From Akkermansiaceae bacterium (GTDB lineage Bacteria; Verrucomicrobiota; Verrucomicrobiia; Verrucomicrobiales; Akkermansiaceae): a DNA stretch of 64,000 nucleotides. Below the pieces are notes generated by a model. The model saw nothing but the letters and a program-made list of their open reading frames with translations. It ran no database searches and had not been told where the DNA came from. The stretch is from contig JANRFH010000033.1 of the NCBI GenBank assembly GCA_030725745.1, positions 1 to 64,000 of the forward strand, given 5' to 3'. Position numbers and translations under genes: made by a program. Shown here in pieces: positions 1 through 64,000 of the stretch. Numbering within the stretch: the first letter of the stretch is position 1; each line of letters starts with the position of its first letter.

Positions 1-891
1 TTAGGCAGTCAGCCCCTTGGCGATGGTATCGAGCAGGCCGTTGACGAAGCGTTTGGAATCGGTGGTGCCGAAGCGTTTCGCGAGTTCGATGGCCTCGTTG
101 ATGATGACCTTTGGCGGTGTGTCTGTGTGGCAGAGTTCGTAGGTGCCGAGGCGGAGGATGGCACGATCGACAGGGTCGATGCGCTTTGCGGAAAAATTTT
201 CCAAGATGCCGAAGATGCGTGAGTCGAGGTCTTCCTTGTGGGTGAGGATGGCATCGACGAGTGCGTCGGTCTGGCTGCGGATTTCGGCGATTTCCATCTT
301 AGAGTCGCGAAGTTTTCCGAGATCTGCCTGTTCTGGGAAACGCTCGGGTTCCTCGACCATGCGGAGCCTGTCCGAGACGCGCTGGAGGCGGCGGATGGAG
401 GCACAGATGGCTTCGAGTTTGCCCTTGATGGTAGGGAAGTCCTCGCTGCTTTTCAGAAATTGGTCGCGGTTAAAGGCTAGGTCGCGGTCGGTTTTGAAAA
501 GTTGTTCGAGGGAGCTTTCGAAATCGGCGGCGACAGAGTCGTCATCTCCAGATTTCGGTAGCTTCGAGAGTTTTGAAAAAGCGATGCTCCAAGAGGATTC
601 GAGGGCGAGGAGGCGGTTGAGATCGTCTTTGAGTTTCTCGGCGGGCGGGAAAGCACCGAGATGGGCGAGGGCGGTTTCTGAGCGGGTGACGAAATCTGAG
701 AGGCGCTCTTCGCGGCCGGCGGCGAGGTGGTGGACGGTGCGGAAAATTGCGACCTGTAGATTCCTGCGATCCGGGGCGGTGATGAATTCCCAGAACGGCT
801 CGCGCAGTGCGGCGGGATCAGCACCTCCTTCGAGGTCTGAACAATAGAGGAACTGGATGGCGGCTTCCCTGATTTGCCTACGGCTCGGCAT
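1..891 (-). CDS. nusB: Transcription antitermination factor NusB, with a large internal insertion
   Basis: NusB binds boxA RNA together with S10 (NusE) and supports antitermination of rRNA operons. The N-terminus (SRRQIREAAIQFLY) matches the first NusB helix. The last ~65 residues (RIDPVDRAILRLGTYEL, then a VIINEAIELAKRFG segment and KRFVNGLLDTIAKGL) match the conserved C-terminal helices closely. At 296 aa the protein is about twice the usual 130-160 aa. The excess is a charged, probably helical stretch of roughly residues 75-215 between the two conserved parts. The gene lies 3 nt downstream of ribH on the same strand, the ribH-nusB order common in bacteria, so they are probably co-transcribed. 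The stop codon is at the very edge of the window. Confidence 0.9.
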   Translation of the reverse strand: MPSRRQIREAAIQFLYCSDLEGGADPAALREPFWEFITAPDRRNLQVAIFRTVHHLAAGREERLSDFVTRSETALAHLGAFPPAEKLKDDLNRLLALESSWSIAFSKLSKLPKSGDDDSVAADFESSLEQLFKTDRDLAFNRDQFLKSSEDFPTIKGKLEAICASIRRLQRVSDRLRMVEEPERFPEQADLGKLRDSKMEIAEIRSQTDALVDAILTHKEDLDSRIFGILENFSAKRIDPVDRAILRLGTYELCHTDTPPKVIINEAIELAKRFGTTDSKRFVNGLLDTIAKGLTA

Positions 892-894
892 ACG

Positions 895-1404
895 TTAGAT
901 AGGTTTCTTCTTTTTGTCGTCCTTAGGCATCGATTTCTCGATTTCCGTGATCACATCGATGATACCTGCGGCGGCTCGTGCGCATTCACGACCCCGGTTT
1001 TGTGAGGCGGCGATGCAGCGCGTGTAGGCCTGTTTTTCATCGTCTACGAGGAGCACACCGTGGATGACCGGTATCTTGTGCTCAACGGCTAGATTCTGGA
1101 GGGCGTTCGTGACGGATGTAGCAACGATGTCCGCATGGCCAGTATCGCCTTTGATCAATAGGCCGAGAGCGATGATGCAGCGGACTTCCCCACGAGCCAA
1201 GATGGTGGCAGCAGCAACGGGGATTTCAAATGCGCCGGGCACGCGGATGAGGTCGATGCGAGCCATGGGGATGATCTCGCCGAGTTCTTCGATGGCGTTA
1301 TCGACGAGGGCGTCGGTGAATTTCTCGTTGTATTTGGCCGCCACGATGCAGACCCGGACTTTGTGGCCGATGATCCGTGGTTTTGGCTGCAGGGCGGTGG
1401 ACAT
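895..1404 (-). CDS. ribH: 6,7-dimethyl-8-ribityllumazine synthase
   Basis: Condenses 5-amino-6-ribitylamino-uracil with 3,4-dihydroxy-2-butanone 4-phosphate in the penultimate step of riboflavin synthesis; family members form pentamers or 60-mers in the cytosol. The 169-aa length fits. Family signatures are visible: ARYNEKFT-like AAKYNEKF near residue 23, PGAFEIP near 55, and the ligand segment KGDTGHADIV near 85-94 that holds the catalytic His. That segment is unusual: most family members have T-P/T/S-H-F/Y, here it is T-G-H-A. HGVLLVDDEKQA corresponds to the usual GVLTTDTxEQA. It is the first gene of a ribH-nusB pair. Its upstream region is interrupted by a 190-bp inverted-repeat element ending 56 nt before the start codon. 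Confidence 0.93.
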   Translation of the reverse strand: MSTALQPKPRIIGHKVRVCIVAAKYNEKFTDALVDNAIEELGEIIPMARIDLIRVPGAFEIPVAAATILARGEVRCIIALGLLIKGDTGHADIVATSVTNALQNLAVEHKIPVIHGVLLVDDEKQAYTRCIAASQNRGRECARAAAGIIDVITEIEKSMPKDDKKKKPI

Positions 1405-1447
1405 GCTCTGGCTATGGAGGTATGGGGTAAAAATGTCAACCGGTGCC

Positions 1448-1661
1448 GGAGAAATTTGCAGGGCACCTACATTTGAAAATGTTAACCGCAGATGGACGCA
1501 GATTCACGCAGATGGAAGAGGAAGGCCTAAAAAACCACCGCAGAAAAGTGAGTTTGGCAGCTAAGGAAGCTCATTCTTTTTTATCTGCGTCCATCTGCGG
1601 TTGGATTTCTTCCATTTCACATCATCGCTATTCCAAATGTAGGTGCCCTGGAGAAATTTGC
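1448..1661. repeat. 12-bp direct repeats flanking the 1460-1649 element (putative target duplication)
   Basis: GGAGAAATTTGC is present at 1448-1459 and again at 1650-1661, directly abutting the two ends of the inverted-repeat element. A preceding GGTGCC is also found on both sides (1442-1447 and 1642-1647), but on the right it is part of the element terminus. A duplication created on insertion is the simplest reading. Twelve base pairs is long for a typical MITE target duplication. Confidence 0.7.
1460..1649. mobile_element. 190-bp MITE-like element with perfect 16-bp terminal inverted repeats
   Basis: The ends are AGGGCACCTACATTTG (1460-1475) and its exact reverse complement (1634-1649). 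A second, internal perfect inverted repeat of 20 bp (AACCGCAGATGGACGCAGAT at 1484-1503 and its complement at 1583-1602) makes the element able to fold into a long hairpin. The left arm continues as three tandem 10-mers, CGCAGATGGA, CGCAGATTCA, CGCAGATGGA (1487-1516). No convincing gene lies inside; small open frames across it are by-products of the repeat. It sits in the intergenic space between ribH and the 1784 gene and may affect ribH transcription. The internal repeats resemble those around the GxxExxY gene at 31.2-31.7 kb. Confidence 0.75.
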
Positions 1662-1783
1662 GTTATAGGTGCTTGAGAGGATAGGTTTGGGGGTTTGGGC
1701 TTTACGGGGTGGCAGGTGGGGCTAAACAGGTGCATCCGTTGCCCGAGGGCGGCGTAATTTTCCAACACCACACTACAAAAAAC

Positions 1784-2212
1784 ATGGATATCCAGATTGC
1801 AACGCTTTGCGACTTCGCCGCCGACTACAATGGGAAACTCGTCATTTCCGGCACTTTTGACTCACTCGCTGCTAGGGCGCTGCCGGTGGTTCACCCGAGC
1901 TGTGCGCTTGCCATGCGCTTCTGTTTCACCACAGAGGACATCGGGAAACACAAGCTCTCGATCAACATTATCAACGAAGACGGTGAATCGCTCGACCCGA
2001 AAAATATGCCGATTGAGCCGGAATTCGAAGTCAAGCTGCCACCAAACGCGCCTTATCTGACTCGGAACATCGTGATGAATCTCCAAGGTCTTCGTTTTCC
2101 TGAAGATGGTATCTACTCGATCGACATCGGCTGCGATGGCGAGATCATGATGCGCCTTCCGCTGCGTGTTGTGAAAGTGAACCCGGAAGCCGGTGGGCAG
2201 CAGATGGCCTGA
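1784..2212 (+). CDS. Conserved small protein, DUF6941-like
   Basis: 142 aa starting at MDIQIATLCDFAADYNGKL. The ATG at 1784 is chosen over an upstream in-frame start because similarity to the family I recall (DUF6941-type proteins, starting MKxxIATLCDxA) begins here. The protein has no signal peptide or membrane segment. It reads as a beta-rich domain, with alternating hydrophobic strands such as KLVISGTFDSL, CALAMRFCF and YSIDIGCDGEIMMRLPLRVV. Function is unknown. It stands alone between the inverted-repeat element and a strong terminator. The family name is from memory and less certain than the gene call. Confidence 0.75.
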   Translation: MDIQIATLCDFAADYNGKLVISGTFDSLAARALPVVHPSCALAMRFCFTTEDIGKHKLSINIINEDGESLDPKNMPIEPEFEVKLPPNAPYLTRNIVMNLQGLRFPEDGIYSIDIGCDGEIMMRLPLRVVKVNPEAGGQQMA

Positions 2213-2227
2213 GGTTATATTTTTTTC

Positions 2228-2266
2228 AGAACGCCGTTCCTTTTCGGGGGACGGCGTTCTTTTTTT
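2228..2266 (+). terminator. Rho-independent terminator
   Basis: AGAACGCCGT (2228-2237) pairs with ACGGCGTTCT (2251-2260); the stem extends by further CC/GG pairs and is followed by a run of T to 2266. It lies 16 nt after the stop of the 142-aa gene. Confidence 0.9.
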
Positions 2267-2302
2267 GAATCATGGGTTGCGGAAGTCGTATCCCGGCCTT
2301 TG

Positions 2303-3109
2303 ATGGACGGCATGCAAACTCATTATTCATGTGTGATGATCACAGGTGCCTCTTCGGGGCTGGGCGAAGAATTCGCCAAGCAACTAGCAGGTAGCGTAGA
2401 TCGGATGGTTCTGGTGGCTAGGAGAGTCGCGAGGCTGGATCAGATTGCGGGAGTTATACGGGATCAATATCCGCAGACGGCGGTGATGGTGATGGCGGCA
2501 GATCTTTCCAATGCTAGTGAGCGCGTTTCCCTGATGGAGAAGGTCTCGGAAGCAAATTTCGCTCCGGATTTCCTCATCAACAATGCTGGCCTGGGTGATT
2601 TTGGTGAGTTTGAAACGGCTGATTGGGAGAGCCTTGAAGCGATGCTCAGGGTGAACATCGAGGCTTTGACGCACCTCAGCCATCTCGCGCTCCCTGAAAT
2701 GAAGGCACGCGGCGGCGGGGGGATACTGAATGTCTCATCCCTCGCGAGCACTCTGCCGATCCCGGACTTTGCGGTTTATGCCGCTACGAAGGCCTACGTG
2801 AGCAGTTTTTCCGAAGCGTTGCGTATCGAGCTGGCTGATGACTCGATCAATGTGATGTCGCTATGCCCCGGGCCGGTGAAAACCGAATTCGGTGAGATCG
2901 CGCGGCGTGAAGGTGGCTCGACCGGTTTGCCCGGAAATGACTTTTTCTATGTCCCTAAGCAGCAGGTGGTGTCTGAGGCGATTCGTGGCTTCGACAAGGG
3001 GAAGGCAAGAGTTTTTCCCGGGCTGCAGGTGGCGGCAGCGGGCTTTCTGCTAGGAGCTGCACCTATCGTTTTGCTGAGGTTGATCATGGGGTTTCGCCCT
3101 CGCCGGTGA
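2303..3109 (+). CDS. Short-chain dehydrogenase/reductase
   Basis: Classical SDR of 268 aa. The NAD(P)-binding motif TGASSGLG is at about residue 14, followed by AADLSN, then NNAG near 97. The catalytic set has Ser in NVSSLAS and Tyr/Lys in YAATK. RR in VARRVARL after the second strand suggests NADPH preference (inference). The C-terminus is hydrophobic (AAAGFLLGAAPIVLLRLIMGF), as in membrane-associated SDRs of the YqjQ/DltE type. The substrate cannot be told. ATG 2303 is preferred, with ATG 2312 possible. The stop overlaps the GTG start of the following amidase, so the two are translationally coupled. Confidence 0.88.
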   Translation: MDGMQTHYSCVMITGASSGLGEEFAKQLAGSVDRMVLVARRVARLDQIAGVIRDQYPQTAVMVMAADLSNASERVSLMEKVSEANFAPDFLINNAGLGDFGEFETADWESLEAMLRVNIEALTHLSHLALPEMKARGGGGILNVSSLASTLPIPDFAVYAATKAYVSSFSEALRIELADDSINVMSLCPGPVKTEFGEIARREGGSTGLPGNDFFYVPKQQVVSEAIRGFDKGKARVFPGLQVAAAGFLLGAAPIVLLRLIMGFRPRR

Positions 3110-3852
3110 AACCCGGCATGGTTTCCCTTTTCAAACAGCGGGAATTGAATAGTCTTCGGGAAGTGTTTCGGAAGACTTTCGCCATAGTTACTTGCCTGCT
3201 GGTTCTCGCCGGAGTGCAGTGCACCCCTATTGGCCCGCCGACAGGAATCGCTTCAAAACCTGGATCGGGAAATGTTTCGATGTCGGCCATGCTGCGCGAG
3301 ATTAAACTCAAAGTGGATATGGTTCCGCGCGGAACACATGGGCGGAAAGTGGTGAGACCCATGAACCCGCGCTACATCACAATACACAGTACACAAAACT
3401 ACACAGCTGGTGCGGAACGCCACTCCTTAGCTCTCAAAAGAGGAGCTCTGCGATCTGCAAAAACCAAGAACGGGAATCGCATCGGCTACCTGATTTGGCA
3501 TTTCACGGTGGATCAGGGGATCGCCATCCAGCACATGCCGACTTCTGAGCAGGGTGAGCATGCGGACTTCGGCGGGCCGGGAAATCTTTACTCAATCGGC
3601 ATTGAGATGTGCGAAGAGCGTGGATCGGATAGGAATGCTACCGTTGAACGCACCGCAAAACTGACGGCGGTTTTGATGAAAAAGCAGGGGATTCCGCTGA
3701 AAAACGTAGTTCCTCACTATCATTGGCCGAGGCGGGGTAAGACACCACCGAACAAGAACTGTCCGCATTTCCTGCTGGATAACGGGAAGCCGGGAGCCAA
3801 GTGGAGGGCTTTCCTCGGTAGGGTGAATTACTACTACAATAAACTTGAGTGA
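3106..3852 (+). CDS. Exported N-acetylmuramoyl-L-alanine amidase, Amidase_2 type
   Basis: Cleaves the amide bond between MurNAc and L-Ala of peptidoglycan; family members act outside the cytoplasmic membrane. An N-terminal hydrophobic segment (AIVTCLLVLAGVQC) ends in a Cys, but with Gln before it rather than Gly/Ala, so lipoprotein status is doubtful. The zinc-binding Amidase_2 core follows: ITIHSTQN (first His), WHFTVDQG, YSIGIEMCE, HYHWP (second His region) and NKNCPHFL. The start is GTG 3106 overlapping the SDR stop (GTGA); ATG 3118 is an alternative. It forms a tight three-gene run with the SDR and the following YkgJ-like gene. The biological link between them is not evident. Confidence 0.85.
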   Translation: MKPGMVSLFKQRELNSLREVFRKTFAIVTCLLVLAGVQCTPIGPPTGIASKPGSGNVSMSAMLREIKLKVDMVPRGTHGRKVVRPMNPRYITIHSTQNYTAGAERHSLALKRGALRSAKTKNGNRIGYLIWHFTVDQGIAIQHMPTSEQGEHADFGGPGNLYSIGIEMCEERGSDRNATVERTAKLTAVLMKKQGIPLKNVVPHYHWPRRGKTPPNKNCPHFLLDNGKPGAKWRAFLGRVNYYYNKLE

Positions 3853-4241
3853 TGCCCGCCGGAGAGGCAAATGGCTCGCATGGAAGTCCGGGAAATGATC
3901 AGACCGTTCTGGAACCGGGCATCAATTATGTATGTCAGCGATGCAATGCCTGCTGCAAATGGCCGGGCGACGTGAGGCTGGAGGAAGATGAGATTGGTTC
4001 GATATCCCGCTATCTTAAATTGAGCGAAGAGGAATTTATTTCCCGTTACACTCGCCTGCGAACAAACCGGAAGGGTCTCTCGATCATCGAGAAGCCCAAC
4101 CACGAGTGCATCATGTTGGAAAATGGTGGATGCCTGATCCATGAAGTGAAGCCACGGCAGTGCGCGGGCTTCCCCAATAAATGGAATTTCCCGGGCTGGC
4201 GCGAAATCTGCGAAGCACTACCGGTGAAGGTGAATCCCTGA
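3852..4241 (+). CDS. YkgJ-family cysteine-cluster protein
   Basis: 129 aa. The start ATG overlaps the preceding stop (TGATG). The family signature is clear: CQRCNACC near residue 28 and a downstream pair of Cys in GGCLIHEVKPRQCAGFP. Such Cys clusters are thought to bind zinc or an Fe-S centre; the function of the family is not established. Cytosolic, with no signal peptide. Confidence 0.85.
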   Translation: MPAGEANGSHGSPGNDQTVLEPGINYVCQRCNACCKWPGDVRLEEDEIGSISRYLKLSEEEFISRYTRLRTNRKGLSIIEKPNHECIMLENGGCLIHEVKPRQCAGFPNKWNFPGWREICEALPVKVNP

Positions 4242-4278
4242 AAGTGTGAAAATCTTTGAAAATCTTGATAGATACCTG

Positions 4279-4296
4279 TCGCCATGTGACTGGCGA
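4279..4296. repeat. Small hairpin between the YkgJ gene and glgA
   Basis: TCGCCA and TGGCGA form a perfect 6-bp inverted repeat with a 6-nt loop, without a T run. Just upstream, TGAAAATCTT occurs twice in tandem (4247-4266). Neither looks like a terminator. They may be leader structure of glgA. Confidence 0.4.
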
Positions 4297-4354
4297 TGTG
4301 GCAAAAACTGTGATGAAAGTTGATTTACCAACAAACCCTCCCCTTTAGATCTCC

Positions 4355-5902
4355 ATGGCAAAAAAAAAGAAAACCGATAATCCAAGAATCCTGATCGTCA
4401 CCCCGGAGATTACGTATCTGCCACCGGGAATGGGGAACATGGCACAAAGGCTCTCCGCAAAGGCAGGGGGGCTAGCTGACGTATCAGCCTCACTGGTATC
4501 GGCACTTTTCAATCTCGGGGCGGACGTCCATGTGGCGATGCCGAATTACCGGAAAATGTTTCAAGGTGATGTCTTCAATTTTCACGAAAAGCAACTGAAG
4601 CAATACCATGAAGTTCTTCCCGAGGATCACATCCATCTCGCGGAGGACAGGATATTCTATTACAAGGACAGTATTTACAGCAGTCACGCTGAAGAGGCAA
4701 TGCGTGTGGCTATGGTCTTCCAGCGCGAAGTGATCAACCACATCGTCCCCAAGGCGAGGCCGGATCTTATCCACTGCAATGATTGGATGACCGCACTGAT
4801 CCCAGCGATGGCCAAGCGCCGTGGTATCAAGAGTCTATTCACCGTTCATAACATCCACACGCGCCAGGTGAGTCTTGCACAGGCAGAGGAAACCGGGATC
4901 GATGCGGCAGAGTTCTGGATGAACCTCTACTTCACGCAGAATCCCGGCGGCTACGATAACGCCCGCTCCAATGTGCCGGTTGACCTTCTTTCGTCTGGAA
5001 TCTTCGCCTCCCACTTCATCAATACCGTCAGCCCGAGGTTCCTCTGGGAGATCGTGGAAGGCTGGCACTCGGTTGTACCATGGTCTGTTAGAGAAGAAAT
5101 CCGCAACAAGTATCACGCTGGCTGTGCGGCTGGTATTCTGAACGCTCCGGACGCCTCTTACAGCCCTGTGACGGACGATGCGCTTGTGCGAAACTTCAGC
5201 CACAAGGATTTCTGGGATGGAAAACGTGCGAACAAAGAAGCATTCCAACATGAAATGGGACTGCACGTAAACGCCGATGCACCTCTGTTCTTCTGGCCTT
5301 CACGCCTTGATCCTGTGCAGAAGGGGCCTCAGCTCGTCACCGACATTCTTTATCAGTTGGTCTCCGATTATTGGGATCGCCCGATACAGCTGGCAGTGGT
5401 TGCCAATGGTCCCCACGAGGTTTTCTTCCAAAATATGATCCGCGACTTCAACCTCGAAGGAAGGGTCGCTATCGTAGGCTTCGACGAGCGCATGTCGCGC
5501 CTCGGTTATGCAGCATCCGATTTCATGCTCATGCCGTCGCTCTTCGAGCCGTGCGGACTGCCGCAGATGACAGCGCCGCTCTACGGTTCACTACCGGTCG
5601 TTCACGGCACAGGCGGACTTTACGACACCATCCGTCCGATGGATGTCGAAAACTCCAAGGGCAACGGCTTCCGATTCGACGATTACGATTCCGGTGCGTT
5701 GCGCTGGGCGATCGACCAAGCGATGGAATTCCATGCGCTTCCGATGGAAGTGAAAGAGCCCCAGATCCGCCGAGTGATCAAGGAAAGCGTCAAAGAGTTC
5801 AGCCACGAAGAAGTCGCGCGGAACTACATCGCCATCTACGAGGAAATGCTTGCTCGTCCGCTCGTCGAAAACGAGGCGGGGATAGAGGTTCCGCCGAGCT
5901 AG
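4355..5902 (+). CDS. glgA: Glycogen (starch) synthase, GT5
   Basis: Transfers glucose from ADP-glucose to the non-reducing end of an alpha-1,4-glucan in the cytosol. 515 aa, slightly longer than the usual ~480. The ADP-glucose-binding K-x-G-G-L motif is KAGGL at residues 36-40. It is displaced by an extra stretch (TYLPPGMGNMAQRLSA) that most GlgA proteins lack. FTVHNIHTRQ corresponds to the conserved HNxxxQG region. The C-terminal sugar-nucleotide site shows PSLFEPCGLPQMTAPLYGSLPVV and HGTGGLYDTI. Stand-alone gene with no other glg genes nearby. It converges on the esterase gene with only 8 nt between stops. Confidence 0.92.
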   Translation: MAKKKKTDNPRILIVTPEITYLPPGMGNMAQRLSAKAGGLADVSASLVSALFNLGADVHVAMPNYRKMFQGDVFNFHEKQLKQYHEVLPEDHIHLAEDRIFYYKDSIYSSHAEEAMRVAMVFQREVINHIVPKARPDLIHCNDWMTALIPAMAKRRGIKSLFTVHNIHTRQVSLAQAEETGIDAAEFWMNLYFTQNPGGYDNARSNVPVDLLSSGIFASHFINTVSPRFLWEIVEGWHSVVPWSVREEIRNKYHAGCAAGILNAPDASYSPVTDDALVRNFSHKDFWDGKRANKEAFQHEMGLHVNADAPLFFWPSRLDPVQKGPQLVTDILYQLVSDYWDRPIQLAVVANGPHEVFFQNMIRDFNLEGRVAIVGFDERMSRLGYAASDFMLMPSLFEPCGLPQMTAPLYGSLPVVHGTGGLYDTIRPMDVENSKGNGFRFDDYDSGALRWAIDQAMEFHALPMEVKEPQIRRVIKESVKEFSHEEVARNYIAIYEEMLARPLVENEAGIEVPPS

Positions 5903-5910
5903 GGGGAGCC

Positions 5911-7506
5911 TTAATCCTGATTTCCAACACCTTCTTCCTTCAGATGCAGAAGAAGGATACGCCGGATCTCTTCTGAGGCCTGCGGATCGAAAGGGACGGT
6001 GTGGTTTGATGGCACGATGAGCTCTGTTTCCACCGGCTCGACATGGGATGACCAGTATGGGACGACCCCGTCGCTGCTTTTCGGCGTGTTGCCCTTCCCT
6101 TTGTCGCCAATGATGGAATGGAAGGTGATGCCCTCGGGCAACGGCATGTTCGACAGTCCTTTGAAGCTACGGCTACTCGGACTGAGCGTGCTGATAGAAG
6201 TCGGCTTAGGAACACTTTCTCCTGCGGAAGCGCTGTCGATGCCGTCGTTCACGCTATTCAAGGCAACATCAACGAGATCCACCGTGAGGGTCTTGGGGAG
6301 GCGGATTAGGTTAGATAAGAAGCGGGTGCCACGCAAAGAAGCTATCGGACTGCCTCGGTGTGGCACAGCCATGAAAACCACTCGTTTCGCATCGGTAAGT
6401 GGCTCGTAGAGCATTCCCTCCCGGATGAGTGTTTTCGTAGAGGATTTCACATTCAACTGATCCAAGGGTTTACTGAAATGTGCGTCATACATTTCCATGC
6501 CCGGATCGGTGATGGCTGTGCGTGCAAGCAGGCCGCCCATGGAATGTGAAAGTATGACCATTTTCTTGAGATTCGCATCATCTCCTCGAGTCCTCGCATA
6601 GTTGCCTGCTTCGCCGATGATCTGGCGGAATTTCATCGCGTTGTATAGCCACGGGATTCCGGTCGGATAATTGTAGAGCCAGACTTGGTAGTGCTCCCGG
6701 AACCAAGGCTCGGGGGCGAGGTCATTGATAATTTCACGATAAACATCAGGACTCGATGCAAGACCGTGAACCATGACCACGGGGATTTTATCGGGATTGT
6801 ATGGCTGGATAAAATAGAGCCCGGTCTCTTGGGTGAGGCGATCCGGGAGGAGGGCGTTCTGTATGCGGAGGTCATCTAGATCACACATGTGCCAGAAGAA
6901 ATCGATGGGAGCCGTCCAATCGGCGGCAAGATCGTGATGTATGCTGCCGACAAGGACATCTTCCTGAACCCAGCGAAGCGAAAAATGCCATTCTGGCGTG
7001 GTTTTGCTAAAATCCAGAAAAACTGTGATCGGGCGTGGTTCACCGTTGGGAGGGAGATATTCTTGGCGCTCCACTCCTACAGGTGAGGTCGCCTTCCAAG
7101 AAACTGCCGGGACGCCTAGGCCGGGTGACGCCTGATACCTGTCGCGGCGATTGATCTTCACAGCTTCTGCGGGAAAGAGCGCATCGGTTTGTGCTAGATC
7201 TTGTTCTGTCCGCGATGGCTCGGCTAGAGATGTGCCAATTTTTCCCGCCCTATCCGTCCAGTCGCCCGAGCCGCAGCGTATTTTGTCGAAGAGGATGGCG
7301 ACTGCACCGTTGTAAGCTTCTTGCGCACTTGGCCAATTCCGTTTCAAGCGAGGGTTGGCGAGGATTTTCCAGTTTGAACGCGCAGTTTCCATCACCTGTT
7401 CGGTGGAAGCTCGAGACCCGATTGGAAGTGAACTGCATGTCGGGGGTTGGGGCGCGCCGCATTGGCAAAGGATGATCACCGGAACGGCGAGAAGGAGATG
7501 ACGCAT
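5911..7506 (-). CDS. Exported alpha/beta-hydrolase (lipase/esterase-like)
   Basis: 531 aa with an N-terminal export signal (MRHLLLAVPVIILCQC). The Cys could be lipidated, although Q at -1 is atypical. The C-terminal half is an alpha/beta-hydrolase: oxyanion strand VVMVHGLASSPDVY, then the nucleophile elbow SHSMGG (Ser as nucleophile), with downstream VFMAVPHRGSPIASLRG. Candidate acid and base residues are in SSDGVVPYWSSHVE and SNHTVPFD. This layout is that of lipase-like or PGAP1-like esterases; the natural substrate is unknown. Convergent with glgA, with an AT-rich 100-nt promoter region upstream. Confidence 0.83.
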   Translation of the reverse strand: MRHLLLAVPVIILCQCGAPQPPTCSSLPIGSRASTEQVMETARSNWKILANPRLKRNWPSAQEAYNGAVAILFDKIRCGSGDWTDRAGKIGTSLAEPSRTEQDLAQTDALFPAEAVKINRRDRYQASPGLGVPAVSWKATSPVGVERQEYLPPNGEPRPITVFLDFSKTTPEWHFSLRWVQEDVLVGSIHHDLAADWTAPIDFFWHMCDLDDLRIQNALLPDRLTQETGLYFIQPYNPDKIPVVMVHGLASSPDVYREIINDLAPEPWFREHYQVWLYNYPTGIPWLYNAMKFRQIIGEAGNYARTRGDDANLKKMVILSHSMGGLLARTAITDPGMEMYDAHFSKPLDQLNVKSSTKTLIREGMLYEPLTDAKRVVFMAVPHRGSPIASLRGTRFLSNLIRLPKTLTVDLVDVALNSVNDGIDSASAGESVPKPTSISTLSPSSRSFKGLSNMPLPEGITFHSIIGDKGKGNTPKSSDGVVPYWSSHVEPVETELIVPSNHTVPFDPQASEEIRRILLLHLKEEGVGNQD

Positions 7507-7609
7507 GTTTGATTTCGAGGTATTTAAACGTTTGTTTATCCGGTGATGTGATTGAGAAAATTTGCGTAAATTATTCTATAAAATGCTTATTTTAAATGAT
7601 TTAAGACGA

Positions 7610-9093
7610 TTAAAGATTCAAGAAGTGTTCGATCAGGGCGTCTCTTGTGTTGATGTCCAATGGTCTCCTCTTCGCTGAATCTGAATGGATAATTTCCCGC
7701 AATTTTATCAGGCGCTGACCACCAGATTGGGAGTCATAGGAGTTGAAAGCAATGGTGAGCGGGGTATCGGGATCGATGGGTTTTCCGTCGAAAAGGATGT
7801 CGGTGGCTTGCTTCTTTTCGAAGACTACAGTGAATGGGTAGAGGATGCGATCCGAACCGCGGTCTTCAGTGAGTATCTCAAGCATCTGTTTCGGCAAAAT
7901 CTCTGCAACGATGAGTGTGTTTTCGTAGGGCAGGATTTCCCATGCGTCGGCAACTGTGACCGGGCCTTTCGGTATGAGCGGTGTGCCGAAGGTGCCGTGG
8001 AAAACGGCGTCTGCCTTGATCTTCTTTTTCTCAAGCGCTCTCAGAATACTCTCGCAGAGGAACTTGCAGAGCGGGCTGTCCCGTTTTCTCCCAAGCATCG
8101 GCTCGTCAAGCACGGCGATTTGTCGGGCGAGTTGTTCGTCGGAATCCCTGAGGTGGGGTTGGGAAATTTGTATGACGCCCGGATCCAGTTCTACGGAGGA
8201 GTCCATGAAATCATTTCCGGCGGTGGCGGCGATGAGTTTGCGGGAGTTCACATCGAATGTGAGATCGACCTTTCCGCAGTTGATGCCGAAATATCCGGCT
8301 TGGGTGTAAAGCACACCCTCGACGGTCTCGGAAGGGATGTTCTTGTGTGTGTGGCCGGCGATGAAAACGTCCGCACCTGGGGCGGCTTTGAGGGTTTCTC
8401 GGAGGGGGTTGGCGAAATCGTCTTCATTGAGCTGGCCGAAGTGGCCGAGCACGACGATGGCGTCGGCCTTTGCGGATTTCGCCTGGGCGATAGATTTTTT
8501 GAGGCTCTGGGCGGGATCGGTGGCTTTGAAGGGGCCGAGGGTCTCGGGCATGAGCCAGTAGGGTAGCCCTGGCGTGACGAGTCGATGAGGGCGATGCGGA
8601 ATCCGCCGATGTCCTGCATTTTCCATGGAATGACGTTTTCGGGGGCTCCTGTGAGATTTCCGGTGAGGACAGGGGTTTTGGCTGCGGCGAGGTTTTTCAA
8701 CAGCACTTCCGGGCCCCAATCAAAGTCGTGGTTGCCGAGTGTCCAGGAATCGTAGCCGAAGTCTGCCAGTAGATCGACGAAGAGGCGGCCTTCGTTTTCG
8801 TAGGATACGGCGGTGCCTTGGTAGAGATCGCCGACATCGACGAGGAGAGAGTCAGGATTCTGCTTCCGCCAGCTGCGGATGCCTGTCGCGCAACGAGCGA
8901 AGCCGCCGACATCTGGTAGGCCGGAGTAGGTTTTGGTGGGCATAATGTGCCCGTGTAGATCCGTGGTGTGGAGGATTGAGATCGTTTTCGCATCGGTAGT
9001 AGCCGGGAAAGCGAGGGAGGAGCCGCCCGCCCAGGCAGCGGTCGTGGCAAGGAAGCGCCGGCGGGAAAGTAAGGTGGCCATGGATGAGAGCAT
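7610..9093 (-). pseudogene. Frameshifted Tat-exported 5'-nucleotidase / metallophosphatase
   Basis: One gene in two frames. The 5' part (8578-9093) encodes a twin-arginine signal (SRRRFLATTAAWAGG) and the metallophosphatase motifs TTDLHGH, DVGDLYQG and GNHDFDWG. The 3' part (7610 to about 8583) in another frame continues with TPGLPYWLMPETLG, the metal motif GHTHKN, and the 5'-nucleotidase C-terminal domain (KGPVTVADAWEILPYENTL). The frames join near 8578-8583, where FRIALID should run into a VTTPGLP-like segment; one base appears to be missing. All catalytic motifs are intact on both sides, so this is either a recent inactivation or a sequence error. Intact, it would hydrolyse nucleotides or 2',3'-cyclic nucleotides in the periplasm. 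ATG 9081 is an alternative start. Confidence 0.85.
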
Positions 9094-9270
9094 ACTCTCG
9101 CGTTTGGAAAGTCCAAGGATGCAGTGTGGGATAACGCGGTGTCCCGGAGTTTTCTTGAGGTGGGTTCCTGAGAAGCGCCGGAACGGATTTCTTTACACTT
9201 ATTTCCTCTGTAACTCATTTAAATATCTCGATTTAGGATGATTTAGGCTTTAGGAATTCTACTTTAATTC

Positions 9271-12200
9271 ATGTGCAAAACCCAAATTCTAATGAGCACT
9301 GGCATCGCTGCTGTGCTCGCCTTGTCCGCTTACGGTGCCCCAATTCTCCACTACGATAGCAATACCGATGGAATACAACTTGAGCGCATCGATTCAGTAA
9401 CTGACGCCACTCTTGTTTCTGCATCTGATGTCACGACTTCCAGCGGCTCGAACACCACGTTTATCGGGCAAAATACGACTGCGACCAATACTTTTACCGT
9501 CGGGCTAGGGTCAGGTAAGGACATGCAATACCGCTTCGGTGGAGATACTGAAGCCTTGGATAGTGCGGTGGTCAGCCTTGAGGACTCTGCGAATACGACG
9601 GGGAACTGGGTGGGATTCAATTTCACCGCAGCACAGGCGATCCAGCTAAATGAATTTTCCTTTAAACTGTATGTGAACTCACAAGGCGGGAATTGGTCGG
9701 CTCGTGATGCGGCGCTCTATGTGAGGATAGGAAATAGCGGGAATTTCACGCTCTTCGGCACTCCTTACCAGAGTCCGGGCGTGGCAGATCAGGGCAAGGT
9801 GGTCTTCACTGGTGAGTTTCCTGTTCCCTCGGGTTCTGAGGTGCAGCTGCGACTTGCGTTCACAGATCGGACAAATATTGCGGGTGGTGCGCAGACACGC
9901 GCGACACGATTGGGGAGTTTCGAACTCTCCGCGCGGAAAGATTACGAGCTGGTGGCGGATTCGGTAGTGCCGGGTAGTGGGCCGGTCGTGCATAATACAA
10001 ACGGCACATTCACACGAACTTTCGGGCAGTTTTCGGCAAATCCCTATTTCGGCAGGGGGCAGACATTCACGACGGCCGATGCGGGTGCTGGGAATGATCG
10101 ATGGAGTGTCGGGGAGATCTCTTTGCTTTCGAAGGCGGCGCAGACTTTTACGGCAGGAGATAAGATGCGTGTCTGGGTTTTTAAATGGCTGCCCTCATCG
10201 AACGCCGATGACATGATCAACTGGACGACTGATGGTGAACTTGTGGCAAGCGATGGTCTCGCGGATGGTGATCCTCTAAGTGGGACGACGGTGGGGGAGA
10301 TCCTTTTGGACGGGGTAGATTTCGACATGCCACTGTCGATGGCGAATGGTGATTTCTTACACTTCCGTTTGGCAACGTTGCTGGAACTCGATGAGAACTC
10401 CGCCTACGGTACGTTCTTCGAGTTTATCGATGCGGATGGTGGTAGTGGATCGCAATTCGTGACTCTCGGCATCGGTGCCTCCGGCAGTAGCACCTACGCC
10501 GGTGGCCGGGAGCTGCGGACGACCGCCACTGCGAACAGTTCGCAAAACGAGGATATGACATTTTATGTCAGCGGGACAGCTCTGGCGGCTCCTCCGATAC
10601 CGGATCTAACATTGGCTTCGCCTTTTCAGGACGGGATGATTCTGCAACGGGATAAGTCGATAGCGGTGTGGGGCTCTGCGCCACCGAATGAGGCTGTGAT
10701 GGTCGCTATCAACGGGACGTCTACTTCTGGTGTGGCCGATGGGAACGGTGATTGGAAAATCGATCTTCCGGCGCTTTCTAGTGGCGGCCCCTACACTCTG
10801 GAGGTGACTAGCGGGGAAGATAGCGTAGTGCTTCAAGACGTGCTTGTAGGTGACGTATGGTTTGCCTTTGGGCAATCGAACATGGTGCGCCCGCTGAACG
10901 AAATGATCAATGCGACGTTTTACAAGAATGCGATCACGAACGGGGATCTACCGATACGCTGCCTGAAAATCACGCAGAGGGCGGCGCTATCGCCTCAGGA
11001 CGAGGGTGCGATGACTTGGCTGGGAAATGACAATCCCGGCTCATGGACTTCGGTTGGTGCAGTCTTCGCCTACCAGATGTATCAGGCGACCGGGGTGCCC
11101 ACGGCCATCATCTGGTCGGCGTGGGGCAGCACCTCCCTCGAGGGATGGATGCCTACGGAAATGGAAGAGCAGTTCCCGCATTTTAAAGCCAAGATGGACG
11201 ACTACCGCGCGAACGACGAGGCTACTGTCGCGGCCATGCTTGCCGGGACAGAAACCTACAACGATGTCTATATCAGGACACGCCCGAACATCGTCTACAA
11301 CCAGATGGCGCATCCCTTGCGGCGTTTCGGGATCTCCGGCTTTGTCTGGTATCAGGGCGAGGCGAATGCTGGAACGATTCAGGATAGCGCCCAGTATGGC
11401 TTCACTTTCCCAGCTTTCGTTCGTCAATACCGGAGTATTTTCGGGCAAGGCGATCTGCCTTTTCTCGCAGTTCAGTTACCTTCGTATAATCGACCCTATT
11501 GGCCATGGTTCCGCGAGGCACAGAATCGTGTGGAGACGGAACCCAGCGCCTACACTACAGTCACCATAGACACGGGACTGCCCAATAATATCCACCCCTT
11601 CGACAAAGAGCCCATCGGAATTCGACTCTCACTTCTGGCTAGGAAACATGTTTATGGTGAAAGCATTGTGGCGAACGGCCCTGTCTATGAATCGATGTCC
11701 ATTAGCGGAAATGTGGTGACTCTTCAGTTCTCCGAAGCTGCTGGACTGACTACGGATGACACTCTCGCTCCGGCCACTTTCGAGGTCGCCTCCGCGAGTG
11801 GAAATTTCGTAGCTGCGACCTCTGCAGTCATCAGCGGGACGACGGTGCAAGTGAGTGCTAGCTCGGTTTCAAATCCCGCTGCAGTGCGTTATGCGTGGAG
11901 CCCAGCGCCGGTGAATGAAGTGAACCTTGTGAATGCTGCGGGTCTGCCAGCTGCTCCATTTCGCACAGACAACAGGGCTTTGCCGGATCTTGCTGCGACG
12001 GCTCCGGCTGCGGTGAATGACTCTTACACTTTTGATGAGAGTGGGACTTTGAGCGTTTCTTCTGCCGAGGGTGTGCTGGTGAACGACATCGATCTGAACC
12101 GTGACGTGCTCACGGCCACAGTGCTGGCAGGGCCAACCAAGGGCTCGTTGACGCTTTCGGCGGACGGCTCGTTCGTTTACAAGCCGCTGGATGGTTTCAC

Positions 12201-12648
12201 CGGTGCGGATAGTTTTACCTACACGTGCTCGGATGGGGCTCTTTCTTCAACTGCTACTGTGAGCATCTCGGGGCCGCTGGATTTGACGGGTTTTGTTCTG
12301 TGGAGAAACGGGATTGGGTGGGATCCAGCAGATGATCAGGAGCCGGATGGTGATCCTGATTTTGATGGGGCTTCGAATTTCCTCGAATACGCACTCGTGC
12401 TTGATCCTGTCACATCTGATGGGGCGATTGGTTCGCCCGGTTTTGAAATCAATGGGGCGAACGTCGAATACACGTTTAGGAACCTGCGTGCGGGGGTAAG
12501 TTATGAGGTGTTGCTTTCCAGCGATCTTGCGACATGGGAAGAGCCGGCTTTTGTGACGGTTTCCAGTGGGGATGCTATGCCAGTAATGATTCCAATTTCG
12601 GAGGGAACTAGTGGAAAACTGTTTGTGAGGTTGCGGGTGAGTGAGTGA
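9271..12648 (+). CDS. Secreted sialate O-acetylesterase with beta-sandwich and cadherin-like domains
   Basis: 1125 aa with a signal peptide (MCKTQILMSTGIAAVLALSAYGA). Residues ~20-435 form two beta-rich segments resembling the lectin-like N-domains of PEP-CTERM proteins. The SASA (CE20/SGNH-like) esterase domain spans ~445-860, with the nucleophile in GDVWFAFGQSNM (Ser536), WYQGEAN (~693-699) and the catalytic His in NNIHPFDKEP (~His775). A bacterial cadherin-like domain (about 895-1005; VNDSYTFDESGTLSV, GVLVNDID) follows. The C-terminal 110 residues have a D-rich calcium-type stretch (DPDFDGASNFLEY), then YEVLLSSDLATW and LFVRLRVSE. The family removes O-acetyl groups from sialic acids or other sugars. 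Here it is more likely a polysaccharide deacetylase, given the rest of the region (inference). Confidence 0.88.
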   Translation: MCKTQILMSTGIAAVLALSAYGAPILHYDSNTDGIQLERIDSVTDATLVSASDVTTSSGSNTTFIGQNTTATNTFTVGLGSGKDMQYRFGGDTEALDSAVVSLEDSANTTGNWVGFNFTAAQAIQLNEFSFKLYVNSQGGNWSARDAALYVRIGNSGNFTLFGTPYQSPGVADQGKVVFTGEFPVPSGSEVQLRLAFTDRTNIAGGAQTRATRLGSFELSARKDYELVADSVVPGSGPVVHNTNGTFTRTFGQFSANPYFGRGQTFTTADAGAGNDRWSVGEISLLSKAAQTFTAGDKMRVWVFKWLPSSNADDMINWTTDGELVASDGLADGDPLSGTTVGEILLDGVDFDMPLSMANGDFLHFRLATLLELDENSAYGTFFEFIDADGGSGSQFVTLGIGASGSSTYAGGRELRTTATANSSQNEDMTFYVSGTALAAPPIPDLTLASPFQDGMILQRDKSIAVWGSAPPNEAVMVAINGTSTSGVADGNGDWKIDLPALSSGGPYTLEVTSGEDSVVLQDVLVGDVWFAFGQSNMVRPLNEMINATFYKNAITNGDLPIRCLKITQRAALSPQDEGAMTWLGNDNPGSWTSVGAVFAYQMYQATGVPTAIIWSAWGSTSLEGWMPTEMEEQFPHFKAKMDDYRANDEATVAAMLAGTETYNDVYIRTRPNIVYNQMAHPLRRFGISGFVWYQGEANAGTIQDSAQYGFTFPAFVRQYRSIFGQGDLPFLAVQLPSYNRPYWPWFREAQNRVETEPSAYTTVTIDTGLPNNIHPFDKEPIGIRLSLLARKHVYGESIVANGPVYESMSISGNVVTLQFSEAAGLTTDDTLAPATFEVASASGNFVAATSAVISGTTVQVSASSVSNPAAVRYAWSPAPVNEVNLVNAAGLPAAPFRTDNRALPDLAATAPAAVNDSYTFDESGTLSVSSAEGVLVNDIDLNRDVLTATVLAGPTKGSLTLSADGSFVYKPLDGFTGADSFTYTCSDGALSSTATVSISGPLDLTGFVLWRNGIGWDPADDQEPDGDPDFDGASNFLEYALVLDPVTSDGAIGSPGFEINGANVEYTFRNLRAGVSYEVLLSSDLATWEEPAFVTVSSGDAMPVMIPISEGTSGKLFVRLRVSE

Positions 12649-12913
12649 GTGAAGGTGGGCTCTGGGTATAGTTGCGGCGTTGGAAGCACAGCAGCACAGC
12701 TAGACTGGGATTGACTTCGTTCCACTCCGTCTAAGCAGTCTGCGGAATCCTCCTCCGGATTCCGGTTTGTTGAAGAATCGCTTGAGCGATTTCTGCTTTG
12801 GCTGCGCGTATAGGCGGAAGCTTTTCTAGCGAAAAGAATGCTTTCGAACCCGGTTGCTTTGCAAAGTTTCTCGTCCCAGTCTGCTGCCGTTTAGGTGTGT
12901 GGGGCTGGAGAAC
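12649..12913. other. Gene-free stretch with several small palindromes
   Basis: No supported gene between the esterase stop and the tRNA-Lys terminator. Three short perfect inverted repeats lie in a row: CGGAATCC/GGATTCCG (12743-12764), AATCGCT/AGCGATT (12776-12791) and CTTTTC/GAAAAG (about 12823-12838). None is followed by a convincing T run. They may be repeat debris or weak terminators for the esterase gene. Confidence 0.5.
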
Positions 12914-12943
12914 AAAAAAACCGCCCGTTGTGAGGGGCGGTTT
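12914..12943 (-). terminator. Terminator of tRNA-Lys
   Basis: Read on the minus strand, AAACCGCCC pairs with GGGCGGTTT (12918-12926 with 12935-12943), followed by a run of T. It lies just downstream of the tRNA. Confidence 0.85.
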
Positions 12944-12951
12944 GCAGGAAG

Positions 12952-13024
12952 TACGCAGACTGGGACTCGAACCCAGGACCAATTGGTTAAAAGCCAACTG
13001 CTCTACCAACTGAGCTATCTGCGC
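12952..13024 (-). tRNA. tRNA-Lys (anticodon TTT)
   Basis: 73-nt cloverleaf: acceptor GCGCAGA pairs with TCTGCGT (one G-U at the end), D-arm AGCTCAGTTGGTAGAGC, anticodon loop CTTTTAA giving UUU, T-loop TTCGAGT, discriminator A. No encoded CCA. It closely resembles bacterial tRNA-Lys(UUU). Confidence 0.96.
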
Positions 13025-13090
13025 GTTTGTCGGTGAGTCGCTTTCGCGACGGGGCGGCAAGCTAGGTGAGGGGTGATGATCTTGGCAAGC

Positions 13091-13777
13091 TCATTTTCGC
13101 AAAAAGGTTTCACTATACCAGGTTTCAAAGGTTAGGAGGTCGGTGGTGGGGCGGTTTATATGGTAGAAAGGAATTCCCGCGGCCTCAGCTGTGCCTTTGT
13201 CGTGGGTGAGGGAATCACCAGTGAGGCAGGTGTTGGTGGGGGCGGCTCCGGTTTCGTCGAAGAGCTTGTGGATGATGTTTGGGGAGGGTTTGCGGGCGCG
13301 GGCATCGGCGGAGGTGAGGATGAGATCGAAATGGTGGGCGATGCCGAGCTCCTCAATGACGCGGTGGATGCGGGAGTCGAAGTTTGAGGTGATGGCGAGG
13401 GAAATACCTTTGGATTTGAAGGAGGTGAGGACGGTTTCAGTTTCAGGGAAAAGTTTCCATGAGGCTCCGGTGGCGTAGTAGGCGAAGATTTCCTCGAAGG
13501 CGGATGTTACGGCAGCAGTGTTGTGCTGGATGCCGACGGTTTTGGCGGCTTGAAGGACTAGCTGGAACCACCAGTCTTTTTCGATGGCTTCACCGTCGCC
13601 GTTTTTGGGGAAGATGGGATCGGGAGCGGTGAGGAAGGCTTTTCCGAAGGCATTTTTCCAGATGGCGGGTGGAATGTTGAAGCCGTGCTTGGAAAAGCGT
13701 TCGGCATAGATGTCTGCGACAGGCTCGGCTGGCTCGAAGAGGGTGCCTGCCGCATCGAAGGCGATGGTTAGTTTCAT
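13091..13777 (-). CDS. HAD-superfamily hydrolase
   Basis: 228 aa, REG-2/HAD-IA-like. Motif I is FDAAGTLFEP with the nucleophile at Asp8. The usual second Asp (D+2, the acid/base) is Ala10. Motif II is ITSNFD, motif III has the Lys in ARKPSPNI, and motif IV is CLTGDSLTHDKGTAEAAG. The cap region lies between ~20 and 100. A missing D+2 is known in some HAD branches, but it lowers confidence that this is an ordinary phosphatase. The gene is last in a tight minus-strand run: ruvX, truA and this gene overlap by 4 nt each (ATGA). Confidence 0.85.
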   Translation of the reverse strand: MKLTIAFDAAGTLFEPAEPVADIYAERFSKHGFNIPPAIWKNAFGKAFLTAPDPIFPKNGDGEAIEKDWWFQLVLQAAKTVGIQHNTAAVTSAFEEIFAYYATGASWKLFPETETVLTSFKSKGISLAITSNFDSRIHRVIEELGIAHHFDLILTSADARARKPSPNIIHKLFDETGAAPTNTCLTGDSLTHDKGTAEAAGIPFYHINRPTTDLLTFETWYSETFLRK

Positions 13778-14535
13778 TTCTCGTAGATGACTTCGCTGAG
13801 ATAGAGGCCATCGGCGGGGGCGCAGAGGGGGGACTTTCCGTGGGGTAGGCCGGCGGGTTGGTCTAAGTAGAGGGCGAGATCGTCTAGGCGGAGGCGGCCT
13901 TGTGAGGCTTTGATGGCGGAGCCTGCGAGCATGCGCACCATTTTGTAGAGGAAGCCGTTGCCGTGGAAGTGCATGCGGTAGCCGTCGGGGAGGGTTTCGA
14001 GGTCTGCGGCGAAGACGGTGCGCGTGTAGTCGGTGTCTTCCTGTTCGTTTCCGCGGTAGGCGGCAAAGGCGTGGAAGTCGTGGGTGCCGGTGAAGAGTTG
14101 GAGCGCTTGCTGGAGGACATCGGCATCAAGGAGGCGGGGGAGGTGCCAGGCGAGGCCGGCCTTGAGAGGGGGGAGGACGGGATCGGTGCAGATGTCGTAG
14201 TAATATTTCTTTCCGGTGGCGGAGAAGCGGGCGTGGAAATCGGCGGGGACTTCCTCGCAGGAGATGATGCGGATGGTAGCGGGGAGCTTGGTGTTGATGG
14301 CGGGAACCCAGTTGTAGGGGTTCATGGTGCTATCGGCTGGCGCGTCGAAATGGGCGGTCTGTCCGTAGGAGTGGACGCCGGTATCCGTGCGACCGGAGCC
14401 GTGGAGGCGGAGAGGTTGCTTGGCGACTTCGCTGAGGGCGGCGTTGAGGTGATCCTGGACGGTATTGCCACCGGTCTGGGATTGCCAACCGAGGTAGGGG
14501 CGGCCGTCGTAGGCGATGGTGAGCTTGAGCCTCAT
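13774..14535 (-). CDS. truA: tRNA pseudouridine(38-40) synthase
   Basis: Isomerises U38-U40 in the anticodon arm of tRNAs. 253 aa, normal length. The N-terminus LKLTIAYDGRPYLGWQSQ and the catalytic motif GSGRTDTGVHSYGQ (Asp51) are diagnostic. FHARFSATGKKYYYDI and FLYKMVRMLAGS are further conserved blocks. The start overlaps the ruvX stop and the stop overlaps the HAD start, so translation is probably coupled. Confidence 0.95.
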   Translation of the reverse strand: MRLKLTIAYDGRPYLGWQSQTGGNTVQDHLNAALSEVAKQPLRLHGSGRTDTGVHSYGQTAHFDAPADSTMNPYNWVPAINTKLPATIRIISCEEVPADFHARFSATGKKYYYDICTDPVLPPLKAGLAWHLPRLLDADVLQQALQLFTGTHDFHAFAAYRGNEQEDTDYTRTVFAADLETLPDGYRMHFHGNGFLYKMVRMLAGSAIKASQGRLRLDDLALYLDQPAGLPHGKSPLCAPADGLYLSEVIYEK

Positions 14536-14978
14536 GAAATTTCCTCCATCCAGCGGTTGAGGATTTCCACGGCGGCGGCTTGGTCGATGACGGCCTTTTG
14601 CTTGCGGGCGTTGCGGCCGGCTTCGCGGAGTTTTTCGGAGGCGTCGGCTGTCGTGTAGGATTCGTCGATGAAAAACATGGGCAGGTGAGGCAGTGTGGTG
14701 GCGAGTTTTTTGGCGAAGTCGCGGACTTTCTTTGCAGAATCGCCCTCGGAGCCATCGAGGCGGAGCGGGAGGCCGACGATGAGGGTGCGGATCTTGCGCT
14801 GGGCAGTGATTTCCACGATGCGGGCGATGCCTTGGTTTTCGCCGACGGGGATGGTCTCGACGGGATGGGGCATGATGCCGAATTCATCGGTGGCGGCGAT
14901 GCCGATGCGGGCACCTCCCAAATCAATGCCGAGGGCTGGGTGGGGGCTTGGGTGGCTGTTTTCCGGGTCGGGATGCAC
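14532..14978 (-). CDS. ruvX: Putative pre-16S rRNA nuclease / Holliday junction resolvase-like YqgF
   Basis: 148 aa, RNase H fold. Family blocks: LGIDLGGARIGIAATDEFG (first Asp), IVGLPLRLDGSEG, FIDESYTTADAS (Glu) and IDQAAAVEILNRW (last Asp). In E. coli YqgF is implicated in 16S rRNA 5' maturation. A much longer open frame extends upstream, but that part is antisense to the FAH gene. The GTG at 14978 is the only reasonable start in the intergenic gap and gives the usual family length. First gene of ruvX-truA-HAD, divergent from the FAH gene. Confidence 0.92.
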   Translation of the reverse strand: MHPDPENSHPSPHPALGIDLGGARIGIAATDEFGIMPHPVETIPVGENQGIARIVEITAQRKIRTLIVGLPLRLDGSEGDSAKKVRDFAKKLATTLPHLPMFFIDESYTTADASEKLREAGRNARKQKAVIDQAAAVEILNRWMEEIS

Positions 14979-15080
14979 GTGTATAGGAACGTTCGCAGGG
15001 GGGAAGGGGCGGATCAAGCCTAGGGTATGATTCGGCTGGAACAAAGGGGTGCGATGGATAGGATCGGGCAGGAGTTTTCT

Positions 15081-15935
15081 ATGAAATTGATACGATTCGG
15101 AGAAGAAGGGCGCGAGGAGCCGGGTGTGATGCTGGCGGACGGGCGGCGTATTGATGCGAGTGGTGAGTTCATGGATTACGACGAGGCGTTTTTTGCGATG
15201 GGTGGGCTGGAGAGTCTTGCGGAGTGGGTGGCAGATGGCTGTGTGGGTGGGATGGAAATCGACCCGCTGGTGAGGTTGGGGCCGCCATTGGATAGGCCTT
15301 CGAAGATTGTTTGTGTGGGACAGAACTACATGGAACACGCACTGGAGATGGGTGGGGAGATCCCGACAGAGCCGGTGCTTTTCATGAAAGCGACTTCCGC
15401 ATGGTGTGGCCCGCAGGATGATGTGGTGATTCCCAGAGGGGCGAAGAAACTCGACTATGAGGTGGAGTTGGCTGTGGTGATTGGCAAGACGGCGAGCTAT
15501 GTTTCCGAAGCGGAGGCGATGTCTCATGTGGCTGGGTATTCGGTGTTCTGTGATTTTTCCGAAAGGGCTTTCCAGAAGGAGCACGGCGGGCAGTGGACGA
15601 AAGGGAAGAGCGCCGATACCTTTGCGCCGATGGGTCCGTATCTGGCAACGTGTGATGAAATTTCCGATCCTACTGAGATGCGTCTGTGGACGAAGGTGAA
15701 CGGGGAAATACGCCAGAATAGCTGGACGAAGGACATGATATTCGGGGTGCGTGATGTGGTGAGTTATATTAGCCGCTTCATGACACTGCTGCCTGGGGAT
15801 GTCATCGCTACCGGCACGCCGGGAGGTGTGGCGATGGGAATGAATCCCCAACAATTCCTTCAAGCTGGGGATCTGGTGGAATGCGGAATCGAGGGACTGG
15901 GACAGTTGACGAAACGGGTGGTAGCGACGAGATAA
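15081..15935 (+). CDS. Fumarylacetoacetate hydrolase-family protein
   Basis: 284 aa. ATG 15081 is chosen because it has an AGGAG about 7 nt upstream and fits the family N-terminus (MKLIRFG). The metal-binding Glu/Glu/Asp set is in LDYEVELAVVIG and neighbouring residues. Other conserved blocks are VGQNYMEHALEMG, CDFSERAFQ, GKSADTFAPMGP and GDVIATGTPGGVAMG. This subgroup includes ureidoglycolate lyase, acylpyruvases and 2,4-didehydro-3-deoxy-L-rhamnonate-type hydrolases, so the substrate is open. Rhamnose-derived keto acids would fit the GH78 genes later in the window, but that is only inference. Divergent from ruvX, followed after 16 nt by the pqi operon. Confidence 0.88.
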   Translation: MKLIRFGEEGREEPGVMLADGRRIDASGEFMDYDEAFFAMGGLESLAEWVADGCVGGMEIDPLVRLGPPLDRPSKIVCVGQNYMEHALEMGGEIPTEPVLFMKATSAWCGPQDDVVIPRGAKKLDYEVELAVVIGKTASYVSEAEAMSHVAGYSVFCDFSERAFQKEHGGQWTKGKSADTFAPMGPYLATCDEISDPTEMRLWTKVNGEIRQNSWTKDMIFGVRDVVSYISRFMTLLPGDVIATGTPGGVAMGMNPQQFLQAGDLVECGIEGLGQLTKRVVATR

Positions 15936-15951
15936 GGCCAGCAAACTGATT

Positions 15952-16605
15952 TTGAGAAAAAGACTGTCCATCCTGAGTTGGCCGAAGCCGAGAGGCGGAC
16001 CGCATTTTGCGATCTGCCATTTCTGCGATGCGGTGCATGAGGCCGATCCGATCCCGGAAGGCTCGCGTGCGAACTGCGTTTGCTGTGGGGCGACGCTTTT
16101 TCAGAACCGTCCAGCTTCGCTAGTGCGTGTGACTTCGTTTTCCCTGACGGCGCTCATCCTGATGTTTTTCGTGCACACTCAGCCGTTCATTGACATGGAT
16201 GCTGCGAGTATCAGCACAAATCTGACACTGCCGGGGGCCTCGATGGCACTTATTGATGACGGCGCTTGGGCGGTGGGGCTAGGTGTGGCGTTGTTCACTA
16301 TCGTTACGCCGCTCGTTCTTGCTGGGGGGCTGGTCTATGTCTGCGGGCCACTCATGTTTGGAAGGGCAGCGCCAGGTGCGAAATTCGTGACAACATGGAT
16401 GAGCCGGTCGGAGCCTTGGAATATGATCGAGGTCTTTTTGCTGGGTGTATTGGTCAGCCTGCTGAAGCTGGGGCATCTTGCGGAGCTACATTTTGGCTAC
16501 GGTTTCTGGTGCTTCACCGCACTGATGTTCTGCATGGCTGCTGCAGTGGCTGCCATCGATAAAAGGGAACTTTGGGATCGCTTGGAGGTGGCGCAGCAGG
16601 AATGA
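15952..16605 (+). CDS. pqiA: PqiA-domain membrane protein, first half
   Basis: 217 aa. An N-terminal Cys-rich knuckle (ICHFCDAVHEAD, then ANCVCCGATL) precedes four probable membrane helices with the PqiA hallmark FVHTQPFIDMDA and LLGVLVSLLKLGHLAEL. It is the inner-membrane partner of the MCE protein PqiB in envelope lipid handling. In E. coli PqiA is one ~417-aa protein with two such domains; here they are separate genes. TTG 15952 is the only upstream start in frame before the Cys motif. Its stop overlaps the next gene by ATGA. Confidence 0.87.
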   Translation: MRKRLSILSWPKPRGGPHFAICHFCDAVHEADPIPEGSRANCVCCGATLFQNRPASLVRVTSFSLTALILMFFVHTQPFIDMDAASISTNLTLPGASMALIDDGAWAVGLGVALFTIVTPLVLAGGLVYVCGPLMFGRAAPGAKFVTTWMSRSEPWNMIEVFLLGVLVSLLKLGHLAELHFGYGFWCFTALMFCMAAAVAAIDKRELWDRLEVAQQE

Positions 16606-17270
16606 GCGTTCATTTCAGTGAAATAAAAAGGGGGGCTAACCAGGGTTTAGCTGCCTGCCATACCTGCGAGAAAGTCGCGCCGGTGAAGTTGGAGAAATGT
16701 CCACGCTGCGGCAGCCATCTGCACCTTAGGAAGACCGATAGCGTGACGCGAACTCTGGCTCTGGTAGCAGCCGCCATGCTGATGTATATACCAGCAAACA
16801 TTCTTCCCATCATGGGTATACGCGAGCTGGGCGTTCTTACCGAGAGCACGATCATCTCCGGCCTCATCCAGTTCTGGAAGATGGGTTCCTATCCGATCGC
16901 GATTGTCATTTTCACCGCCTCCATCCTCATCCCTTTCCTGAAAATCGGCGCTCTACTCTGGCTTTGTGCCGCGGCGAAAGGCATCGTGCCACATTCCGCA
17001 AGAGTGCTAGGCAAGGTCTATTGGATCACCGAACTTCTGGGACGTTGGTCAATGGTCGATATTTTTGTGGTGGCCATCCTTGTCACCATGGTGCAGTTGG
17101 GCAATTACATGACCGTCACGCCCTTGCCGGGAGCATTGGCCTTTGCTGGGGTGGTGATCCTGACAATGTTTGCTGCGATGAGCTTTGACCCTAAACTGCT
17201 TTGGGATCAGCTTGAGCGCGAGGAGGCGGAAAAAAAAGCCAAAACCGAAAAGACTTTAGACAGTGAGTGA
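16602..17270 (+). CDS. pqiA: PqiA-domain membrane protein, second half
   Basis: 222 aa from MSVHFSEIKRG. It carries an N-terminal zinc-ribbon-like pair (CHTCEK and CPRCGS) and then four membrane helices with MYIPANILPIM and FLKIGALLWL, the second-domain PqiA signatures. TELLGRWSMVDIFVVAILV is a well-conserved PqiA block. A charged C-tail (EREEAEKKAKTEK) faces the cytosol. It starts inside the stop of the first PqiA gene and overlaps the start of pqiB, so the four pqi genes form one translationally coupled unit. Confidence 0.9.
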   Translation: MSVHFSEIKRGANQGLAACHTCEKVAPVKLEKCPRCGSHLHLRKTDSVTRTLALVAAAMLMYIPANILPIMGIRELGVLTESTIISGLIQFWKMGSYPIAIVIFTASILIPFLKIGALLWLCAAAKGIVPHSARVLGKVYWITELLGRWSMVDIFVVAILVTMVQLGNYMTVTPLPGALAFAGVVILTMFAAMSFDPKLLWDQLEREEAEKKAKTEKTLDSE

Positions 17271-18906
17271 ATCAGAACCAACCGCTTCAAAACCGGAGCT
17301 AAAAGCCGCGCAGAGATGGAATATCGTCTGGGTCGTGCCCATACTCGCCATATTCATTGGCGGCTGGATGCTTTGGAAAAACATCAGCTCCGAGGGTGCA
17401 GAGATTCAGATTCGTTTTGAAACTGCGGATGGCATCAGTGCCGGCAAGACTGAGATCAAATGCCGTTCGGTGACGGTAGGGAAGGTGACGAGAGTTGAGC
17501 TATCAGAAGACCTTCAGTCCGTGGAGATCCAGTGCAGGATGGATGACGGCACGGATAATCTCCTGCGAAAGGGCACGAGGTTCTGGGTGGTTCGCCCGCG
17601 TGTTTCTGCTGCCGATGTTTCTGGATTAGGAACTTTGCTCACCGGCGTATATATAGAATTGGATCCTGGTACAGGTGATCTGGGGCCGAGGAAATGGAAG
17701 GGGCGCGAGACTCCTCCATCCACCAGCAGCAGCGTTCCCGGACTTCGTATGACACTCGTTACAGATGAAGCTGGTTCACTTTCTGTAGGTGCACCGATCT
17801 ACTACCGTGGCTTCGAGGTAGGTCGCATCGAAAGCCGTAAGCTCGATCCCGAGCGCCGCCGGATCACATATTCGGCATTCATCGGAGAGGAGTATCAGGA
17901 ACTGGTGCGTAACAATACCAAGTTCTGGAACACTAGCGGCATTGATGTCTCTGCAGGTGTAGATGGTTTCAAACTACGCACTCCTTCCTTCCAAGCAATG
18001 GTCTCCGGAGGTGTTTCCTTCGCGCTATTGGAAGGTGATGAGGCAGGGCCGCAGGCATTGGATGGTTCAGTTTTCGAACTGCACGAAGACGCCGACTCAG
18101 CTGCTTCTTCGACATTCGAGCCTACCTTTGAACTATTGTTGCTCTTCGATCAGAGCATAAGAGGTCTCAGGATTTCTGCTCCGGTTGAATACCGTGGCAT
18201 TGTGATCGGTAGGGTGAAGAGCATTTCATTCGACTACGCAACGGATCGTGAAAGCCACAAAATTCCTGTTCTTGTGGAGATTGATCCAAGTGCCCTTAGA
18301 CCATCGGGAACGTTGGTGCCGGAAGAAGATGAATTGCCCATTCTAGCGGATGCAATTGAGAAAGGTCTTCGTGCGACGCTCAAGACTGGCAGTTATCTTA
18401 CCGGCGCTATGTTCGTGGATTTTGATTATTACCCTGAGGAGAAAAAGGAAGTGCTAGCCTACAATGAGAATTATCCTCTGCTGCCAACCCTTGTTTCAGG
18501 GCTTGCACAGATAGAGGTAAAGCTCGCTTCGATCATGGAAACGATTGATGCCCTTCCGCTTGAAGAAACGGTAACGAATATATCGACTGCTGCGGAGGAG
18601 TCAAAAAAGGCACTGGCACAGATCGAAGGAGCAGCTGCGGCTGCACGTGAGACGATGGAGAATCCAGAGTTCAAAGCGCTCCCGGCTGATGTAAGAGCTA
18701 GCTTGGCCGCTCTCGATAAATCCGTAACGAGCATGGGGCCGGATGGGAATATCCAAGGTGACCTGCTGCGTACGCTCGACGAACTCCGCAATGCGATACG
18801 CTCAATGGAAAGCATGACGGATACGATTAAGGACGATCCGAATTCCCTCCTTTTTGGCAAGGATGACTCGGTGAACCCCAGACCAAAGGCAGCGGGACGC
18901 CGCTGA
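17263..18906 (+). CDS. pqiB: PqiB-type MCE protein
   Basis: 547 aa, close to the E. coli PqiB length. One N-terminal membrane helix (IVWVVPILAIFIGGWMLW) anchors three MCE domains at about 43-135, 160-220 and 285-370, with the repeated signature GAPIYYRGFEVGRIES / PVEYRGIVIGRVKS. The C-terminal ~120 residues are helical and Ala/Glu-rich, as in the needle-forming part of PqiB. In E. coli it forms a periplasm-spanning tube for lipid transfer between the membranes. GTG 17263 overlaps the end of the second pqiA gene. Confidence 0.93.
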   Translation: MSESEPTASKPELKAAQRWNIVWVVPILAIFIGGWMLWKNISSEGAEIQIRFETADGISAGKTEIKCRSVTVGKVTRVELSEDLQSVEIQCRMDDGTDNLLRKGTRFWVVRPRVSAADVSGLGTLLTGVYIELDPGTGDLGPRKWKGRETPPSTSSSVPGLRMTLVTDEAGSLSVGAPIYYRGFEVGRIESRKLDPERRRITYSAFIGEEYQELVRNNTKFWNTSGIDVSAGVDGFKLRTPSFQAMVSGGVSFALLEGDEAGPQALDGSVFELHEDADSAASSTFEPTFELLLLFDQSIRGLRISAPVEYRGIVIGRVKSISFDYATDRESHKIPVLVEIDPSALRPSGTLVPEEDELPILADAIEKGLRATLKTGSYLTGAMFVDFDYYPEEKKEVLAYNENYPLLPTLVSGLAQIEVKLASIMETIDALPLEETVTNISTAAEESKKALAQIEGAAAAARETMENPEFKALPADVRASLAALDKSVTSMGPDGNIQGDLLRTLDELRNAIRSMESMTDTIKDDPNSLLFGKDDSVNPRPKAAGRR

Positions 18907-18925
18907 TCTTTTTATCATCAATTAT

Positions 18926-19489
18926 ATGAAAAAATTTCTCACAGTCCTACTCTGCTCAGCATTTCTCACAGCGTGCAGTAGCACCGTCCCGACTTTTTAT
19001 ATACTCAGTGCGGAAGGAACTCTGCCGTCCGGAGGTGGAACGGGCATAGGTGTGGGGCCGGTAACGCTGGCGGAATACGTGGACAGGCAAAACCTTGTAA
19101 TTCAGACTAGTCCCAACACACTGGAGCTAGCTAAAAGTCACTTGTGGGCGGGGGATCTGGATGATTCCGTAGCTAGAGTTCTGGCGACGAACATCGGCCG
19201 CAGACTGAAGACCGGAAACGTCCGCACCTATCCTTGGCGCAAGGATAGTGAAATCGATTACCAGGTTTCCATGGATATTCGCGAGTTCATTGCTGGCAGC
19301 GACGGCTATGCACATATCGAGGCGACTTGGCGCATCTACAAAATGCCCGGATCAAGACAAGTAGTTTCAAAAACCTTCATCGGCAAGGAGCCGATCGCTA
19401 GCGAGGACTACGAATCGGTGGTCGCAGCTCAGTCGCGCTTGTTGGGTAAACTTTCCGAGGAAATTGCCGCCGCAATCCGCAAGAACTAG
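18926..19489 (+). CDS. pqiC: PqiC-type outer-membrane lipoprotein
   Basis: 187 aa. The signal peptide ends in a clean lipobox, FLTAC, followed by SSTVPTFYILS, the typical PqiC (formerly DUF330/ABC_trans_aux) opening. GVGPVTLAEYVDRQNLVIQ and LWAGDLDDSVARVLATNI are conserved family blocks. The E. coli homologue sits at the outer membrane and closes the PqiB channel. It lies 19 nt after pqiB and completes the pqiAABC set. Confidence 0.92.
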   Translation: MKKFLTVLLCSAFLTACSSTVPTFYILSAEGTLPSGGGTGIGVGPVTLAEYVDRQNLVIQTSPNTLELAKSHLWAGDLDDSVARVLATNIGRRLKTGNVRTYPWRKDSEIDYQVSMDIREFIAGSDGYAHIEATWRIYKMPGSRQVVSKTFIGKEPIASEDYESVVAAQSRLLGKLSEEIAAAIRKN

Positions 19490-19491
19490 TC

Positions 19492-19902
19492 ATGGAATTC
19501 GTCCTTAACGAACGGCTCGCCAAAGGTGGGTTCGAGGTCACACGGAAATATGGCTGCCGCATCCTTTTGAAAAACGAGGCGAATTTTGCGTGGTTCATTC
19601 TCGTGCCGGTTGTCGCGGAGGGAACCGAAGATCTCCATCAGCTGGACGAGGAAACTTTCGCCAATGTGATGGCGGGAGTAAGGGAGGTTTCGCGTTTTGT
19701 GGAAAGCCATTTCAAGCCGGAGAAACTCAATGTCGGCTGCATCGGCAACATGGTGAGGCAGATGCACATCCACGTGGTCGGACGTTTCACCAATGACCCT
19801 GCATGGCCGGGTGTAGTCTGGGCTTGTGATGAAAAACGAAAATACGGGGAAGGGGAGGCTAAGGCTATCGTCTTGGCGGCGCAGGATTTTCTGAGTGGTT
19901 GA
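19492..19902 (+). CDS. HIT-domain protein
   Basis: 136 aa. The histidine triad is QMHIHVVGR (H-x-H-x-V-G), preceded by the family block LNVGCIGNMVRQ. HIT proteins hydrolyse or transfer nucleotide phosphoryl groups; the substrate is not predictable. The start is only 2 nt after pqiC, so it is probably the last gene of that operon although a functional link is not apparent. A hairpin with T runs follows. Confidence 0.9.
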   Translation: MEFVLNERLAKGGFEVTRKYGCRILLKNEANFAWFILVPVVAEGTEDLHQLDEETFANVMAGVREVSRFVESHFKPEKLNVGCIGNMVRQMHIHVVGRFTNDPAWPGVVWACDEKRKYGEGEAKAIVLAAQDFLSG

Positions 19903-19913
19903 ACGCAAAAAAG

Positions 19914-19961
19914 AAAAGCCGGAAAGGTTTCCCTGCCCGGCTTTTGAAAATGATCGGTGAT
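19914..19961. terminator. Bidirectional terminator, copy 1 of a duplicated 48-bp unit
   Basis: AAAAGCCGG (19914-19922) pairs with CCGGCTTTT (19937-19945), with an inner AGG/CCT pairing. It ends the HIT gene on the plus strand and the 19967 gene on the minus strand. The whole 48-bp stretch to 19961 recurs at 20806-20853 with 3 mismatches. Confidence 0.85.
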
Positions 19962-19966
19962 TAGGG

Positions 19967-20740
19967 CTACGGTAGCGCTAGACCGGCGGTGAGATCGACC
20001 TTGAGAGTGATTTGCTCACGCCCTGTCCATGTTTCAACGGCTAGGATCAAGTCGGTCGGCTTAGCTTTGAAGCGGTAGGAAAATTCTCCGGAACCCTTTG
20101 ATCCACCAAAGCCACCCATCCAGCTCGAGCCACCCCGATCCGCTTCGAGCAACTTGCCGTCTTTGGTGTAGAAGAGGAACCCTGCGTAGTCATCGATACG
20201 ACGGTTCGTAGAAAACTCGATTTCGTAAACGTCATCTTCATAGTCGGACTTGCGGATGGATTTGATTTCGATTGCAGGCATTTCCTTGTCGTCTCCGGGA
20301 AATTTCACTGCGCTTCCAACCTTTGCTTCGAACGGCGCGCTGCGAGTCTCCGCTTTTCCGGTGGCGAGTGTAACGGGCAAGCTACCCTCTATCTTGATAT
20401 TGCCGTCGGTATCCATTTTAACGGGATCTGTCGTTTTGAATTCCAGCTTCAAAGCGAGGCGATCATCGGAAAATGCCATGTTGCTGAAAAAGGAGCAGTC
20501 GGTCTTCGCTCCGCCCAGAGTGATCGTTGCCTTGTCGTCATCGAAATCGACCATCGTCTTGCCAACGCTTCTTACTATAAGAGCAGCATTGTGGCCTTTC
20601 GACATATTGAAGGTCTTGAAGCCGTCGAAATCCTTTTCCCCGTCATCGAAGACCACTTGGATTCCCGCGAGGGTCACGGTCGGTTCGGCGGCATGAACCA
20701 AGGAAAAGGCGATGAACGGGATAATGATAAAAGATTTCAT
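19967..20740 (-). CDS. Exported protein of unknown function
   Basis: 257 aa from MKSFIIIPFIAFSLVHAAEP, a good signal peptide. ATG 20740 is preferred over an upstream in-frame start because it begins exactly at the signal sequence. The mature part is beta-rich, with alternating hydrophobic strands and many Asp/Lys (FDDGEKDFDGF, MDTDGNIKIEGSLPV, YEIEFSTNRRIDDYAGFLFYTKDG). A Gly/Ser-rich turn (SSWMGGFGGSKGSG) lies near residue 220. I do not recognise a family. It is flanked on both sides by copies of the same 48-bp terminator unit, which makes it look like an inserted single-gene cassette (inference). Confidence 0.75.
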   Translation of the reverse strand: MKSFIIIPFIAFSLVHAAEPTVTLAGIQVVFDDGEKDFDGFKTFNMSKGHNAALIVRSVGKTMVDFDDDKATITLGGAKTDCSFFSNMAFSDDRLALKLEFKTTDPVKMDTDGNIKIEGSLPVTLATGKAETRSAPFEAKVGSAVKFPGDDKEMPAIEIKSIRKSDYEDDVYEIEFSTNRRIDDYAGFLFYTKDGKLLEADRGGSSWMGGFGGSKGSGEFSYRFKAKPTDLILAVETWTGREQITLKVDLTAGLALP

Positions 20741-20805
20741 GGTTTTCAGAAACTGATATTTGGATACGTGTGCGTCCAGCTTTAACACGTGTGATAGTAA
20801 CACAA

Positions 20806-20853
20806 AAAAGCCGGACAGGTTTCCCTGCCCGGCTTTTGGAAATGATCGGCGAT
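20806..20853 (-). terminator. groEL terminator, copy 2 of the duplicated 48-bp unit
   Basis: AAAAGCCGG (20806-20814) pairs with CCGGCTTTT (20829-20837), plus inner CAGG/CCTG. On the minus strand the stem is followed by six T. It lies 20 nt after the groEL stop. Confidence 0.87.
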
Positions 20854-20873
20854 GCTGAGATCGCCGTCACGAT

Positions 20874-22541
<1,668 letters not shown>

Positions 22542-22564
22542 TTATTGGTGATTGCTGATTGGGT

Positions 22565-22855
22565 TTATCCAACGATGCCGAGGATGTCGGCTTCGGAGAG
22601 GATGAGGACTTCTTCGCCGTCGAGCTTCACTTCAGTGCCGCCGTATTTGGAGATGAGGACTTTGTCGCCGACTTTGACGGAGAACTCGATGTCCTTGCCG
22701 TTGTCGTCTTTGCTGCCAGTGCCGAGTGCAATGACTTCAGCTTCTTGTGGTTTTTCTTTCGCGGAGTCCGGAAGGACGATGCCGCCTGCGCTGATGGTGT
22801 CTGCTTCGAGACGCTTTACGAGGACGCGTTGTCCGAGTGGTTTGATGCTAGCCAT
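22565..22855 (-). CDS. groES: Co-chaperonin GroES (Hsp10)
   Basis: 96 aa, the usual size. [12 protein letters not shown] at the N-terminus, the mobile loop [17 protein letters not shown] that contacts GroEL, and [24 protein letters not shown] at the C-terminus. It lies between dnaK (76 nt upstream) and groEL on the same strand. Confidence 0.98.
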
Positions 22856-22894
22856 ATGTGTATTCTGGTTTATTGGTTTGGTTTGTTAGAAGCC

Positions 22895-22925
22895 ACTTCC
22901 CGCAAGCTGCGGGTGTGGAAAGTGT
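22895..22925 (-). other. Hairpin between dnaK and groES
   Basis: CCCGCA/TGCGGG with a 3-nt loop, nested in an imperfect CACTTCC/GGAAAGTG pairing. It has no T run on the minus strand, so an RNA processing or attenuation structure separating dnaK from groESL levels is more likely than a full terminator. Confidence 0.45.
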
Positions 22926-22931
22926 TTGTGA

Positions 22932-24860
<1,929 letters not shown>

Positions 24861-25079
24861 TTAAGGTTGCTGGTGTTCTCTTTGCAGGGCGTGTGCCGTT
24901 CACTCTTGGTGAGTTATAAGTTATTGGTTATCAGTTATTTGTGGATTTTAGTGTGCTATGCTGTAGGGCAAATTTGAGACAGGGTGGCGCAGTCTGGTGA
25001 GACTTTCTGACGCATTGTGACAGGTTAGGACTGGATTCCCGGGGGCTTGCCAAGGGGTGGGGGTGAGTTAGAATCCGGC

Positions 25080-25712
25080 ATGAATTCAGAATCTTCGGAT
25101 GTTTCGGGCGCAGCGGCTTCAGGTGTGAATCTTCAGCCGAAGAAGAAAATTTCCTGCGGGCTGATCGCAGTAGTAGCGATTCTGCTCCTGCTGGTGACGT
25201 GTGCGGGGGCTTACTGGTGGTATAATCGTCCGATTACGCCGGTGGAGCTAAGTGCGAAGGAGAAGCAGGTGGTGGAAGAGAAGGTGGGTAGCATCGAAGC
25301 GGCACCGGGTGAGCCGGAGTATGAGCGTGGATCCAAGGAGATTGTGCTGACGGAGCGGGAGCTCAATGGCTTGATCAATCAGAATACGTCGCTCGGAGAT
25401 AAGCTGAAGTTGACGCTAGCTACGGGTGAGGTGCACGCTCGGTTGGAGACGGATCTAGATGAGGATCTGCCGGTTGTCGGTGGGAAAAAGCTTAAGGCCA
25501 AGGCGAGGTTTCTGGTGGGCAGCGTGGAGGGCCGGCCATCGTTGGTGCTGGATGATATAACGGTGTGGGGCGCTTCTTTGCCGAACGACTGGCTTGGAGG
25601 ACTGAAAGGTCAGGATCTGCTCGGTCAGATTTTCGGCGGTGGCGGGGGGGTGAGCGGGATTGCGGAGCTGCGGATTGAGAGGGGACAGCTGGTGATTAAG
25701 CTGGCGGAGTGA
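25080..25712 (+). CDS. Single-pass membrane protein of unknown function
   Basis: 210 aa from MNSESSDVSGAAASG; ATG 25080 is preferred over an earlier in-frame start without support. One membrane helix at about residues 26-46 (ISCGLIAVVAILLLLVTCAGAYWW) is followed by a ~160-aa outer part. The outer part reads as LTERELNGLINQNTSLGDKLK (helix), then beta strands (GEVHARLETDLDEDLPVVGG, LKAKARFLVGSVEGRPSLVLDDITVWG) and a short Gly run (FGGGGGVSGIAELRIERGQLVIKL). The strand pattern is reminiscent of lipid-binding LEA/AsmA-type folds, but I cannot assign a family. It converges with avtA. Confidence 0.72.
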   Translation: MNSESSDVSGAAASGVNLQPKKKISCGLIAVVAILLLLVTCAGAYWWYNRPITPVELSAKEKQVVEEKVGSIEAAPGEPEYERGSKEIVLTERELNGLINQNTSLGDKLKLTLATGEVHARLETDLDEDLPVVGGKKLKAKARFLVGSVEGRPSLVLDDITVWGASLPNDWLGGLKGQDLLGQIFGGGGGVSGIAELRIERGQLVIKLAE

Positions 25713-25740
25713 CGGGGTGAGCGGAGCGTGAGATAGCGGT

Positions 25741-27015
25741 TTACAAAGCCGCGCTCCATATTGTGGCGACTTCTTCGCCGATGATTTCTAGGCCGTCGCG
25801 GACCGTGCTTTCCTCCATGGCGAAGGAGACGCGGATGCATTCGTGGCGGTGACGCCAGTCGTTATCGTCGCAGCCGAAGAAGAAGTGGTTGCCGGGGATG
25901 ACGAGGACTTCGCGGGCTTTGAGGCGTTGGTAGAGCTCGGCGGAGGTGACGGGGAGGTCGGGGAACCAGAGCCAGAGGAAGAGGGCGCCCTCGCTGCGGT
26001 GCATGTGCCATGGGAAGCGCTCGCCGAAGATTTCGAGGGCGGCGGCTTGGGCGACTTTGGATTTCTGGAGGTAAAAGGGGCGGATGACGTTTTCGCTGAG
26101 GGAGAGGATTTCCCCGCTGCGGATGAGGGGCAGGGTGAGCTGCTGGCCGCTGCCGGGATTGGCGAGGCCGGTGATGGCGGTCATCGAGGAAATGGCGCGG
26201 ATGATCTCCGGGGAGGCGACGACGATGCCGGTGCGTGTGGCGGGGAGGCCGAGTTTTGAGAGGCTGAGGGTGAGGATGACGTGGTTTTCGAAGAAAGGTT
26301 TCGCATCGGTGAAAATGATGCCGGGGAAGGGGGCTCCGTAGGCGTTGTCGATGATGAGAGGGATGCCTTTGCGCTTGGCGATTTCTGAAAGCTGGCGGAC
26401 TTCTTTGTCTTCGAGTACGTTTCCGGTTGGGTTTGTCGGGCGTGAAACGCAGATGGCGGCGACATCGTCATCGACGCGGAGGTGTTCGAAATCGACGTGG
26501 TATTTGAACTCGTGCGGGGCGGTGTGTTCGATCTCCGGGCGGAAGGCGCGGAACATTTCCTTGTCGAGTCCTTGAGCGGCGTAGCCGATGTATTCTGGGA
26601 CGATGGGGAAGAGGATCTTGCGGTGGCTGCCGTCTGGCATTTCCCCGGCGAGAAGATTGAAGAGGTAGAAAAACGCGGTCTGCCCGCCGCTGGTGAGGGC
26701 GATGTTTTCCGAGGAAACGTCCCAACCGAATGAGTCGCGGAGGAGGTCGGCAACGGCGGCGATGAAGTCGGGATTTCCCTGGGGGGGATCGTAGGTGGTG
26801 AGGAGGCGGCGGGTGGCGTTGTCGTCGAGGGAGATTTCGCTGAGGCGGTTTTGCCAGATCGCATTGATCTCCGGGATCTGGGCTGGTTGGCCGCCGCCGA
26901 GCATTTTGAGGTTCGGGCCGCCGTGGGCGAGGGCTTGGCCGAGATCGTCCATGAGCTCGCCGATGCCGCTGCCGCCTGCGAGGGATTGGCCGATGTTGGA
27001 GAAGGGGTGATTCAT
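25741..27015 (-). CDS. avtA: Valine--pyruvate aminotransferase
   Basis: Fold-type I PLP aminotransferase exchanging valine and alanine (2-oxoisovalerate + L-alanine). 424 aa from MNHPFSNIGQSLAGGSGI; the first 39 codons of the longer frame are rejected because AvtA proteins start here. Diagnostic AvtA blocks: MLGGGQPAQIPE, SGGQTAFFYLFNLLAG, APEYIGYA-like VPEYIGYAAQG, FKYHVDFEHL, CVSRPTNPTGNV, DNAYGAPFPGI and the PLP lysine in LSLSKLGLPATRTG. ALFLWLWFPDLP and IPGNHFFFG complete the match. Divergent from the Y-family polymerase. Confidence 0.94.
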   Translation of the reverse strand: MNHPFSNIGQSLAGGSGIGELMDDLGQALAHGGPNLKMLGGGQPAQIPEINAIWQNRLSEISLDDNATRRLLTTYDPPQGNPDFIAAVADLLRDSFGWDVSSENIALTSGGQTAFFYLFNLLAGEMPDGSHRKILFPIVPEYIGYAAQGLDKEMFRAFRPEIEHTAPHEFKYHVDFEHLRVDDDVAAICVSRPTNPTGNVLEDKEVRQLSEIAKRKGIPLIIDNAYGAPFPGIIFTDAKPFFENHVILTLSLSKLGLPATRTGIVVASPEIIRAISSMTAITGLANPGSGQQLTLPLIRSGEILSLSENVIRPFYLQKSKVAQAAALEIFGERFPWHMHRSEGALFLWLWFPDLPVTSAELYQRLKAREVLVIPGNHFFFGCDDNDWRHRHECIRVSFAMEESTVRDGLEIIGEEVATIWSAAL

Positions 27016-27131
27016 TGGGAGGATGTTGAGAGGTTTTCCGGGAAATGAAAATGCCTGTGGTGGATTTTCCGAAAATTGAGGGAATTTGCGCGTTGCTAAA
27101 TACTGTTCTAATGAGTAGTTATATTTCACCA

Positions 27132-28367
27132 ATGAGTCATCCGCTCCGCTCGCTATTTCTGGATATGGACAGCTATTTCGCGTCCGTGGAGCAGCATTTT
27201 GCGCCGGAGTTGAGGGGGCTGCCGGTGGCGGTGGCGCCGATGCTGGTGGAGAGCACGAGCTGTATTGCGGCGAGTTATGAGGCGAAGGCTTTCGGGGTGA
27301 AGACGGGGACGCGTGTCTCGGATGCGCGGGTGATGTGTCCGGGGATACGCATTCTGCACGCGCGGCCTCCGCTTTATGTGGAGGTTCATCACAAGATCGT
27401 GGAAATCGTGGAGTCCTGCATCCATGTGGATCATGTGCTTTCGATTGATGAAATGGTTTGCTGGCTGCCGACGAATTTGCGCACGCAGGAGGCGGTGGAG
27501 GCGCTGGGTGCCGGGATCAAAGGGAAATTGGCGGCTGAGCTGAGTCCGGCGGTGAAGTGCTCGATTGGGATCGCGCCGAATGGGTGGTTGGCGAAGACCG
27601 CTTCGAAGATGAAGAAGCCGGATGGGTTTATGGTGATACGCTCGGAGGATCTGCCGGAGGTGTTGCATGGGCTTTCCTTGGGGGATCTGCATGGAATCGG
27701 CACGAATATGGAGCTGCGGCTGCACTCGCACGGGATTCATACGGTGGAGCAGCTATGTGTGGCACCGAAGCAGTTGCTGAAAGGGATATGGGGAGGCGTG
27801 GAGGGAAAGCGACTTTGGCATCGGCTGCGGGGTGAGGTGACGGAGGATTATGATTCTGACCCGACGAAGAAATCTATCGGTCACGGGCATGTGTTGCCTC
27901 CGGAATTTCGAGCACCGGCACGTGCGTTGCCGGTGATTCACCGGCTGGTGCAGAAAGCAGCGCTACGTATGAGAACCCATGGGCTGTTGGCGGAGACGCT
28001 CGAGCTTTCGCTGAGTTTCACGAATCACCAAAGGTGGTCGGGAGGGGTTGTATTTGCCGGGACGGCGGATTCGCTTTTCTTGACGCAGATGATCAAAGGG
28101 CTGTGGAAAGAGCGGCCGCATCAGAGGGAGGGCGTGGCGAAGGCGAATATCGTGCTGGGGAGATTGGTGGAGGAGAAACAATACACGCCGTCGTTGTTTG
28201 ATCGGGAGGCATGTGGTCGCATCGCGCAGCTGAATAAGACGATGGATGGGATCACGGGGAAATTCGGCAAGCAGGCGCTGTATTTGGGCGGGGCACATGG
28301 GGCGTTGGATACGGCACAACCGAAGATCGCCTTCGGGCATATTCCGGATGTGAAGGTGGAAGGGTGA
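27132..28367 (+). CDS. Y-family DNA polymerase (DinB/Pol IV-like)
   Basis: Low-fidelity translesion polymerase. 411 aa from MSHPLRSLFLDMDSYFASVEQ, which carries the first catalytic Asp pair and the Phe steric gate. The second carboxylate pair is LSIDEMV, with GIAPNGWLAKTASKMKKPDG and DLHGIGTNMELRLHSHGI (helix-hairpin-helix) following. It ends at VKVEG without a clear beta-clamp-binding motif. WLPTNL after SIDE departs from the Pol IV norm (usually AYLD), so it belongs to a less studied branch. ATG 27111 is an alternative start; 27132 gives the family-like N-terminus. SOS control is not proven. Confidence 0.88.
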   Translation: MSHPLRSLFLDMDSYFASVEQHFAPELRGLPVAVAPMLVESTSCIAASYEAKAFGVKTGTRVSDARVMCPGIRILHARPPLYVEVHHKIVEIVESCIHVDHVLSIDEMVCWLPTNLRTQEAVEALGAGIKGKLAAELSPAVKCSIGIAPNGWLAKTASKMKKPDGFMVIRSEDLPEVLHGLSLGDLHGIGTNMELRLHSHGIHTVEQLCVAPKQLLKGIWGGVEGKRLWHRLRGEVTEDYDSDPTKKSIGHGHVLPPEFRAPARALPVIHRLVQKAALRMRTHGLLAETLELSLSFTNHQRWSGGVVFAGTADSLFLTQMIKGLWKERPHQREGVAKANIVLGRLVEEKQYTPSLFDREACGRIAQLNKTMDGITGKFGKQALYLGGAHGALDTAQPKIAFGHIPDVKVEG

Positions 28368-28422
28368 TGCCTATAGCTTCGCGGTTGCAAAGCGTGGCGG
28401 AGGGCGGCAGTTTCACGGGGAC

Positions 28423-29574
28423 ATGGCATTTGATTTTGATACGGTATTGGAGAGGAAAGGGACGGGGTGCATCAAGTTCGACCGCAGGCCGGAGCTGGAT
28501 CCTTTCTGGGTGGCGGACATGGATTTCGTATCGGCTCCGTGTATCCTGAAGGCGCTGCATGAGCGGGTGGATCATGGGGTTTTTGGTTATGCGATGGCGC
28601 ATGATGGGCTGACGGATACGATACGCGCCTATTTCAAGGATTACCGTGGTGTTTCTTTAAATGAGGATCATCTAACACATCTCGGTGGCTTGGTTCCGGC
28701 GCTTTCGCTGGCGGCGCGGGCGTATTGCAAGGAGGGTGAGGAAATCCTGACCTGCACGCCGGTGTATTATCCGTTCCTGAATGTACACAAGGACGCGGGG
28801 GCGAAGCTGCTGACCGTGGATCATGTTTTTGCGAACGGACGCTGGGAGTTCGATTGGGACGCGATGGAGAAAACGGTGACGGAGAAGACGAGGATTTTCC
28901 TGCTGTGCAATCCGCAGAATCCGCTGGGGCGAGTTTTCAGTGAGGAGGAAATGATCAAGCTGGCTGAGTTTTGTGAGAGGCATGATCTGGTGCTTGTTTC
29001 CGATGAGATCCATTGTGACCTGATCCTCGATGAGGGGCTGAAGCATTATTCCGCGCTGAATCTTCCAGAGCGTTTTCAGAAACTGGTGGTGGCGCTGTTT
29101 TCACCGAGCAAGACCTGGAACATCGCGGGGCTTGGATATGCGTTTGCGATGATTCCTGATGATTCGTTGCGGAGGAAGTTCCTTGCTGCGAGGGGGCACA
29201 CCTTGGCGGAGATCAATGCACTGTCATACTACGCTGCAGAGGCGGCCTACAAAGATGGCGAGCCGTGGAGGGAAGAGCTGATTGCGTATCTGAAATCGAA
29301 TCGTGATGAGCTGGTGCGCTTTGTGAATGGGGAATGCGAGGGGCTTTCGATACATGCACCGGAAGTGACGTATCTAGCGTGGATCGATGCGCGTAAGCTG
29401 GGTGTTCCGAATCCAGCGAAGTTTTTCGAGGAAAAGGCCGGGCTGTTTCTTTCCGATGGCGCGCCGTTCGGCTGGTCGGGATGGGTGAGGTTTAACTTTG
29501 CTTGCCCGAGATCGCGAATGTTGGAGGGGCTTGGGAAGATGAAGAAGGCTTTGGAGACGCTGAATGTGGGGTAG
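28423..29574 (+). CDS. MalY/PatB-type PLP aminotransferase (putative cystathionine beta-lyase)
   Basis: 383 aa. FWVADMDFVSAPCILKAL, the Tyr-containing HGVFGYAMAHDG, LLCNPQNPLGRVFSEEE, LVSDEIHCDLIL and the PLP lysine in FSPSKTWNIAGL are diagnostic of the PatB/MalY branch of fold-type I enzymes. These cleave C-S bonds of cystathionine or cysteine conjugates, releasing pyruvate, ammonia and a thiol. The final WSGWVRFNFACPRSRM provides the carboxylate-binding Arg. It lies 55 nt after the polymerase gene, and the two may share a transcript. Confidence 0.9.
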   Translation: MAFDFDTVLERKGTGCIKFDRRPELDPFWVADMDFVSAPCILKALHERVDHGVFGYAMAHDGLTDTIRAYFKDYRGVSLNEDHLTHLGGLVPALSLAARAYCKEGEEILTCTPVYYPFLNVHKDAGAKLLTVDHVFANGRWEFDWDAMEKTVTEKTRIFLLCNPQNPLGRVFSEEEMIKLAEFCERHDLVLVSDEIHCDLILDEGLKHYSALNLPERFQKLVVALFSPSKTWNIAGLGYAFAMIPDDSLRRKFLAARGHTLAEINALSYYAAEAAYKDGEPWREELIAYLKSNRDELVRFVNGECEGLSIHAPEVTYLAWIDARKLGVPNPAKFFEEKAGLFLSDGAPFGWSGWVRFNFACPRSRMLEGLGKMKKALETLNVG

Positions 29575-29619
29575 CATTTCATCCTTCCTGAGCACATGAT
29601 TATGTGTTTATTGTAGCGT

Positions 29620-29928
29620 ATGAGAATGAAGCTTAGGGAAGATACGGTCAGTCTTACGGATTTTGCGAGAAACACGAAGAAGCACACTCAGGAGATTGCG
29701 GAGTGCGGGCGGCCTCGGATTCTCACGCAGAATGGGAAGGCGGCGGCGGTGGTGTTATCGCCGGAGGCTTTTGAGAAACTGGTTTACGAGGCGGAGGAGC
29801 GGAGGCTGGATCTTCAGTTGCGAAAGGCTGTGGAGGCTTATGCGGCCGGGGAGAGGGGCATTCCTGCGGAAGAGGCATTTGAGAAACTGGAAAAGCGAAC
29901 GGGAATTCGTCGTAAATCGCGGAAATGA
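29620..29928 (+). CDS. Antitoxin of the Phd/YefM family
   Basis: 102 aa. The N-terminal DNA-binding Phd/YefM fold is recognisable in VSLTDFARNTKKHTQEIAE and PRILTQNGKAAAVVLSPEAFEKL. The C-terminal half is charged and helical and should wrap the toxin. Members neutralise the partner toxin and repress their own operon. The stop overlaps the toxin start by 4 nt (ATGA). Confidence 0.88.
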   Translation: MRMKLREDTVSLTDFARNTKKHTQEIAECGRPRILTQNGKAAAVVLSPEAFEKLVYEAEERRLDLQLRKAVEAYAAGERGIPAEEAFEKLEKRTGIRRKSRK

Positions 29929-30254
29929 AGTTTCAGTATTCTCTGAGTTCTGAGGCGTTTGAGTCGATCGAGAAGCAACAGATCTGGTTGGAGGAAAATG
30001 CCGGGGATGAACTTGCGGATTTTTGGATGGTTTCTTTGAAGGCGGCCTTGGAAGGACTGGCTTTGCATCCAGAGAAAAATGGTTTTGCTCCTGAAAATGC
30101 TGACTGGCAGATGGAAGTGAAAATTCGGCAGAAACGCTTCCGTCCGTGGAAGGGCAAGCCTGGGTGGAGGGTTCTTTATTCGGTGGATGAAGCTGCTGCC
30201 ATGGTGACGATTCTTCAGGTGCGTCATGAGAGCATGCCGTGGGTGGAAGAGTAG
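29925..30254 (+). CDS. ParE/RelE-family toxin
   Basis: 109 aa. SEAFESIEKQQIWLEENAGDELADFW matches the ParE N-terminal helical pair, and the C-terminus holds the strand YSVDEAAAMVTILQVRHESMPW (ParE-like LxVxHxxxxW). An Arg/Lys-rich middle (KIRQKRFRPWKGKPGWRVLY) is compatible with either gyrase inhibition (ParE) or ribosome-dependent mRNA cleavage (RelE). Paired and translationally coupled with the Phd-type antitoxin. It converges on fmt with 6 nt between stops. Confidence 0.85.
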   Translation: MKFQYSLSSEAFESIEKQQIWLEENAGDELADFWMVSLKAALEGLALHPEKNGFAPENADWQMEVKIRQKRFRPWKGKPGWRVLYSVDEAAAMVTILQVRHESMPWVEE

Positions 30255-30260
30255 CTTTCT

Positions 30261-31166
30261 CTACAGGCTGTTGGCGAAGGCGGTGGCGGGCATTTGCTTG
30301 GAGCCTTCGGGTTGGACTTGGGTGAGGGCGAGGGATTGCTCGCCGCAGCCGATGAGGAGCTGTCCTTCGTGGACGATTAGTTCTCCGGAAGGAAGAGATT
30401 GATCTACTATGGAAATAGGAGGGAAGATCTTGAGGCGTTTGTTTTTTTCTTTGATGGAGACTTCCGTGAATGTGCCTGGCCATGGGTGGTAGGCGCGGAT
30501 TTTACGTTCGATGGATGAGGCTGATTGAGTGAAGTCCAAGCGGCCGTGTTCGCGGAGGAGTTTTGGGGCGTAGGTGACTTCTTCTGGGTTTTGTGGGGTG
30601 CCTGCGTTTGGATCTTCGGAAAGGATTTCCAAGGCTTCGGAGAGGGCTGCGGGGCCGATGTCGGCGAGGCGGTCGTGGAGTTCTCCGGCGGTTTCGGTTT
30701 CACCGATGGGAAATTTTTTCACCGAGATGATGTCGCCTGCATCGAGCTCGCGGATGACGTGCATGATGGTGATGCCGGTTTCGGGGTCGCCGTTGGCGAT
30801 GGCGGATTGGATGCAGGAGGCTCCGCGGTATTTCGGGAGGATGGAGGCGTGGAGGTTGATGATGGCTTTTTTGGCGGCTTTGCGGACGGCTTTTCCGATG
30901 ATTTGTCCGTAGGCCATGACGACGATGAATTCAGGAACGAGGTCGGTGAGTTCATCGGCGATTTCTCCGATTTTTTCCGGCTGCCAGACGGGGATGCCGT
31001 GGGCTAGTGCGACGGTTTTGATTTCCGGGGGAACGGTGGAACTCTGGCTGCGGCCGACGGGTTTGTCGGGCTGGGTGATGAGTAGGCATGGCTTGGGGCC
31101 GTGCTCGATGAGGTGGCGGAAGGTTGGGAGGGCGATGTCTCCGGTGGCGATGAAGGCGATTTTCAA
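30261..31166 (-). CDS. fmt: Methionyl-tRNA formyltransferase
   Basis: Formylates initiator Met-tRNA with 10-formyl-THF. 301 aa. IAFIATGDIALPTFRHLIEHG and TQPDKPVGR at the N-terminus. The catalytic segment INLHASILPKYRGASCIQSAI carries Asn and His, and the following ETGITIMHVIRELDAGDII carries the Asp. The C-terminal OB-like tRNA-binding domain includes IRAYHPWPGTF. It is not next to def here. A repeat-bracketed GxxExxY gene separates it from recN, which lies on the same strand. Confidence 0.95.
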   Translation of the reverse strand: MKIAFIATGDIALPTFRHLIEHGPKPCLLITQPDKPVGRSQSSTVPPEIKTVALAHGIPVWQPEKIGEIADELTDLVPEFIVVMAYGQIIGKAVRKAAKKAIINLHASILPKYRGASCIQSAIANGDPETGITIMHVIRELDAGDIISVKKFPIGETETAGELHDRLADIGPAALSEALEILSEDPNAGTPQNPEEVTYAPKLLREHGRLDFTQSASSIERKIRAYHPWPGTFTEVSIKEKNKRLKIFPPISIVDQSLPSGELIVHEGQLLIGCGEQSLALTQVQPEGSKQMPATAFANSL

Positions 31167-31213
31167 AATTTTAGAGCTGGTTAGCGACTGAGCTTAAGTG
31201 GGAAGAATTCTGA

Positions 31214-31745
31214 CCACGGATGGAACGGATTTACACGGATAAGAAATGATTTCCGATTATCGGATGACTCGTTTCCATTTTAGGTCGGCGAATTTGAAAT
31301 TGATGAGGATAGCTAGGCGGAATCCAGTGATTGCAAGATAGCCCATCATTTGGGCGTGATGGGTCTCGGTGAATGACGAGGCGACTTTGGGGTCAACGAT
31401 TACTGAATCATTTACGAGAAGATCTGGGATGAGGGTATCGACTAAATGTCCTTGGTATCTTACGTCAAAACGGCGTTGCTGTTCGACTTGGTGGCCGCGC
31501 TTTTTTAGCTCGATTACTAGAGCATTTTCGTAGGCTTTCTCGCTGAGGCCTGGCTTCAGTGTGTTCAGAACCTGCATTGCGGCTCCGATAATTGATTCGG
31601 AAAGCTCGCGGTGGAGGAGTTGGGTGTCTTGCATGGATACTATTTTAACCACGGATGAAACGGATTTTCACGGATATGACTGGAGTTCTGGAAATAGTCT
31701 TTTTAGCTTTTAATTCTTATCCGTGTAGATCCGTTCCATCCGTGG
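31214..31745. mobile_element. Repeat-bracketed unit carrying a GxxExxY gene
   Basis: A 32-bp repeat at 31214-31245 (copy A, starting CCACGGATGGAACGGAT) and its reverse complement at 31714-31745 (copy C) differ at one position. A third, direct copy B at 31649-31675 (2 mismatches to A over 27 bp) sits directly in front of the gene. Each copy is three ACGGAT units spaced 9-10 bp. Copies B and C alone form a hairpin unit of about 100 bp similar in layout to the inner repeats of the 1460-1649 element. The unit occupies the gap between recN and fmt. Mobility is inferred from structure; no transposase is present. Confidence 0.6.
31257..31634 (-). CDS. GxxExxY protein (PD-(D/E)XK-like)
   Basis: 125 aa from MQDTQLLHRELSESIIGAAMQVLN; a GTG 18 nt upstream lies inside the adjacent repeat and is less likely. 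The name-giving motif is GLSEKAYENAL (G-x-x-E-x-x-Y). The nuclease-like core follows: VDTLIPDLLVND, then VIVDPKV and HHAQMMGYLAITG, ending in LINFKFADLKWKRVI. In most members I recall, the E-x-K of the core is ELK; here the first residue is Asp (DPK), so catalysis is uncertain. The function of the family is unknown. The gene is enclosed by repeat copies A and C, with copy B in its 5' leader. Confidence 0.85.
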   Translation of the reverse strand: MQDTQLLHRELSESIIGAAMQVLNTLKPGLSEKAYENALVIELKKRGHQVEQQRRFDVRYQGHLVDTLIPDLLVNDSVIVDPKVASSFTETHHAQMMGYLAITGFRLAILINFKFADLKWKRVIR

Positions 31746-31768
31746 TTTAGGACGAATTCTACAGTATG

Positions 31769-33418
31769 CTAACCTTCGAGGAGTGAGGCGGCCATGGCGC
31801 GGGCTTGTTGGCCGCCGCCGCCTAGCATGCGGACGAGTTCGTTGATGCGTTTTTCGCCTTCTACGGGGTAGAGCTTGGAGCGTGTGCGGCCGGAGGCGAC
31901 TTCTTTTTCGACGACGAAGTGGTGGGCGGCGATGGCGGCTACCTGAGGGAAGTGAGTGATGGCGATGACTTGGTGAAGCTGGCCGAGGAGCGCCATTTTT
32001 TTGCCGACGGCTTTGGCGATTTCTCCGCCGACGTTGGCATCGATCTCATCGAAGACCATAAGGGGGGTGGCGTCTTGCTCTGCGAGGGAGGATTTGACTG
32101 CGAGCATGACGCGGGAAATTTCTCCGGAGGAGGCGATTTGGCGGAGGGGGTGGAGGGGCTCGCCGGGGTTGGGGCCGAAGAGGAAGTTGCAGGATTCGAG
32201 GCCGTGTAGGGTGGGGTCTTTCACGGTGGTGAGATCCACTTCGAAGGAAGATTGTTTGAAGCCGAGTTCCTTGAGCTGGGAGGCGATTTCTTTGGCGAGC
32301 TTGGGTGCGGATTTCTTGCGCTGGGTGGTGAGTTTTCTCGCGATGGTTTCAAGTTCTTTGCGGGACTCGGCGAGGGCGGCGGTGAGGGCTTCGATTTTCT
32401 CGGAGCGGTTGTCGATGTTGTCGAGGCGGGTGGAAATCGTTTCCTGGCGGGAAATGATGTCCTCGATGGATGGGCCGTATTTGCGCTTGAGTGATTCGAC
32501 GAGGTTGACGCGTTCCTCGATGGTGGCGGCTTCCGAGGGGTCGATGTCGAGTTCTTCGGCGTAGTCGGTGAGGGTGGCTTCGAGATCCTGGAGTTCGATG
32601 GAGGCGGTTTCGAGGGAGGTGAGTTTCTCGGTGAGGGAGGGGTCGAGTTTTTCTAGATCGCGGGTGACTTTCTGGAGATCGGAGATGTGGGAGAGGATGC
32701 CGTCGTCTGATGAGAGTGCGGAAACGGCTTGGGCGGCGAGTTCGACGAGGCGGGTGGAATTACTGGATCTGTGGTAGCGCTCTTGGAGGTCGTCGCCGTC
32801 GTCTGGGGTGAGGTTGGCGGATTCGATTTCGTCGAGCTGGTAGCGGAGGAGTTCGAGTTCCTGCTCGGAGGCGTCGGAGGCGTTCTGGATTTCCTCGAGT
32901 TCCTGTGATTTTTCGCGCCAGGTGCGGTAGGCGTGGCGGTAGGTGGTGAGTAGTGGCTCGTTGGCGGCGTAGGCGTCGAGCATGGCGAGCTGGCGCTCTT
33001 GGGAGAGGAGGGATTGGTGATCGTGCGGGCCGTGTAGATCGACGAGGCGTTCGCCGACTTTTTTCAAAAGAGTGAGGGTGACGGGGGAGTCGTTGATGAA
33101 CTGGCGGTTCGCGGTGGTGCCGATGGAGCGGCGGATGATGATCTGGGTGTCATCGCAGGCTTCGAGGCCACCTTCTTCGAGGATGGCGTTGATTTCGGAG
33201 GGATCTTTGAGGTCGAAGACGGATTCGATGGTGCAGGTTTCCTCGCCGGTACGGATGAGGCCTTTGTCGGCACGCTCGCCGAGGATCATTTTGAGGGCAC
33301 CGACGATGACGGATTTTCCGGCTCCGGTTTCGCCGGTGACGGAGATGAGGCCGGAGCCTAGCTCCCATGCGAGTTCGTCAACGAGGGCGAGATTGCGGAT
33401 TTTTAGGAGGGTGAGCAC
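31769..33418 (-). CDS. recN: DNA repair protein RecN
   Basis: SMC-like ATPase acting in double-strand-break repair. 549 aa if started at GTG 33418 (LTLLKIRNLALVDEL, exactly the RecN N-terminus); an in-frame TTG at 33439 adds 7 residues. Walker A is TGETGAGKSVI, HGPHDHQSLL is the Q-loop region, and the long middle (~150-380) is coiled coil. The C-terminus has the signature SGEISRVMLAVKSSL, Walker B LMVFDEIDANVGGEIA and VIAITHFPQVAA. Confidence 0.95.
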   Translation of the reverse strand: MLTLLKIRNLALVDELAWELGSGLISVTGETGAGKSVIVGALKMILGERADKGLIRTGEETCTIESVFDLKDPSEINAILEEGGLEACDDTQIIIRRSIGTTANRQFINDSPVTLTLLKKVGERLVDLHGPHDHQSLLSQERQLAMLDAYAANEPLLTTYRHAYRTWREKSQELEEIQNASDASEQELELLRYQLDEIESANLTPDDGDDLQERYHRSSNSTRLVELAAQAVSALSSDDGILSHISDLQKVTRDLEKLDPSLTEKLTSLETASIELQDLEATLTDYAEELDIDPSEAATIEERVNLVESLKRKYGPSIEDIISRQETISTRLDNIDNRSEKIEALTAALAESRKELETIARKLTTQRKKSAPKLAKEIASQLKELGFKQSSFEVDLTTVKDPTLHGLESCNFLFGPNPGEPLHPLRQIASSGEISRVMLAVKSSLAEQDATPLMVFDEIDANVGGEIAKAVGKKMALLGQLHQVIAITHFPQVAAIAAHHFVVEKEVASGRTRSKLYPVEGEKRINELVRMLGGGGQQARAMAASLLEG

Positions 33419-33507
33419 TGGAGAAACTTTAAATTTCAAACGTTAAACTTCAAGGAAGATGAATGCTTGTCGCTAAGCTCTAGTGTCTGGAGTTTGCTGG
33501 GGTGCTA

Positions 33508-33529
33508 GTTTTCAGTTTTCAGTTTTCAG
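33508..33529. repeat. Tandem GTTTTCA repeat
   Basis: Three exact copies of GTTTTCA (33508-33514, 33515-33521, 33522-33528) followed by the first G of another. Microsatellite-like, in the divergent gap between recN and uraH. Confidence 0.75.
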
Positions 33530-33558
33530 GGAAGACTGGGCTGATGGGCTGAGGTTGT

Positions 33559-33576
33559 CGCGATTTTGGAATCGCG
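33559..33576. promoter_or_regulatory. Palindrome upstream of the ureide operon
   Basis: CGCGATT and AATCGCG form a perfect 7-bp inverted repeat with a 4-nt spacer, 69 nt before the uraH start. It could be an operator or leader hairpin; no regulator gene is adjacent. Confidence 0.4.
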
Positions 33577-33645
33577 GTTCCTTTCTTGGGGTTTCGGGAA
33601 TGGATTGTGCTGGAAGGTGGGCGTGGAGGTGAGAGAGTAGAAACT

Positions 33646-33966
33646 ATGGGAAAGCTGACGACGCATGTGTTGGATACGGTATCGGGTAAGCCGGGGTACG
33701 GGGTTTTGGTGAGGCTTCTGCAGGATGGTGCGGAGGTGGGGCGTGGGGTGACGAATGGGGATGGGCGGTTGGATGCTCCGTTGGTGGAGGATGGGGAGGG
33801 GGTGTATGATCTAGTTTTCGCGGTGGGTGAGTATTTTTCGAGGAAGGGGTATGAGGAGGGGATTTTTAGGGAGGCGGTGATAAGGTTCGAGATGAAGGTG
33901 GGAGGGAAGTATCATGTGCCTTTGGTTTGTACGCCGTGGGCTTATAGCACTTACCGGGGAAGCTGA
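33646..33966 (+). CDS. uraH: 5-hydroxyisourate hydrolase (transthyretin-like)
   Basis: Hydrolyses 5-hydroxyisourate, the uricase product, to OHCU. 106 aa from MGKLTTHVLDTVSGKPG; ATG 33646 gives the family start with the first active-site His. Arg is found in LLQDGAEVGRG, the second His in KYHVPLVCTPWAYSTYRGS, and the C-terminal YRGS tetrapeptide is diagnostic of the family. First gene of uraH-allC-allB-allE. Confidence 0.95.
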   Translation: MGKLTTHVLDTVSGKPGYGVLVRLLQDGAEVGRGVTNGDGRLDAPLVEDGEGVYDLVFAVGEYFSRKGYEEGIFREAVIRFEMKVGGKYHVPLVCTPWAYSTYRGS

Positions 33967-33967
33967 T

Positions 33968-35188
33968 ATGGAAGTCGAGGTTTTGAAACGGGTGCTGGCG
34001 AGGGTGGATGAACTTGGCGGAATTTCGGATTCTGCGGAATATTTGCAACGGACGTTTCTTTCAACGGCGAACCGAGAGGCCGGGGAGCGGGTGATGGGCT
34101 GGATGCGGGAGCTGGGTATGGATGCGGCGCATGATGCGGGGGGGACGGTGAGGGGTTTTTTGGCGGGATCTGCGGAGGGAAAAGCGGTTTTGATCGGGTC
34201 GCATATCGACACGGTGATCAATGGCGGGAAATACGATGGGGCGCTGGGGGTAATTGCGGCGCTGGGGGCGTTGGAGCAGCTGAAGGTGGAGGGGGTGGAG
34301 TTGCCGTTTCCTGTGCATGTGCTGGGATTCTCGGATGAGGAGGGTGTGAGGTTTCAGAGCACGTATCTTGGGAGCGCGGGTGTGATCGGGGCGCTGGATG
34401 CGGGGATGCTGGCGGTGAAGGATGAGGGTGGACTGACGGTGGAGGAGGTAATTTCCCAGGAGGGGTGGCATGAGTGTGCGGAGGTGTTTTCCTATGATGA
34501 AACGAATGCGGCTGGGTATCTGGAGCTGCATATCGAGCAGGGGCGTGTGCTGGAGGAGGCGGGTGAGTCCGTCGCGGTGGTGAGTGGGATTTTCGCGCAG
34601 GCGAGGCTGCGTGTTTCGGTGGAAGGTCTGGCGGATCATGCAGGGACGACGCCGATGAATTTGCGCAGGGATGCGCTTGCAGGGGCGGCGGAGTGCGTGT
34701 TGGCGGCGGAGGGTTTTGCTCGGGAAAATGATGGGATGGTGGCTACGGTGGGGGTGATGAAGGTGCTGCCGGGGGCGAGTAATGGGATCGCCCAGACCTG
34801 TAATTTTACGCTGGATGTGAGGTGTGCGGAGAATGATTTATTGGAGTCGGGGCTGGGAGTGCTGAAAGGGCGATTTGCGGAGATTTCTAAGTCGAGAGAG
34901 CTGGAGCTGAAATGGGAGGTGGTGCAGGTGAATGGGGCGGTGCCGTGTGATGAGGGGATGGTGGCGGATCTGGTGAAATCTGCGGAGAAGGTGACGGGGA
35001 CAGCGCGGGTGCTAGGAAGCGGGGCTGGGCACGACGGGGTGATGATGTCGCGAGTGATGCCCGTGGGGATGATTTTCGTGAGGTGCAGGGCGGGGCTGAG
35101 CCATCATCCGGATGAGTTTGCGGAGGCGGGGGATATCGAGGCGGGGATCGATGTGATGGTGGAGTTTTTGAAAAGGAGGGTGCAGTGA
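33968..35188 (+). CDS. allC: Allantoate amidohydrolase (M20 family)
   Basis: Hydrolyses allantoate to ureidoglycine, CO2 and ammonia. 406 aa. Metal-binding blocks of the M20 peptidase-like amidohydrolases: IGSHIDTVINGGKYDGALGV (His and Asp), FSDEEGVRFQSTYLGS (Glu), YLELHIEQG (His) and GLSHHPDEF (His). The dimerisation/lid block GLADHAGTTPMNLRRDA and GAGHDGVMMSRV follow the allantoate/beta-ureidopropionase pattern. N-carbamoyl-amino-acid hydrolase is an alternative by sequence, but the flanking uraH, allB and allE make AllC the natural choice. It starts 1 nt after the uraH stop. Confidence 0.92.
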   Translation: MEVEVLKRVLARVDELGGISDSAEYLQRTFLSTANREAGERVMGWMRELGMDAAHDAGGTVRGFLAGSAEGKAVLIGSHIDTVINGGKYDGALGVIAALGALEQLKVEGVELPFPVHVLGFSDEEGVRFQSTYLGSAGVIGALDAGMLAVKDEGGLTVEEVISQEGWHECAEVFSYDETNAAGYLELHIEQGRVLEEAGESVAVVSGIFAQARLRVSVEGLADHAGTTPMNLRRDALAGAAECVLAAEGFARENDGMVATVGVMKVLPGASNGIAQTCNFTLDVRCAENDLLESGLGVLKGRFAEISKSRELELKWEVVQVNGAVPCDEGMVADLVKSAEKVTGTARVLGSGAGHDGVMMSRVMPVGMIFVRCRAGLSHHPDEFAEAGDIEAGIDVMVEFLKRRVQ

Positions 35189-36501
35189 AGGATTTTATGA
35201 TCCGGGAGGTTGGTTTGTTCGGGAAACGTGTGGTGGATGCCGCGGTATCCGGAGGGAAGTGGGTGGCGATTAGCGAAGGGCTTGGAGCTGGGTTTGGTGA
35301 GGAAGTGGATGGACGGGGGAAGATCCTGTTGCCAGGAGTGGTGGATGCGCATGTGCATTTCAATGAGCCGGGTCGGGCGGGTTGGGAGGGGCTAGAGACG
35401 GGCTCGCGTGCCTTGGCTGCAGGTGGTGGGACGGCGTTTTTCGATATGCCTTTGAATTCTACACCGCCGGTGCTGGATGGCGCTGGGGTGAGGGAGAAAC
35501 GGAGATTGTGTGAGGAGAAGTCGCGGACGGATTTCGGGATATGGGGTGGGTTGACTCCGGATTCGCTAGAGACTTTGTTAGAGATGGCGGATGAGGGAGT
35601 GATTGGATTCAAGGCGTTTATGTGTGGGAGTGGGCTGGAGGAATTTGGGAAGGCGGGGCGTGCCGTGCTTGCGGCGGGTATGAAGGTGGCGGCGCAGCGC
35701 GGGCTGGTGGTGGGTGTGCATGCGGAGGACGAGAGGGTGATCGCGGAACATGCGGCGAAGTTTCCTCGGGGTAAGGCAGCGGATATTTCCGAAGGGATGC
35801 GTCAGTGGTGCGACTCTAGGCCGGTGGAGGCGGAGTTGGCGGCGATACGGATCGCGATGGAGCTGGCAGGTGAAGCTGGGGCGAAGCTGCATGTGGTGCA
35901 TGTGACGCATCTGGATTGCTTGGAGTTGATTGCGGAGGGGCGAAGGCGGGGGGTGGATGTGACGGCGGAGACTTGTCCGCATTATCTGATTCTGGATGAA
36001 TTGATGGCGTTGCGTATCGGGCCGTATGCTAAGTGTGCGCCTCCGCTAAGGAGTCGGGCAGTGGTGGATGGATTGTGGGGTGCGCTTGATTTGGTCAAGA
36101 CGATTGGCTCGGATCACTCGCCTTCACCGCCGGGGATGAAGGTGGGGGAGGATGTGTTTGCGATGTGGGGCGGGATCGCGGGGTGCCAACATGGGTTGCC
36201 CCTGGTATGTGATGGGGCGATGGATCGCGGGATGGATCTGGAGGGGCTTTCGGAAAAGTGGCGGGAGAATGTTTTTCGCAGATTCGGGGTAAAGGGCTGC
36301 GGTATTGGAGTGGGGGAAGATGCAGATTTTTTCCTGATGGAAGAGGGCGGCGGAGAAATCATGGAGGATGACTTGATGTATCGGCATGCGATTTCCGCTT
36401 ACACGGGTATCGTGCAGAAGTGGAAGGTCAGTGGGACGTGGCTTCGCGGGGAGCGGATCACGGATGAAACAAGAGGTCGCTTTTTGCGGCCGGTTGGTTA
36501 G
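35185..36501 (+). CDS. allB: Allantoinase
   Basis: Opens the hydantoin ring of allantoin to allantoate using a binuclear metal site. 438 aa. DAHVHFNEPGRAGWEG carries the His-x-His pair, GFKAFMCGSG the bridging lysine, VVGVHAEDE and VVHVTHLD two more His, and TIGSDHSPSPP the catalytic Asp. AETCPHYL is typical of allantoinases and dihydropyrimidinases. GTG 35185 overlaps the end of allC by 4 nt. Confidence 0.95.
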   Translation: MKDFMIREVGLFGKRVVDAAVSGGKWVAISEGLGAGFGEEVDGRGKILLPGVVDAHVHFNEPGRAGWEGLETGSRALAAGGGTAFFDMPLNSTPPVLDGAGVREKRRLCEEKSRTDFGIWGGLTPDSLETLLEMADEGVIGFKAFMCGSGLEEFGKAGRAVLAAGMKVAAQRGLVVGVHAEDERVIAEHAAKFPRGKAADISEGMRQWCDSRPVEAELAAIRIAMELAGEAGAKLHVVHVTHLDCLELIAEGRRRGVDVTAETCPHYLILDELMALRIGPYAKCAPPLRSRAVVDGLWGALDLVKTIGSDHSPSPPGMKVGEDVFAMWGGIAGCQHGLPLVCDGAMDRGMDLEGLSEKWRENVFRRFGVKGCGIGVGEDADFFLMEEGGGEIMEDDLMYRHAISAYTGIVQKWKVSGTWLRGERITDETRGRFLRPVG

Positions 36502-36512
36502 TGTTTGTGGTG

Positions 36513-37238
36513 ATGGAACTGTTCGGAACGACGAGGACTTTTGTAGGAGTGAGGCATGCGCTGATAGCTGAGGATGGCTATGTGCCCAGTGTTTTCCCGG
36601 GATGGGAAAAGGCGACGGCGTTCGTGCACTTGTCCCCAGCGATGGGATCGCGGGTGACTCAGATGACGGTGGTTTTTGATGAAGATGGAGGTAAGGCCGT
36701 GTTTCCTGCAGATGGGAATGAACATGTGTTTTATGTTGAGAATGGCTCGATAGATCTGGGAAGTAAGCAGTATAGTGAGAAGGATTTTATGTATGTGCCT
36801 GCAGGGACTAAGGTTCTGCTGAAGGGTTTGAAAGGATCGCGGGTGACCCTTTTCCGAAAGGAATATCAGGCGATTTCGAGGCTTAAAAAGGCGGAGATGG
36901 TGACGGGATCTGCGAGGGATGTGGTGGGTGAGCCTTTTCTTGGGAACAAGAAGGCGATCCTGCAGACATTATTGCCAATGGATGATCGATTTGACCTAGC
37001 GGTTAACATTTTCACCTATCAGCCGGGGGCGACGCTGCCCTTCGTGGAAACACACATCATGGAGCACGGCCTCAAGATGCTTTCGGGGCAAGGCGTTTAC
37101 CGTTTGGAAGATAAGCACTATCCGGTGAAAGCTGGTGATGTGATCTGGATGGCGGCGTATTGCCCGCAGTGGTTCGTGGCGATGGGCGACGAACCAGCTT
37201 CCTACATCTACTACAAGGATGTGAACCGACTGCCCTGA
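36513..37238 (+). CDS. allE: (S)-ureidoglycine aminohydrolase (bicupin)
   Basis: Releases ammonia from (S)-ureidoglycine to give (S)-ureidoglycolate; uses Mn in the C-terminal cupin. 241 aa from MELFGTTRTFVGVRHALI; GTG at 36501 overlapping the allB stop is a possible alternative. The N-terminal cupin (HVFYVENGSIDLG) lacks a full metal set. The C-terminal cupin has the AllE signature VETHIMEHGLKMLSGQGVYRL, supplying the Glu/His ligands, followed by DVIWMAAYCPQWF. Last gene of the operon; no uricase, OHCU decarboxylase or ureidoglycolate enzyme is adjacent. Confidence 0.94.
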   Translation: MELFGTTRTFVGVRHALIAEDGYVPSVFPGWEKATAFVHLSPAMGSRVTQMTVVFDEDGGKAVFPADGNEHVFYVENGSIDLGSKQYSEKDFMYVPAGTKVLLKGLKGSRVTLFRKEYQAISRLKKAEMVTGSARDVVGEPFLGNKKAILQTLLPMDDRFDLAVNIFTYQPGATLPFVETHIMEHGLKMLSGQGVYRLEDKHYPVKAGDVIWMAAYCPQWFVAMGDEPASYIYYKDVNRLP

Positions 37239-37249
37239 GTCGGATCTAT

Positions 37250-38293
37250 TTACTGCTTGGCTACCGGCTTTTTGCCAACAGCGAAGCGATAACGGACGAT
37301 GGCATCCACCATGCCTGCTGCGATCGCGGCCTGATAGGATTCGTTGGCGATGAGCCGTGCCTCGTAGGGGTGGCTCATGAAGCCGCCTTCGAAAAGAACT
37401 GCTGGATGTTTCACTCCTGAAAGGACGCTGAAACGGGCGCGCTTGATTCCGCGGTCTAGGGTGTTGGTGCCGAGGCGGCGGAGGATGGAGCCATGAATAG
37501 CGGTGGCTAGGGCGATGTTTGCCGAGTCGTGCTCGTTGCCGGTTTTTGTCTGCGCGTCGCTCGCTTTGAGGCTGCTGCCGTAGTGGGAAACTCCCGGAGG
37601 GGAGAGGGTGAAAGTTTCTATACCTCGAGCAGATGATCTGTCTCCAGAGTTAAAATGCAAGCTCACGAAAATGGCGTTCTCTTCGACGCTGTTGGCGATG
37701 TTGACGCGTTCCTGAAGAGAATAGTAGCGGTCTGTATCCCGAATCATTTTTACTTTGAAGCCCTTGGCTTCGAGCATTTTCTTGAGACGGATCGCGAGTT
37801 TTACGTTGTAGTTCGCTTCTGTGCCGATGGGGTTGGTGGCTCCTGGATCTTTTCCGCCGTGACCGGCATCGAGAATCACGGTGCGGAAATCACCGGCATT
37901 ACGGATGAAGTTTGGGCGCAAGACGGGATCGATGAGCTTGGCCAGATCCATGCGTGATACATAAACACCGTTTCCGGAAGTGATCACGGAATTAGAAAAA
38001 ACGAATTTCACGTTGTTCATCAGGCACTCGTTCCCGCCGACGGCGAGTTTGATCTCAACTTTGTCGTTCTCGAGGACGACGTTCTTACCCGTGCGAGTCA
38101 GTTTCGTAAAGCCGTAGAAGCTCTTGAGGCTCAGGACGGAAACATAGTCGCGGCCTCCCACTTCGATGATGTCCCAGCCATTATTTGAAGACTCTGCAAC
38201 TGCTGGAACGGAAGAAATCGGCACCATCAGAAAGATGGATAGGATCAAAGCGATCCGCGCGGGAAATTTGGATTTTTTGCGCAAGAAAATCAT
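37250..38293 (-). CDS. Exported N-acetylmuramoyl-L-alanine amidase, Amidase_3 type
   Basis: 347 aa with a signal peptide (ALILSIFLMVPISSVPAVAE). Residues ~40-125 resemble a copper-amine-oxidase-N-like beta domain. The zinc amidase core (~135-330) has ILDAGHGGKDPGA (His), the Glu in GTEANYNVKLAIRL, SLHFNSG (His) and FEGGFMSHPYEARLI (Glu). It cleaves the MurNAc-L-Ala bond and is likely involved in daughter-cell separation or wall turnover. Convergent with allE, divergent from tRNA-Leu. Confidence 0.92.
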   Translation of the reverse strand: MIFLRKKSKFPARIALILSIFLMVPISSVPAVAESSNNGWDIIEVGGRDYVSVLSLKSFYGFTKLTRTGKNVVLENDKVEIKLAVGGNECLMNNVKFVFSNSVITSGNGVYVSRMDLAKLIDPVLRPNFIRNAGDFRTVILDAGHGGKDPGATNPIGTEANYNVKLAIRLKKMLEAKGFKVKMIRDTDRYYSLQERVNIANSVEENAIFVSLHFNSGDRSSARGIETFTLSPPGVSHYGSSLKASDAQTKTGNEHDSANIALATAIHGSILRRLGTNTLDRGIKRARFSVLSGVKHPAVLFEGGFMSHPYEARLIANESYQAAIAAGMVDAIVRYRFAVGKKPVAKQ

Positions 38294-38416
38294 GAATGAA
38301 CTGATATTTGCCGACAGTAACTAATCCGAGGACGTATGACAATGGGATTTTCGAGTCGCGAAATATCACCTAAAGAGAACAAGTGTGCGATTCGTGTAAT
38401 TTTTTCAAAGATTCTC

Positions 38417-38445
38417 TTGCAAAGAATCCGCCATAACCCTATTTC
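38417..38445 (+). promoter_or_regulatory. Candidate promoter of tRNA-Leu
   Basis: TTGCAA (38417-38422) and TATTTC (38440-38445) are separated by 17 nt and lie about 30 nt before the mature tRNA end. A 6-bp inverted repeat GATTCT/AGAATC (38410-38428) overlaps the -35. Spacing and position fit, the boxes only moderately. Confidence 0.35.
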
Positions 38446-38473
38446 CTGCGCCCACCCTAACCGGAAGTCCAAA

Positions 38474-38557
<84 letters not shown>

Positions 38558-38575
38558 CTTCCTTATGGAATAAAG

Positions 38576-38609
38576 AATCCCGACGCTGAAAGGCCTCGGG
38601 ATTTTTTAT
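38576..38609 (+). terminator. Terminator of tRNA-Leu
   Basis: AATCCCGA (38576-38583) pairs with TCGGGATT (38596-38603), followed by TTTTATT. It lies 18 nt after the tRNA. Confidence 0.9.
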
Positions 38610-38796
38610 TCTTCTGAAGCTGTCCGGTCACTTTTCAGGGACTTGGCAATGCGGCTGCGAGTTAAACAACGATTGGTTGAGAGTTGAACGACGTTTCGCC
38701 CGACTTCATGATTTCATGACACGCATGGGGAGGGGGATTGCGTGGGAACTCCATCAAGTCCGCTATCGGGTTCACGGATGGTGTGGAGCAGGTAGA

Positions 38797-41565
38797 TTAG
38801 CGGAGCCCGCTGAAGTGATAGGTGCCCGAGCCCAATTCGAGTTGATTGCCATTGATGTTGCGAATTCCCGGGCGTCCCTCGGGGCTTACTCCCCCCTCAC
38901 TGATTTCGCCCGTCACCGGTAGGGTGACCTCGGCGGTGGTGTTTGGTGGGACGATGACTTCGGCGGTAAACTTTCCATCCTCAATTTTCCATGAGCAGGC
39001 GAGTTTGCCATGGCGGGTCTCAGTGGAGGCTGAGGCGTGGGTGATGGTTCCGGTGGGGCGCGGGGCGATTTTGACCCGATCAAAGCCCGGCGCTGCGCGG
39101 TCGATTCCGGCGAGATCTGCCATCATCCATTCGCAAACAGCTCCGAAGGCGTAGTGGGAAAATGAGTTCATGGTCGGCTCGTGGACGCCTTTGCCCTTGA
39201 TGTAGGAATTCCAACGCTCCCAGATTGTGGTGGCTCCATTATCCACCTCGTAGCCCCAGCTTGGATACTCGCGCTGTTGCATGAGTATGCCTGCTACATC
39301 ATGATGTCCATTGAATGATAGAGCGGGAAGTAGTGGACGGGTGCCGAGGAATCCGGTGGTCATTTTGTCGCCATTCTCTTTAATCAATGTGCTAAGATGT
39401 GAGGCGGCGGCGGAGCGCTGTTCTTCTGGAATCAGATCGAAGAAAAGGGACATCGCGTAGGCGGTTTGATTGTGGATACCTAGTTTTCCGTCTGGCTTGA
39501 GATAAGCTTTTACAAACGCTTCTCGGACTTTGGTGGCATGTGCTTTGTATTTATTCGCGTCCGCTTGGTTTCCGATGGCTACCGCCATTTCCGCCATGAG
39601 TTGCGCATCGTAGGCGTGATAGGCGAGATCGATGAAAGGAATGGGGGTTTCGACTTTTCCGAGCGAAAGCCAGTCGCCGAAGCCACAGTCATCCACTGCG
39701 CCCTTGAGATCAGGATCACGTTTCTTCCGCCAGTCCATGAAATCGTTCATCTTTCGCCAATGTTCGGTGATGACGCGGGTATCGCCATAGACCTGCCAGA
39801 TAGTCCACGGGCAAATCACCCCTGCATCCATCCAGCCTGCGGCGTGGTGTTCGTTGGGGCGTGCGAGAGGACGCGGTGCGTATGCGGGGTATGCACCGTA
39901 GTCCCATTGGTCGTCGTTGAGGTCGCGTAGCCATTTGACGTAGAAAGATGCGATGTCTGCATTAAACGTCGCAGCGCGAACGTAGATCTGCGCGTCGCCC
40001 GTCCAGCCCATGCGCTCATCGCGCTGCGGGCAGTCGGTTGGCATTTCGAAGAAATTGGCGCGCTGAGTCCATACCATGTTCTGATAGAGACGGTTGAGCA
40101 TCGGGTCGGAACACTCGAAGGTGCCGTGGAGAAGTGTATCTGAGTGGATAACAATTCCTGTGACCGCATCGAGGCCGGGAGTGCCGGGGAAACCGGTGAG
40201 CTCGACGTATTGGAAACCGTGGTAGGTAAATTCCGGCGTCCAAGTCTCTCCTTCGGGGTCGCCCTTCAAGATGTAGGTATCGACAGCTCTGGCGCAGCGT
40301 AGGTTTTCAGTGCTGAGACGACCGTCATTATGCAGCACCTCGGCATACCGGATGGTTACTTTATCTCCAGCATTTCCTTTGACCTTTAGGCGAACGACAC
40401 CGGAGATGTTCTGGCCAAGATCGAAGATGAAGGCGCCTGGCTTGATCTCATTCACGGTCTTGGGAACCATTTCCTCGATAGCTCTGACAGGCACGCCTGG
40501 GTGGGGCTCGACGATGGAGTCGGTGCCGGTTTTACAAACGGACGATTCCCACTTGGAGTCGTCAAAGCTGGGGGAAGACCAGCCGGGCATTTCCTTGCGG
40601 GCATCGTAGGATTCTCCCATCAGGATATCGCTTTCGGTAATGGGGCCGGTAGAGACTTTCCACGATGGATCTGTGATGATCGTCTCGCGGGTGCCATCGG
40701 CTCTTTCAAGTTCGAGTTGGAGGCGGATGGCATTGGAAATGCCGTAGTAGTATCTGCCGTTGATTCCTGGAACCATACCTTCCTGTAGTGTGAGAAGTCC
40801 GTAGGCGACATAGCCGGAATACCATCCATCAGCGAGGGTTGCGCCGATCGCGTTGCCACCATCTTGAACGAGAGACGTGACATCATAGGTCTGGCTGTGA
40901 ATGCGCTTCTGGTAGGCAGACCAGCCCGGAGCGAGTATTTCGTCGGAAACCCGCTTGCCGTTGATTTCGACGTTGTAGACTCCAAGAGCCGTGCCGTGCA
41001 GGGTAGCGCGGACGACGGGTGATGTCTGGAATTCTTTGCGGAAAACCTTCGCTGGAGTGAGGTGCAGCGTGCCGCGTTCGGGGTCTCCGACGAAGTTTTG
41101 CACGTTTTCGGTGGTCGTGAAGGCCTGATCTTCCTTCGAGCTGATCCAGAGTGCTGCCCAATCCTCAGGCTTCAGCAGGCCGATTCCGAAGGTGGCGGGC
41201 AAGCTCCATTCCGATACGGCGTCCTTGCCATCCCAAACGCGCACACGCCATACGATGCGGTCATGGGATTTCAGATCGTCATTCTTCCATTCGATCTGGG
41301 AGGTGGCGGATGAGACGACTTTGCCGGTGGTCCAGAGCAAAGGCTTAGTGAAGCCATCTGCTTCACGAGCAGCTTGGATTTCGTAGGCGGTCTGAATGAG
41401 GTCGCGCACGTTAGGATCGCTGGCTTGTAGTTTCCAAGCAAGACGTGGATGCGTGGTGCCAATAGCTAGCGGATTCTGGTGATACTCAGAGGTGAGATCC
41501 GATGGGACGATCTCGCTGGCATGCAAGGGGAAGGCGAGGAGCATAAAAATCAAAAGGTGCTTCAT
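38797..41565 (-). CDS. Secreted alpha-L-rhamnosidase (GH78)
   Basis: Removes terminal alpha-L-rhamnose. 922 aa with a signal peptide (MKHLLIFMLLAFPLHAS). The N-terminal beta-sandwich domains contain the family opening PLAIGTTHPRLAWKL and the GH78 N-domain VYNVEINGKRVSDEILAPGWSAY (in part). IFDLGQNISGVVRLKV precedes the (alpha/alpha)6 barrel. The catalytic stretch is PTDCPQRDERMGWTGDAQ, with the general-acid Glu in RDER, encoded near 39990-40040. The tail is a beta-sandwich ending HFSGLR. It diverges from the sulfatase operon across a 431-bp region with palindromes. Confidence 0.95.
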   Translation of the reverse strand: MKHLLIFMLLAFPLHASEIVPSDLTSEYHQNPLAIGTTHPRLAWKLQASDPNVRDLIQTAYEIQAAREADGFTKPLLWTTGKVVSSATSQIEWKNDDLKSHDRIVWRVRVWDGKDAVSEWSLPATFGIGLLKPEDWAALWISSKEDQAFTTTENVQNFVGDPERGTLHLTPAKVFRKEFQTSPVVRATLHGTALGVYNVEINGKRVSDEILAPGWSAYQKRIHSQTYDVTSLVQDGGNAIGATLADGWYSGYVAYGLLTLQEGMVPGINGRYYYGISNAIRLQLELERADGTRETIITDPSWKVSTGPITESDILMGESYDARKEMPGWSSPSFDDSKWESSVCKTGTDSIVEPHPGVPVRAIEEMVPKTVNEIKPGAFIFDLGQNISGVVRLKVKGNAGDKVTIRYAEVLHNDGRLSTENLRCARAVDTYILKGDPEGETWTPEFTYHGFQYVELTGFPGTPGLDAVTGIVIHSDTLLHGTFECSDPMLNRLYQNMVWTQRANFFEMPTDCPQRDERMGWTGDAQIYVRAATFNADIASFYVKWLRDLNDDQWDYGAYPAYAPRPLARPNEHHAAGWMDAGVICPWTIWQVYGDTRVITEHWRKMNDFMDWRKKRDPDLKGAVDDCGFGDWLSLGKVETPIPFIDLAYHAYDAQLMAEMAVAIGNQADANKYKAHATKVREAFVKAYLKPDGKLGIHNQTAYAMSLFFDLIPEEQRSAAASHLSTLIKENGDKMTTGFLGTRPLLPALSFNGHHDVAGILMQQREYPSWGYEVDNGATTIWERWNSYIKGKGVHEPTMNSFSHYAFGAVCEWMMADLAGIDRAAPGFDRVKIAPRPTGTITHASASTETRHGKLACSWKIEDGKFTAEVIVPPNTTAEVTLPVTGEISEGGVSPEGRPGIRNINGNQLELGSGTYHFSGLR

Positions 41566-41996
41566 AACAGAAAAGTGAGGTTTTATGCCGCAGATTGTCG
41601 TTTTCTGCGGCTGGTGTCAGGAGTGCCATAACGTGGATAGCCACTACTTGGTGTCCAGATTGATTATGCCGTTAATAGTCTGCTTACTGGTAGATTGGGT
41701 TCTGTTAGTAGGCTTAAATGAGATTTGTAACTCACTAAAAATAAGTGAGTTGTGATTTATTCTGTGGTGCTATTCTTCGGCTTTCTTGGTGACTTGGCAT
41801 TGCCGAACAGAGCTAATATCACCCTTACGGGTGAATTTCCCCTGAAACCATCTCGGTGGTTGAAGTGGTGATGCATCCGCTCAAACTATGCTGATAAAAA
41901 TAACCCAGAGTTCATCGTTTTATTTCTGAATAACTCAAAACGCCATGTACAAGGCGCATGGACAGGACTGGCTATTGTGTTGTCAGTAAACTCGTG
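41566..41996. promoter_or_regulatory. Divergent regulatory region between GH78 and the sulfatase operon
   Basis: No gene in these 431 bp. Three perfect palindromes are visible: GCCGCAGA/TCTGCGGC (41587-41611), AACTCACT/AGTGAGTT with a 7-bp A-rich spacer (41729-41751), and TCACCC/GGGTGA (41819-41834). The middle one has the shape of an operator; none is followed by a T run as in a terminator. The region is more AT-rich than its surroundings and probably holds the promoters of both transcripts. Confidence 0.55.
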
Positions 41997-43847
41997 ATGA
42001 TAAAATCTAACTTCTTTCTTAAATTTGCAGTCTCGGCCTGCGGATTGATTTCCTTGTATGGGGGTGAGCTCGCATCGGCGGATCCACCTCCAATGAATAT
42101 CGTCTTCATTCTTGCCGATGATCTTGGGTGGAGTGATACGACTTTGTATGGCACTACGGAATTCTATCAGACGCCGCATCTTGAGCGTCTTGCAAAACGC
42201 GGGATGGTTTTCTCCCGTGCTTATTCGGCTAGTCCGCTTTGCTCGCCAACACGGGCGAGCCTTTTGACCGGGCAGAATCCAGCCCGGATCGGAATTACTG
42301 CGCCGAACTGCCACCTACCTGAAGTAAAGTTGAAGGCATCACTGCAAGCCACGGCTCCGGCGCACAAGAAAGCGCTGCAATGCCTGAGTGCGACCCGTTT
42401 TGATACCGAGTATTTCACGATGGCTGAGGCGCTCAAGGGGGCGGGCTATGCGACCGCGCACTTCGGGAAATGGCATCTCGGAGCGGAGCCTTTTTCTCCA
42501 CTTGAGCATGGTTTCGATGTCGATCTTCCTCACACCAATGGGCCAGGGCCATCCGGCGGGTTTGTGGCTCCATGGAAATATAAAGACTTTGTAGAGCGCA
42601 CGCCTGAAGAGCACATCGAAGACAGGATGGGTGACGAAGCTGTGGCGTGGATGGAGGCAAACAAGGATGAGCCGTTCTTTCTCAACTACTGGCAGTTCTC
42701 CGTGCATGCGCCTTTCGATGCGAAGCAGTCGCTCATTGAAAAACACCGCGCACGTGTAAATCCGGACGATCCGCAGCGCAGCCCCACCTATGCAGCGATG
42801 ATCGAGTCCATGGATGATAACATCGGGAAAATCCTCGACGCCATCGACCGCTTGGGAATTGCTGATCGCACGGCCATCGTATTTTTTTCAGACAATGGCG
42901 GGAACATGTATAACGAGGTGGATGGCACTACTCCTACCAGTAACGCTCCGCTGAGGGGTGGTAAGGCGACGGCTTACGAAGGCGGGACGCGGGTGCCGTG
43001 TATTGTCAGTTGGCCGAAGGTCACCGATCCCGGAAGCCGTAGCGCTACGATTGTGGATAGCACGGATTTCTATCCAACTTTCCTTGGGTTGTTAGATTTG
43101 AAGCCACAGCCTGGACAGATTTTCGACGGGGTGGACATTACTCCTGCACTCCAGGGTAAGCCGCTCGAACGCAATGCAATCTTCAGCTTTTTCCCACACA
43201 GCCCGGGCGTGCCGGATACCTTGCCGCCTTCCGTCACTGTGACGACGGACGAATGGAAGCTCATCCGTCTTTTTTATGAAGGGGAAAACGGCACTCATGC
43301 CTATCGCCTCTACAATCTCGCTAATGACATTGGTGAATCTCACGATCTTTCAACTGAGCAACCTGAGAGAGTAAAAGCGCTCGATACCATGATTGACGCA
43401 TTTCTTTCCGACACCGACGCTGTGGTGCCCAAGCCAAATCCCGCTTACCGCCCTGGAGCGACCGCAGGTAGCCTATCACCATGGAATGCTCGTGGGTGCA
43501 AAGTGGTGGAATCCGAAGGTAATCTCGTCATCACGGGTGAGGGGGCGGCCCCGTTCATTTCTTATGGCACGGGGAAATCGGCGATGAGCGTTAACCTCCG
43601 TGCGCGTTCTACGGCAGGCGGTAAAGGCAAGATCGAGTGGCTCCCGACTCCCACTGCCAAAAAGCAGGCGAAGACAGTTGAATTCAATCTGAAAGCCGGG
43701 GAGTGGACTGAAATTAGTCATCCCATGCCCGAGGGCGGCGATCCCGGGATTATACGTATTTATGTTCCCGCAAGTTCGGCTCCGGTGGAACTCGATTGGG
43801 TGGAGCTTAAACCACTCAAGGGAAAATCGAAACGCTGGGACTTTTGA
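41997..43847 (+). CDS. Secreted sulfatase (S1 family), canonical active site
   Basis: 616 aa. ATG 41997 ([23 protein letters not shown], signal peptide) is preferred over ATG 41958. Formylglycine-type sulfatase: [11 protein letters not shown] provides the Ca-binding Asp pair, and the maturation motif is C-S-P-T-R with Cys82 in [23 protein letters not shown] and FFSDNGGN supply further active-site Lys/His and Asp/Asn. A ~110-aa C-terminal extension (from about [13 protein letters not shown] to VELDWVELK) looks like a beta-sandwich accessory domain. It desulfates a carbohydrate after conversion of Cys82. First gene of a five-gene operon. Confidence 0.92.
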
Positions 43848-43858
43848 TCCATAAACGC

Positions 43859-45442
43859 ATGAAATTTCCAGTTATTCAAAGAATCAAACAGGGCATTGTT
43901 TTTGCAGTGTGGGTATTCTTCGCGGGACAAGTTCCAGCGGTGTCTGAGCCTGAATCCAAACCCAATATCATCATTATTCTCGCCGATGACATGGGCTACA
44001 GCGATGTCGGTTGTTATGGTGGGGAAATGGCCACTCCAGCGCTAGACCGCCTCGCCAATGAAGGGCTTCGAATCACCCGTTTTCATAATGGAGGAATGTG
44101 TATTACTTCCAGGGTGTCCTTGTTGACTGGCCATTGGTGGCCGCGGGCGTTACCAGAATTTGAGAAGACTCCATTGCTTTCTGAGAAGCTCCACGATGAC
44201 GGCTACCGCACGGGGCTGATCGGCAAGTGGCATCTGAAGGGGAATCCCATGGATCGCGGGTTCGATCATTTTTTCGGATTTCTCGGAGGTTTTGCGGATC
44301 ATTTCACAGGAAAGAACGACTACCGTCTGGATCGAAAGCCGTTCACAGATTTTGGCTCCGATTATTACAGTAGTGATGCGTTTGCCGACCGCGCGATTGA
44401 GTTTATCAAATCACCACCGAAAGGAAGGGAGGGGGATCCGTTTTTCCTCTATCTCAGCTTTCAGGCTCCGCATAATCCATTACAGGCACCAAAGGAGGAT
44501 ATACTGAAACTCCGAGGAAAATACGCGGCTGGCTGGCAGGCCGTGCGTGAGGCGAGGTTCAAAAGGCAAAAGGAGATGGGCTTGGTTTCCGCGAATGCTA
44601 CGCTCCCCGACTATCCCCTGAATCTTCCTAATTGGAATTCGCTCACACCTGAACAGCGCGATCTTGAGGATCTAAGGATGTCCGTTTACGCCGCTATGGT
44701 CGAACGCATGGACACCGGCATAGGCCGCGTCATGGACACGCTCGAGGCCACTGGGAAGGCTTCGAATACTCTCGTAATTTTCATGAGTGATAATGGCGCG
44801 GATTCATTTTCTGCAGTCGATGCACCAATGCTGAAACGAGGGAAGCTACCCGGTGATCCTGACTCGAACTTCCAGCCAGGCACCGGCTGGGCTTATGCTA
44901 GCGTGACACCGTGGCGACTTTACAAAATCAGCCAGCACTCTGGTGGCATTACTACTGGCGCTATCGCTTGGTGGCCTGGGCACACCGGAGAAGCGGGGCG
45001 TATCTCTAATAGTCCGGTTCACATGGTCGATGTAGTGCCTACGATTCTTGATATGAACGGTGACCTAAAGGATGACATGATCTTTGCGGGGGAGTCGTTT
45101 TTGCCGATGCTTCAAGGCAGCCAATGGAGCCGCGAGCAACCGATGTTTTTCCAATTCATGGATAACCGATCCATTCGTGATGATGAGTGGACGTTAGCGG
45201 AAGTCGATGGTTCGGGATGGGAGCTTTTTCGGACTGCCACTGATCCGCTTGAAAACGAAAATCTCGCCATCAATAATCCGGAAGTGGTAGCGGCACTCGA
45301 AAAGCGCTGGTTGCAATGGTGGCGTGAGGAAAGCGGCAAGGCCGAGTACACACCACAATCCACTAAAACTGGCCCGCATTATAAACCGCAAGGCGACCGT
45401 GGCTCTGGTGTTCCCTATGTGCCTAGCGCGATGCCAAAGTAA
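43859..45442 (+). CDS. Sulfatase-like protein with an altered maturation motif (CITSR)
   Basis: 527 aa from ATG 43859; a TTG at 43844 would overlap the preceding stop. Signal peptide, then IIIILADDMGYSDVGCYGG. The maturation motif is C-I-T-S-R (Cys81; codons 44099-44113), with Thr in place of the Pro/Ala normally found at the third position. GKWHLKGNPMDRGFDHFFG, SFQAPHNPLQAP and FMSDNGADS are otherwise typical. Overall it is a paralogue of the sulfatase at 47286, sharing the LRGKYxxGWxxxRExR block. Whether formylglycine is installed on this motif is open. Confidence 0.88.
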   Translation: MKFPVIQRIKQGIVFAVWVFFAGQVPAVSEPESKPNIIIILADDMGYSDVGCYGGEMATPALDRLANEGLRITRFHNGGMCITSRVSLLTGHWWPRALPEFEKTPLLSEKLHDDGYRTGLIGKWHLKGNPMDRGFDHFFGFLGGFADHFTGKNDYRLDRKPFTDFGSDYYSSDAFADRAIEFIKSPPKGREGDPFFLYLSFQAPHNPLQAPKEDILKLRGKYAAGWQAVREARFKRQKEMGLVSANATLPDYPLNLPNWNSLTPEQRDLEDLRMSVYAAMVERMDTGIGRVMDTLEATGKASNTLVIFMSDNGADSFSAVDAPMLKRGKLPGDPDSNFQPGTGWAYASVTPWRLYKISQHSGGITTGAIAWWPGHTGEAGRISNSPVHMVDVVPTILDMNGDLKDDMIFAGESFLPMLQGSQWSREQPMFFQFMDNRSIRDDEWTLAEVDGSGWELFRTATDPLENENLAINNPEVVAALEKRWLQWWREESGKAEYTPQSTKTGPHYKPQGDRGSGVPYVPSAMPK

Positions 45443-45460
45443 TTTTTCATTCTATCCTAT

Positions 45461-47272
45461 ATGCCACGTTTCTCATCAACAATTCTCATTATTCTTTCAA
45501 TGGCACGGGCTTCCGCAGCCCAGGTAGATGGCGACGTCTTTGCCGATAGCTGGGTTGCCACCGACGCATTGGGTCGTAGCCTACCGACTTTCGCTGATGT
45601 CGGCCCACCTCGGGCGGATCGTCAAGTCGGCCTGTTCTATTTCCTCTGGGTAAACCAAGCGGTGAGCAATAAGAACAATCTCCCCGTATTCAATAAATCC
45701 CACATCCTTGAGAAGAATCCAACTAACCCCAAGTGGGGGCCGCCCACTTCCTTCCACTTTTGGGGAGAGCCAGAAATGGGATATTACTCTATAGAAGACC
45801 CCTTTGTCCTGACGAAGCATCGCTCTATGCTCACAGCTGCGGGTATCGATACGCTTCTGTTCGATCAGACCAATGCATTGGTTTATCCTAATCAAATGCT
45901 AAAAGTTTGTGAAAACCTTGAGCAAGGGCGGCTGCAAGGACTGCCTGTTCCCAAAGTCGCGGGGATCCATAATTCGAAACCCGATGTCTCAGTTCCCAAG
46001 CTCTACGAGACACTTTACGCCCCCGAGAAGTATAAAGAGCTGTGGTTTCATTGGCTGGGCAAGCCGCTCCTCCTTTCCAATCCGGAAACCCTGTCGGAAG
46101 GGATGAAGGATTATTTCACCATTCGGCATACTTGGGCGTGGAGCAGTGCGGAATGGTTTGGTGACGGACGTGATAAATGGACTTGGATCGACTGGTTTCC
46201 GCAACAAACTGGGTGGCACGAGTCCCCCGATAAGCCCGAGCAAATTTCAGTCTGCATAGCCCCGCATCCGATTAATGCCAGAGGCCGCAGTCATAGAGGT
46301 AACATGAAGACTCCTCCTCCTACTCCAGAGCAACTCCGAACCGACGAGGGCATTTACGCTGCTCAACAATGGAACCGCGCGCTACAAGTCGACCCACCAT
46401 TTATCCTCGTCACAGGGTGGAACGAATGGATCGCCCAACGCCAGACATGGGGAAAGCCGAACAAGCCCGCAAAAATGGGATTCTTAAAGCTAGGTGAGGG
46501 TGACGGTTATTTCGTGGATCAACTCAATCAGGAGTTCAGCCGTGATATCGAGCCGATGATGGGAGGTCACAGCGACAATTATTACTACCAGCTCGTCTCA
46601 AACGTACGTCGATACAAAGGCGTACGCCCACCGGTTGTTCCTGTGATTCGACCCATCGCTATCGACGGCTCCTTCGACGACTGGAACGATGTGATGCCGG
46701 AATACCGAGATTTCCGTGGCGATACCATCCACCGTGATCATCTGGGTTGGAACAAGAACCTGAGGTATACCAATACGACCGGTCGCAATGACATCGTTAG
46801 TGCTCAGGTTTCAGCTGACAAAGATCATGTCTACTTTCGGGTGACTTGTGCAGAGGAGATTAGTCCTTCAGACGGAAAGGCCTGGATGCGACTTTACATC
46901 GATGTAGATCAGAATTTCCAAACGGGTTGGAGCGGATATGATCTGATTGTGAACCGTTCAAATCCGGATTCCTCCGGCCTATCGGTTCACTCGATCCAGA
47001 ATGGCGCGACTGCTGAGCTTGCCCGAATTTCCTATGCTGTAATCGGACAGCAGCTGGAGCTTGCCCTGCCACGTTCGTTGTTTGGTGACGCTCCCGAGTT
47101 GCGTTTTGACTTCAAATGGGGTGATAATCAGCAAAGCGATGATGATGTCGTCGAATTCGCCTTAAACGGCGATGCAGCACCGGATCGTCGCTTCAACTAC
47201 CGCTACGACCAGACCGTGACCGAAGAGAAGATCCGCTCCTGGGCAGAAGCTGCGGTCACGAGGAATCCATGA
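45461..47272 (+). CDS. Secreted GH99/WbsX-like barrel protein with CBM9-like C-terminus
   Basis: 603 aa with a short signal peptide (MPRFSSTILIILSMARASAA). The N-terminal ~390 residues read as an alpha/beta barrel with VGLFYFLWVN, AAGIDTLLFDQTNA and the motif FILVTGWNEWIAQ. WNEW is typical of GH99- and WbsX-like proteins, so one Glu there may be catalytic. Residues ~405-600 resemble a CBM9-type domain: PIAIDGSFDDWNDVMPEYRD, then VYFRVTCAEEIS, MRLYIDVDQNFQTGWSGYD and DDVVEFALNGD. The position inside a sulfatase operon argues for an endo-acting carbohydrase on the desulfated polymer. I cannot assign a CAZy family with certainty. Confidence 0.75.
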   Translation: MPRFSSTILIILSMARASAAQVDGDVFADSWVATDALGRSLPTFADVGPPRADRQVGLFYFLWVNQAVSNKNNLPVFNKSHILEKNPTNPKWGPPTSFHFWGEPEMGYYSIEDPFVLTKHRSMLTAAGIDTLLFDQTNALVYPNQMLKVCENLEQGRLQGLPVPKVAGIHNSKPDVSVPKLYETLYAPEKYKELWFHWLGKPLLLSNPETLSEGMKDYFTIRHTWAWSSAEWFGDGRDKWTWIDWFPQQTGWHESPDKPEQISVCIAPHPINARGRSHRGNMKTPPPTPEQLRTDEGIYAAQQWNRALQVDPPFILVTGWNEWIAQRQTWGKPNKPAKMGFLKLGEGDGYFVDQLNQEFSRDIEPMMGGHSDNYYYQLVSNVRRYKGVRPPVVPVIRPIAIDGSFDDWNDVMPEYRDFRGDTIHRDHLGWNKNLRYTNTTGRNDIVSAQVSADKDHVYFRVTCAEEISPSDGKAWMRLYIDVDQNFQTGWSGYDLIVNRSNPDSSGLSVHSIQNGATAELARISYAVIGQQLELALPRSLFGDAPELRFDFKWGDNQQSDDDVVEFALNGDAAPDRRFNYRYDQTVTEEKIRSWAEAAVTRNP

Positions 47273-47285
47273 CTATCTTCTATTT

Positions 47286-48809
47286 ATGAAAACCTATTTT
47301 ATTATTCTGATTTGTTGTCTCTTGGGCGGAACAATCCCTCAAGCCGCGGCCAAGCCCAACGTCATTCTCATTCTCGCGGATGATCTCGGGTTTTCCGATC
47401 TCGGGTCTTATGGCGGGGAAATCGCCACGCCAAATATCGATCAACTCGCTGCCGACGGTCTTCGTTTCCAGCAGTTTTATAACTCCGCAAAATGCGAACC
47501 CACTCGGGCTTCGTTGATTAGCGGTCAATACTGGCAGGACTGCGGGCTCGGCATCAAGAAGGGCATCACCATGGGGCAGGCGATGCGATCAGCCGGTTAT
47601 GCAACCTTCGCTGTGGGCAAGTGGCACCTTGATGGAAATCCGGTGGATCGGGGGTTCGACCGTTACTTCGGGCACCTCAGTGGAGCGAGTGATTACTTCA
47701 AAGGAAGCGTGTCCCATCGGCTCGACGATAAACCGTTCAAGCCGGCAGAGGGCGAAAAATTCTACACCACGGATGCGAACGCAGACTATGCGATCCAATT
47801 CATCGAGGAATCAAAGAAGCAGAATTCGGAGAAGCCGTTCTTCGTGTATCTCGCGTTCAACGCGCCCCACGGGCCGATACAGGCGTGGCCGGAGGATATT
47901 GCCAAGTATCGTGGAAAATATAAGGTTGGTTGGGATAAACTGCGTGAACAGCGCTATCAGCGGCTGCTCGATCTAGGCATCATCAACAAGGAATGGGGGC
48001 TTCCGCCGCGGCCTGAGACGATTCCGGCGTGGGATACTCTAACGGAAGAAGAGAAGGATTTCGAAGACTTACGCATGGCGATCTATGCGGCGATGGTGGA
48101 TCGGATGGATCAGGCAATCGGTCGGATATTGACGAAGGTAAAGGAACTCGGACAGGAAGAGAATACGCTGGTCATGTTCATGAGCGACAATGGTGGAAGT
48201 CCCTACGATCGTGGTCGTCGCGGCAATTTGCCCGACCCAGGGGCTAGCTGGGAGTATGGCCTCGGATGGGCGAGCTTGAGCAACACTCCGTTCCAGCACT
48301 ACAAGCGGAACATGTTCAACGGTGGTTCCTGCTCGCCCTTTATCGCCAGTTGGCCTGCCGGCATCAAACAGCACGGAATGATCACCGATCAACAGGCACA
48401 TATCATCGATATCATGGCCACTTTGATGGATGTTTCCGGTAGCGAATGGCCGAAGGATTCGGCAGGGGAACCACTAGCTCCGCTGCCCGGAAAATCCCTA
48501 CTGCCAATTTTTTCCGGAGAAACTAGGACTCCGCATGAGGCACTTTATTTTCAACTCATGGATCACCGGGCGATTGTGGTGGAGGATTGGAAACTGGTGG
48601 CCGACTGGGGTCAGCCGTGGCAACTATTTTCTCTAGCCGCCGACCGCACCGAAATGCATGACCTTTCCAAAGTCCATCCAGAGAAGATGAAGCAGCTTGA
48701 GGATAAATGGAATCAATGGTGGGAAACCAAGAATCCCAAGATGTTCAGTTTCGCAGGTGATGAACCCACTTACCGCCACTTGGATGATCGTTCGGAAAAA
48801 TCCCAATGA
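47286..48809 (+). CDS. Secreted sulfatase (S1 family), canonical active site
   Basis: 507 aa with a signal peptide (MKTYFIILICCLLGGTIPQAAA). ILADDLGFSDLGSYGGEIATP, maturation motif C-E-P-T-R (Cys70) in AKCEPTRASLISG, GKWHLDGNPVDRGFDRYFGH and MFMSDNGGSP. All expected calcium- and sulfate-binding residues can be seen. Closely similar in layout to the 43859 gene. It lies 13 nt after the GH99-like gene, and its stop overlaps the start of the next sulfatase. Confidence 0.93.
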   Translation: MKTYFIILICCLLGGTIPQAAAKPNVILILADDLGFSDLGSYGGEIATPNIDQLAADGLRFQQFYNSAKCEPTRASLISGQYWQDCGLGIKKGITMGQAMRSAGYATFAVGKWHLDGNPVDRGFDRYFGHLSGASDYFKGSVSHRLDDKPFKPAEGEKFYTTDANADYAIQFIEESKKQNSEKPFFVYLAFNAPHGPIQAWPEDIAKYRGKYKVGWDKLREQRYQRLLDLGIINKEWGLPPRPETIPAWDTLTEEEKDFEDLRMAIYAAMVDRMDQAIGRILTKVKELGQEENTLVMFMSDNGGSPYDRGRRGNLPDPGASWEYGLGWASLSNTPFQHYKRNMFNGGSCSPFIASWPAGIKQHGMITDQQAHIIDIMATLMDVSGSEWPKDSAGEPLAPLPGKSLLPIFSGETRTPHEALYFQLMDHRAIVVEDWKLVADWGQPWQLFSLAADRTEMHDLSKVHPEKMKQLEDKWNQWWETKNPKMFSFAGDEPTYRHLDDRSEKSQ

Positions 48810-50239
48810 GAAAAACCCTGTTATTGCTATTGTTGAACGTAGCCACTGCCTTCGCGGAAGAAGTCAAGAAGCCGAATATTTTGTTCATTCTGACGGAGGA
48901 TCAGGGGGCGCATCTGAGCTTTCTAGGGACTCCTGGTTTAAAGACTCCGAACATGGACGTGTTGGCTCGAAACGGAGTTTATTTCACGAATGCGTTTGTG
49001 ACGTATCCGGTGTGTTCTGCATCAAAGGCGGCGCTTTACACCAGTTTGCCCAACCACATGAACGGCTTGGTGAATAATACACTGAACTATCATCAGTCAG
49101 CCGAAGATCTTAAGCCCACTCAAAAAAATGCTCCACTGTATATTAGGAATCGGATCCATCCGGAGTTTCCTACTTTGGTGGAGCGTCTGAGAGACGCTGG
49201 CTATTATCAGGGAGTGACTCACAAGCTGCACGTTGCTCCCAATGAAAAGTTTCCTTACGACGAGTTCATCAAGGGCGAGAGCAAGAACGCGGTGAGCGGC
49301 TTCCTAAAACGCGCGGCGGGAACCCAGAAGCCGTGGTTTCTATTCTACAATGTAGGCGCCTCGCACCGTCCGTTTCCTAACAGTGATAAGGTGAAAATCC
49401 GTGTAAATCCCGCGGAGGTTGAGCTTCCTGCATTCTTACCAGATACTCCTTTGGTGCGTCAGGACTGGGCTGAGTATCTGGCAGCAGTGGAGAGGGCTGA
49501 TCACTTGATCGGTGGCGTGATGGCGGCCTTGAAGGAAGCTGGCCAAGATAAGAACACGATCATTGTTTGTCTGGGAGGCGATCACGGGCCTGCATTTCCC
49601 CATGGTAAATTGACTCTCTATGATCTCGGTCTTCGGGTTACACTGAGTATCAGTGGGCCAGAGGTGTTGGGGGGTGTGAAAAGCGCGGCGCTGGTGAGTG
49701 GGCTCGATCTCGCTCCGACCCTACTAGACATGATCGGTGAGGCTCCTTTTCAGAAATCACTGGGTATATCGCTGAAGCCTATTCTCGCAGGTGACGAGTC
49801 TGCGAAAGGACATGAGTTCATCGTGGCTGAAATTTCTAATAGAGGAGAGCTGGCTATCAATGGGATGGAGGAGCGGGCGATCTTCGACGGACGCTGGAAG
49901 CTCATACTACGATCTTTGTCCACGCCATTGTGGCGGCAGGTACAGGCCGATACTAAGGATATGAAACCTTGGGGAAACCGAAGCTACGGCGAGATAGTGA
50001 AGGGTAGAGAGCAGTTTCCCGATGCATACCGGATTTTGAGCGAGATGTATCCCCAAGAACTGGGGGGAAAGACGCCCGAGGTTGAACTCTATGACCTGAA
50101 GAATGATCCAGATGAGATGAAGAATCTCGCTTCTGATTCTAAATTAAAGCAGGAGTTGCTACGATTGACGGCAACCCTGCGGCAGTGGTCGGCTGAGACA
50201 GGGGACTCCTCCATGAAGTGGGATCATGCACCTGAATGA
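48806..50239 (+). CDS. Sulfatase-like protein with degenerate motif (CSASK)
   Basis: 477 aa with signal peptide MRKTLLLLLLNVATAFAEE. The maturation motif reads C-S-A-S-K (Cys70, Lys74 where Arg is usual) in YPVCSASKAALYTSLPNH. The first metal-binding pair is also changed, ILTEDQGAHLS (Glu-Asp instead of Asp-Asp), and the later motif is GGDHGPAFP rather than SDNG. VTHKLHVAP replaces the usual GKWHLG. These features mark a divergent branch of the alkaline-phosphatase superfamily. It may be an active heparan-type sulfatase with K in place of R, or have lost activity. Last gene of the operon (ATGA overlap upstream). Confidence 0.87.
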   Translation: MRKTLLLLLLNVATAFAEEVKKPNILFILTEDQGAHLSFLGTPGLKTPNMDVLARNGVYFTNAFVTYPVCSASKAALYTSLPNHMNGLVNNTLNYHQSAEDLKPTQKNAPLYIRNRIHPEFPTLVERLRDAGYYQGVTHKLHVAPNEKFPYDEFIKGESKNAVSGFLKRAAGTQKPWFLFYNVGASHRPFPNSDKVKIRVNPAEVELPAFLPDTPLVRQDWAEYLAAVERADHLIGGVMAALKEAGQDKNTIIVCLGGDHGPAFPHGKLTLYDLGLRVTLSISGPEVLGGVKSAALVSGLDLAPTLLDMIGEAPFQKSLGISLKPILAGDESAKGHEFIVAEISNRGELAINGMEERAIFDGRWKLILRSLSTPLWRQVQADTKDMKPWGNRSYGEIVKGREQFPDAYRILSEMYPQELGGKTPEVELYDLKNDPDEMKNLASDSKLKQELLRLTATLRQWSAETGDSSMKWDHAPE

Positions 50240-50269
50240 GGGAATTGTAATGCGCTGAAATTGTAAGCA

Positions 50270-50286
50270 GTCATCCTGACGATGAC
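50270..50286. other. Hairpin at the end of the sulfatase operon
   Basis: GTCATC (50270-50275) and GATGAC (50281-50286) with a 5-nt loop, 30 nt after the operon stop and just before the convergent pseudopilin gene. No clear T run, so at best a weak terminator. Confidence 0.35.
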
Positions 50287-50294
50287 TTCCTTGT

Positions 50295-51023
50295 TCAATT
50301 AGCGGTTTCGAATTTTCCTGGCCAATACTCGTCCCTGAAATCTGAAGCGCTCATGGCTGCTGGCACGCCTGCGACGTGACCGTCAGCGAAAAGGACAAAT
50401 TGTTTTGGGTTGTCCAGTTGCTCAACAGGTCCGCCGACGCCGTGGTGCTGGTGGCCTCCGCTGCCGAGTCGATTCGCGACCGTGCTGCTATTGGTATACC
50501 ACTGGACGATCACCGCTGCCTTTTCTGGGGCATTGATCATTGCAGGGCGGACACCCTCTCCTGTCGGTAGATCCGCCCAGCCCATGATGGTATTGCCCAC
50601 CTGAAGATTGGTCGTCCAGGGAATGATCGCGAAACTACGGCGATACAAATCCGTGAAACTCCCCTCTTTGTCGGCTGGTGAGGCGAAAATTTTGGCGATG
50701 GCTGCGAGGTTTGGAGCCTCACTGGGCTTGATGAAGCTCGTCTTGGTACCTGGCAATTCTTCGTTATAGCCAAGGTAAGGTATAATAGCGCGATCCCAGA
50801 CTGGATCGGTATTGACGCCCGGATAACGGCCTTTATCCGAAGTAAAGCTGGCCATCGCAAGTCCGAGTTGGCGCATGTTGCCGATGACAACCGTTTGGTC
50901 GGCGTTTCTCCGCATTTTTCCCATGATTTGGAATGAAATTGCTGCGAGGACGAGGATGATAGCAATTACGACTAGGAGTTCCACAAGGGTGAAGCCGCGT
51001 CTGTAGGAAGATGGTTTGATCAT
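50295..51023 (-). CDS. Type II secretion pseudopilin-like protein
   Basis: 242 aa from MIKPSSYRRGFTLVELLVV; the ATG at 51023 places the prepilin peptidase site (RRG/FTLVE) correctly. One N-terminal helix (LVELLVVIAIILVLAAISF) anchors the protein. The rest follows the pattern of the many pseudopilin-like proteins of Verrucomicrobia and Planctomycetes: ADQTVVIGNMRQLGLAMASFTSDKGRYP, then a H-x-G-x-G block and FVLFADGHVAGVP. Role in export or at the surface is unknown. It is convergent with the sulfatase operon and downstream of the GH9 gene on the same strand. Confidence 0.85.
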   Translation of the reverse strand: MIKPSSYRRGFTLVELLVVIAIILVLAAISFQIMGKMRRNADQTVVIGNMRQLGLAMASFTSDKGRYPGVNTDPVWDRAIIPYLGYNEELPGTKTSFIKPSEAPNLAAIAKIFASPADKEGSFTDLYRRSFAIIPWTTNLQVGNTIMGWADLPTGEGVRPAMINAPEKAAVIVQWYTNSSTVANRLGSGGHQHHGVGGPVEQLDNPKQFVLFADGHVAGVPAAMSASDFRDEYWPGKFETAN

Positions 51024-51150
51024 AAGGTTTGTTTGGGTTTTTGGCATAATCCACTAAATGGAATGCACTGATATATGTCACATTAGTCGAGAAGCGTCCC
51101 GCTCACAATCACCCGTGGGGATGATATTGGAGCCGCTTAGAGTGGTGTGA

Positions 51151-54100
51151 TCAAGGGCGGGTAACGCTGACGCGAAAAAACGAACCGGGCGATTCGCTAG
51201 GCCGCAGGAAGTCGATCTGCTGGTCAATTTCTAGCGTGCCTGTTTCGTCCACAACTTTCCAGATCGAAAGATCCGTACTGTGATGTAACCGGTAGATATG
51301 CCCGGCCTTACCATTGGCTCTGATTCCTATCATGCCGTCGGAAAGGGGCATCACGGTTGCTGAGAAACTGTCAGCGGCGTTGATGGGATCGGTGCCAGCG
51401 ATGAACTCATCAAGGTTGTTGTTGCCGTCGCCATCAGAGTCTTGTGACGACACTGCCGAAGTGTCGTTTCCGAAAAACTCCAGTTCCCAGATATTGGGCA
51501 GGTGATCGGCATCTACGTCGTGCGGGATCCCGGGGTAGCCGATTCGTTGGTTGGAAACGGTGAATTCGTCGAAGGTGGCATATTCGTCCTTGTTGGCTTG
51601 CCAGATGTCGCTGCTGCTGCCGCCGAAGAAGGTGCTGAAAAAGACCCAAGCGATTTGTGCTCCGGAAGTGGGTGCGTCGCGGAAATAGAAAGCGGGATAG
51701 CTGGCGGCTTTCACACCATCGAACCAGCCTTCCATCAGTCCGTCGAATTGGCCAGGTGTGTTCAGGCGGTAACGCATCTCGATGTGATGCCAGCGACCGG
51801 GCACGAAGGTCGCTTGGAAGCCCTCAGTGTTCCACCAGAAGCGGGTGCCTGGATCGTAATCATTTTCCGCCGGTGCGTGCAGATAGAACTCCGCTTTGCC
51901 TTGTTCCCGCCACATCAGGCGGCCAGACCATTCGTTGGTGCGGTCATCGAAGGAGTTGCCGCCGCCGAGGCCGGGGAGTTTTCCTCCGAGCACGAAATCG
52001 AAGTCATTTTCAAAACGAACCCAGTAGCTGAAGTAGAGTTCCTGGTATTCCCCGTCTAAGTCGATGAACCACTGGGCTCCGCTGCCTCCAGATTGCTGGC
52101 CGCCCTGCGGATAAAGGACGCGCACGGCTTTGCCGTTTCCTCCGTAGGCGATGTTTTCATCCACTGAGAGGCGCCCTTCATCCGAGCCGTTCGCCCACTT
52201 GGTGCCGAGCCAGAGGGCTTTCCATTCAATGTCGGTTTTCGCTCCGGTAGGGAAATCGTCCATCGATTCGTGAAGCAAAGTAATCGGGATGGGCGGAGTG
52301 ATGGTTTCCCCAAGCGTGTAGCCCCCGTAGTTTTGATAAAGGCGAGCCAACGCACCGGTGAATCCGGCGTTGTAGTCCATCGCGACTTCGTTCTGCACGT
52401 AGTCAGTGCGGTCGTCGATATAAGTGTCCGTGATGTCCGGGCCGCCGACGAGCGCTCCAGAGAGCACATGGCGGTTGTTGGCGGGTGTGTTGATATCATT
52501 GGTGACGGAGGCATGGGAGTTGCGGTGATGTGGATTGACCGGGGGATTGTTGCCAAATCCACAGACATAGCTGCGTCCGGCGGGATTGGAGCCGAGCGCG
52601 TATTCGATCTGGCTGCGGGCGAAGTCCGAGTAGCGATTCTCCGGGTCATTAACATGATCGGCGTAAACTCCGGCACAAAACGCGGTGTTCGCGGCATATC
52701 GCAGGGTACCCCATTGATCGCGCCAAGCGAGGCCTCCGGGAGTGGTGGATACCTTTTGGCCATTCACGCCGATAGTCCAGTAGTCGAGCCAGCGTTCGGC
52801 ATCCGCGCGGTAGCTTGCGCCGCCATCAAGTTGTGCCATCAAGACATAGCAGGCGTAGCTTTTGTCATCCCAAGAAAGACTCCATTGATAGGAGTGATTG
52901 CCAGCTCCGCCGCCGGAGAGGGAGTCGTATTCGAGTGCGGCTTTGGTGAGGTAGGCGGCGTTTCCGGTGGCGCGGTACAGCCAGATCGCACCCCATGTCA
53001 GTTCGTCCTGAAAGCCGCTCCATGAGTTGTAGAAGTTTGCGGCCTGCGGGATGGAGTCGCTGTATTTTCCACGATGTGCATCGGCAAACGCATAGAGCGC
53101 TTCGGCATGATCAAGCAACTGTTCGGCGTAGGCTGGCTCCGTGGATTGGAGGAGCATGGAGGTGGCGGCCAGTGCGGCTGCGGTTTCCGCGGCGAGGTCG
53201 GAACCGGGATTTTCCGCATCGATTTTGTAAGCGGGGCGCGCCATTTGCATCGACTCGGCACGACCCCAGTAGGCGTGATCCGCGTTGCCCTCGCCGACTT
53301 GTCCGTAGAAGGCGGCGGTGGAGCCATCGGGATTACGGACATGGCATTTCAAAAGGTAGTCAGCGCCCCACTTTAGCACTCCGAGGAGGTGATTCTGCTG
53401 TCCAGTTTCCAGATAAGCATCTGGATACTCCACTCCACCCCATGCAAGCATGGTGAGGCTGTACGCCATGGGCAGGCCGAATTTCACGTGGTCTCCCGCA
53501 TCGTAGAAACCACCTGTTAGATTGAGGTCTACATCACTGCCGTCGGTGAGTGCCGAGTGGCCGCGCCAAGGTATACGGAAATCGTCGGGTAGTTTTCCCG
53601 AACGTTGTGCATCGTAGAACTGCAGGGATTTTTGCAGGACTTCGGCGAAGTTGTAATTTCCTGTCTGGGGTTTTCCACCGGAGCCGGATCCGTCGTTATC
53701 ATAGATAGATCCAATAGCTTGTGCAGTTCTGATGGTGCTCCCGCCGGTGGGATTGGTAAGGGTGATGGTTAAAGTTTCGGGAAACTCCTGATCGCTATCG
53801 CCGATGATCGGTGTGGTGATGGTTTTTGTGGTCTCACCGGGATTGAAAAGTAGTATGCCGGAGACTGGCGTGAAGTCGGTTCCTGATGTGGCGGTTCCGC
53901 TGCTGCTGGCGTAGTCCACGCTGACGGGGTTCTCGGCGGGAGGTGACAGAGTAACGGTGAAGGTGAGATCAAGATTGTTTCCAGGGTCGCCTTCGATGAC
54001 GGAGCCACCGGTGATGCTTAAGCCCGGGGCGAAGTCATCGTTGACGAGGGTGCCGATGGCGGTGGCTTTGTTGATCGGTGCGCCATTGGCATTGTTGAGA

Positions 54101-54747
54101 ACGATGTGGAACGTTTCATTCGGCTCCTCCTGCGCATCGCCAAGGATGGTGACGGCGATGTTTTTTGTGAGTTCGCCAGCGGCAAAGGTGAGGCTGCCGG
54201 ATGCTGTGGTGTAGTCCTGATCTGCGAGTGCGGTGACGTCTTCTGTAGCCCAATCTACGGTGACTGCCGTATTGGCGACGGATGAGAGGCTGACGTTGAA
54301 TACTCGTTCATTGGAGGTATTGCCCTCGGGAGCCGAGTGATCAGCAATGCTTAGTGCGGGGATATTTGCTGCGGGAGCGAGGTCGTTGAAGGTAAAATTT
54401 GTGGCAGGAACACTGAAGGCACCGATGGCGGTAAAGCCGAAGGAGCGGGAGGCTCCAGGGTTGATCTTCGCGTTGGTGGATATGTTTGAGAAGACCTTGC
54501 GAGTGGCGGTGGAAGCGCCTTCGGTAGCGTTCCATGAATTTGAAAAACCCGCGACTGGCAGATCGAATGCAACAGTCCAGCCGGTGATGGCAATGTCGCT
54601 GTTGTTGGTGATTACGACATCCGCATTGAAACCATCCGCCCAAGCGGGTGTGCGGAGGTTGAAATCAATGCTTACCGGAGCCGTTTGAGCAAGGAGTTGT
54701 TGAGAGGTGAGCAGGCAGGCGGCGAGCAGGAGGGCAAAAGAATTCAT
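51151..54747 (-). CDS. Multidomain secreted GH9 cellulase fused to a PL14-like domain
   Basis: 1198 aa from MNSFALLLAACLLTSQQLLAQ (signal peptide). Domains in order: CBM2-like (~22-125; ITGWTVAFDLP, VFSNISTNAKINPG); two Calx-beta repeats (~130-240 and 244-350; PEGNTSNERVFNVSLS, EGDPGNNLDLTFTVTLS); GH9 catalytic domain (~365-810) with both Asp in GGFYDAGDHVKFGLP and the acid Glu near 787 in QNEVAMDYNAGF; a polysaccharide-lyase-14-like domain (~825-1060; YFSYWVRFENDFDFVLGGK, RWHHIEMRYRLN); and a C-terminal Ca-type stretch (DSDGDGNNNLDEFIAGTDP) with YRLHHSTDLSIW and FFRVSVTRP. GH9 hydrolyses beta-1,4-glucan, and PL14 members act on alginate or glucuronan. The length and architecture are unusual. 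Confidence 0.88.
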   Translation of the reverse strand: MNSFALLLAACLLTSQQLLAQTAPVSIDFNLRTPAWADGFNADVVITNNSDIAITGWTVAFDLPVAGFSNSWNATEGASTATRKVFSNISTNAKINPGASRSFGFTAIGAFSVPATNFTFNDLAPAANIPALSIADHSAPEGNTSNERVFNVSLSSVANTAVTVDWATEDVTALADQDYTTASGSLTFAAGELTKNIAVTILGDAQEEPNETFHIVLNNANGAPINKATAIGTLVNDDFAPGLSITGGSVIEGDPGNNLDLTFTVTLSPPAENPVSVDYASSSGTATSGTDFTPVSGILLFNPGETTKTITTPIIGDSDQEFPETLTITLTNPTGGSTIRTAQAIGSIYDNDGSGSGGKPQTGNYNFAEVLQKSLQFYDAQRSGKLPDDFRIPWRGHSALTDGSDVDLNLTGGFYDAGDHVKFGLPMAYSLTMLAWGGVEYPDAYLETGQQNHLLGVLKWGADYLLKCHVRNPDGSTAAFYGQVGEGNADHAYWGRAESMQMARPAYKIDAENPGSDLAAETAAALAATSMLLQSTEPAYAEQLLDHAEALYAFADAHRGKYSDSIPQAANFYNSWSGFQDELTWGAIWLYRATGNAAYLTKAALEYDSLSGGGAGNHSYQWSLSWDDKSYACYVLMAQLDGGASYRADAERWLDYWTIGVNGQKVSTTPGGLAWRDQWGTLRYAANTAFCAGVYADHVNDPENRYSDFARSQIEYALGSNPAGRSYVCGFGNNPPVNPHHRNSHASVTNDINTPANNRHVLSGALVGGPDITDTYIDDRTDYVQNEVAMDYNAGFTGALARLYQNYGGYTLGETITPPIPITLLHESMDDFPTGAKTDIEWKALWLGTKWANGSDEGRLSVDENIAYGGNGKAVRVLYPQGGQQSGGSGAQWFIDLDGEYQELYFSYWVRFENDFDFVLGGKLPGLGGGNSFDDRTNEWSGRLMWREQGKAEFYLHAPAENDYDPGTRFWWNTEGFQATFVPGRWHHIEMRYRLNTPGQFDGLMEGWFDGVKAASYPAFYFRDAPTSGAQIAWVFFSTFFGGSSSDIWQANKDEYATFDEFTVSNQRIGYPGIPHDVDADHLPNIWELEFFGNDTSAVSSQDSDGDGNNNLDEFIAGTDPINAADSFSATVMPLSDGMIGIRANGKAGHIYRLHHSTDLSIWKVVDETGTLEIDQQIDFLRPSESPGSFFRVSVTRP

Positions 54748-54839
54748 GATGCTGGCGGCTAACGCGATGCGAAAGTCGGATCGATATAAACTGAGGCTTG
54801 ATCCACCCAACATCAACCACCCGAAAGGATGATTTGGTA

Positions 54840-55484
54840 TCAGGAATCCCGGTTTGCATCATGATATCGGAGCAGGATCTCGGTGCGCGAGCGGACGTGG
54901 AGTTTCTGATAGATATGTTTCAGGTGTGTCTTCACGGTATTGATAGAGACAAACATTTTATCGGCAATCTCCTTGCCGGAGTATCCTTTGGTCAGGTAGC
55001 CGAGGACTTCGGTCTCGCGTTCGCTGAGTGGGTCGCCTTCCGGCTCAAGCGTGGGGGTGGTTTTTTGGAATGAGGCAACTACCTGGCTTGCGATACGGCT
55101 GCTCATGGGAGCACCTCCTTCGGCGATGTCTGATATGGCGGAGAGAATTTCGGAAGGGCTGGAACGCTTGAGGAGGTAGCCGCTGGCACCAGCCTTGAGT
55201 GCATCGAAGATATTGTCGCTGTTTTCATAAACAGTGAGAATGAGCACGCGGAGGTCAGGGCATAGATCCTTGAGGGCACGTGTGCAGTCGATGCCCGAAC
55301 GGAAGGGGAGGTGGATGTCCATAATGACCACGTCCGGCACATTTTTAGGTAGTCTGCGGATGGCGTCTTCTGCGTTGCTATAGGCACTAACGAATTTGAG
55401 TCCTAGCTCATTTTCGATCAACTTTTGAAGGGTATCACGGAGGTCGTTGTTATCTTCAACGATAGAGATTCGGAGGTCGCTCAT
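54840..55484 (-). CDS. NarL/FixJ-family response regulator
   Basis: 214 aa. Receiver domain: ISIVEDNNDLR (acidic pocket), phospho-acceptor Asp56 in VVIMDIHLP, T in LILTVYEN, and K in YLLKRSS. The LuxR-type helix-turn-helix follows (LSERETEVLGYLTKGYSGKEIADKM, then VSINTVKTHLKHIYQKL). It lies 3 nt downstream of the sensor kinase gene and is surely its partner. By position it is the likely regulator of the surrounding polysaccharide genes. Confidence 0.95.
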   Translation of the reverse strand: MSDLRISIVEDNNDLRDTLQKLIENELGLKFVSAYSNAEDAIRRLPKNVPDVVIMDIHLPFRSGIDCTRALKDLCPDLRVLILTVYENSDNIFDALKAGASGYLLKRSSPSEILSAISDIAEGGAPMSSRIASQVVASFQKTTPTLEPEGDPLSERETEVLGYLTKGYSGKEIADKMFVSINTVKTHLKHIYQKLHVRSRTEILLRYHDANRDS

Positions 55485-55487
55485 GGT

Positions 55488-58400
55488 TCAGTCTGGGTTC
55501 TGGTTAAAATTCATAATCAGGGTCGTGCGGGTGCCTTTGCCAGGCGAGGAGTCTATTGATAATTCCACACCGGCAAGCTGCGCCCGGTTGCGCATGTTTG
55601 CTAGGCCGTTGCCAGTTGCCTCCGATGAGGTATCGAAGCCACGGCCGCGATCTTCGATGACGAGTCGGAAGATTTCATTCTTGTAAGTCATGCGCAGCCA
55701 GACGCGGTCAGTAGACGCGTGCTTTGCTACATTGTGCAGGGCTTCCTTGGCGATGAGGAAGAGGTGGTGGCGGACATCCGACTTCAGCGGGCATGGGGGG
55801 ATTTCTTCTGGGATATCAATTCGGCAGCGGGTCACGGAGTCACGAAAGTATTGCTCCGCGAAATTGCAGATGTAGGTTGCGAGTTGCTCAAGGGTATCGT
55901 TTTTCGGGTTCACTGCCCAGACGATCTGATCAATGAGGCTTACCATTTCCCTAGATTTTCTGGCGATTCTTTGGAGAAGTTCCTTTTCTGTTTTCTCCGA
56001 CCTGAGGGTATTGCCACTGCTCTCACCTAGCCACTGAATCTGGGTGAGATTAGCACCAAGATCGTCGTGCAGTTCTGCGGCGATGCGCGAGCGCTCGGCC
56101 TCCATCGCAGCCTTGTGGCGGAAACGTTGCTGTTCGAGTGAGAGTTCATACTCGATGAATTGCATTTCGCGGACGTGTCTCCGTTTCATTACTCCGGTGA
56201 TGAGCAGATAGGATAAGCCAAGAAATACGATGGAACCCGCAACCCTTACGCTGGTGCGCTGCCAGAACAAAGGAGCCACGTTGAAGGTGACGGTGGCGGG
56301 CTCTATAGACCAGATACCATCATTGTTAGAAGCGCGGACGGAGAAATGATAGTTACCGGGTTCGAGTCCGCCGTATGAAACACTGCGTAGTTTCCCTCCA
56401 TCGACCCACTCGGAGTCCACACCATCTAGTCGCCATTGGAAACGGACTTTCTCAGGTGCAGTGAAACTCAGGCCAGTGAAAAAGAATTCATAGCGGTGGC
56501 GGCCAGGGGGGACTTTGAGGGATGTCTGTTTGCCCTTCGCTTGAACCGCTTGGACGTCCTCTCCATTGACGCGCATTTGCTCGATAACGATGGGTGGAGG
56601 GGTGAGGTTTTGGTGTATCTGTTTCGGGTCTACTACCACAGCGCTAGTAGAGGTGGAGAACCAGAGCTTGCCGTCGCTAGCTTTCCAGCAAGAGGGTTGC
56701 AAGCCACCGGAACACTCTGCGGTGGGCAGTCCATCGGAGTGATCATAGTTTTGAAATAATACAGTTCGTCTGACTCCCGCAGAGCTCATGTCTAGTTCGG
56801 CGGTGGATACCCTGAAGATGCCCTGAAGCGTGCCTCCCCAGAGGTAGCCTTCATCGCCTTCGAGTAATTGGCTGATGGAGTCCGAAGGCAGTCCGTCTTG
56901 TTTTGTATATTGGAATAGCTTGCCTTGTGAAATGTGGAGTAGGCCGGCTCCAACGGTGCCGAGCCAGACGTTGCCATTGGAACCGCAAAGCACGGTATAA
57001 ATTCGTAGGCTGCGTGATATACCGGGCATTGGGACGGTTTCAAACCTCCCGTCCCGGAAAACGACGAGCAAATCGTCCGCCTTTGCGATCCACGGGACGC
57101 CATGTTCGTCAAAAGAAATATCATGGATGTGTCCCGGGTTGAGCCCATCTTTGGGGCCGAACTCGCGGAGATTTTTTCCGTCCCAACGAAAAAGCCCAAA
57201 TTCCCCACCAAACCAGATGCCACCCTCGGGATCCCGGCGGATGACCCGGATAGCCAACCCCGGCGCACGGTAGGAAAAAGGTTGTTTGACCAAGCCGTCG
57301 CGCAGCAGGAAGGCTCCAGATTGCACGGTTCCCAGGCAAACTTCTCCGGGGATTTCTCCGGGCGCGATGGTGACCTCAGAAATAGGGAAACCTTCCCGAA
57401 GAACGGGAAGCGCGACATTGCTAGCAGTGTCATCACGCCACCGAGTGAGGCCATTGGCTCCACCGAGCCACATGTCACCACCTGCATCCTCGCTGATACT
57501 GACGACTCCGGTTCCCGAGCCGGTGGAGCTGGTGTCGATGATTTGAAACCAGCGGGGTTTCAGCCTGACGAGTCCGGCGGCGGTGCCGAGCCAGATGTTT
57601 TTCTCACGATCTTCGAACCAAGTTTCAACCAGATCGCTTGGTAGTCCATTCTCGGTATTGAGCACGTCCAGTGAACCACTCGCCTCAACATGCCAGACAC
57701 CTTTTCCGAAATTTAGGATCCATGCCCCGCCATTCGAGTCGGTTTGGATTTGATGGGAGCGACCCTTGGGTGGGGCGCCAAGGTCAGTGAGCGTGGTAAC
57801 TTTCACAACTTCCTCATTGCGGATTTGCATGAGGTTGTTGCCGGTGAGCATCCACAGGGTGCCATCGGAACTAAGGGCGATCTGGTCGATGTTTTTCCCA
57901 TTCTGGAGATCGGGGAGGTAGCGGGAAACATTGCCTTGTTCACTTTTCCACAATCCGTCGTTGGTGGCGATCCACAACCCGCCTTCCGGGATGGCAAGTA
58001 GTTGGTTGAGCTTCGTTCCGGGAGCGAATGGGTCAGCGGATAAGGGATGAAATTCGCCATTCTCCCATGTGCCAAATTTTTCTCTAACAGTTCTACACCA
58101 GAGGGTGCCATCCTTGTCTTGGCAGAACTGCTGAGCCACCTCAGCGGACTGCGTTGGCGCGTTGTTTTCATTTTCGTAAGTTGCCTCGGTGCCAATACGC
58201 AAAAGCATGCCTGCGGCGGTGGTAAAGCGGTTTTCATCGCCATGGCGACCGATCCACTCGATGGCGCGCTTGTAGTATCCGGGTTTTTTGTCGGTTCTAG
58301 TGGTGAACTCGCCTTCGAAATACGAGACCATCTTCCCATCAATATCACTGATCCAAAGGACGCCAGTATCGTCGAGGAAGAGTTTTGGGATCTCGGGGGA

Positions 58401-58676
58401 GAGGAGAGTGGGGGTGTTGTTCGGGTTGAAATGGTCGAAGCGAATACCGTCAAAGCGGGCGAGCCAGCCGAGTTGTGTAGAAAGCCATAGATAGCCGTCA
58501 GGTGTCTGGGCGATGCTCATGACCCGGCTTTGTGGGAGCCCTTCGTAGGGTGTCCAGACATCGATCAGGTAATTCGAATCCGCCCGGCAGGGTGTAGTAA
58601 GGAAGCTGCAACACAGGGCTAGTATCCCGATAGTCAGCCATGAGCGGCGGTTGGCTTTTTTCGTGGATGATGTCAT
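55488..58676 (-). CDS. Sensor histidine kinase with Reg_prop propeller and Y_Y_Y domain
   Basis: 1062 aa. Signal sequence, then a series of two-component-regulator-propeller repeats (~35-690), each with the W-x-(G/S)-T/D signature (GYLWLSTQLGWLARFDG, LWISDIDGKMV, NVWLGTVGAGLLHI, GYLWGGTLQGIFRV). A Y_Y_Y domain at ~720-810 (VRFQWRLDGVDSEWVDGG, YHFSVRASNNDG) precedes one membrane helix (VAGSIVFLGLSYLLITGV). The kinase is NarX-type: HisKA_3 with His870 in RIAAELHDDLGANLTQ, and HATPase with the N-box EALHNVAKHA and the G-box DRGRGFD / GNGLANMRNRA. This is the sensor layout of Bacteroidetes hybrid regulators, but with a separate response regulator and no receiver fused to it. Confidence 0.93.
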   Translation of the reverse strand: MTSSTKKANRRSWLTIGILALCCSFLTTPCRADSNYLIDVWTPYEGLPQSRVMSIAQTPDGYLWLSTQLGWLARFDGIRFDHFNPNNTPTLLSPEIPKLFLDDTGVLWISDIDGKMVSYFEGEFTTRTDKKPGYYKRAIEWIGRHGDENRFTTAAGMLLRIGTEATYENENNAPTQSAEVAQQFCQDKDGTLWCRTVREKFGTWENGEFHPLSADPFAPGTKLNQLLAIPEGGLWIATNDGLWKSEQGNVSRYLPDLQNGKNIDQIALSSDGTLWMLTGNNLMQIRNEEVVKVTTLTDLGAPPKGRSHQIQTDSNGGAWILNFGKGVWHVEASGSLDVLNTENGLPSDLVETWFEDREKNIWLGTAAGLVRLKPRWFQIIDTSSTGSGTGVVSISEDAGGDMWLGGANGLTRWRDDTASNVALPVLREGFPISEVTIAPGEIPGEVCLGTVQSGAFLLRDGLVKQPFSYRAPGLAIRVIRRDPEGGIWFGGEFGLFRWDGKNLREFGPKDGLNPGHIHDISFDEHGVPWIAKADDLLVVFRDGRFETVPMPGISRSLRIYTVLCGSNGNVWLGTVGAGLLHISQGKLFQYTKQDGLPSDSISQLLEGDEGYLWGGTLQGIFRVSTAELDMSSAGVRRTVLFQNYDHSDGLPTAECSGGLQPSCWKASDGKLWFSTSTSAVVVDPKQIHQNLTPPPIVIEQMRVNGEDVQAVQAKGKQTSLKVPPGRHRYEFFFTGLSFTAPEKVRFQWRLDGVDSEWVDGGKLRSVSYGGLEPGNYHFSVRASNNDGIWSIEPATVTFNVAPLFWQRTSVRVAGSIVFLGLSYLLITGVMKRRHVREMQFIEYELSLEQQRFRHKAAMEAERSRIAAELHDDLGANLTQIQWLGESSGNTLRSEKTEKELLQRIARKSREMVSLIDQIVWAVNPKNDTLEQLATYICNFAEQYFRDSVTRCRIDIPEEIPPCPLKSDVRHHLFLIAKEALHNVAKHASTDRVWLRMTYKNEIFRLVIEDRGRGFDTSSEATGNGLANMRNRAQLAGVELSIDSSPGKGTRTTLIMNFNQNPD

Positions 58677-58846
58677 GTGGGCGCGGCGTTCACAGTAACT
58701 GAGGTAGAGGCCTCTTTATTATGGATCGTGGCCTTTTTGCAGCAATGAGAATTTCGGCCAAGCTGCGAAGACTTCCACTTGCTTGCAGTCAGCCTATTTC
58801 AACACTTTTACATCCAGCTCTTAAAGCGAATCAAATACGCGTAGAC

Positions 58847-60133
58847 TTACTTTACTGACCACTCCGCATCCTGAAGCACTTGCAGGCGTTTGACTTCGTC
58901 TGGACGCTCTGAGGCGAGATTGTTTTTTTCCAATGGATCGGTCTTGAGATCAAACAATTCCAGAGACTTTGGAACGCCGGAAAACGGGCGATCTGGAGTT
59001 GCTGGGCCCGGGATCAGGAGTTTGCTCCAATCGCTGATTACAACTTGGGCGATGAGGCTCTTGGCGGGATCTTTTAGGTCGGCGATGTCGTGGGTGTAGG
59101 CTTCGATGAAAATTGCTTTACGGGCAGTCATGGCTTCGCGATTTAGCAGGTTGAGGCCAGGCATTTTCCCCTGCATCTCGGCTCCAGCGAGTTGGAGGAT
59201 GGTGGGAGCGAAGTCGAGAATCGACGCCAGTGTTTCTTCATCGCGTTTCGGTTCCACCTTGCCGGGCCAGCGAACGAACATCGGCGTGCGTATGCCTAGC
59301 TCGTAGGGGGAGAGTTTCGCTCGGTCATGTTCGTGCGCGTATGCGGCATCCCAGCCATTGTCGGCCAGATAGAGGATGACGGTATTTTCAGAGAGGTTGT
59401 TGTTCGTCAGATAGTCGTCGAGCTCTCCGCAAGTCTGATCGAACCACTCGACCATGGCGTAGTATTTCTCTGCCGCCGGAGTAGGCCCTTTGCCTTGGTA
59501 TTTCTTGAAAATTTCTTCCGGAGGATTATGCGGGGTATGGGGAAGGAACGGCGCGTGCCAGATGAAGAAAGGCTTCTGGGCTTCCTGAGCTTTACCGATA
59601 AAATCGTAGATCGGCTGCATGCCTTCGCGGCCGATGGTCAGTCCTGCATCGCCATGGCGTCCCGCGCTATCGGTCATGCCGTCGCTGAAGCCAACGTCTT
59701 TGTAGGTGGCGTTCCAGAGTTTACCTGTTTGGAAAGTGAGATAGCCAGCGTCGGTGATGGCTTGAGGAAGCAGCGGGGCGTGATCGAGCAGTTGGTTCGC
59801 CAGCGCCGAGCGATTGTTCGTTTTGACGGATAGATCGTTCCCGGTGATGCCATTTTTGTGAGGCGGGAGGCCAGTGAGTAGGCAGGCCAGCGAGGGCGAG
59901 CAAACTGGCATCACGTAACCGCGGGTGTAGAGCAGGCTGTCTGCCGCCATCTGGTCGAGATGGGGAGTCTTGATGGACTCGTGACCCATGAATCCGTAGT
60001 CGGGAAATCCTTGGTCGTCGGAGATGATGAGGATGATGTTTGGCTTTTCCGACTCGGCGGCGTGCAGCAGGCCGAAGCTGAGTGGTATGAGGAAGCTGGA
60101 GATGAGGGATCGGGTGATGAAATGAAATTTCAT
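58847..60133 (-). CDS. Sulfatase-like protein with motif CSPSL
   Basis: 428 aa with signal peptide (ISSFLIPLSFGLLHAAE). ILIISDDQGFPDYGFMG gives the Asp pair, and YLADNGWDAAYAH the later Asp-Asn. The maturation motif is C-S-P-S-L (Cys78), with Leu82 where Arg is required; the codon at 59890-59888 is CTG, one base from CGG. Downstream, ACLLTGLPPHKNGI is normal, so apart from this residue the protein looks like a functional S1 sulfatase. It lies 26 nt after the second GH78 gene on the same strand, a likely rhamnosidase-sulfatase operon. Confidence 0.9.
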   Translation of the reverse strand: MKFHFITRSLISSFLIPLSFGLLHAAESEKPNIILIISDDQGFPDYGFMGHESIKTPHLDQMAADSLLYTRGYVMPVCSPSLACLLTGLPPHKNGITGNDLSVKTNNRSALANQLLDHAPLLPQAITDAGYLTFQTGKLWNATYKDVGFSDGMTDSAGRHGDAGLTIGREGMQPIYDFIGKAQEAQKPFFIWHAPFLPHTPHNPPEEIFKKYQGKGPTPAAEKYYAMVEWFDQTCGELDDYLTNNNLSENTVILYLADNGWDAAYAHEHDRAKLSPYELGIRTPMFVRWPGKVEPKRDEETLASILDFAPTILQLAGAEMQGKMPGLNLLNREAMTARKAIFIEAYTHDIADLKDPAKSLIAQVVISDWSKLLIPGPATPDRPFSGVPKSLELFDLKTDPLEKNNLASERPDEVKRLQVLQDAEWSVK

Positions 60134-60159
60134 GGAGCGGTGGTTTTTTTAGGGGATAC

Positions 60160-62979
60160 TTAGAGAGTGGAAATGAGGGTGTAGGTGCCTGCGCTGAGGG
60201 TGAGGCGCTGAGCTTGACCTTGGGCATCATCGGCATCTCTTGGAAGCTGCGTTTTGTCAGAGGGTGTGAGCTGGGTCATGCGGCCTGGAACCCTCACTTG
60301 AGAGGTGGCACCGGGTGGGATCGTGATGTTCCAGGTGAGGGTGTTGGCTTCGCGTTTCCAAGAGCTTTGGATTTTTCCCATGGGCGAGTCGAAGCTGCAC
60401 TTCACCCAGTCGAGGCCGTCGATGAGTTGGGGCTCGAGCAGGATGGTCTTGAAACCGGGGTTTACGGAATCTGGGCGTATGCCGGCGAGGCCGGAGAAAA
60501 ACCAATGCACGAAGCCAGCCTGGAAGGGGTGGCTCATTGAGCGTGAGTAGACATCTTCGGCGTTGCCCTCTACCGGCCAGACTTCCCAGAAGGTGGTGGC
60601 TCCGCGTTTGGCGAGATAGTTGAGGCTGGGGGAGCTGTCGTTTTGCAGGGCTTTCCATGCGGTTTCCTGATGGCCGTATTCGAGCAATGTTGGCCAGAGG
60701 GCAGGCATGCCGAAGACACCGGTGAGGAAATGGTTGCCTGCGCCTTTGACTTGCTCCGCGAGCTTGGCGGCGGCTTCTGCGCGGTGCTCGGGTGGGAGTA
60801 CTTCCCAGTTTACGGCGATGGCGTTGATCGTCTGGTCAGGAACCATGCTTGCGTCCGGGCCGTAAAATTCACGGGTGAAGGCTTTTCTAATATCCTCGGC
60901 AAGTTTGGTGAAACGTATGGCGTCTTCATTTTTCCCAAGCAGCTCTGCGGTGTCGGCCATGATTTTGGCGCTACGGTAGTAGCAGGCGGTGGAGAGCATG
61001 GGGATGACTTGGCCATAATACTCGCGTGGCTCGGCCATGCTTTTGGCATCGGGTTGCGGTTTGCACCAATCGCCGAGGCCGGAGTGGAGGATACCATCGG
61101 TGGCGCGACCTTCGAGATGGAGAACCCATTGATGCATCGAGTCATAGTTTCGCTCAAGTGGACGGAGGTCGCCGCTGTAGAGATAGACATCCCAGGGGAT
61201 GAAGACGATGGCGGAGCCCCAGTCTGGCGAGGCCTCTCCGATGAAGCGCTTTCCGGGGGCGACCATGGTGGGGATGCCTGCGGCCTTGGGCTTCACCGTC
61301 CGCTCGCCCATTCCTCTACCGAAGACTAGCATATTGGAATCGCGGCTCGCGGTGCTGACGATGTCGCCGGTGTATTTGTTCCAGAGGCTAGCGGCATCGA
61401 AGCGATACATGGAGTAGGGCACGATGAGATGGGCGTCGCCCGTCCATCCACAGCGCTCGCGGATGGGACAATCGGTGGGGACTCCCTGGATGTTACCGAC
61501 GAAGGTGCGGTTCGCCCATTCGAAGGCGCGGTTGAGTGTTTCATCCGAGGATTCGAAAGAACCGGTGACCGGTAGATCGTTATGGACGATGATGCCTTCC
61601 AAGAGGTCTTTGTCGGGTGTTCCCGATTTGAGGGTGCCATCAGTGATGGTGAGCTCGGCGTAGCGGAAGCCATGATAGGTGAAACGCGGCTCCCACGTTT
61701 CCGGGCCATCGCCACGGCAGATGTAGTTATCGGTTTGAATGACTTTGGTATTTACCACTCCACCGGTTTCGAAGTTGAGCGATCCATCGGCTAAAAGATC
61801 TTCGGCGAAACGCACGGTAATACGGGTTCCGGGCGTGGCATCGACACTGAACTTTGCCCACCCGACGAGATTGACTCCGAAATCATAGACCCAAGTGCCC
61901 GGCTTGAGCTCGCGAACGGAGCGAACTTTTTCGATGCCGAGGCGACGGCAGGGCGGCAGATTTTGAGTGATGAGTTTGCCGCCAGGCTGACCGGTTTTTA
62001 CAACGGGCTTCCAGCCTTCTTTTATGAAACCGGTATCTGCCCAGGCTGGATCAGTTAGGCGGGCGTCGTAGTCTTCACCCGCATAGACATTGGATGCGGT
62101 GATGGGGCTGGCTTTGCATTGCCAGGTGAGATCGGTCGGGACGATGGTGACGCTTCCATCGCTGTGGGTGACTTCCAGCTGCGCCTTCACGCGCGGCTGG
62201 CCGTAGCTCATGCCATTGGGTCCCCAGACTCGATCCTGATTGAAAAAGCCATCACCTACCCAGACTCCAAGCACGTTTTCACCTTCATGGACTTGGGCGG
62301 TGACGTCATGTGATACGTAAAAGTTCCGCTGGTCGTAATCGGTTTGAGCAGGTTGCAGGACTTCGTTACCGAGTTTCTCTCCATTGAGCCAACTCTCATG
62401 CCAGCCGAGGCCGCAGACGTAGAGTCGGGCTTTGGAAACGGGCTTGTCGATGTGGAAGGATTTGCGGAACTGCGGAGCCGAGCGTTTGCGTTCGGCGGGT
62501 GCCATGGCGATCCATTCGCCTTTCCAATCGGAAGGTGATTTCAGGCCGGTTTCGAAGTTCGCAGTATCAGACCATGAGCCGAATTTCCCGTTTTGCAAAA
62601 CCGGGCGGACACGCCACCAAATTTCTGAGCGGGAGAGGAAATCGGTGGCGTTGAGCTGGCATCGCGAGCCGTTCTCCAAAGGTAGAAATTCGGACTTCCA
62701 CCAACTGCCATCACCCTTTTCGGCGTCGGCTGCGGATTTCGCAGCGATGACCTCGTAACCGGTAACAGCGACTCCTTTGGTTTCGCCAAGCGGGAACCAC
62801 GAGAGCAGCGGATGGGGATCATCGGTGACCTGCCAGCCCGGAGCACCCTCGATGCGGAGATCGCTTATTGTTTCTGCATGGGCGGATGTGAGGGCAAGGA
62901 ATCCGGCGAGTGCAACAGAGCTTTGGATGGAAATTTTCAAGAGGTTTTTAGGAAAGGGAAACTGGATCATGTTTGGCAT
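60160..62979 (-). CDS. Secreted alpha-L-rhamnosidase (GH78), second type
   Basis: 939 aa with signal peptide (SVALAGFLALTSAHA). Rhamnosidase N-domain (LYVCGLGWHESWLNGEKLG, LQPAQTDYDQRNFYVSHDV), WVYDFGVNLVGWAKF, and the barrel with catalytic stretch PTDCPIRERCGWTGDAH. Compared with the GH78 at 38797 (DCPQRDERMGW), it is one residue shorter in this loop and belongs to the DCPHREK-like subtype. GATTFWEVWPVEG and SHPFQAGFVHWFFSGLAGI are further conserved blocks. Probably specific for a different linkage than the first rhamnosidase (inference). Confidence 0.94.
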   Translation of the reverse strand: MPNMIQFPFPKNLLKISIQSSVALAGFLALTSAHAETISDLRIEGAPGWQVTDDPHPLLSWFPLGETKGVAVTGYEVIAAKSAADAEKGDGSWWKSEFLPLENGSRCQLNATDFLSRSEIWWRVRPVLQNGKFGSWSDTANFETGLKSPSDWKGEWIAMAPAERKRSAPQFRKSFHIDKPVSKARLYVCGLGWHESWLNGEKLGNEVLQPAQTDYDQRNFYVSHDVTAQVHEGENVLGVWVGDGFFNQDRVWGPNGMSYGQPRVKAQLEVTHSDGSVTIVPTDLTWQCKASPITASNVYAGEDYDARLTDPAWADTGFIKEGWKPVVKTGQPGGKLITQNLPPCRRLGIEKVRSVRELKPGTWVYDFGVNLVGWAKFSVDATPGTRITVRFAEDLLADGSLNFETGGVVNTKVIQTDNYICRGDGPETWEPRFTYHGFRYAELTITDGTLKSGTPDKDLLEGIIVHNDLPVTGSFESSDETLNRAFEWANRTFVGNIQGVPTDCPIRERCGWTGDAHLIVPYSMYRFDAASLWNKYTGDIVSTASRDSNMLVFGRGMGERTVKPKAAGIPTMVAPGKRFIGEASPDWGSAIVFIPWDVYLYSGDLRPLERNYDSMHQWVLHLEGRATDGILHSGLGDWCKPQPDAKSMAEPREYYGQVIPMLSTACYYRSAKIMADTAELLGKNEDAIRFTKLAEDIRKAFTREFYGPDASMVPDQTINAIAVNWEVLPPEHRAEAAAKLAEQVKGAGNHFLTGVFGMPALWPTLLEYGHQETAWKALQNDSSPSLNYLAKRGATTFWEVWPVEGNAEDVYSRSMSHPFQAGFVHWFFSGLAGIRPDSVNPGFKTILLEPQLIDGLDWVKCSFDSPMGKIQSSWKREANTLTWNITIPPGATSQVRVPGRMTQLTPSDKTQLPRDADDAQGQAQRLTLSAGTYTLISTL

Positions 62980-63017
62980 GATAGATCGGGCTAGATCGAA
63001 GGTTTTTGGCTGAAGAC

Positions 63018-63046
63018 AAAAAAGCCACCTAGGTAGGTGGCTTTTA
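63018..63046. terminator. Bidirectional terminator between the PEP-CTERM gene and GH78
   Basis: AAAAGCCACCTA (63020-63031) and TAGGTGGCTTTT (63034-63045) form a long stem with T runs on both strands. On the minus strand it terminates the PEP-CTERM gene. Confidence 0.87.
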
Positions 63047-63057
63047 AGATGGTTGAG

Positions 63058-63084
63058 ACGGGTGCTGAGCGATTCAGCACCCGT
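63058..63084. terminator. Second hairpin downstream of the PEP-CTERM gene
   Basis: ACGGGTGCTGA (63058-63068) pairs with TCAGCACCCGT (63074-63084), 5-nt loop. A strong 11-bp stem but no T run on the minus strand. It may protect the 3' end or assist the adjacent terminator. Confidence 0.6.
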
Positions 63085-63098
63085 TTAAATAAATGGAA

Positions 63099-63965
63099 TC
63101 AACGGCGGCGGCGCAGGAGTGCGAGCATGCCGAAGCAGCCGAGCAGGACGGCGCTTGGCTCGGGAATACTTGTAATCGATAGATTGTCGATATACAGGTC
63201 TGAGAAATCGGTAGCAGTAACGGCCGCGTTTGAACCAAGATGCGTTCCGAAGCTGAAATATCTATCAGTTCCCTCGAAATCTATCGCGAAGTCGCTGAGG
63301 ATGGAGGTTGCGCCTGCCGTTACGGAAACAGTAGGACCGCCAATGGCAGTCTCGTTCACGTTTATCAAAAAGGTCACATAGCTGGAATCGAAGCTGGGAG
63401 TGGTTGTGAAATCTTTGCCAGTGCTGAAGACATTGTCGCTGTAGAAACGAGCCAGTTGGTCGTTGGCGTTTCCTACTCCATCGGGACGAAGAAGCATTCC
63501 GAAGTCTGATGCCGTGTTATTGGGACCTGCCTGGCCAGCCGTGTCTCCGAGGGAGAACGACACCCATTGGTCGGTGGAACCAGTCAGTCTTTTGTTATAA
63601 AGCAAATCGAACGAGAAGGAATAATTCGTCCCGGCGAGCATGCTGTAGTTGGTATCCGCACTTAGGAACCCGTTGGATCCACCGGTGGGAACCTGCTCGT
63701 TGTTGCGGAGACGTGCCATGTTGTTGGAGGTGGTGACTCCGTCAGAGTTGGAAACGTGCGCGACGTTGTTGGCGCCGGACATGGTGTAAGTCGTCGTGGT
63801 GCCGGTTTGACGGGCAGGGATGTTCGTATTGATATCGATGGTATTCCCGAGCGTGCCATCACCGAACGAATCGGTAAAGATGGATGCTGCCGAGGCATTC
63901 GGAGCAGACAGGGCGAATGCGGACAGCGTGCAAGCGCAGAGTAGGTTTTTGGATTTTGGTTTCAT
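63099..63965 (-). CDS. PEP-CTERM sorting-domain protein
   Basis: 288 aa. Signal peptide (LCACTLSAFALSAPNASA), a beta-rich central domain of LamG/lectin-like type (SFDLLYNKRLTGSTDQWVSFSLGD, DLYIDNLSITS), and the C-terminal sorting signal: the PEP motif in SIPEPSAVLLG, a short hydrophobic helix (CFGMLALL) and the Arg cluster RRRR. Such proteins are processed by an exosortase and exported to the surface or matrix. Binding partner unknown. Two hairpins follow the gene. The last 35 bp of the window hold its upstream leader. Confidence 0.92.
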   Translation of the reverse strand: MKPKSKNLLCACTLSAFALSAPNASAASIFTDSFGDGTLGNTIDINTNIPARQTGTTTTYTMSGANNVAHVSNSDGVTTSNNMARLRNNEQVPTGGSNGFLSADTNYSMLAGTNYSFSFDLLYNKRLTGSTDQWVSFSLGDTAGQAGPNNTASDFGMLLRPDGVGNANDQLARFYSDNVFSTGKDFTTTPSFDSSYVTFLINVNETAIGGPTVSVTAGATSILSDFAIDFEGTDRYFSFGTHLGSNAAVTATDFSDLYIDNLSITSIPEPSAVLLGCFGMLALLRRRR

Positions 63966-64000
63966 CGTGTAGTTCGTAGGAATGATTTCAAGCGTGTCGA

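Follow-up and report, generated by a model that had tools for sequence, protein, structure and literature searches.

Insertion sequences of the ISAs1 family are described, in the part of the source accessible to us (PMC11946415), as having ends of 14 to 22 bp that start with CAGGG and as producing a 10-bp target duplication. Among gene-less relatives of insertion sequences, MITEPye1 of Paracoccus yeei, which is of the IS1182 type, provides a close comparison (PMC11578231, excerpts). The element reported here was found in a window of 64,000 nucleotides, which is the whole stretch of Akkermansiaceae DNA that was analyzed. Like MITEPye1, it is short, gene-less, and intergenic, has insertion sequence-like ends and target duplications, and would form a long hairpin; unlike the excerpted description of MITEPye1, it has ISAs1 ends and GxxExxY-type arrays at a fixed inner place. 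With the ISAs1 family (NF033564; PF13808 and PF01609), it has in common ends of 17 bp that start with CAGGG and a duplication of 10 bp (10/10 positions identical), whereas it lacks a transposase gene and measures 192 bp against about 1.3 kb. The parts of the literature accessible on ISAs1, direct repeats, and MITEs yielded no ISAs1 MITE, and searches covering few subscription journals returned nothing that joins ISAs1 with terminal inverted repeats and target site duplications and nothing on Luteolibacter insertion sequences with inverted repeats.

Structure of the element and its copies

The element lies at positions 1459 to 1650 of the window, between ribH and a divergent DUF6941 gene. Its borders were set by comparing copies, with the ends taken as CAGGG...CCCTG. 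The features of the locus are as follows.

895-1404, minus strand: ribH, lumazine synthase, neighboring gene (PF00885, TIGR00114)
1434-1439, minus strand: TTGACA block upstream of ribH, conserved among relatives and untouched by the insertion
1449-1458, no strand: left copy of the 10-bp target duplication, GAGAAATTTG (10/10 match)
1459-1650, no strand: gene-less ISAs1-type MITE, 192 bp (17-bp terminal inverted repeats, 10-bp target duplication, 95% identical genomic copy, nine empty sites)
1459-1475, plus strand: left terminal inverted repeat, CAGGGCACCTACATTTG (one difference from the insertion sequence ends at L100 in genome G016)
1484-1513, plus strand: left array of three words, AACC + GCAGAT x3, period 10, GxxExxY type (like the arrays flanking GxxExxY genes)
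1583-1602, minus strand: right array, AACC + GCAGAT x2, inverted match to the left array
1634-1650, minus strand: right terminal inverted repeat, inverted match to the left end
1651-1660, no strand: right copy of the 10-bp target duplication (10/10 match)
1709-2212, plus strand: DUF6941 gene, divergent neighbor (PF22091)

The 17-bp terminal inverted repeats are perfect. With up to three mismatches allowed, the 17-mer end has two matches in the window against 0.09 expected; the inner 20-mer has two against 0.00 expected, and a flank match of at least 9/10 has a random frequency of 8e-5. A sequence-only reading of the locus had proposed a 190-bp element with perfect 16-bp ends and a 12-bp flanking duplication. 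Perfect ends and a direct repeat are indeed present, but the element measures 192 bp and its ends 17 bp, and the duplication is 10 bp long, the length at which the family copies align (one aligns at 9). The repeat appears to span 12 bp owing to a coincidence, in that the additional base on either side is identical to the last or first base of the element itself; the 12-bp duplication was rejected in favor of the length common to the copies. The accompanying remark that such a duplication is unusual for known MITE families fails with it, since 10 bp is the length given for ISAs1 in the accessible part of PMC11946415. The second perfect 20-bp inverted repeat inside the element was found where the same reading had placed it, and the proposal of a gene-less, nonautonomous insertion with a target duplication is supported: no gene of its own was found in 1459 to 1650, and the overlapping open reading frames there cross the ends and are unsupported.

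The assembly that contains the window (57 contigs, 3.42 Mb, 95% complete) holds full copies on contigs C33 and C38. The second of these came from a search of the own genome, where the sequence-only reading had suggested looking for further copies of the ends; it lies at C38:15348-15541 in the opposite orientation, is 95% identical, and is flanked by TCCTCTTTTA and TCCTCTTTAA, a duplication matching at 9/10 positions. Weaker relatives in which one or both ends have decayed are located on contigs C53, C43, C57, C44, and C9. Beyond this assembly, CAGGGCAYCTRCATTWG was present with at most one mismatch in 19 of 73 genomes of the genus, and a reversed-pattern control gave three matches in total over the same 73 genomes. 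Eleven elements could be paired on both ends, and eight of them showed a duplication, which was 10 bp long in seven (four perfect, three at 9/10) and matched at 9/9 in one; the three without a duplication were two deleted insertion sequence copies and a 70-bp element. A wider scan covered 60 loci; it used the duplication as an aid in selecting the partner end, tolerated as many as six mismatches in that end, and added six duplications (at least 9/10, or 9/9) among 50 loci, a number that leaves out the G016 element and nine elements already counted. An exact-end scan of public genomes returned 40 stretches, 16 of them verrucomicrobial by title; the 24 scattered non-verrucomicrobial stretches are not above chance (about 60 expected in 257 billion bases by our own estimate).

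Relation to ISAs1 insertion sequences

A likely autonomous partner was found in genome G016. There, two exact 17-bp ends, which differ from those of the window element by one base, bound a 1265-bp element with one long open reading frame that encodes an ISAs1-family transposase (NCBIfam NF033564, E 3.2e-114; Pfam PF13808 and PF01609). This copy stops at a contig edge, where its duplication is unreadable. Internally deleted versions with transposase remnants occur in G010 (671 bp) and G030 (411 bp), and G010 also holds the 70-bp version. In G035, a full-length ISAs1 transposase (94% identical) lies behind a left end with one mismatch, and no right end was found there; the same genome carries array-bearing MITEs with duplications. 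Genomes with the ends (19) and genomes with the transposase (17) overlap in 9 of the 73 (Fisher p 0.0065, with the ends of insertion sequence copies counted as end matches). No ISAs1 transposase match was found in the window's own assembly, although an assembly in 57 contigs can lack repeated elements. An autonomous partner in the same genome would be desirable but does not define such a MITE, as a partner that has since disappeared would suffice for past movement. Outside its 17-bp ends, the MITE is not significantly similar to the G016 insertion sequence (best p about 0.06), and the two interiors are not detectably related. By eye, the subterminal part of the MITE looked likely to derive from that insertion sequence, but the idea found no support in shuffles and was dropped; in the shuffle test, only the 70-bp G010 element matched.

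The identity of the element as an ISAs1-type MITE is well supported, because its ends flank an ISAs1 transposase insertion sequence in G016 and because CAGGG ends with 10-bp duplications are described for ISAs1. We infer mobilization in trans by an ISAs1 transposase, and we consider it very probable that 1459 to 1650 as a whole is a MITE that kept the 17-bp ISAs1 ends and was moved by a transposase from another copy. The transposase gene would have been lost from the element or would never have been present in it. An ISAs1 transposase from another copy would bind both CAGGGCACCTACATTTG ends and move the segment, insertion would take place at a 10-bp staggered cut, and repair would yield the 10-bp duplication. 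The inner inverted pair of GxxExxY-type arrays belongs to the MITE family, in which it keeps a fixed register. These arrays are probably dispensable for movement, because an array-free member has a perfect duplication.

Such a MITE is ordinary mobile DNA, documented here as an ISAs1-type case for which ends, target duplications, and empty sites were recorded in one bacterial genus together with a likely autonomous partner. Its interior matters more, as it leads to a gene family without an assigned role that lies between inverted word arrays far above chance. If the arrays are recognition sites of GxxExxY proteins, a common "unknown nuclease" would become a testable mobile or repeat-processing system.

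Inner arrays and GxxExxY genes

REP/REPIN-RAYT systems consist of a short inverted pair that flanks a dedicated nuclease-like gene, and gene-less copies of the pair occur as well. The GxxExxY arrays have in common with them the inverted pair around a nuclease-like gene and the gene-less copies, but the GxxExxY protein is of the PD-(D/E)XK type and not a RAYT, and the arrays are built of short words at a period of 8 to 10 bp, with a word that differs between the cassettes of one genome. Each of the seven GxxExxY (PF13366) genes in the window's own genome is accompanied by inverted word arrays, and the words are GCAGAT, GCGAAT, CACGGAT (two genes), CACGGAG/CACAGAG, CACGAAG, and GCCAAG. Arrays were scored by the best ungapped match between two 260-bp flanks, and a score of at least 14 was obtained around 29 of 32 genes tested, compared to 10 of 192 mismatched flank pairs and none of 62 pairs shifted within the same locus. 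The 32 genes comprised the 7 own genes and 25 from the phylum, with 4 loci that were cut short left out; the phylum loci were the best matches from 59 genomes (26 with a match) and not a random sample. Word similarity tracked protein similarity (r 0.42; 0/5000 shuffles), and this correlation dropped to r 0.23 (21/3000) and 0.17 (136/3000) after thinning of close relatives, so that part of the word-protein similarity reflects shared descent. Word and protein may coevolve, as would be expected of a nuclease and its own recognition word. The period of the arrays varies by word (loci L242 to L270), being about 8 for AGGAAA or CGAAG, 9 for several words, and 10 for GCAGAT, GCGAAT, and GTTAAT.

The window contains one such cassette, well apart from the MITE.

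31213-31746, minus strand: separate GxxExxY cassette with CACGGAT-word arrays, gene at 31257-31652 (PF13366/TIGR04256)

It sits between fmt-like and recN-like genes, which were named from their translations, and it has one array outside, with a whole array hairpin at its opposite side. The fmt-recN site was compared in 12 relatives: G022 has a hairpin of the same word there but no gene, and short gaps of 34 to 50 bp occur in G033, G110, G059, and G027; no clean duplication was seen in these relatives. A further cassette with CACGGAT-type arrays, on contig C53 of the own genome (L003, 1503-2230), is enclosed by degraded CAGGG ends and GCAGAT arrays and resembles a gene-carrying version of the window MITE. 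The accessible literature on GxxExxY contained nothing on repeats, and no literature naming PDDEXK_3 and nothing relevant on the array word strings (one unrelated mention) was found, all within searches that covered few subscription journals. GxxExxY units resemble a mobile element of a kind not yet described. We propose tentatively, giving the idea slightly less than an even chance, that GxxExxY genes (PF13366/TIGR04256), which encode a small PD-(D/E)XK-type protein, form the center of such a unit, which lies between two inverted arrays of a lineage-specific word and scatters gene-less hairpins; the interior of the window element would then be one such derivative, and two unrelated mobile systems would share one 192-bp vehicle.

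No GxxExxY gene was found in 1459 to 1650, which holds the gene-less form of the arrays and not a GxxExxY cassette. Of the 14 members that a duplication supports (8 paired elements and 6 from the wider scan), 12, in several species, have an array that starts 25 to 28 or 47 to 49 bases from an end. In G103, the array of a 324-bp member is at 77, and none was found by the pattern used in a 139-bp member with a 10/10 duplication; the 70-bp G010 member likewise gave no array by this pattern. These observations bear on the closest alternative, in which a gene-less GxxExxY-type array unit was the mobile part and entered an ISAs1 MITE that was older and shorter, so that one element is nested in another. 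This history, which is compatible with the explanation preferred above, is a possible one that we would back a little less readily than not. It draws on the two array-free members, on array pairs without a gene and without CAGGG ends, which are common in the genus, on the arrays that flank GxxExxY genes, and on the C53 cassette between degraded CAGGG ends; it is opposed by the constant array position across species and by the lack of a clear duplication (by eye) around the arrays inside the MITE. The constant position implies that any nesting is old and that the unit now moves as one. One array-only copy (L054) has an 11-bp direct repeat near its array and outer ends that resemble degraded CAGGG ends, while no duplication was seen by eye at the other array-only copies. 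A further interior type, the module AACCGCAAYGGGAGCGCAGCGGACAT...GAACTGGA, was observed inside CAGGG elements of two species, at L010/L239 (contig C44 of the own genome) and at L104 and L108 (G033).

Empty sites at the ribH-DUF6941 locus

Comparison of the region upstream of ribH in relatives, which had been suggested as a way to prove insertion, revealed empty sites: the insert is missing in all nine congeners in which ribH and the DUF6941 gene are adjacent. Six of these were read letter by letter, and in them a short spacer lacking the element lies between the two genes (G101, G033, G004, G022, G045, and G008); in G005, G059, and G110, the gene distances, taken from coordinates only, fit a missing insert. 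The insertion point is 20 bp upstream of the conserved TTGACA block of ribH, which on the coding strand reads TTGACA in 4/6 relatives and TTGACT in 2/6. The block conserved beside the DUF6941 gene, TTTGGGCTTTACG or a close variant, likewise lies outside the insertion, and the true start of this gene may be the ATG near 1784. No full promoter was found in a consensus promoter scan, and our statements on promoters are drawn from conservation only. The earlier suggestion that the element could disturb the ribH promoter was rejected, since the conserved blocks beside both genes stay intact outside the element; the landing between the two divergent genes would have spared them.

The empty sites also weigh on the idea that the element is a functional hairpin (a terminator, an RNA regulator, or a nuclease barrier) kept by selection between ribH and the DUF6941 gene, which we regard as very unlikely. 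The predicted fold is strong (-83.6 kcal/mol, z -8.7), and the region from 1300 to 1850 gave three weak terminator-like matches where 0.6 would be expected; one of the three falls within the element. However, the hairpin is missing in all nine congeners with the same neighbors, a target duplication is present, and the fold follows from two inverted repeats that such elements have anyway. Least probable of all is membership in a different DDE family that makes long duplications, such as the IS4 groups. Elements of these groups likewise produce duplications of about 10 bp, but the same ends bound an ISAs1 transposase gene in G016 and internally deleted derivatives of such a gene in G010 and G030.

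Elsewhere in the window, a 62-nt direct repeat (85%) with an inverted core, AAAAGCCGG...CCGGCTTTT, was observed at 19900-19961 and 20792-20853; its two copies are perhaps two terminators.

Follow-up and report, generated by a model that had tools for sequence, protein, structure and literature searches.

In homing endonuclease genes, the allele that encodes the nuclease takes the place of the one resident at a fixed site, and no target-site duplication is made. The GxxExxY proteins form a widespread family that, to our knowledge, has no known function. Among systems in which a small gene is associated with repeats, the RAYT/TnpA_REP genes lie singly beside their own repeats, inverted pairs of these repeats occur elsewhere without a gene, and the repeat type tracks the protein type (PMC3116915; PMC8266576); no mobility of tnpA_REP is evident (PMC8266576). 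The intervening sequences (IVS) of the 23S rRNA are selfish units of about 430 bp (428 nt in Coxiella) with one small ORF and terminal inverted repeats (PMC4990558).

The boxed gene between recN and fmt

In the window, the stretch of 64,000 nucleotides of Akkermansiaceae DNA that was analyzed here, three copies of one repeat surround a single small GxxExxY gene in the space between recN-like and fmt-like genes, as the original prediction held. The features of the locus, and a related palindrome from another part of the window, are as follows:

30261..31166, − strand, fmt-like formyltransferase gene, boundary of the site
31205..31211, unstranded, GAATTCT outside arm A, chance-level
31213..31245, + strand, arm A, 3' of the GxxExxY gene, ACCACGGATGGAACGGATTTACACGGATAAGAA, three ACGGAT units, inverted with respect to arm C
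31257..31634, − strand, GxxExxY gene, ATG start, 125 aa, PD-(D/E)XK nuclease fold (predicted)
31647..31679, + strand, arm B, 12 bp 5' of the ATG, inverted with respect to C, direct repeat of A
31714..31747, − strand, arm C, outer upstream arm, AACCACGGATGGAACGGATCTACACGGATAAGA
31754..31760, unstranded, GAATTCT outside arm C, chance-level
31769..33439, − strand, recN-like gene (RecF/RecN/SMC-type), boundary of the site
1484..1602, unstranded, gene-less GCAGAT-class palindrome, arms 1484–1503 and 1583–1602, related unit class

Arms A and C are inverted with the one mismatch that had been noticed (32 of 33 nt, 97%), B and C are inverted at 88% and lie 35 nt apart, and A and B are direct copies (81% over 47 nt). 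Each arm contains three ACGGAT units at a spacing of about 10 bp, and within the whole window the exact pattern ACGGAT-NNN-ACGGAT occurs only at these three arms. Arm B is indeed a direct copy of A in the leader of the gene, but it belongs to a small palindrome that it forms with C just upstream of the gene, and this C-B palindrome is gene-less in the closest relative (G022). A longer frame of the ORF begins at a GTG (31257–31652, − strand); the ATG at 31634 is the best start.

The encoded protein is a member of the GxxExxY family (TIGR04256, 129.3 bits, cut-off 35; PF13366, 123.3 bits, cut-off 22). A sequence search of solved structures returned nothing meaningful; the AlphaFold2 model (pLDDT 96.3) gave its best solved-structure match by Z score with the Cas4 nuclease SSO0001 (Z 9.9 over 98 residues), other PD-(D/E)XK nucleases scoring lower. 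The conserved residues are E32, D71, K83, Q95, and Y99; across 74 sequences D71 is invariant and E81 and K83 reach at least 90%, and in the protein of the window D-P-K stands where most have E-x-K. Fold and D...(D/E)xK core agree with the PD-(D/E)XK assignment made earlier, and the prediction for this protein is a minimal Cas4/RecB-like nuclease. The protein shares the closest fold and the D...(D/E)xK...QxxxY pattern with Cas4/RecB-type nucleases, but its 125 aa comprise the core domain only and no cas genes are present in the box. The values of dN/dS, mostly 0.04–0.2, indicate strong purifying selection on GxxExxY genes. No strong match to a known anti-phage defense system was found in PADLOC-DB (only PDC-S02 at E 0.022), nor any match in 50,697 phages, IMG/VR or PHROGs that would point to a viral origin; the family is rare on plasmids (8 of 72,556).

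The unit resembles the 23S rRNA IVS with S23/four-helix-bundle genes in its size, its one small ORF and its terminal inverted repeats, but the fold of GxxExxY is different, the boxes are intergenic, the arms are iterated and no RNA-pairing signal is seen. The window box, with its PD-(D/E)XK protein, lies between recN and fmt and is therefore not an IVS, which would be a four-helix-bundle ORF within the 23S rRNA.

Inverted arms across the GxxExxY family

The enclosure of the gene by its own repeats proved to be general. The inverted-repeat score between upstream and downstream flanks exceeded 12.3 at 79 of 94 loci from relatives and at 55 of 72 loci from named genomes, the latter compared with 42 of 1834 displaced windows on the same contigs; a score above 15 was reached by 46 of the 72 and by 5 of the 1834 controls. 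Mispaired flanks from different named loci were often above 12.3 (238 of 1067), as expected if loci have unit words in common. Iterated RCNNA[GTA] units scoring at least 24 were found at 124 of 174 GxxExxY loci and at 1 of 248 displaced controls, in a scan restricted to RCNNA[GTA] hexamers and one ACxGGAT form; repeats are thus enriched at the flanks of these genes, which the original prediction had proposed to test, whereas none of 27 recN genes carried such units. About one quarter of the GxxExxY loci are without clear arms by these scores, and many of the relatives' genomes are draft assemblies. Named loci with arms come from 17 named phyla or more, and one of these loci is archaeal (Methanobacteriota). 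Judging from these sequences, the box is almost certainly a family-wide, multi-phylum architecture, and the boxing of GxxExxY genes by inverted arms is a general pattern that apparently has not been reported. The exact repeat words had no match in the open-access literature, where the GxxExxY text found was unrelated to repeats; the name "GxxExxY" also occurs in an algal virus genome report.

From outer end to outer end the box has a median length of 470 bp, one arm ending a median of 15 bp 5' of the start codon and the other beginning 9.5 bp 3' of the stop codon. An arm usually consists of three or four copies of a unit of about 10 bp with the form RCNNA[G/T/A], and its outermost end is (T)TTTAACC, with the consensus TTTTAACC. 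Flank complementarity falls to background about 18 bp beyond the first unit, which gives the element a distinct boundary. An extra upstream palindrome like that of the window is present at some loci, among them one on contig C26 of G000. The family does not share one repeat sequence, as had been supposed, but a repeat class whose unit differs from gene to gene; other words in the inverted flanks of relatives include CGCCAAG, ACGGAG, ACGAAT, and ACTGAT.

The two arms of a box change in concert. In set A, a site common across the genus, the similarity was 0.70 between upstream and downstream arms within a locus and 0.43 between the same arms of orthologues, and variant units were mirrored in order between the arms (L057, L041). 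This was clear in sets A–C and not in D–F. Mismatches between arms showed no G-U-compatible excess (178, vs. 215 of the A-C type), which makes conversion between the arms, or selection acting on the DNA, likelier than pairing in RNA.

The unit word follows the protein. The same unit was common to 54% of between-genome pairs at >60% protein identity and to 5% of same-genome paralogues, and the last base of the unit required 10 changes on the protein tree, compared with 26.5 in shuffles. This shows, at the level of sequence comparison, that arms and gene are co-inherited; the association of unit and protein clade is compatible with recognition of the unit by the protein and is no proof of it.

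Cognate repeats also occur as gene-less inverted pairs in the same genome. In 797 kb of the window's genome, 34 arms were counted, compared with 1 in shuffled sequence, and by our tally of this sample 19 of 28 gene-less arms carry the unit of a resident gene. Across 39 genomes, the number of GxxExxY genes correlated with that of ACGGAT double units (rho 0.50), and the five genomes noted to have an ACGGAT-type box gene hold more ACGGAT repeats than the others. Some of the others contain such repeats too, so a living gene is not a strict requirement for their presence. In G018 (L083 on contig C45, and other contigs), 65 ACGGAT double-unit matches were found, many in regular up/down arrays, which is a local expansion of the repeat. 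In the window itself, the gene-less GCAGAT palindrome lies inside a 20-bp outer inverted repeat, CAGGGCACCTACATTTGAAA (1459–1650), which resembles the ends of the CAGGGTGCCTACA type that surround certain ACGGAT palindromes (L003, L010, L018, L310). This nested arrangement is a possible MITE, and some of the gene-less palindromes within MITE-like outer ends could have moved with those ends.

The analogy with RAYT/TnpA_REP and their REP/REPINs (REPtron), which was part of the original prediction, therefore holds in outline: a small gene has its own repeats, resident units recur in gene-less inverted pairs, and the repeat type goes with the protein type. The enzyme and the form of the repeat differ. 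GxxExxY has a PD-(D/E)XK fold instead of a Y1/HUH enzyme (only PF13366/TIGR04256 matched), and its arms are iterated RCNNA[GTA] units of about 10 bp with an outer consensus rather than GTAG-tagged palindromes. Moreover, unlike RAYTs, several GxxExxY paralogues are present per genome, and the gene box itself is exchanged.

Exchange and relocation of boxes

At the site of set A, most pairs show much greater divergence in the box gene than in its flanks. Three close genomes illustrate the exchange. In L043 and L063 the box gene is 100% identical and the box near-identical, with one unit different in the upstream arms, whereas the flanks are 88% identical; in L043 and L064 the flanks are 93% identical and the gene 64%. 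Against a genome background of about 91% at other loci, the identity switches within tens of bp of the arms. In L023, site A is occupied by a CGCCAAG-type box that is otherwise found at site B. Thus a box can replace the resident allele at a fixed site. Relocation is indicated by L018 and L085, which have in common a 463-bp element (92.7% identical) with unrelated flanks; the flank of L018 lies 1.5 Mb away in the genome of L085 and is there without the element. The relocated gene of L085 (G004:C1:1649586–1650048) has an in-frame stop codon, and decayed copies therefore persist. Boxes often stay at the same site across the genus, so movement is infrequent. Taken from sequence comparison, it is highly probable that the box, delimited by its arms, is passed on, moved, and replaced in one piece, and the idea of a self-spreading unit gains support from these cases.

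The recN-fmt junction varies among relatives, where the prediction had called for a search for empty sites. The closest relative, G022, has the gene-less C-B palindrome only, G004 has no repeat, and at the junctions of G017 and G015 (L223, L224) a different repeat of the CACTCTTCACTCTT type is found; identical content in all relatives, which would have spoken against a mobile unit, was not seen. Either a gain in the lineage of the window or a loss in G022 may explain the polymorphism. An origin of the gene-less palindrome by simple deletion between A and B is unsupported because the remaining arm of G022 keeps the outer flank of B. The intergenic site seems to be repeat-prone.

The GAATTCT repeat is present just outside arms A and C, as described, but it does not argue for a target-site duplication because shared 7-mers beyond the arms show no enrichment across the family (7 observed, 3.5 expected, shuffles up to 10). 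Direct repeats of 7–8 bp flanking the boxes showed no significant enrichment, and those of 6 bp were borderline (23, vs. 13 expected, with a shuffle maximum of 23). Considering this family-wide result, and with GxxExxY as the sole gene in the element and no transposase, the box lacks two hallmarks of a classical IS or MITE. With homing endonuclease genes the box shares the replacement of a resident allele at a fixed site, again with no target-site duplication; unlike these, the GxxExxY box is located outside introns, inteins, and host genes, and its putative target is its own arms.

Candidate mechanism and alternatives

Based on the sequences compared, we consider it slightly more probable than the opposite that the nuclease acts on its own arms. 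It would recognize the arm units as duplex, hairpin or cruciform and cut there. Recombinational repair involving a second arm or box would then make both arms of a box alike; it would also, as in homing and with no target-site duplication, copy a box onto a resident one or into a pair of arms that lacks a gene, and it would leave gene-less inverted pairs behind. In the window, the gene and arm A would have been placed beside a C-B palindrome that was already present between recN and fmt, the alternative being gene loss in G022. We infer that a nuclease acting on its own arms, together with recombination, is the account with the fewest assumptions for box swaps that leave no target duplication, for arms that match, and for gene-less pairs. 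The scheme as a whole, in which a boxed nuclease acts on its arms and spreads the box by repeat-directed, homing-like recombination, falls a little short of being probable, and the homing-like route of spread, taken by itself, is put forward tentatively.

The most serious alternative is that the gene is a passenger: the arms would be made, spread, and equalized by the host, through template switching at inverted repeats or through recombination, or by another element, the gene would serve the host in some other role such as DNA repair or silencing, and boxes would swap by ordinary homologous recombination, which by chance could give short tracts ending near the arms. Strong purifying selection, the many boxes fixed at one site across the genus, and the MITE-like outer ends around some palindromes are in its favor. 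So is its strongest argument, that unrelated genes could be boxed by one common process of the host: four-helix-bundle (S23/IVS-type) genes of the same phylum (TIGR02436, loci L110–L139) also have inverted iterated repeats (22 of 29 above 12.3), of a different class with the unit words AGTGGC, TAAGC, TCAGC, and GAGCTTA. As these genes are not nucleases as far as known, a nuclease may not be needed for a box. However, the RCNNA[GTA] class is specific to GxxExxY (0 of the 29 four-helix-bundle genes), the unit tracks the protein clade rather than the genome, and replacement tracts end near the arms; we regard the passenger explanation as unlikely, if still a real competitor.

Self-regulation, with the protein binding the arms as operators or terminators of its own gene and mobility being incidental, would suit the short distance between upstream arm and start codon and the agreement of unit with protein clade. 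This is improbable, since it leaves unexplained the mirrored downstream arm, the unit-by-unit concerted change of the arms, the gene-less pairs, and the swapping of boxes. Still less probable is an element that acts in RNA, in the manner of the 23S rRNA IVS, with arms pairing in the transcript and selection on the RNA structure, for although the Coxiella IVS (428 nt) has a similar size and terminal inverted repeats (PMC4990558), the G-U-compatible excess is absent. A classical transposon or MITE moved by a transposase encoded elsewhere, despite its inverted ends, gene-less copies, and the outer CAGGGTGCC-type ends around some, is the least probable, because target-site duplication is lacking and the unit word differs per gene clade within one genome.

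Returning to the nuclease acting on its own arms, the loss, relocation or swapping of the box in one piece suggests a class of minimal mobile DNA that has apparently not been described. In its most specific form, which we offer as a possibility somewhat less likely than its converse, this class would comprise, in at least 17 phyla, stand-alone Cas4/RecB-like nucleases homing on their own terminal iterated repeats, with specificity co-evolving clade by clade, and overwriting rival boxes at common intergenic sites. The boxing and the exchange of units provide a testable function for the GxxExxY family and predict its DNA targets, whose units differ by clade. This suggests a PD-(D/E)XK counterpart of REP/RAYT and offers an explanation for the ACNGAG-, ACGGAT-, and CGCCAAG-type repeats in many environmental genomes.
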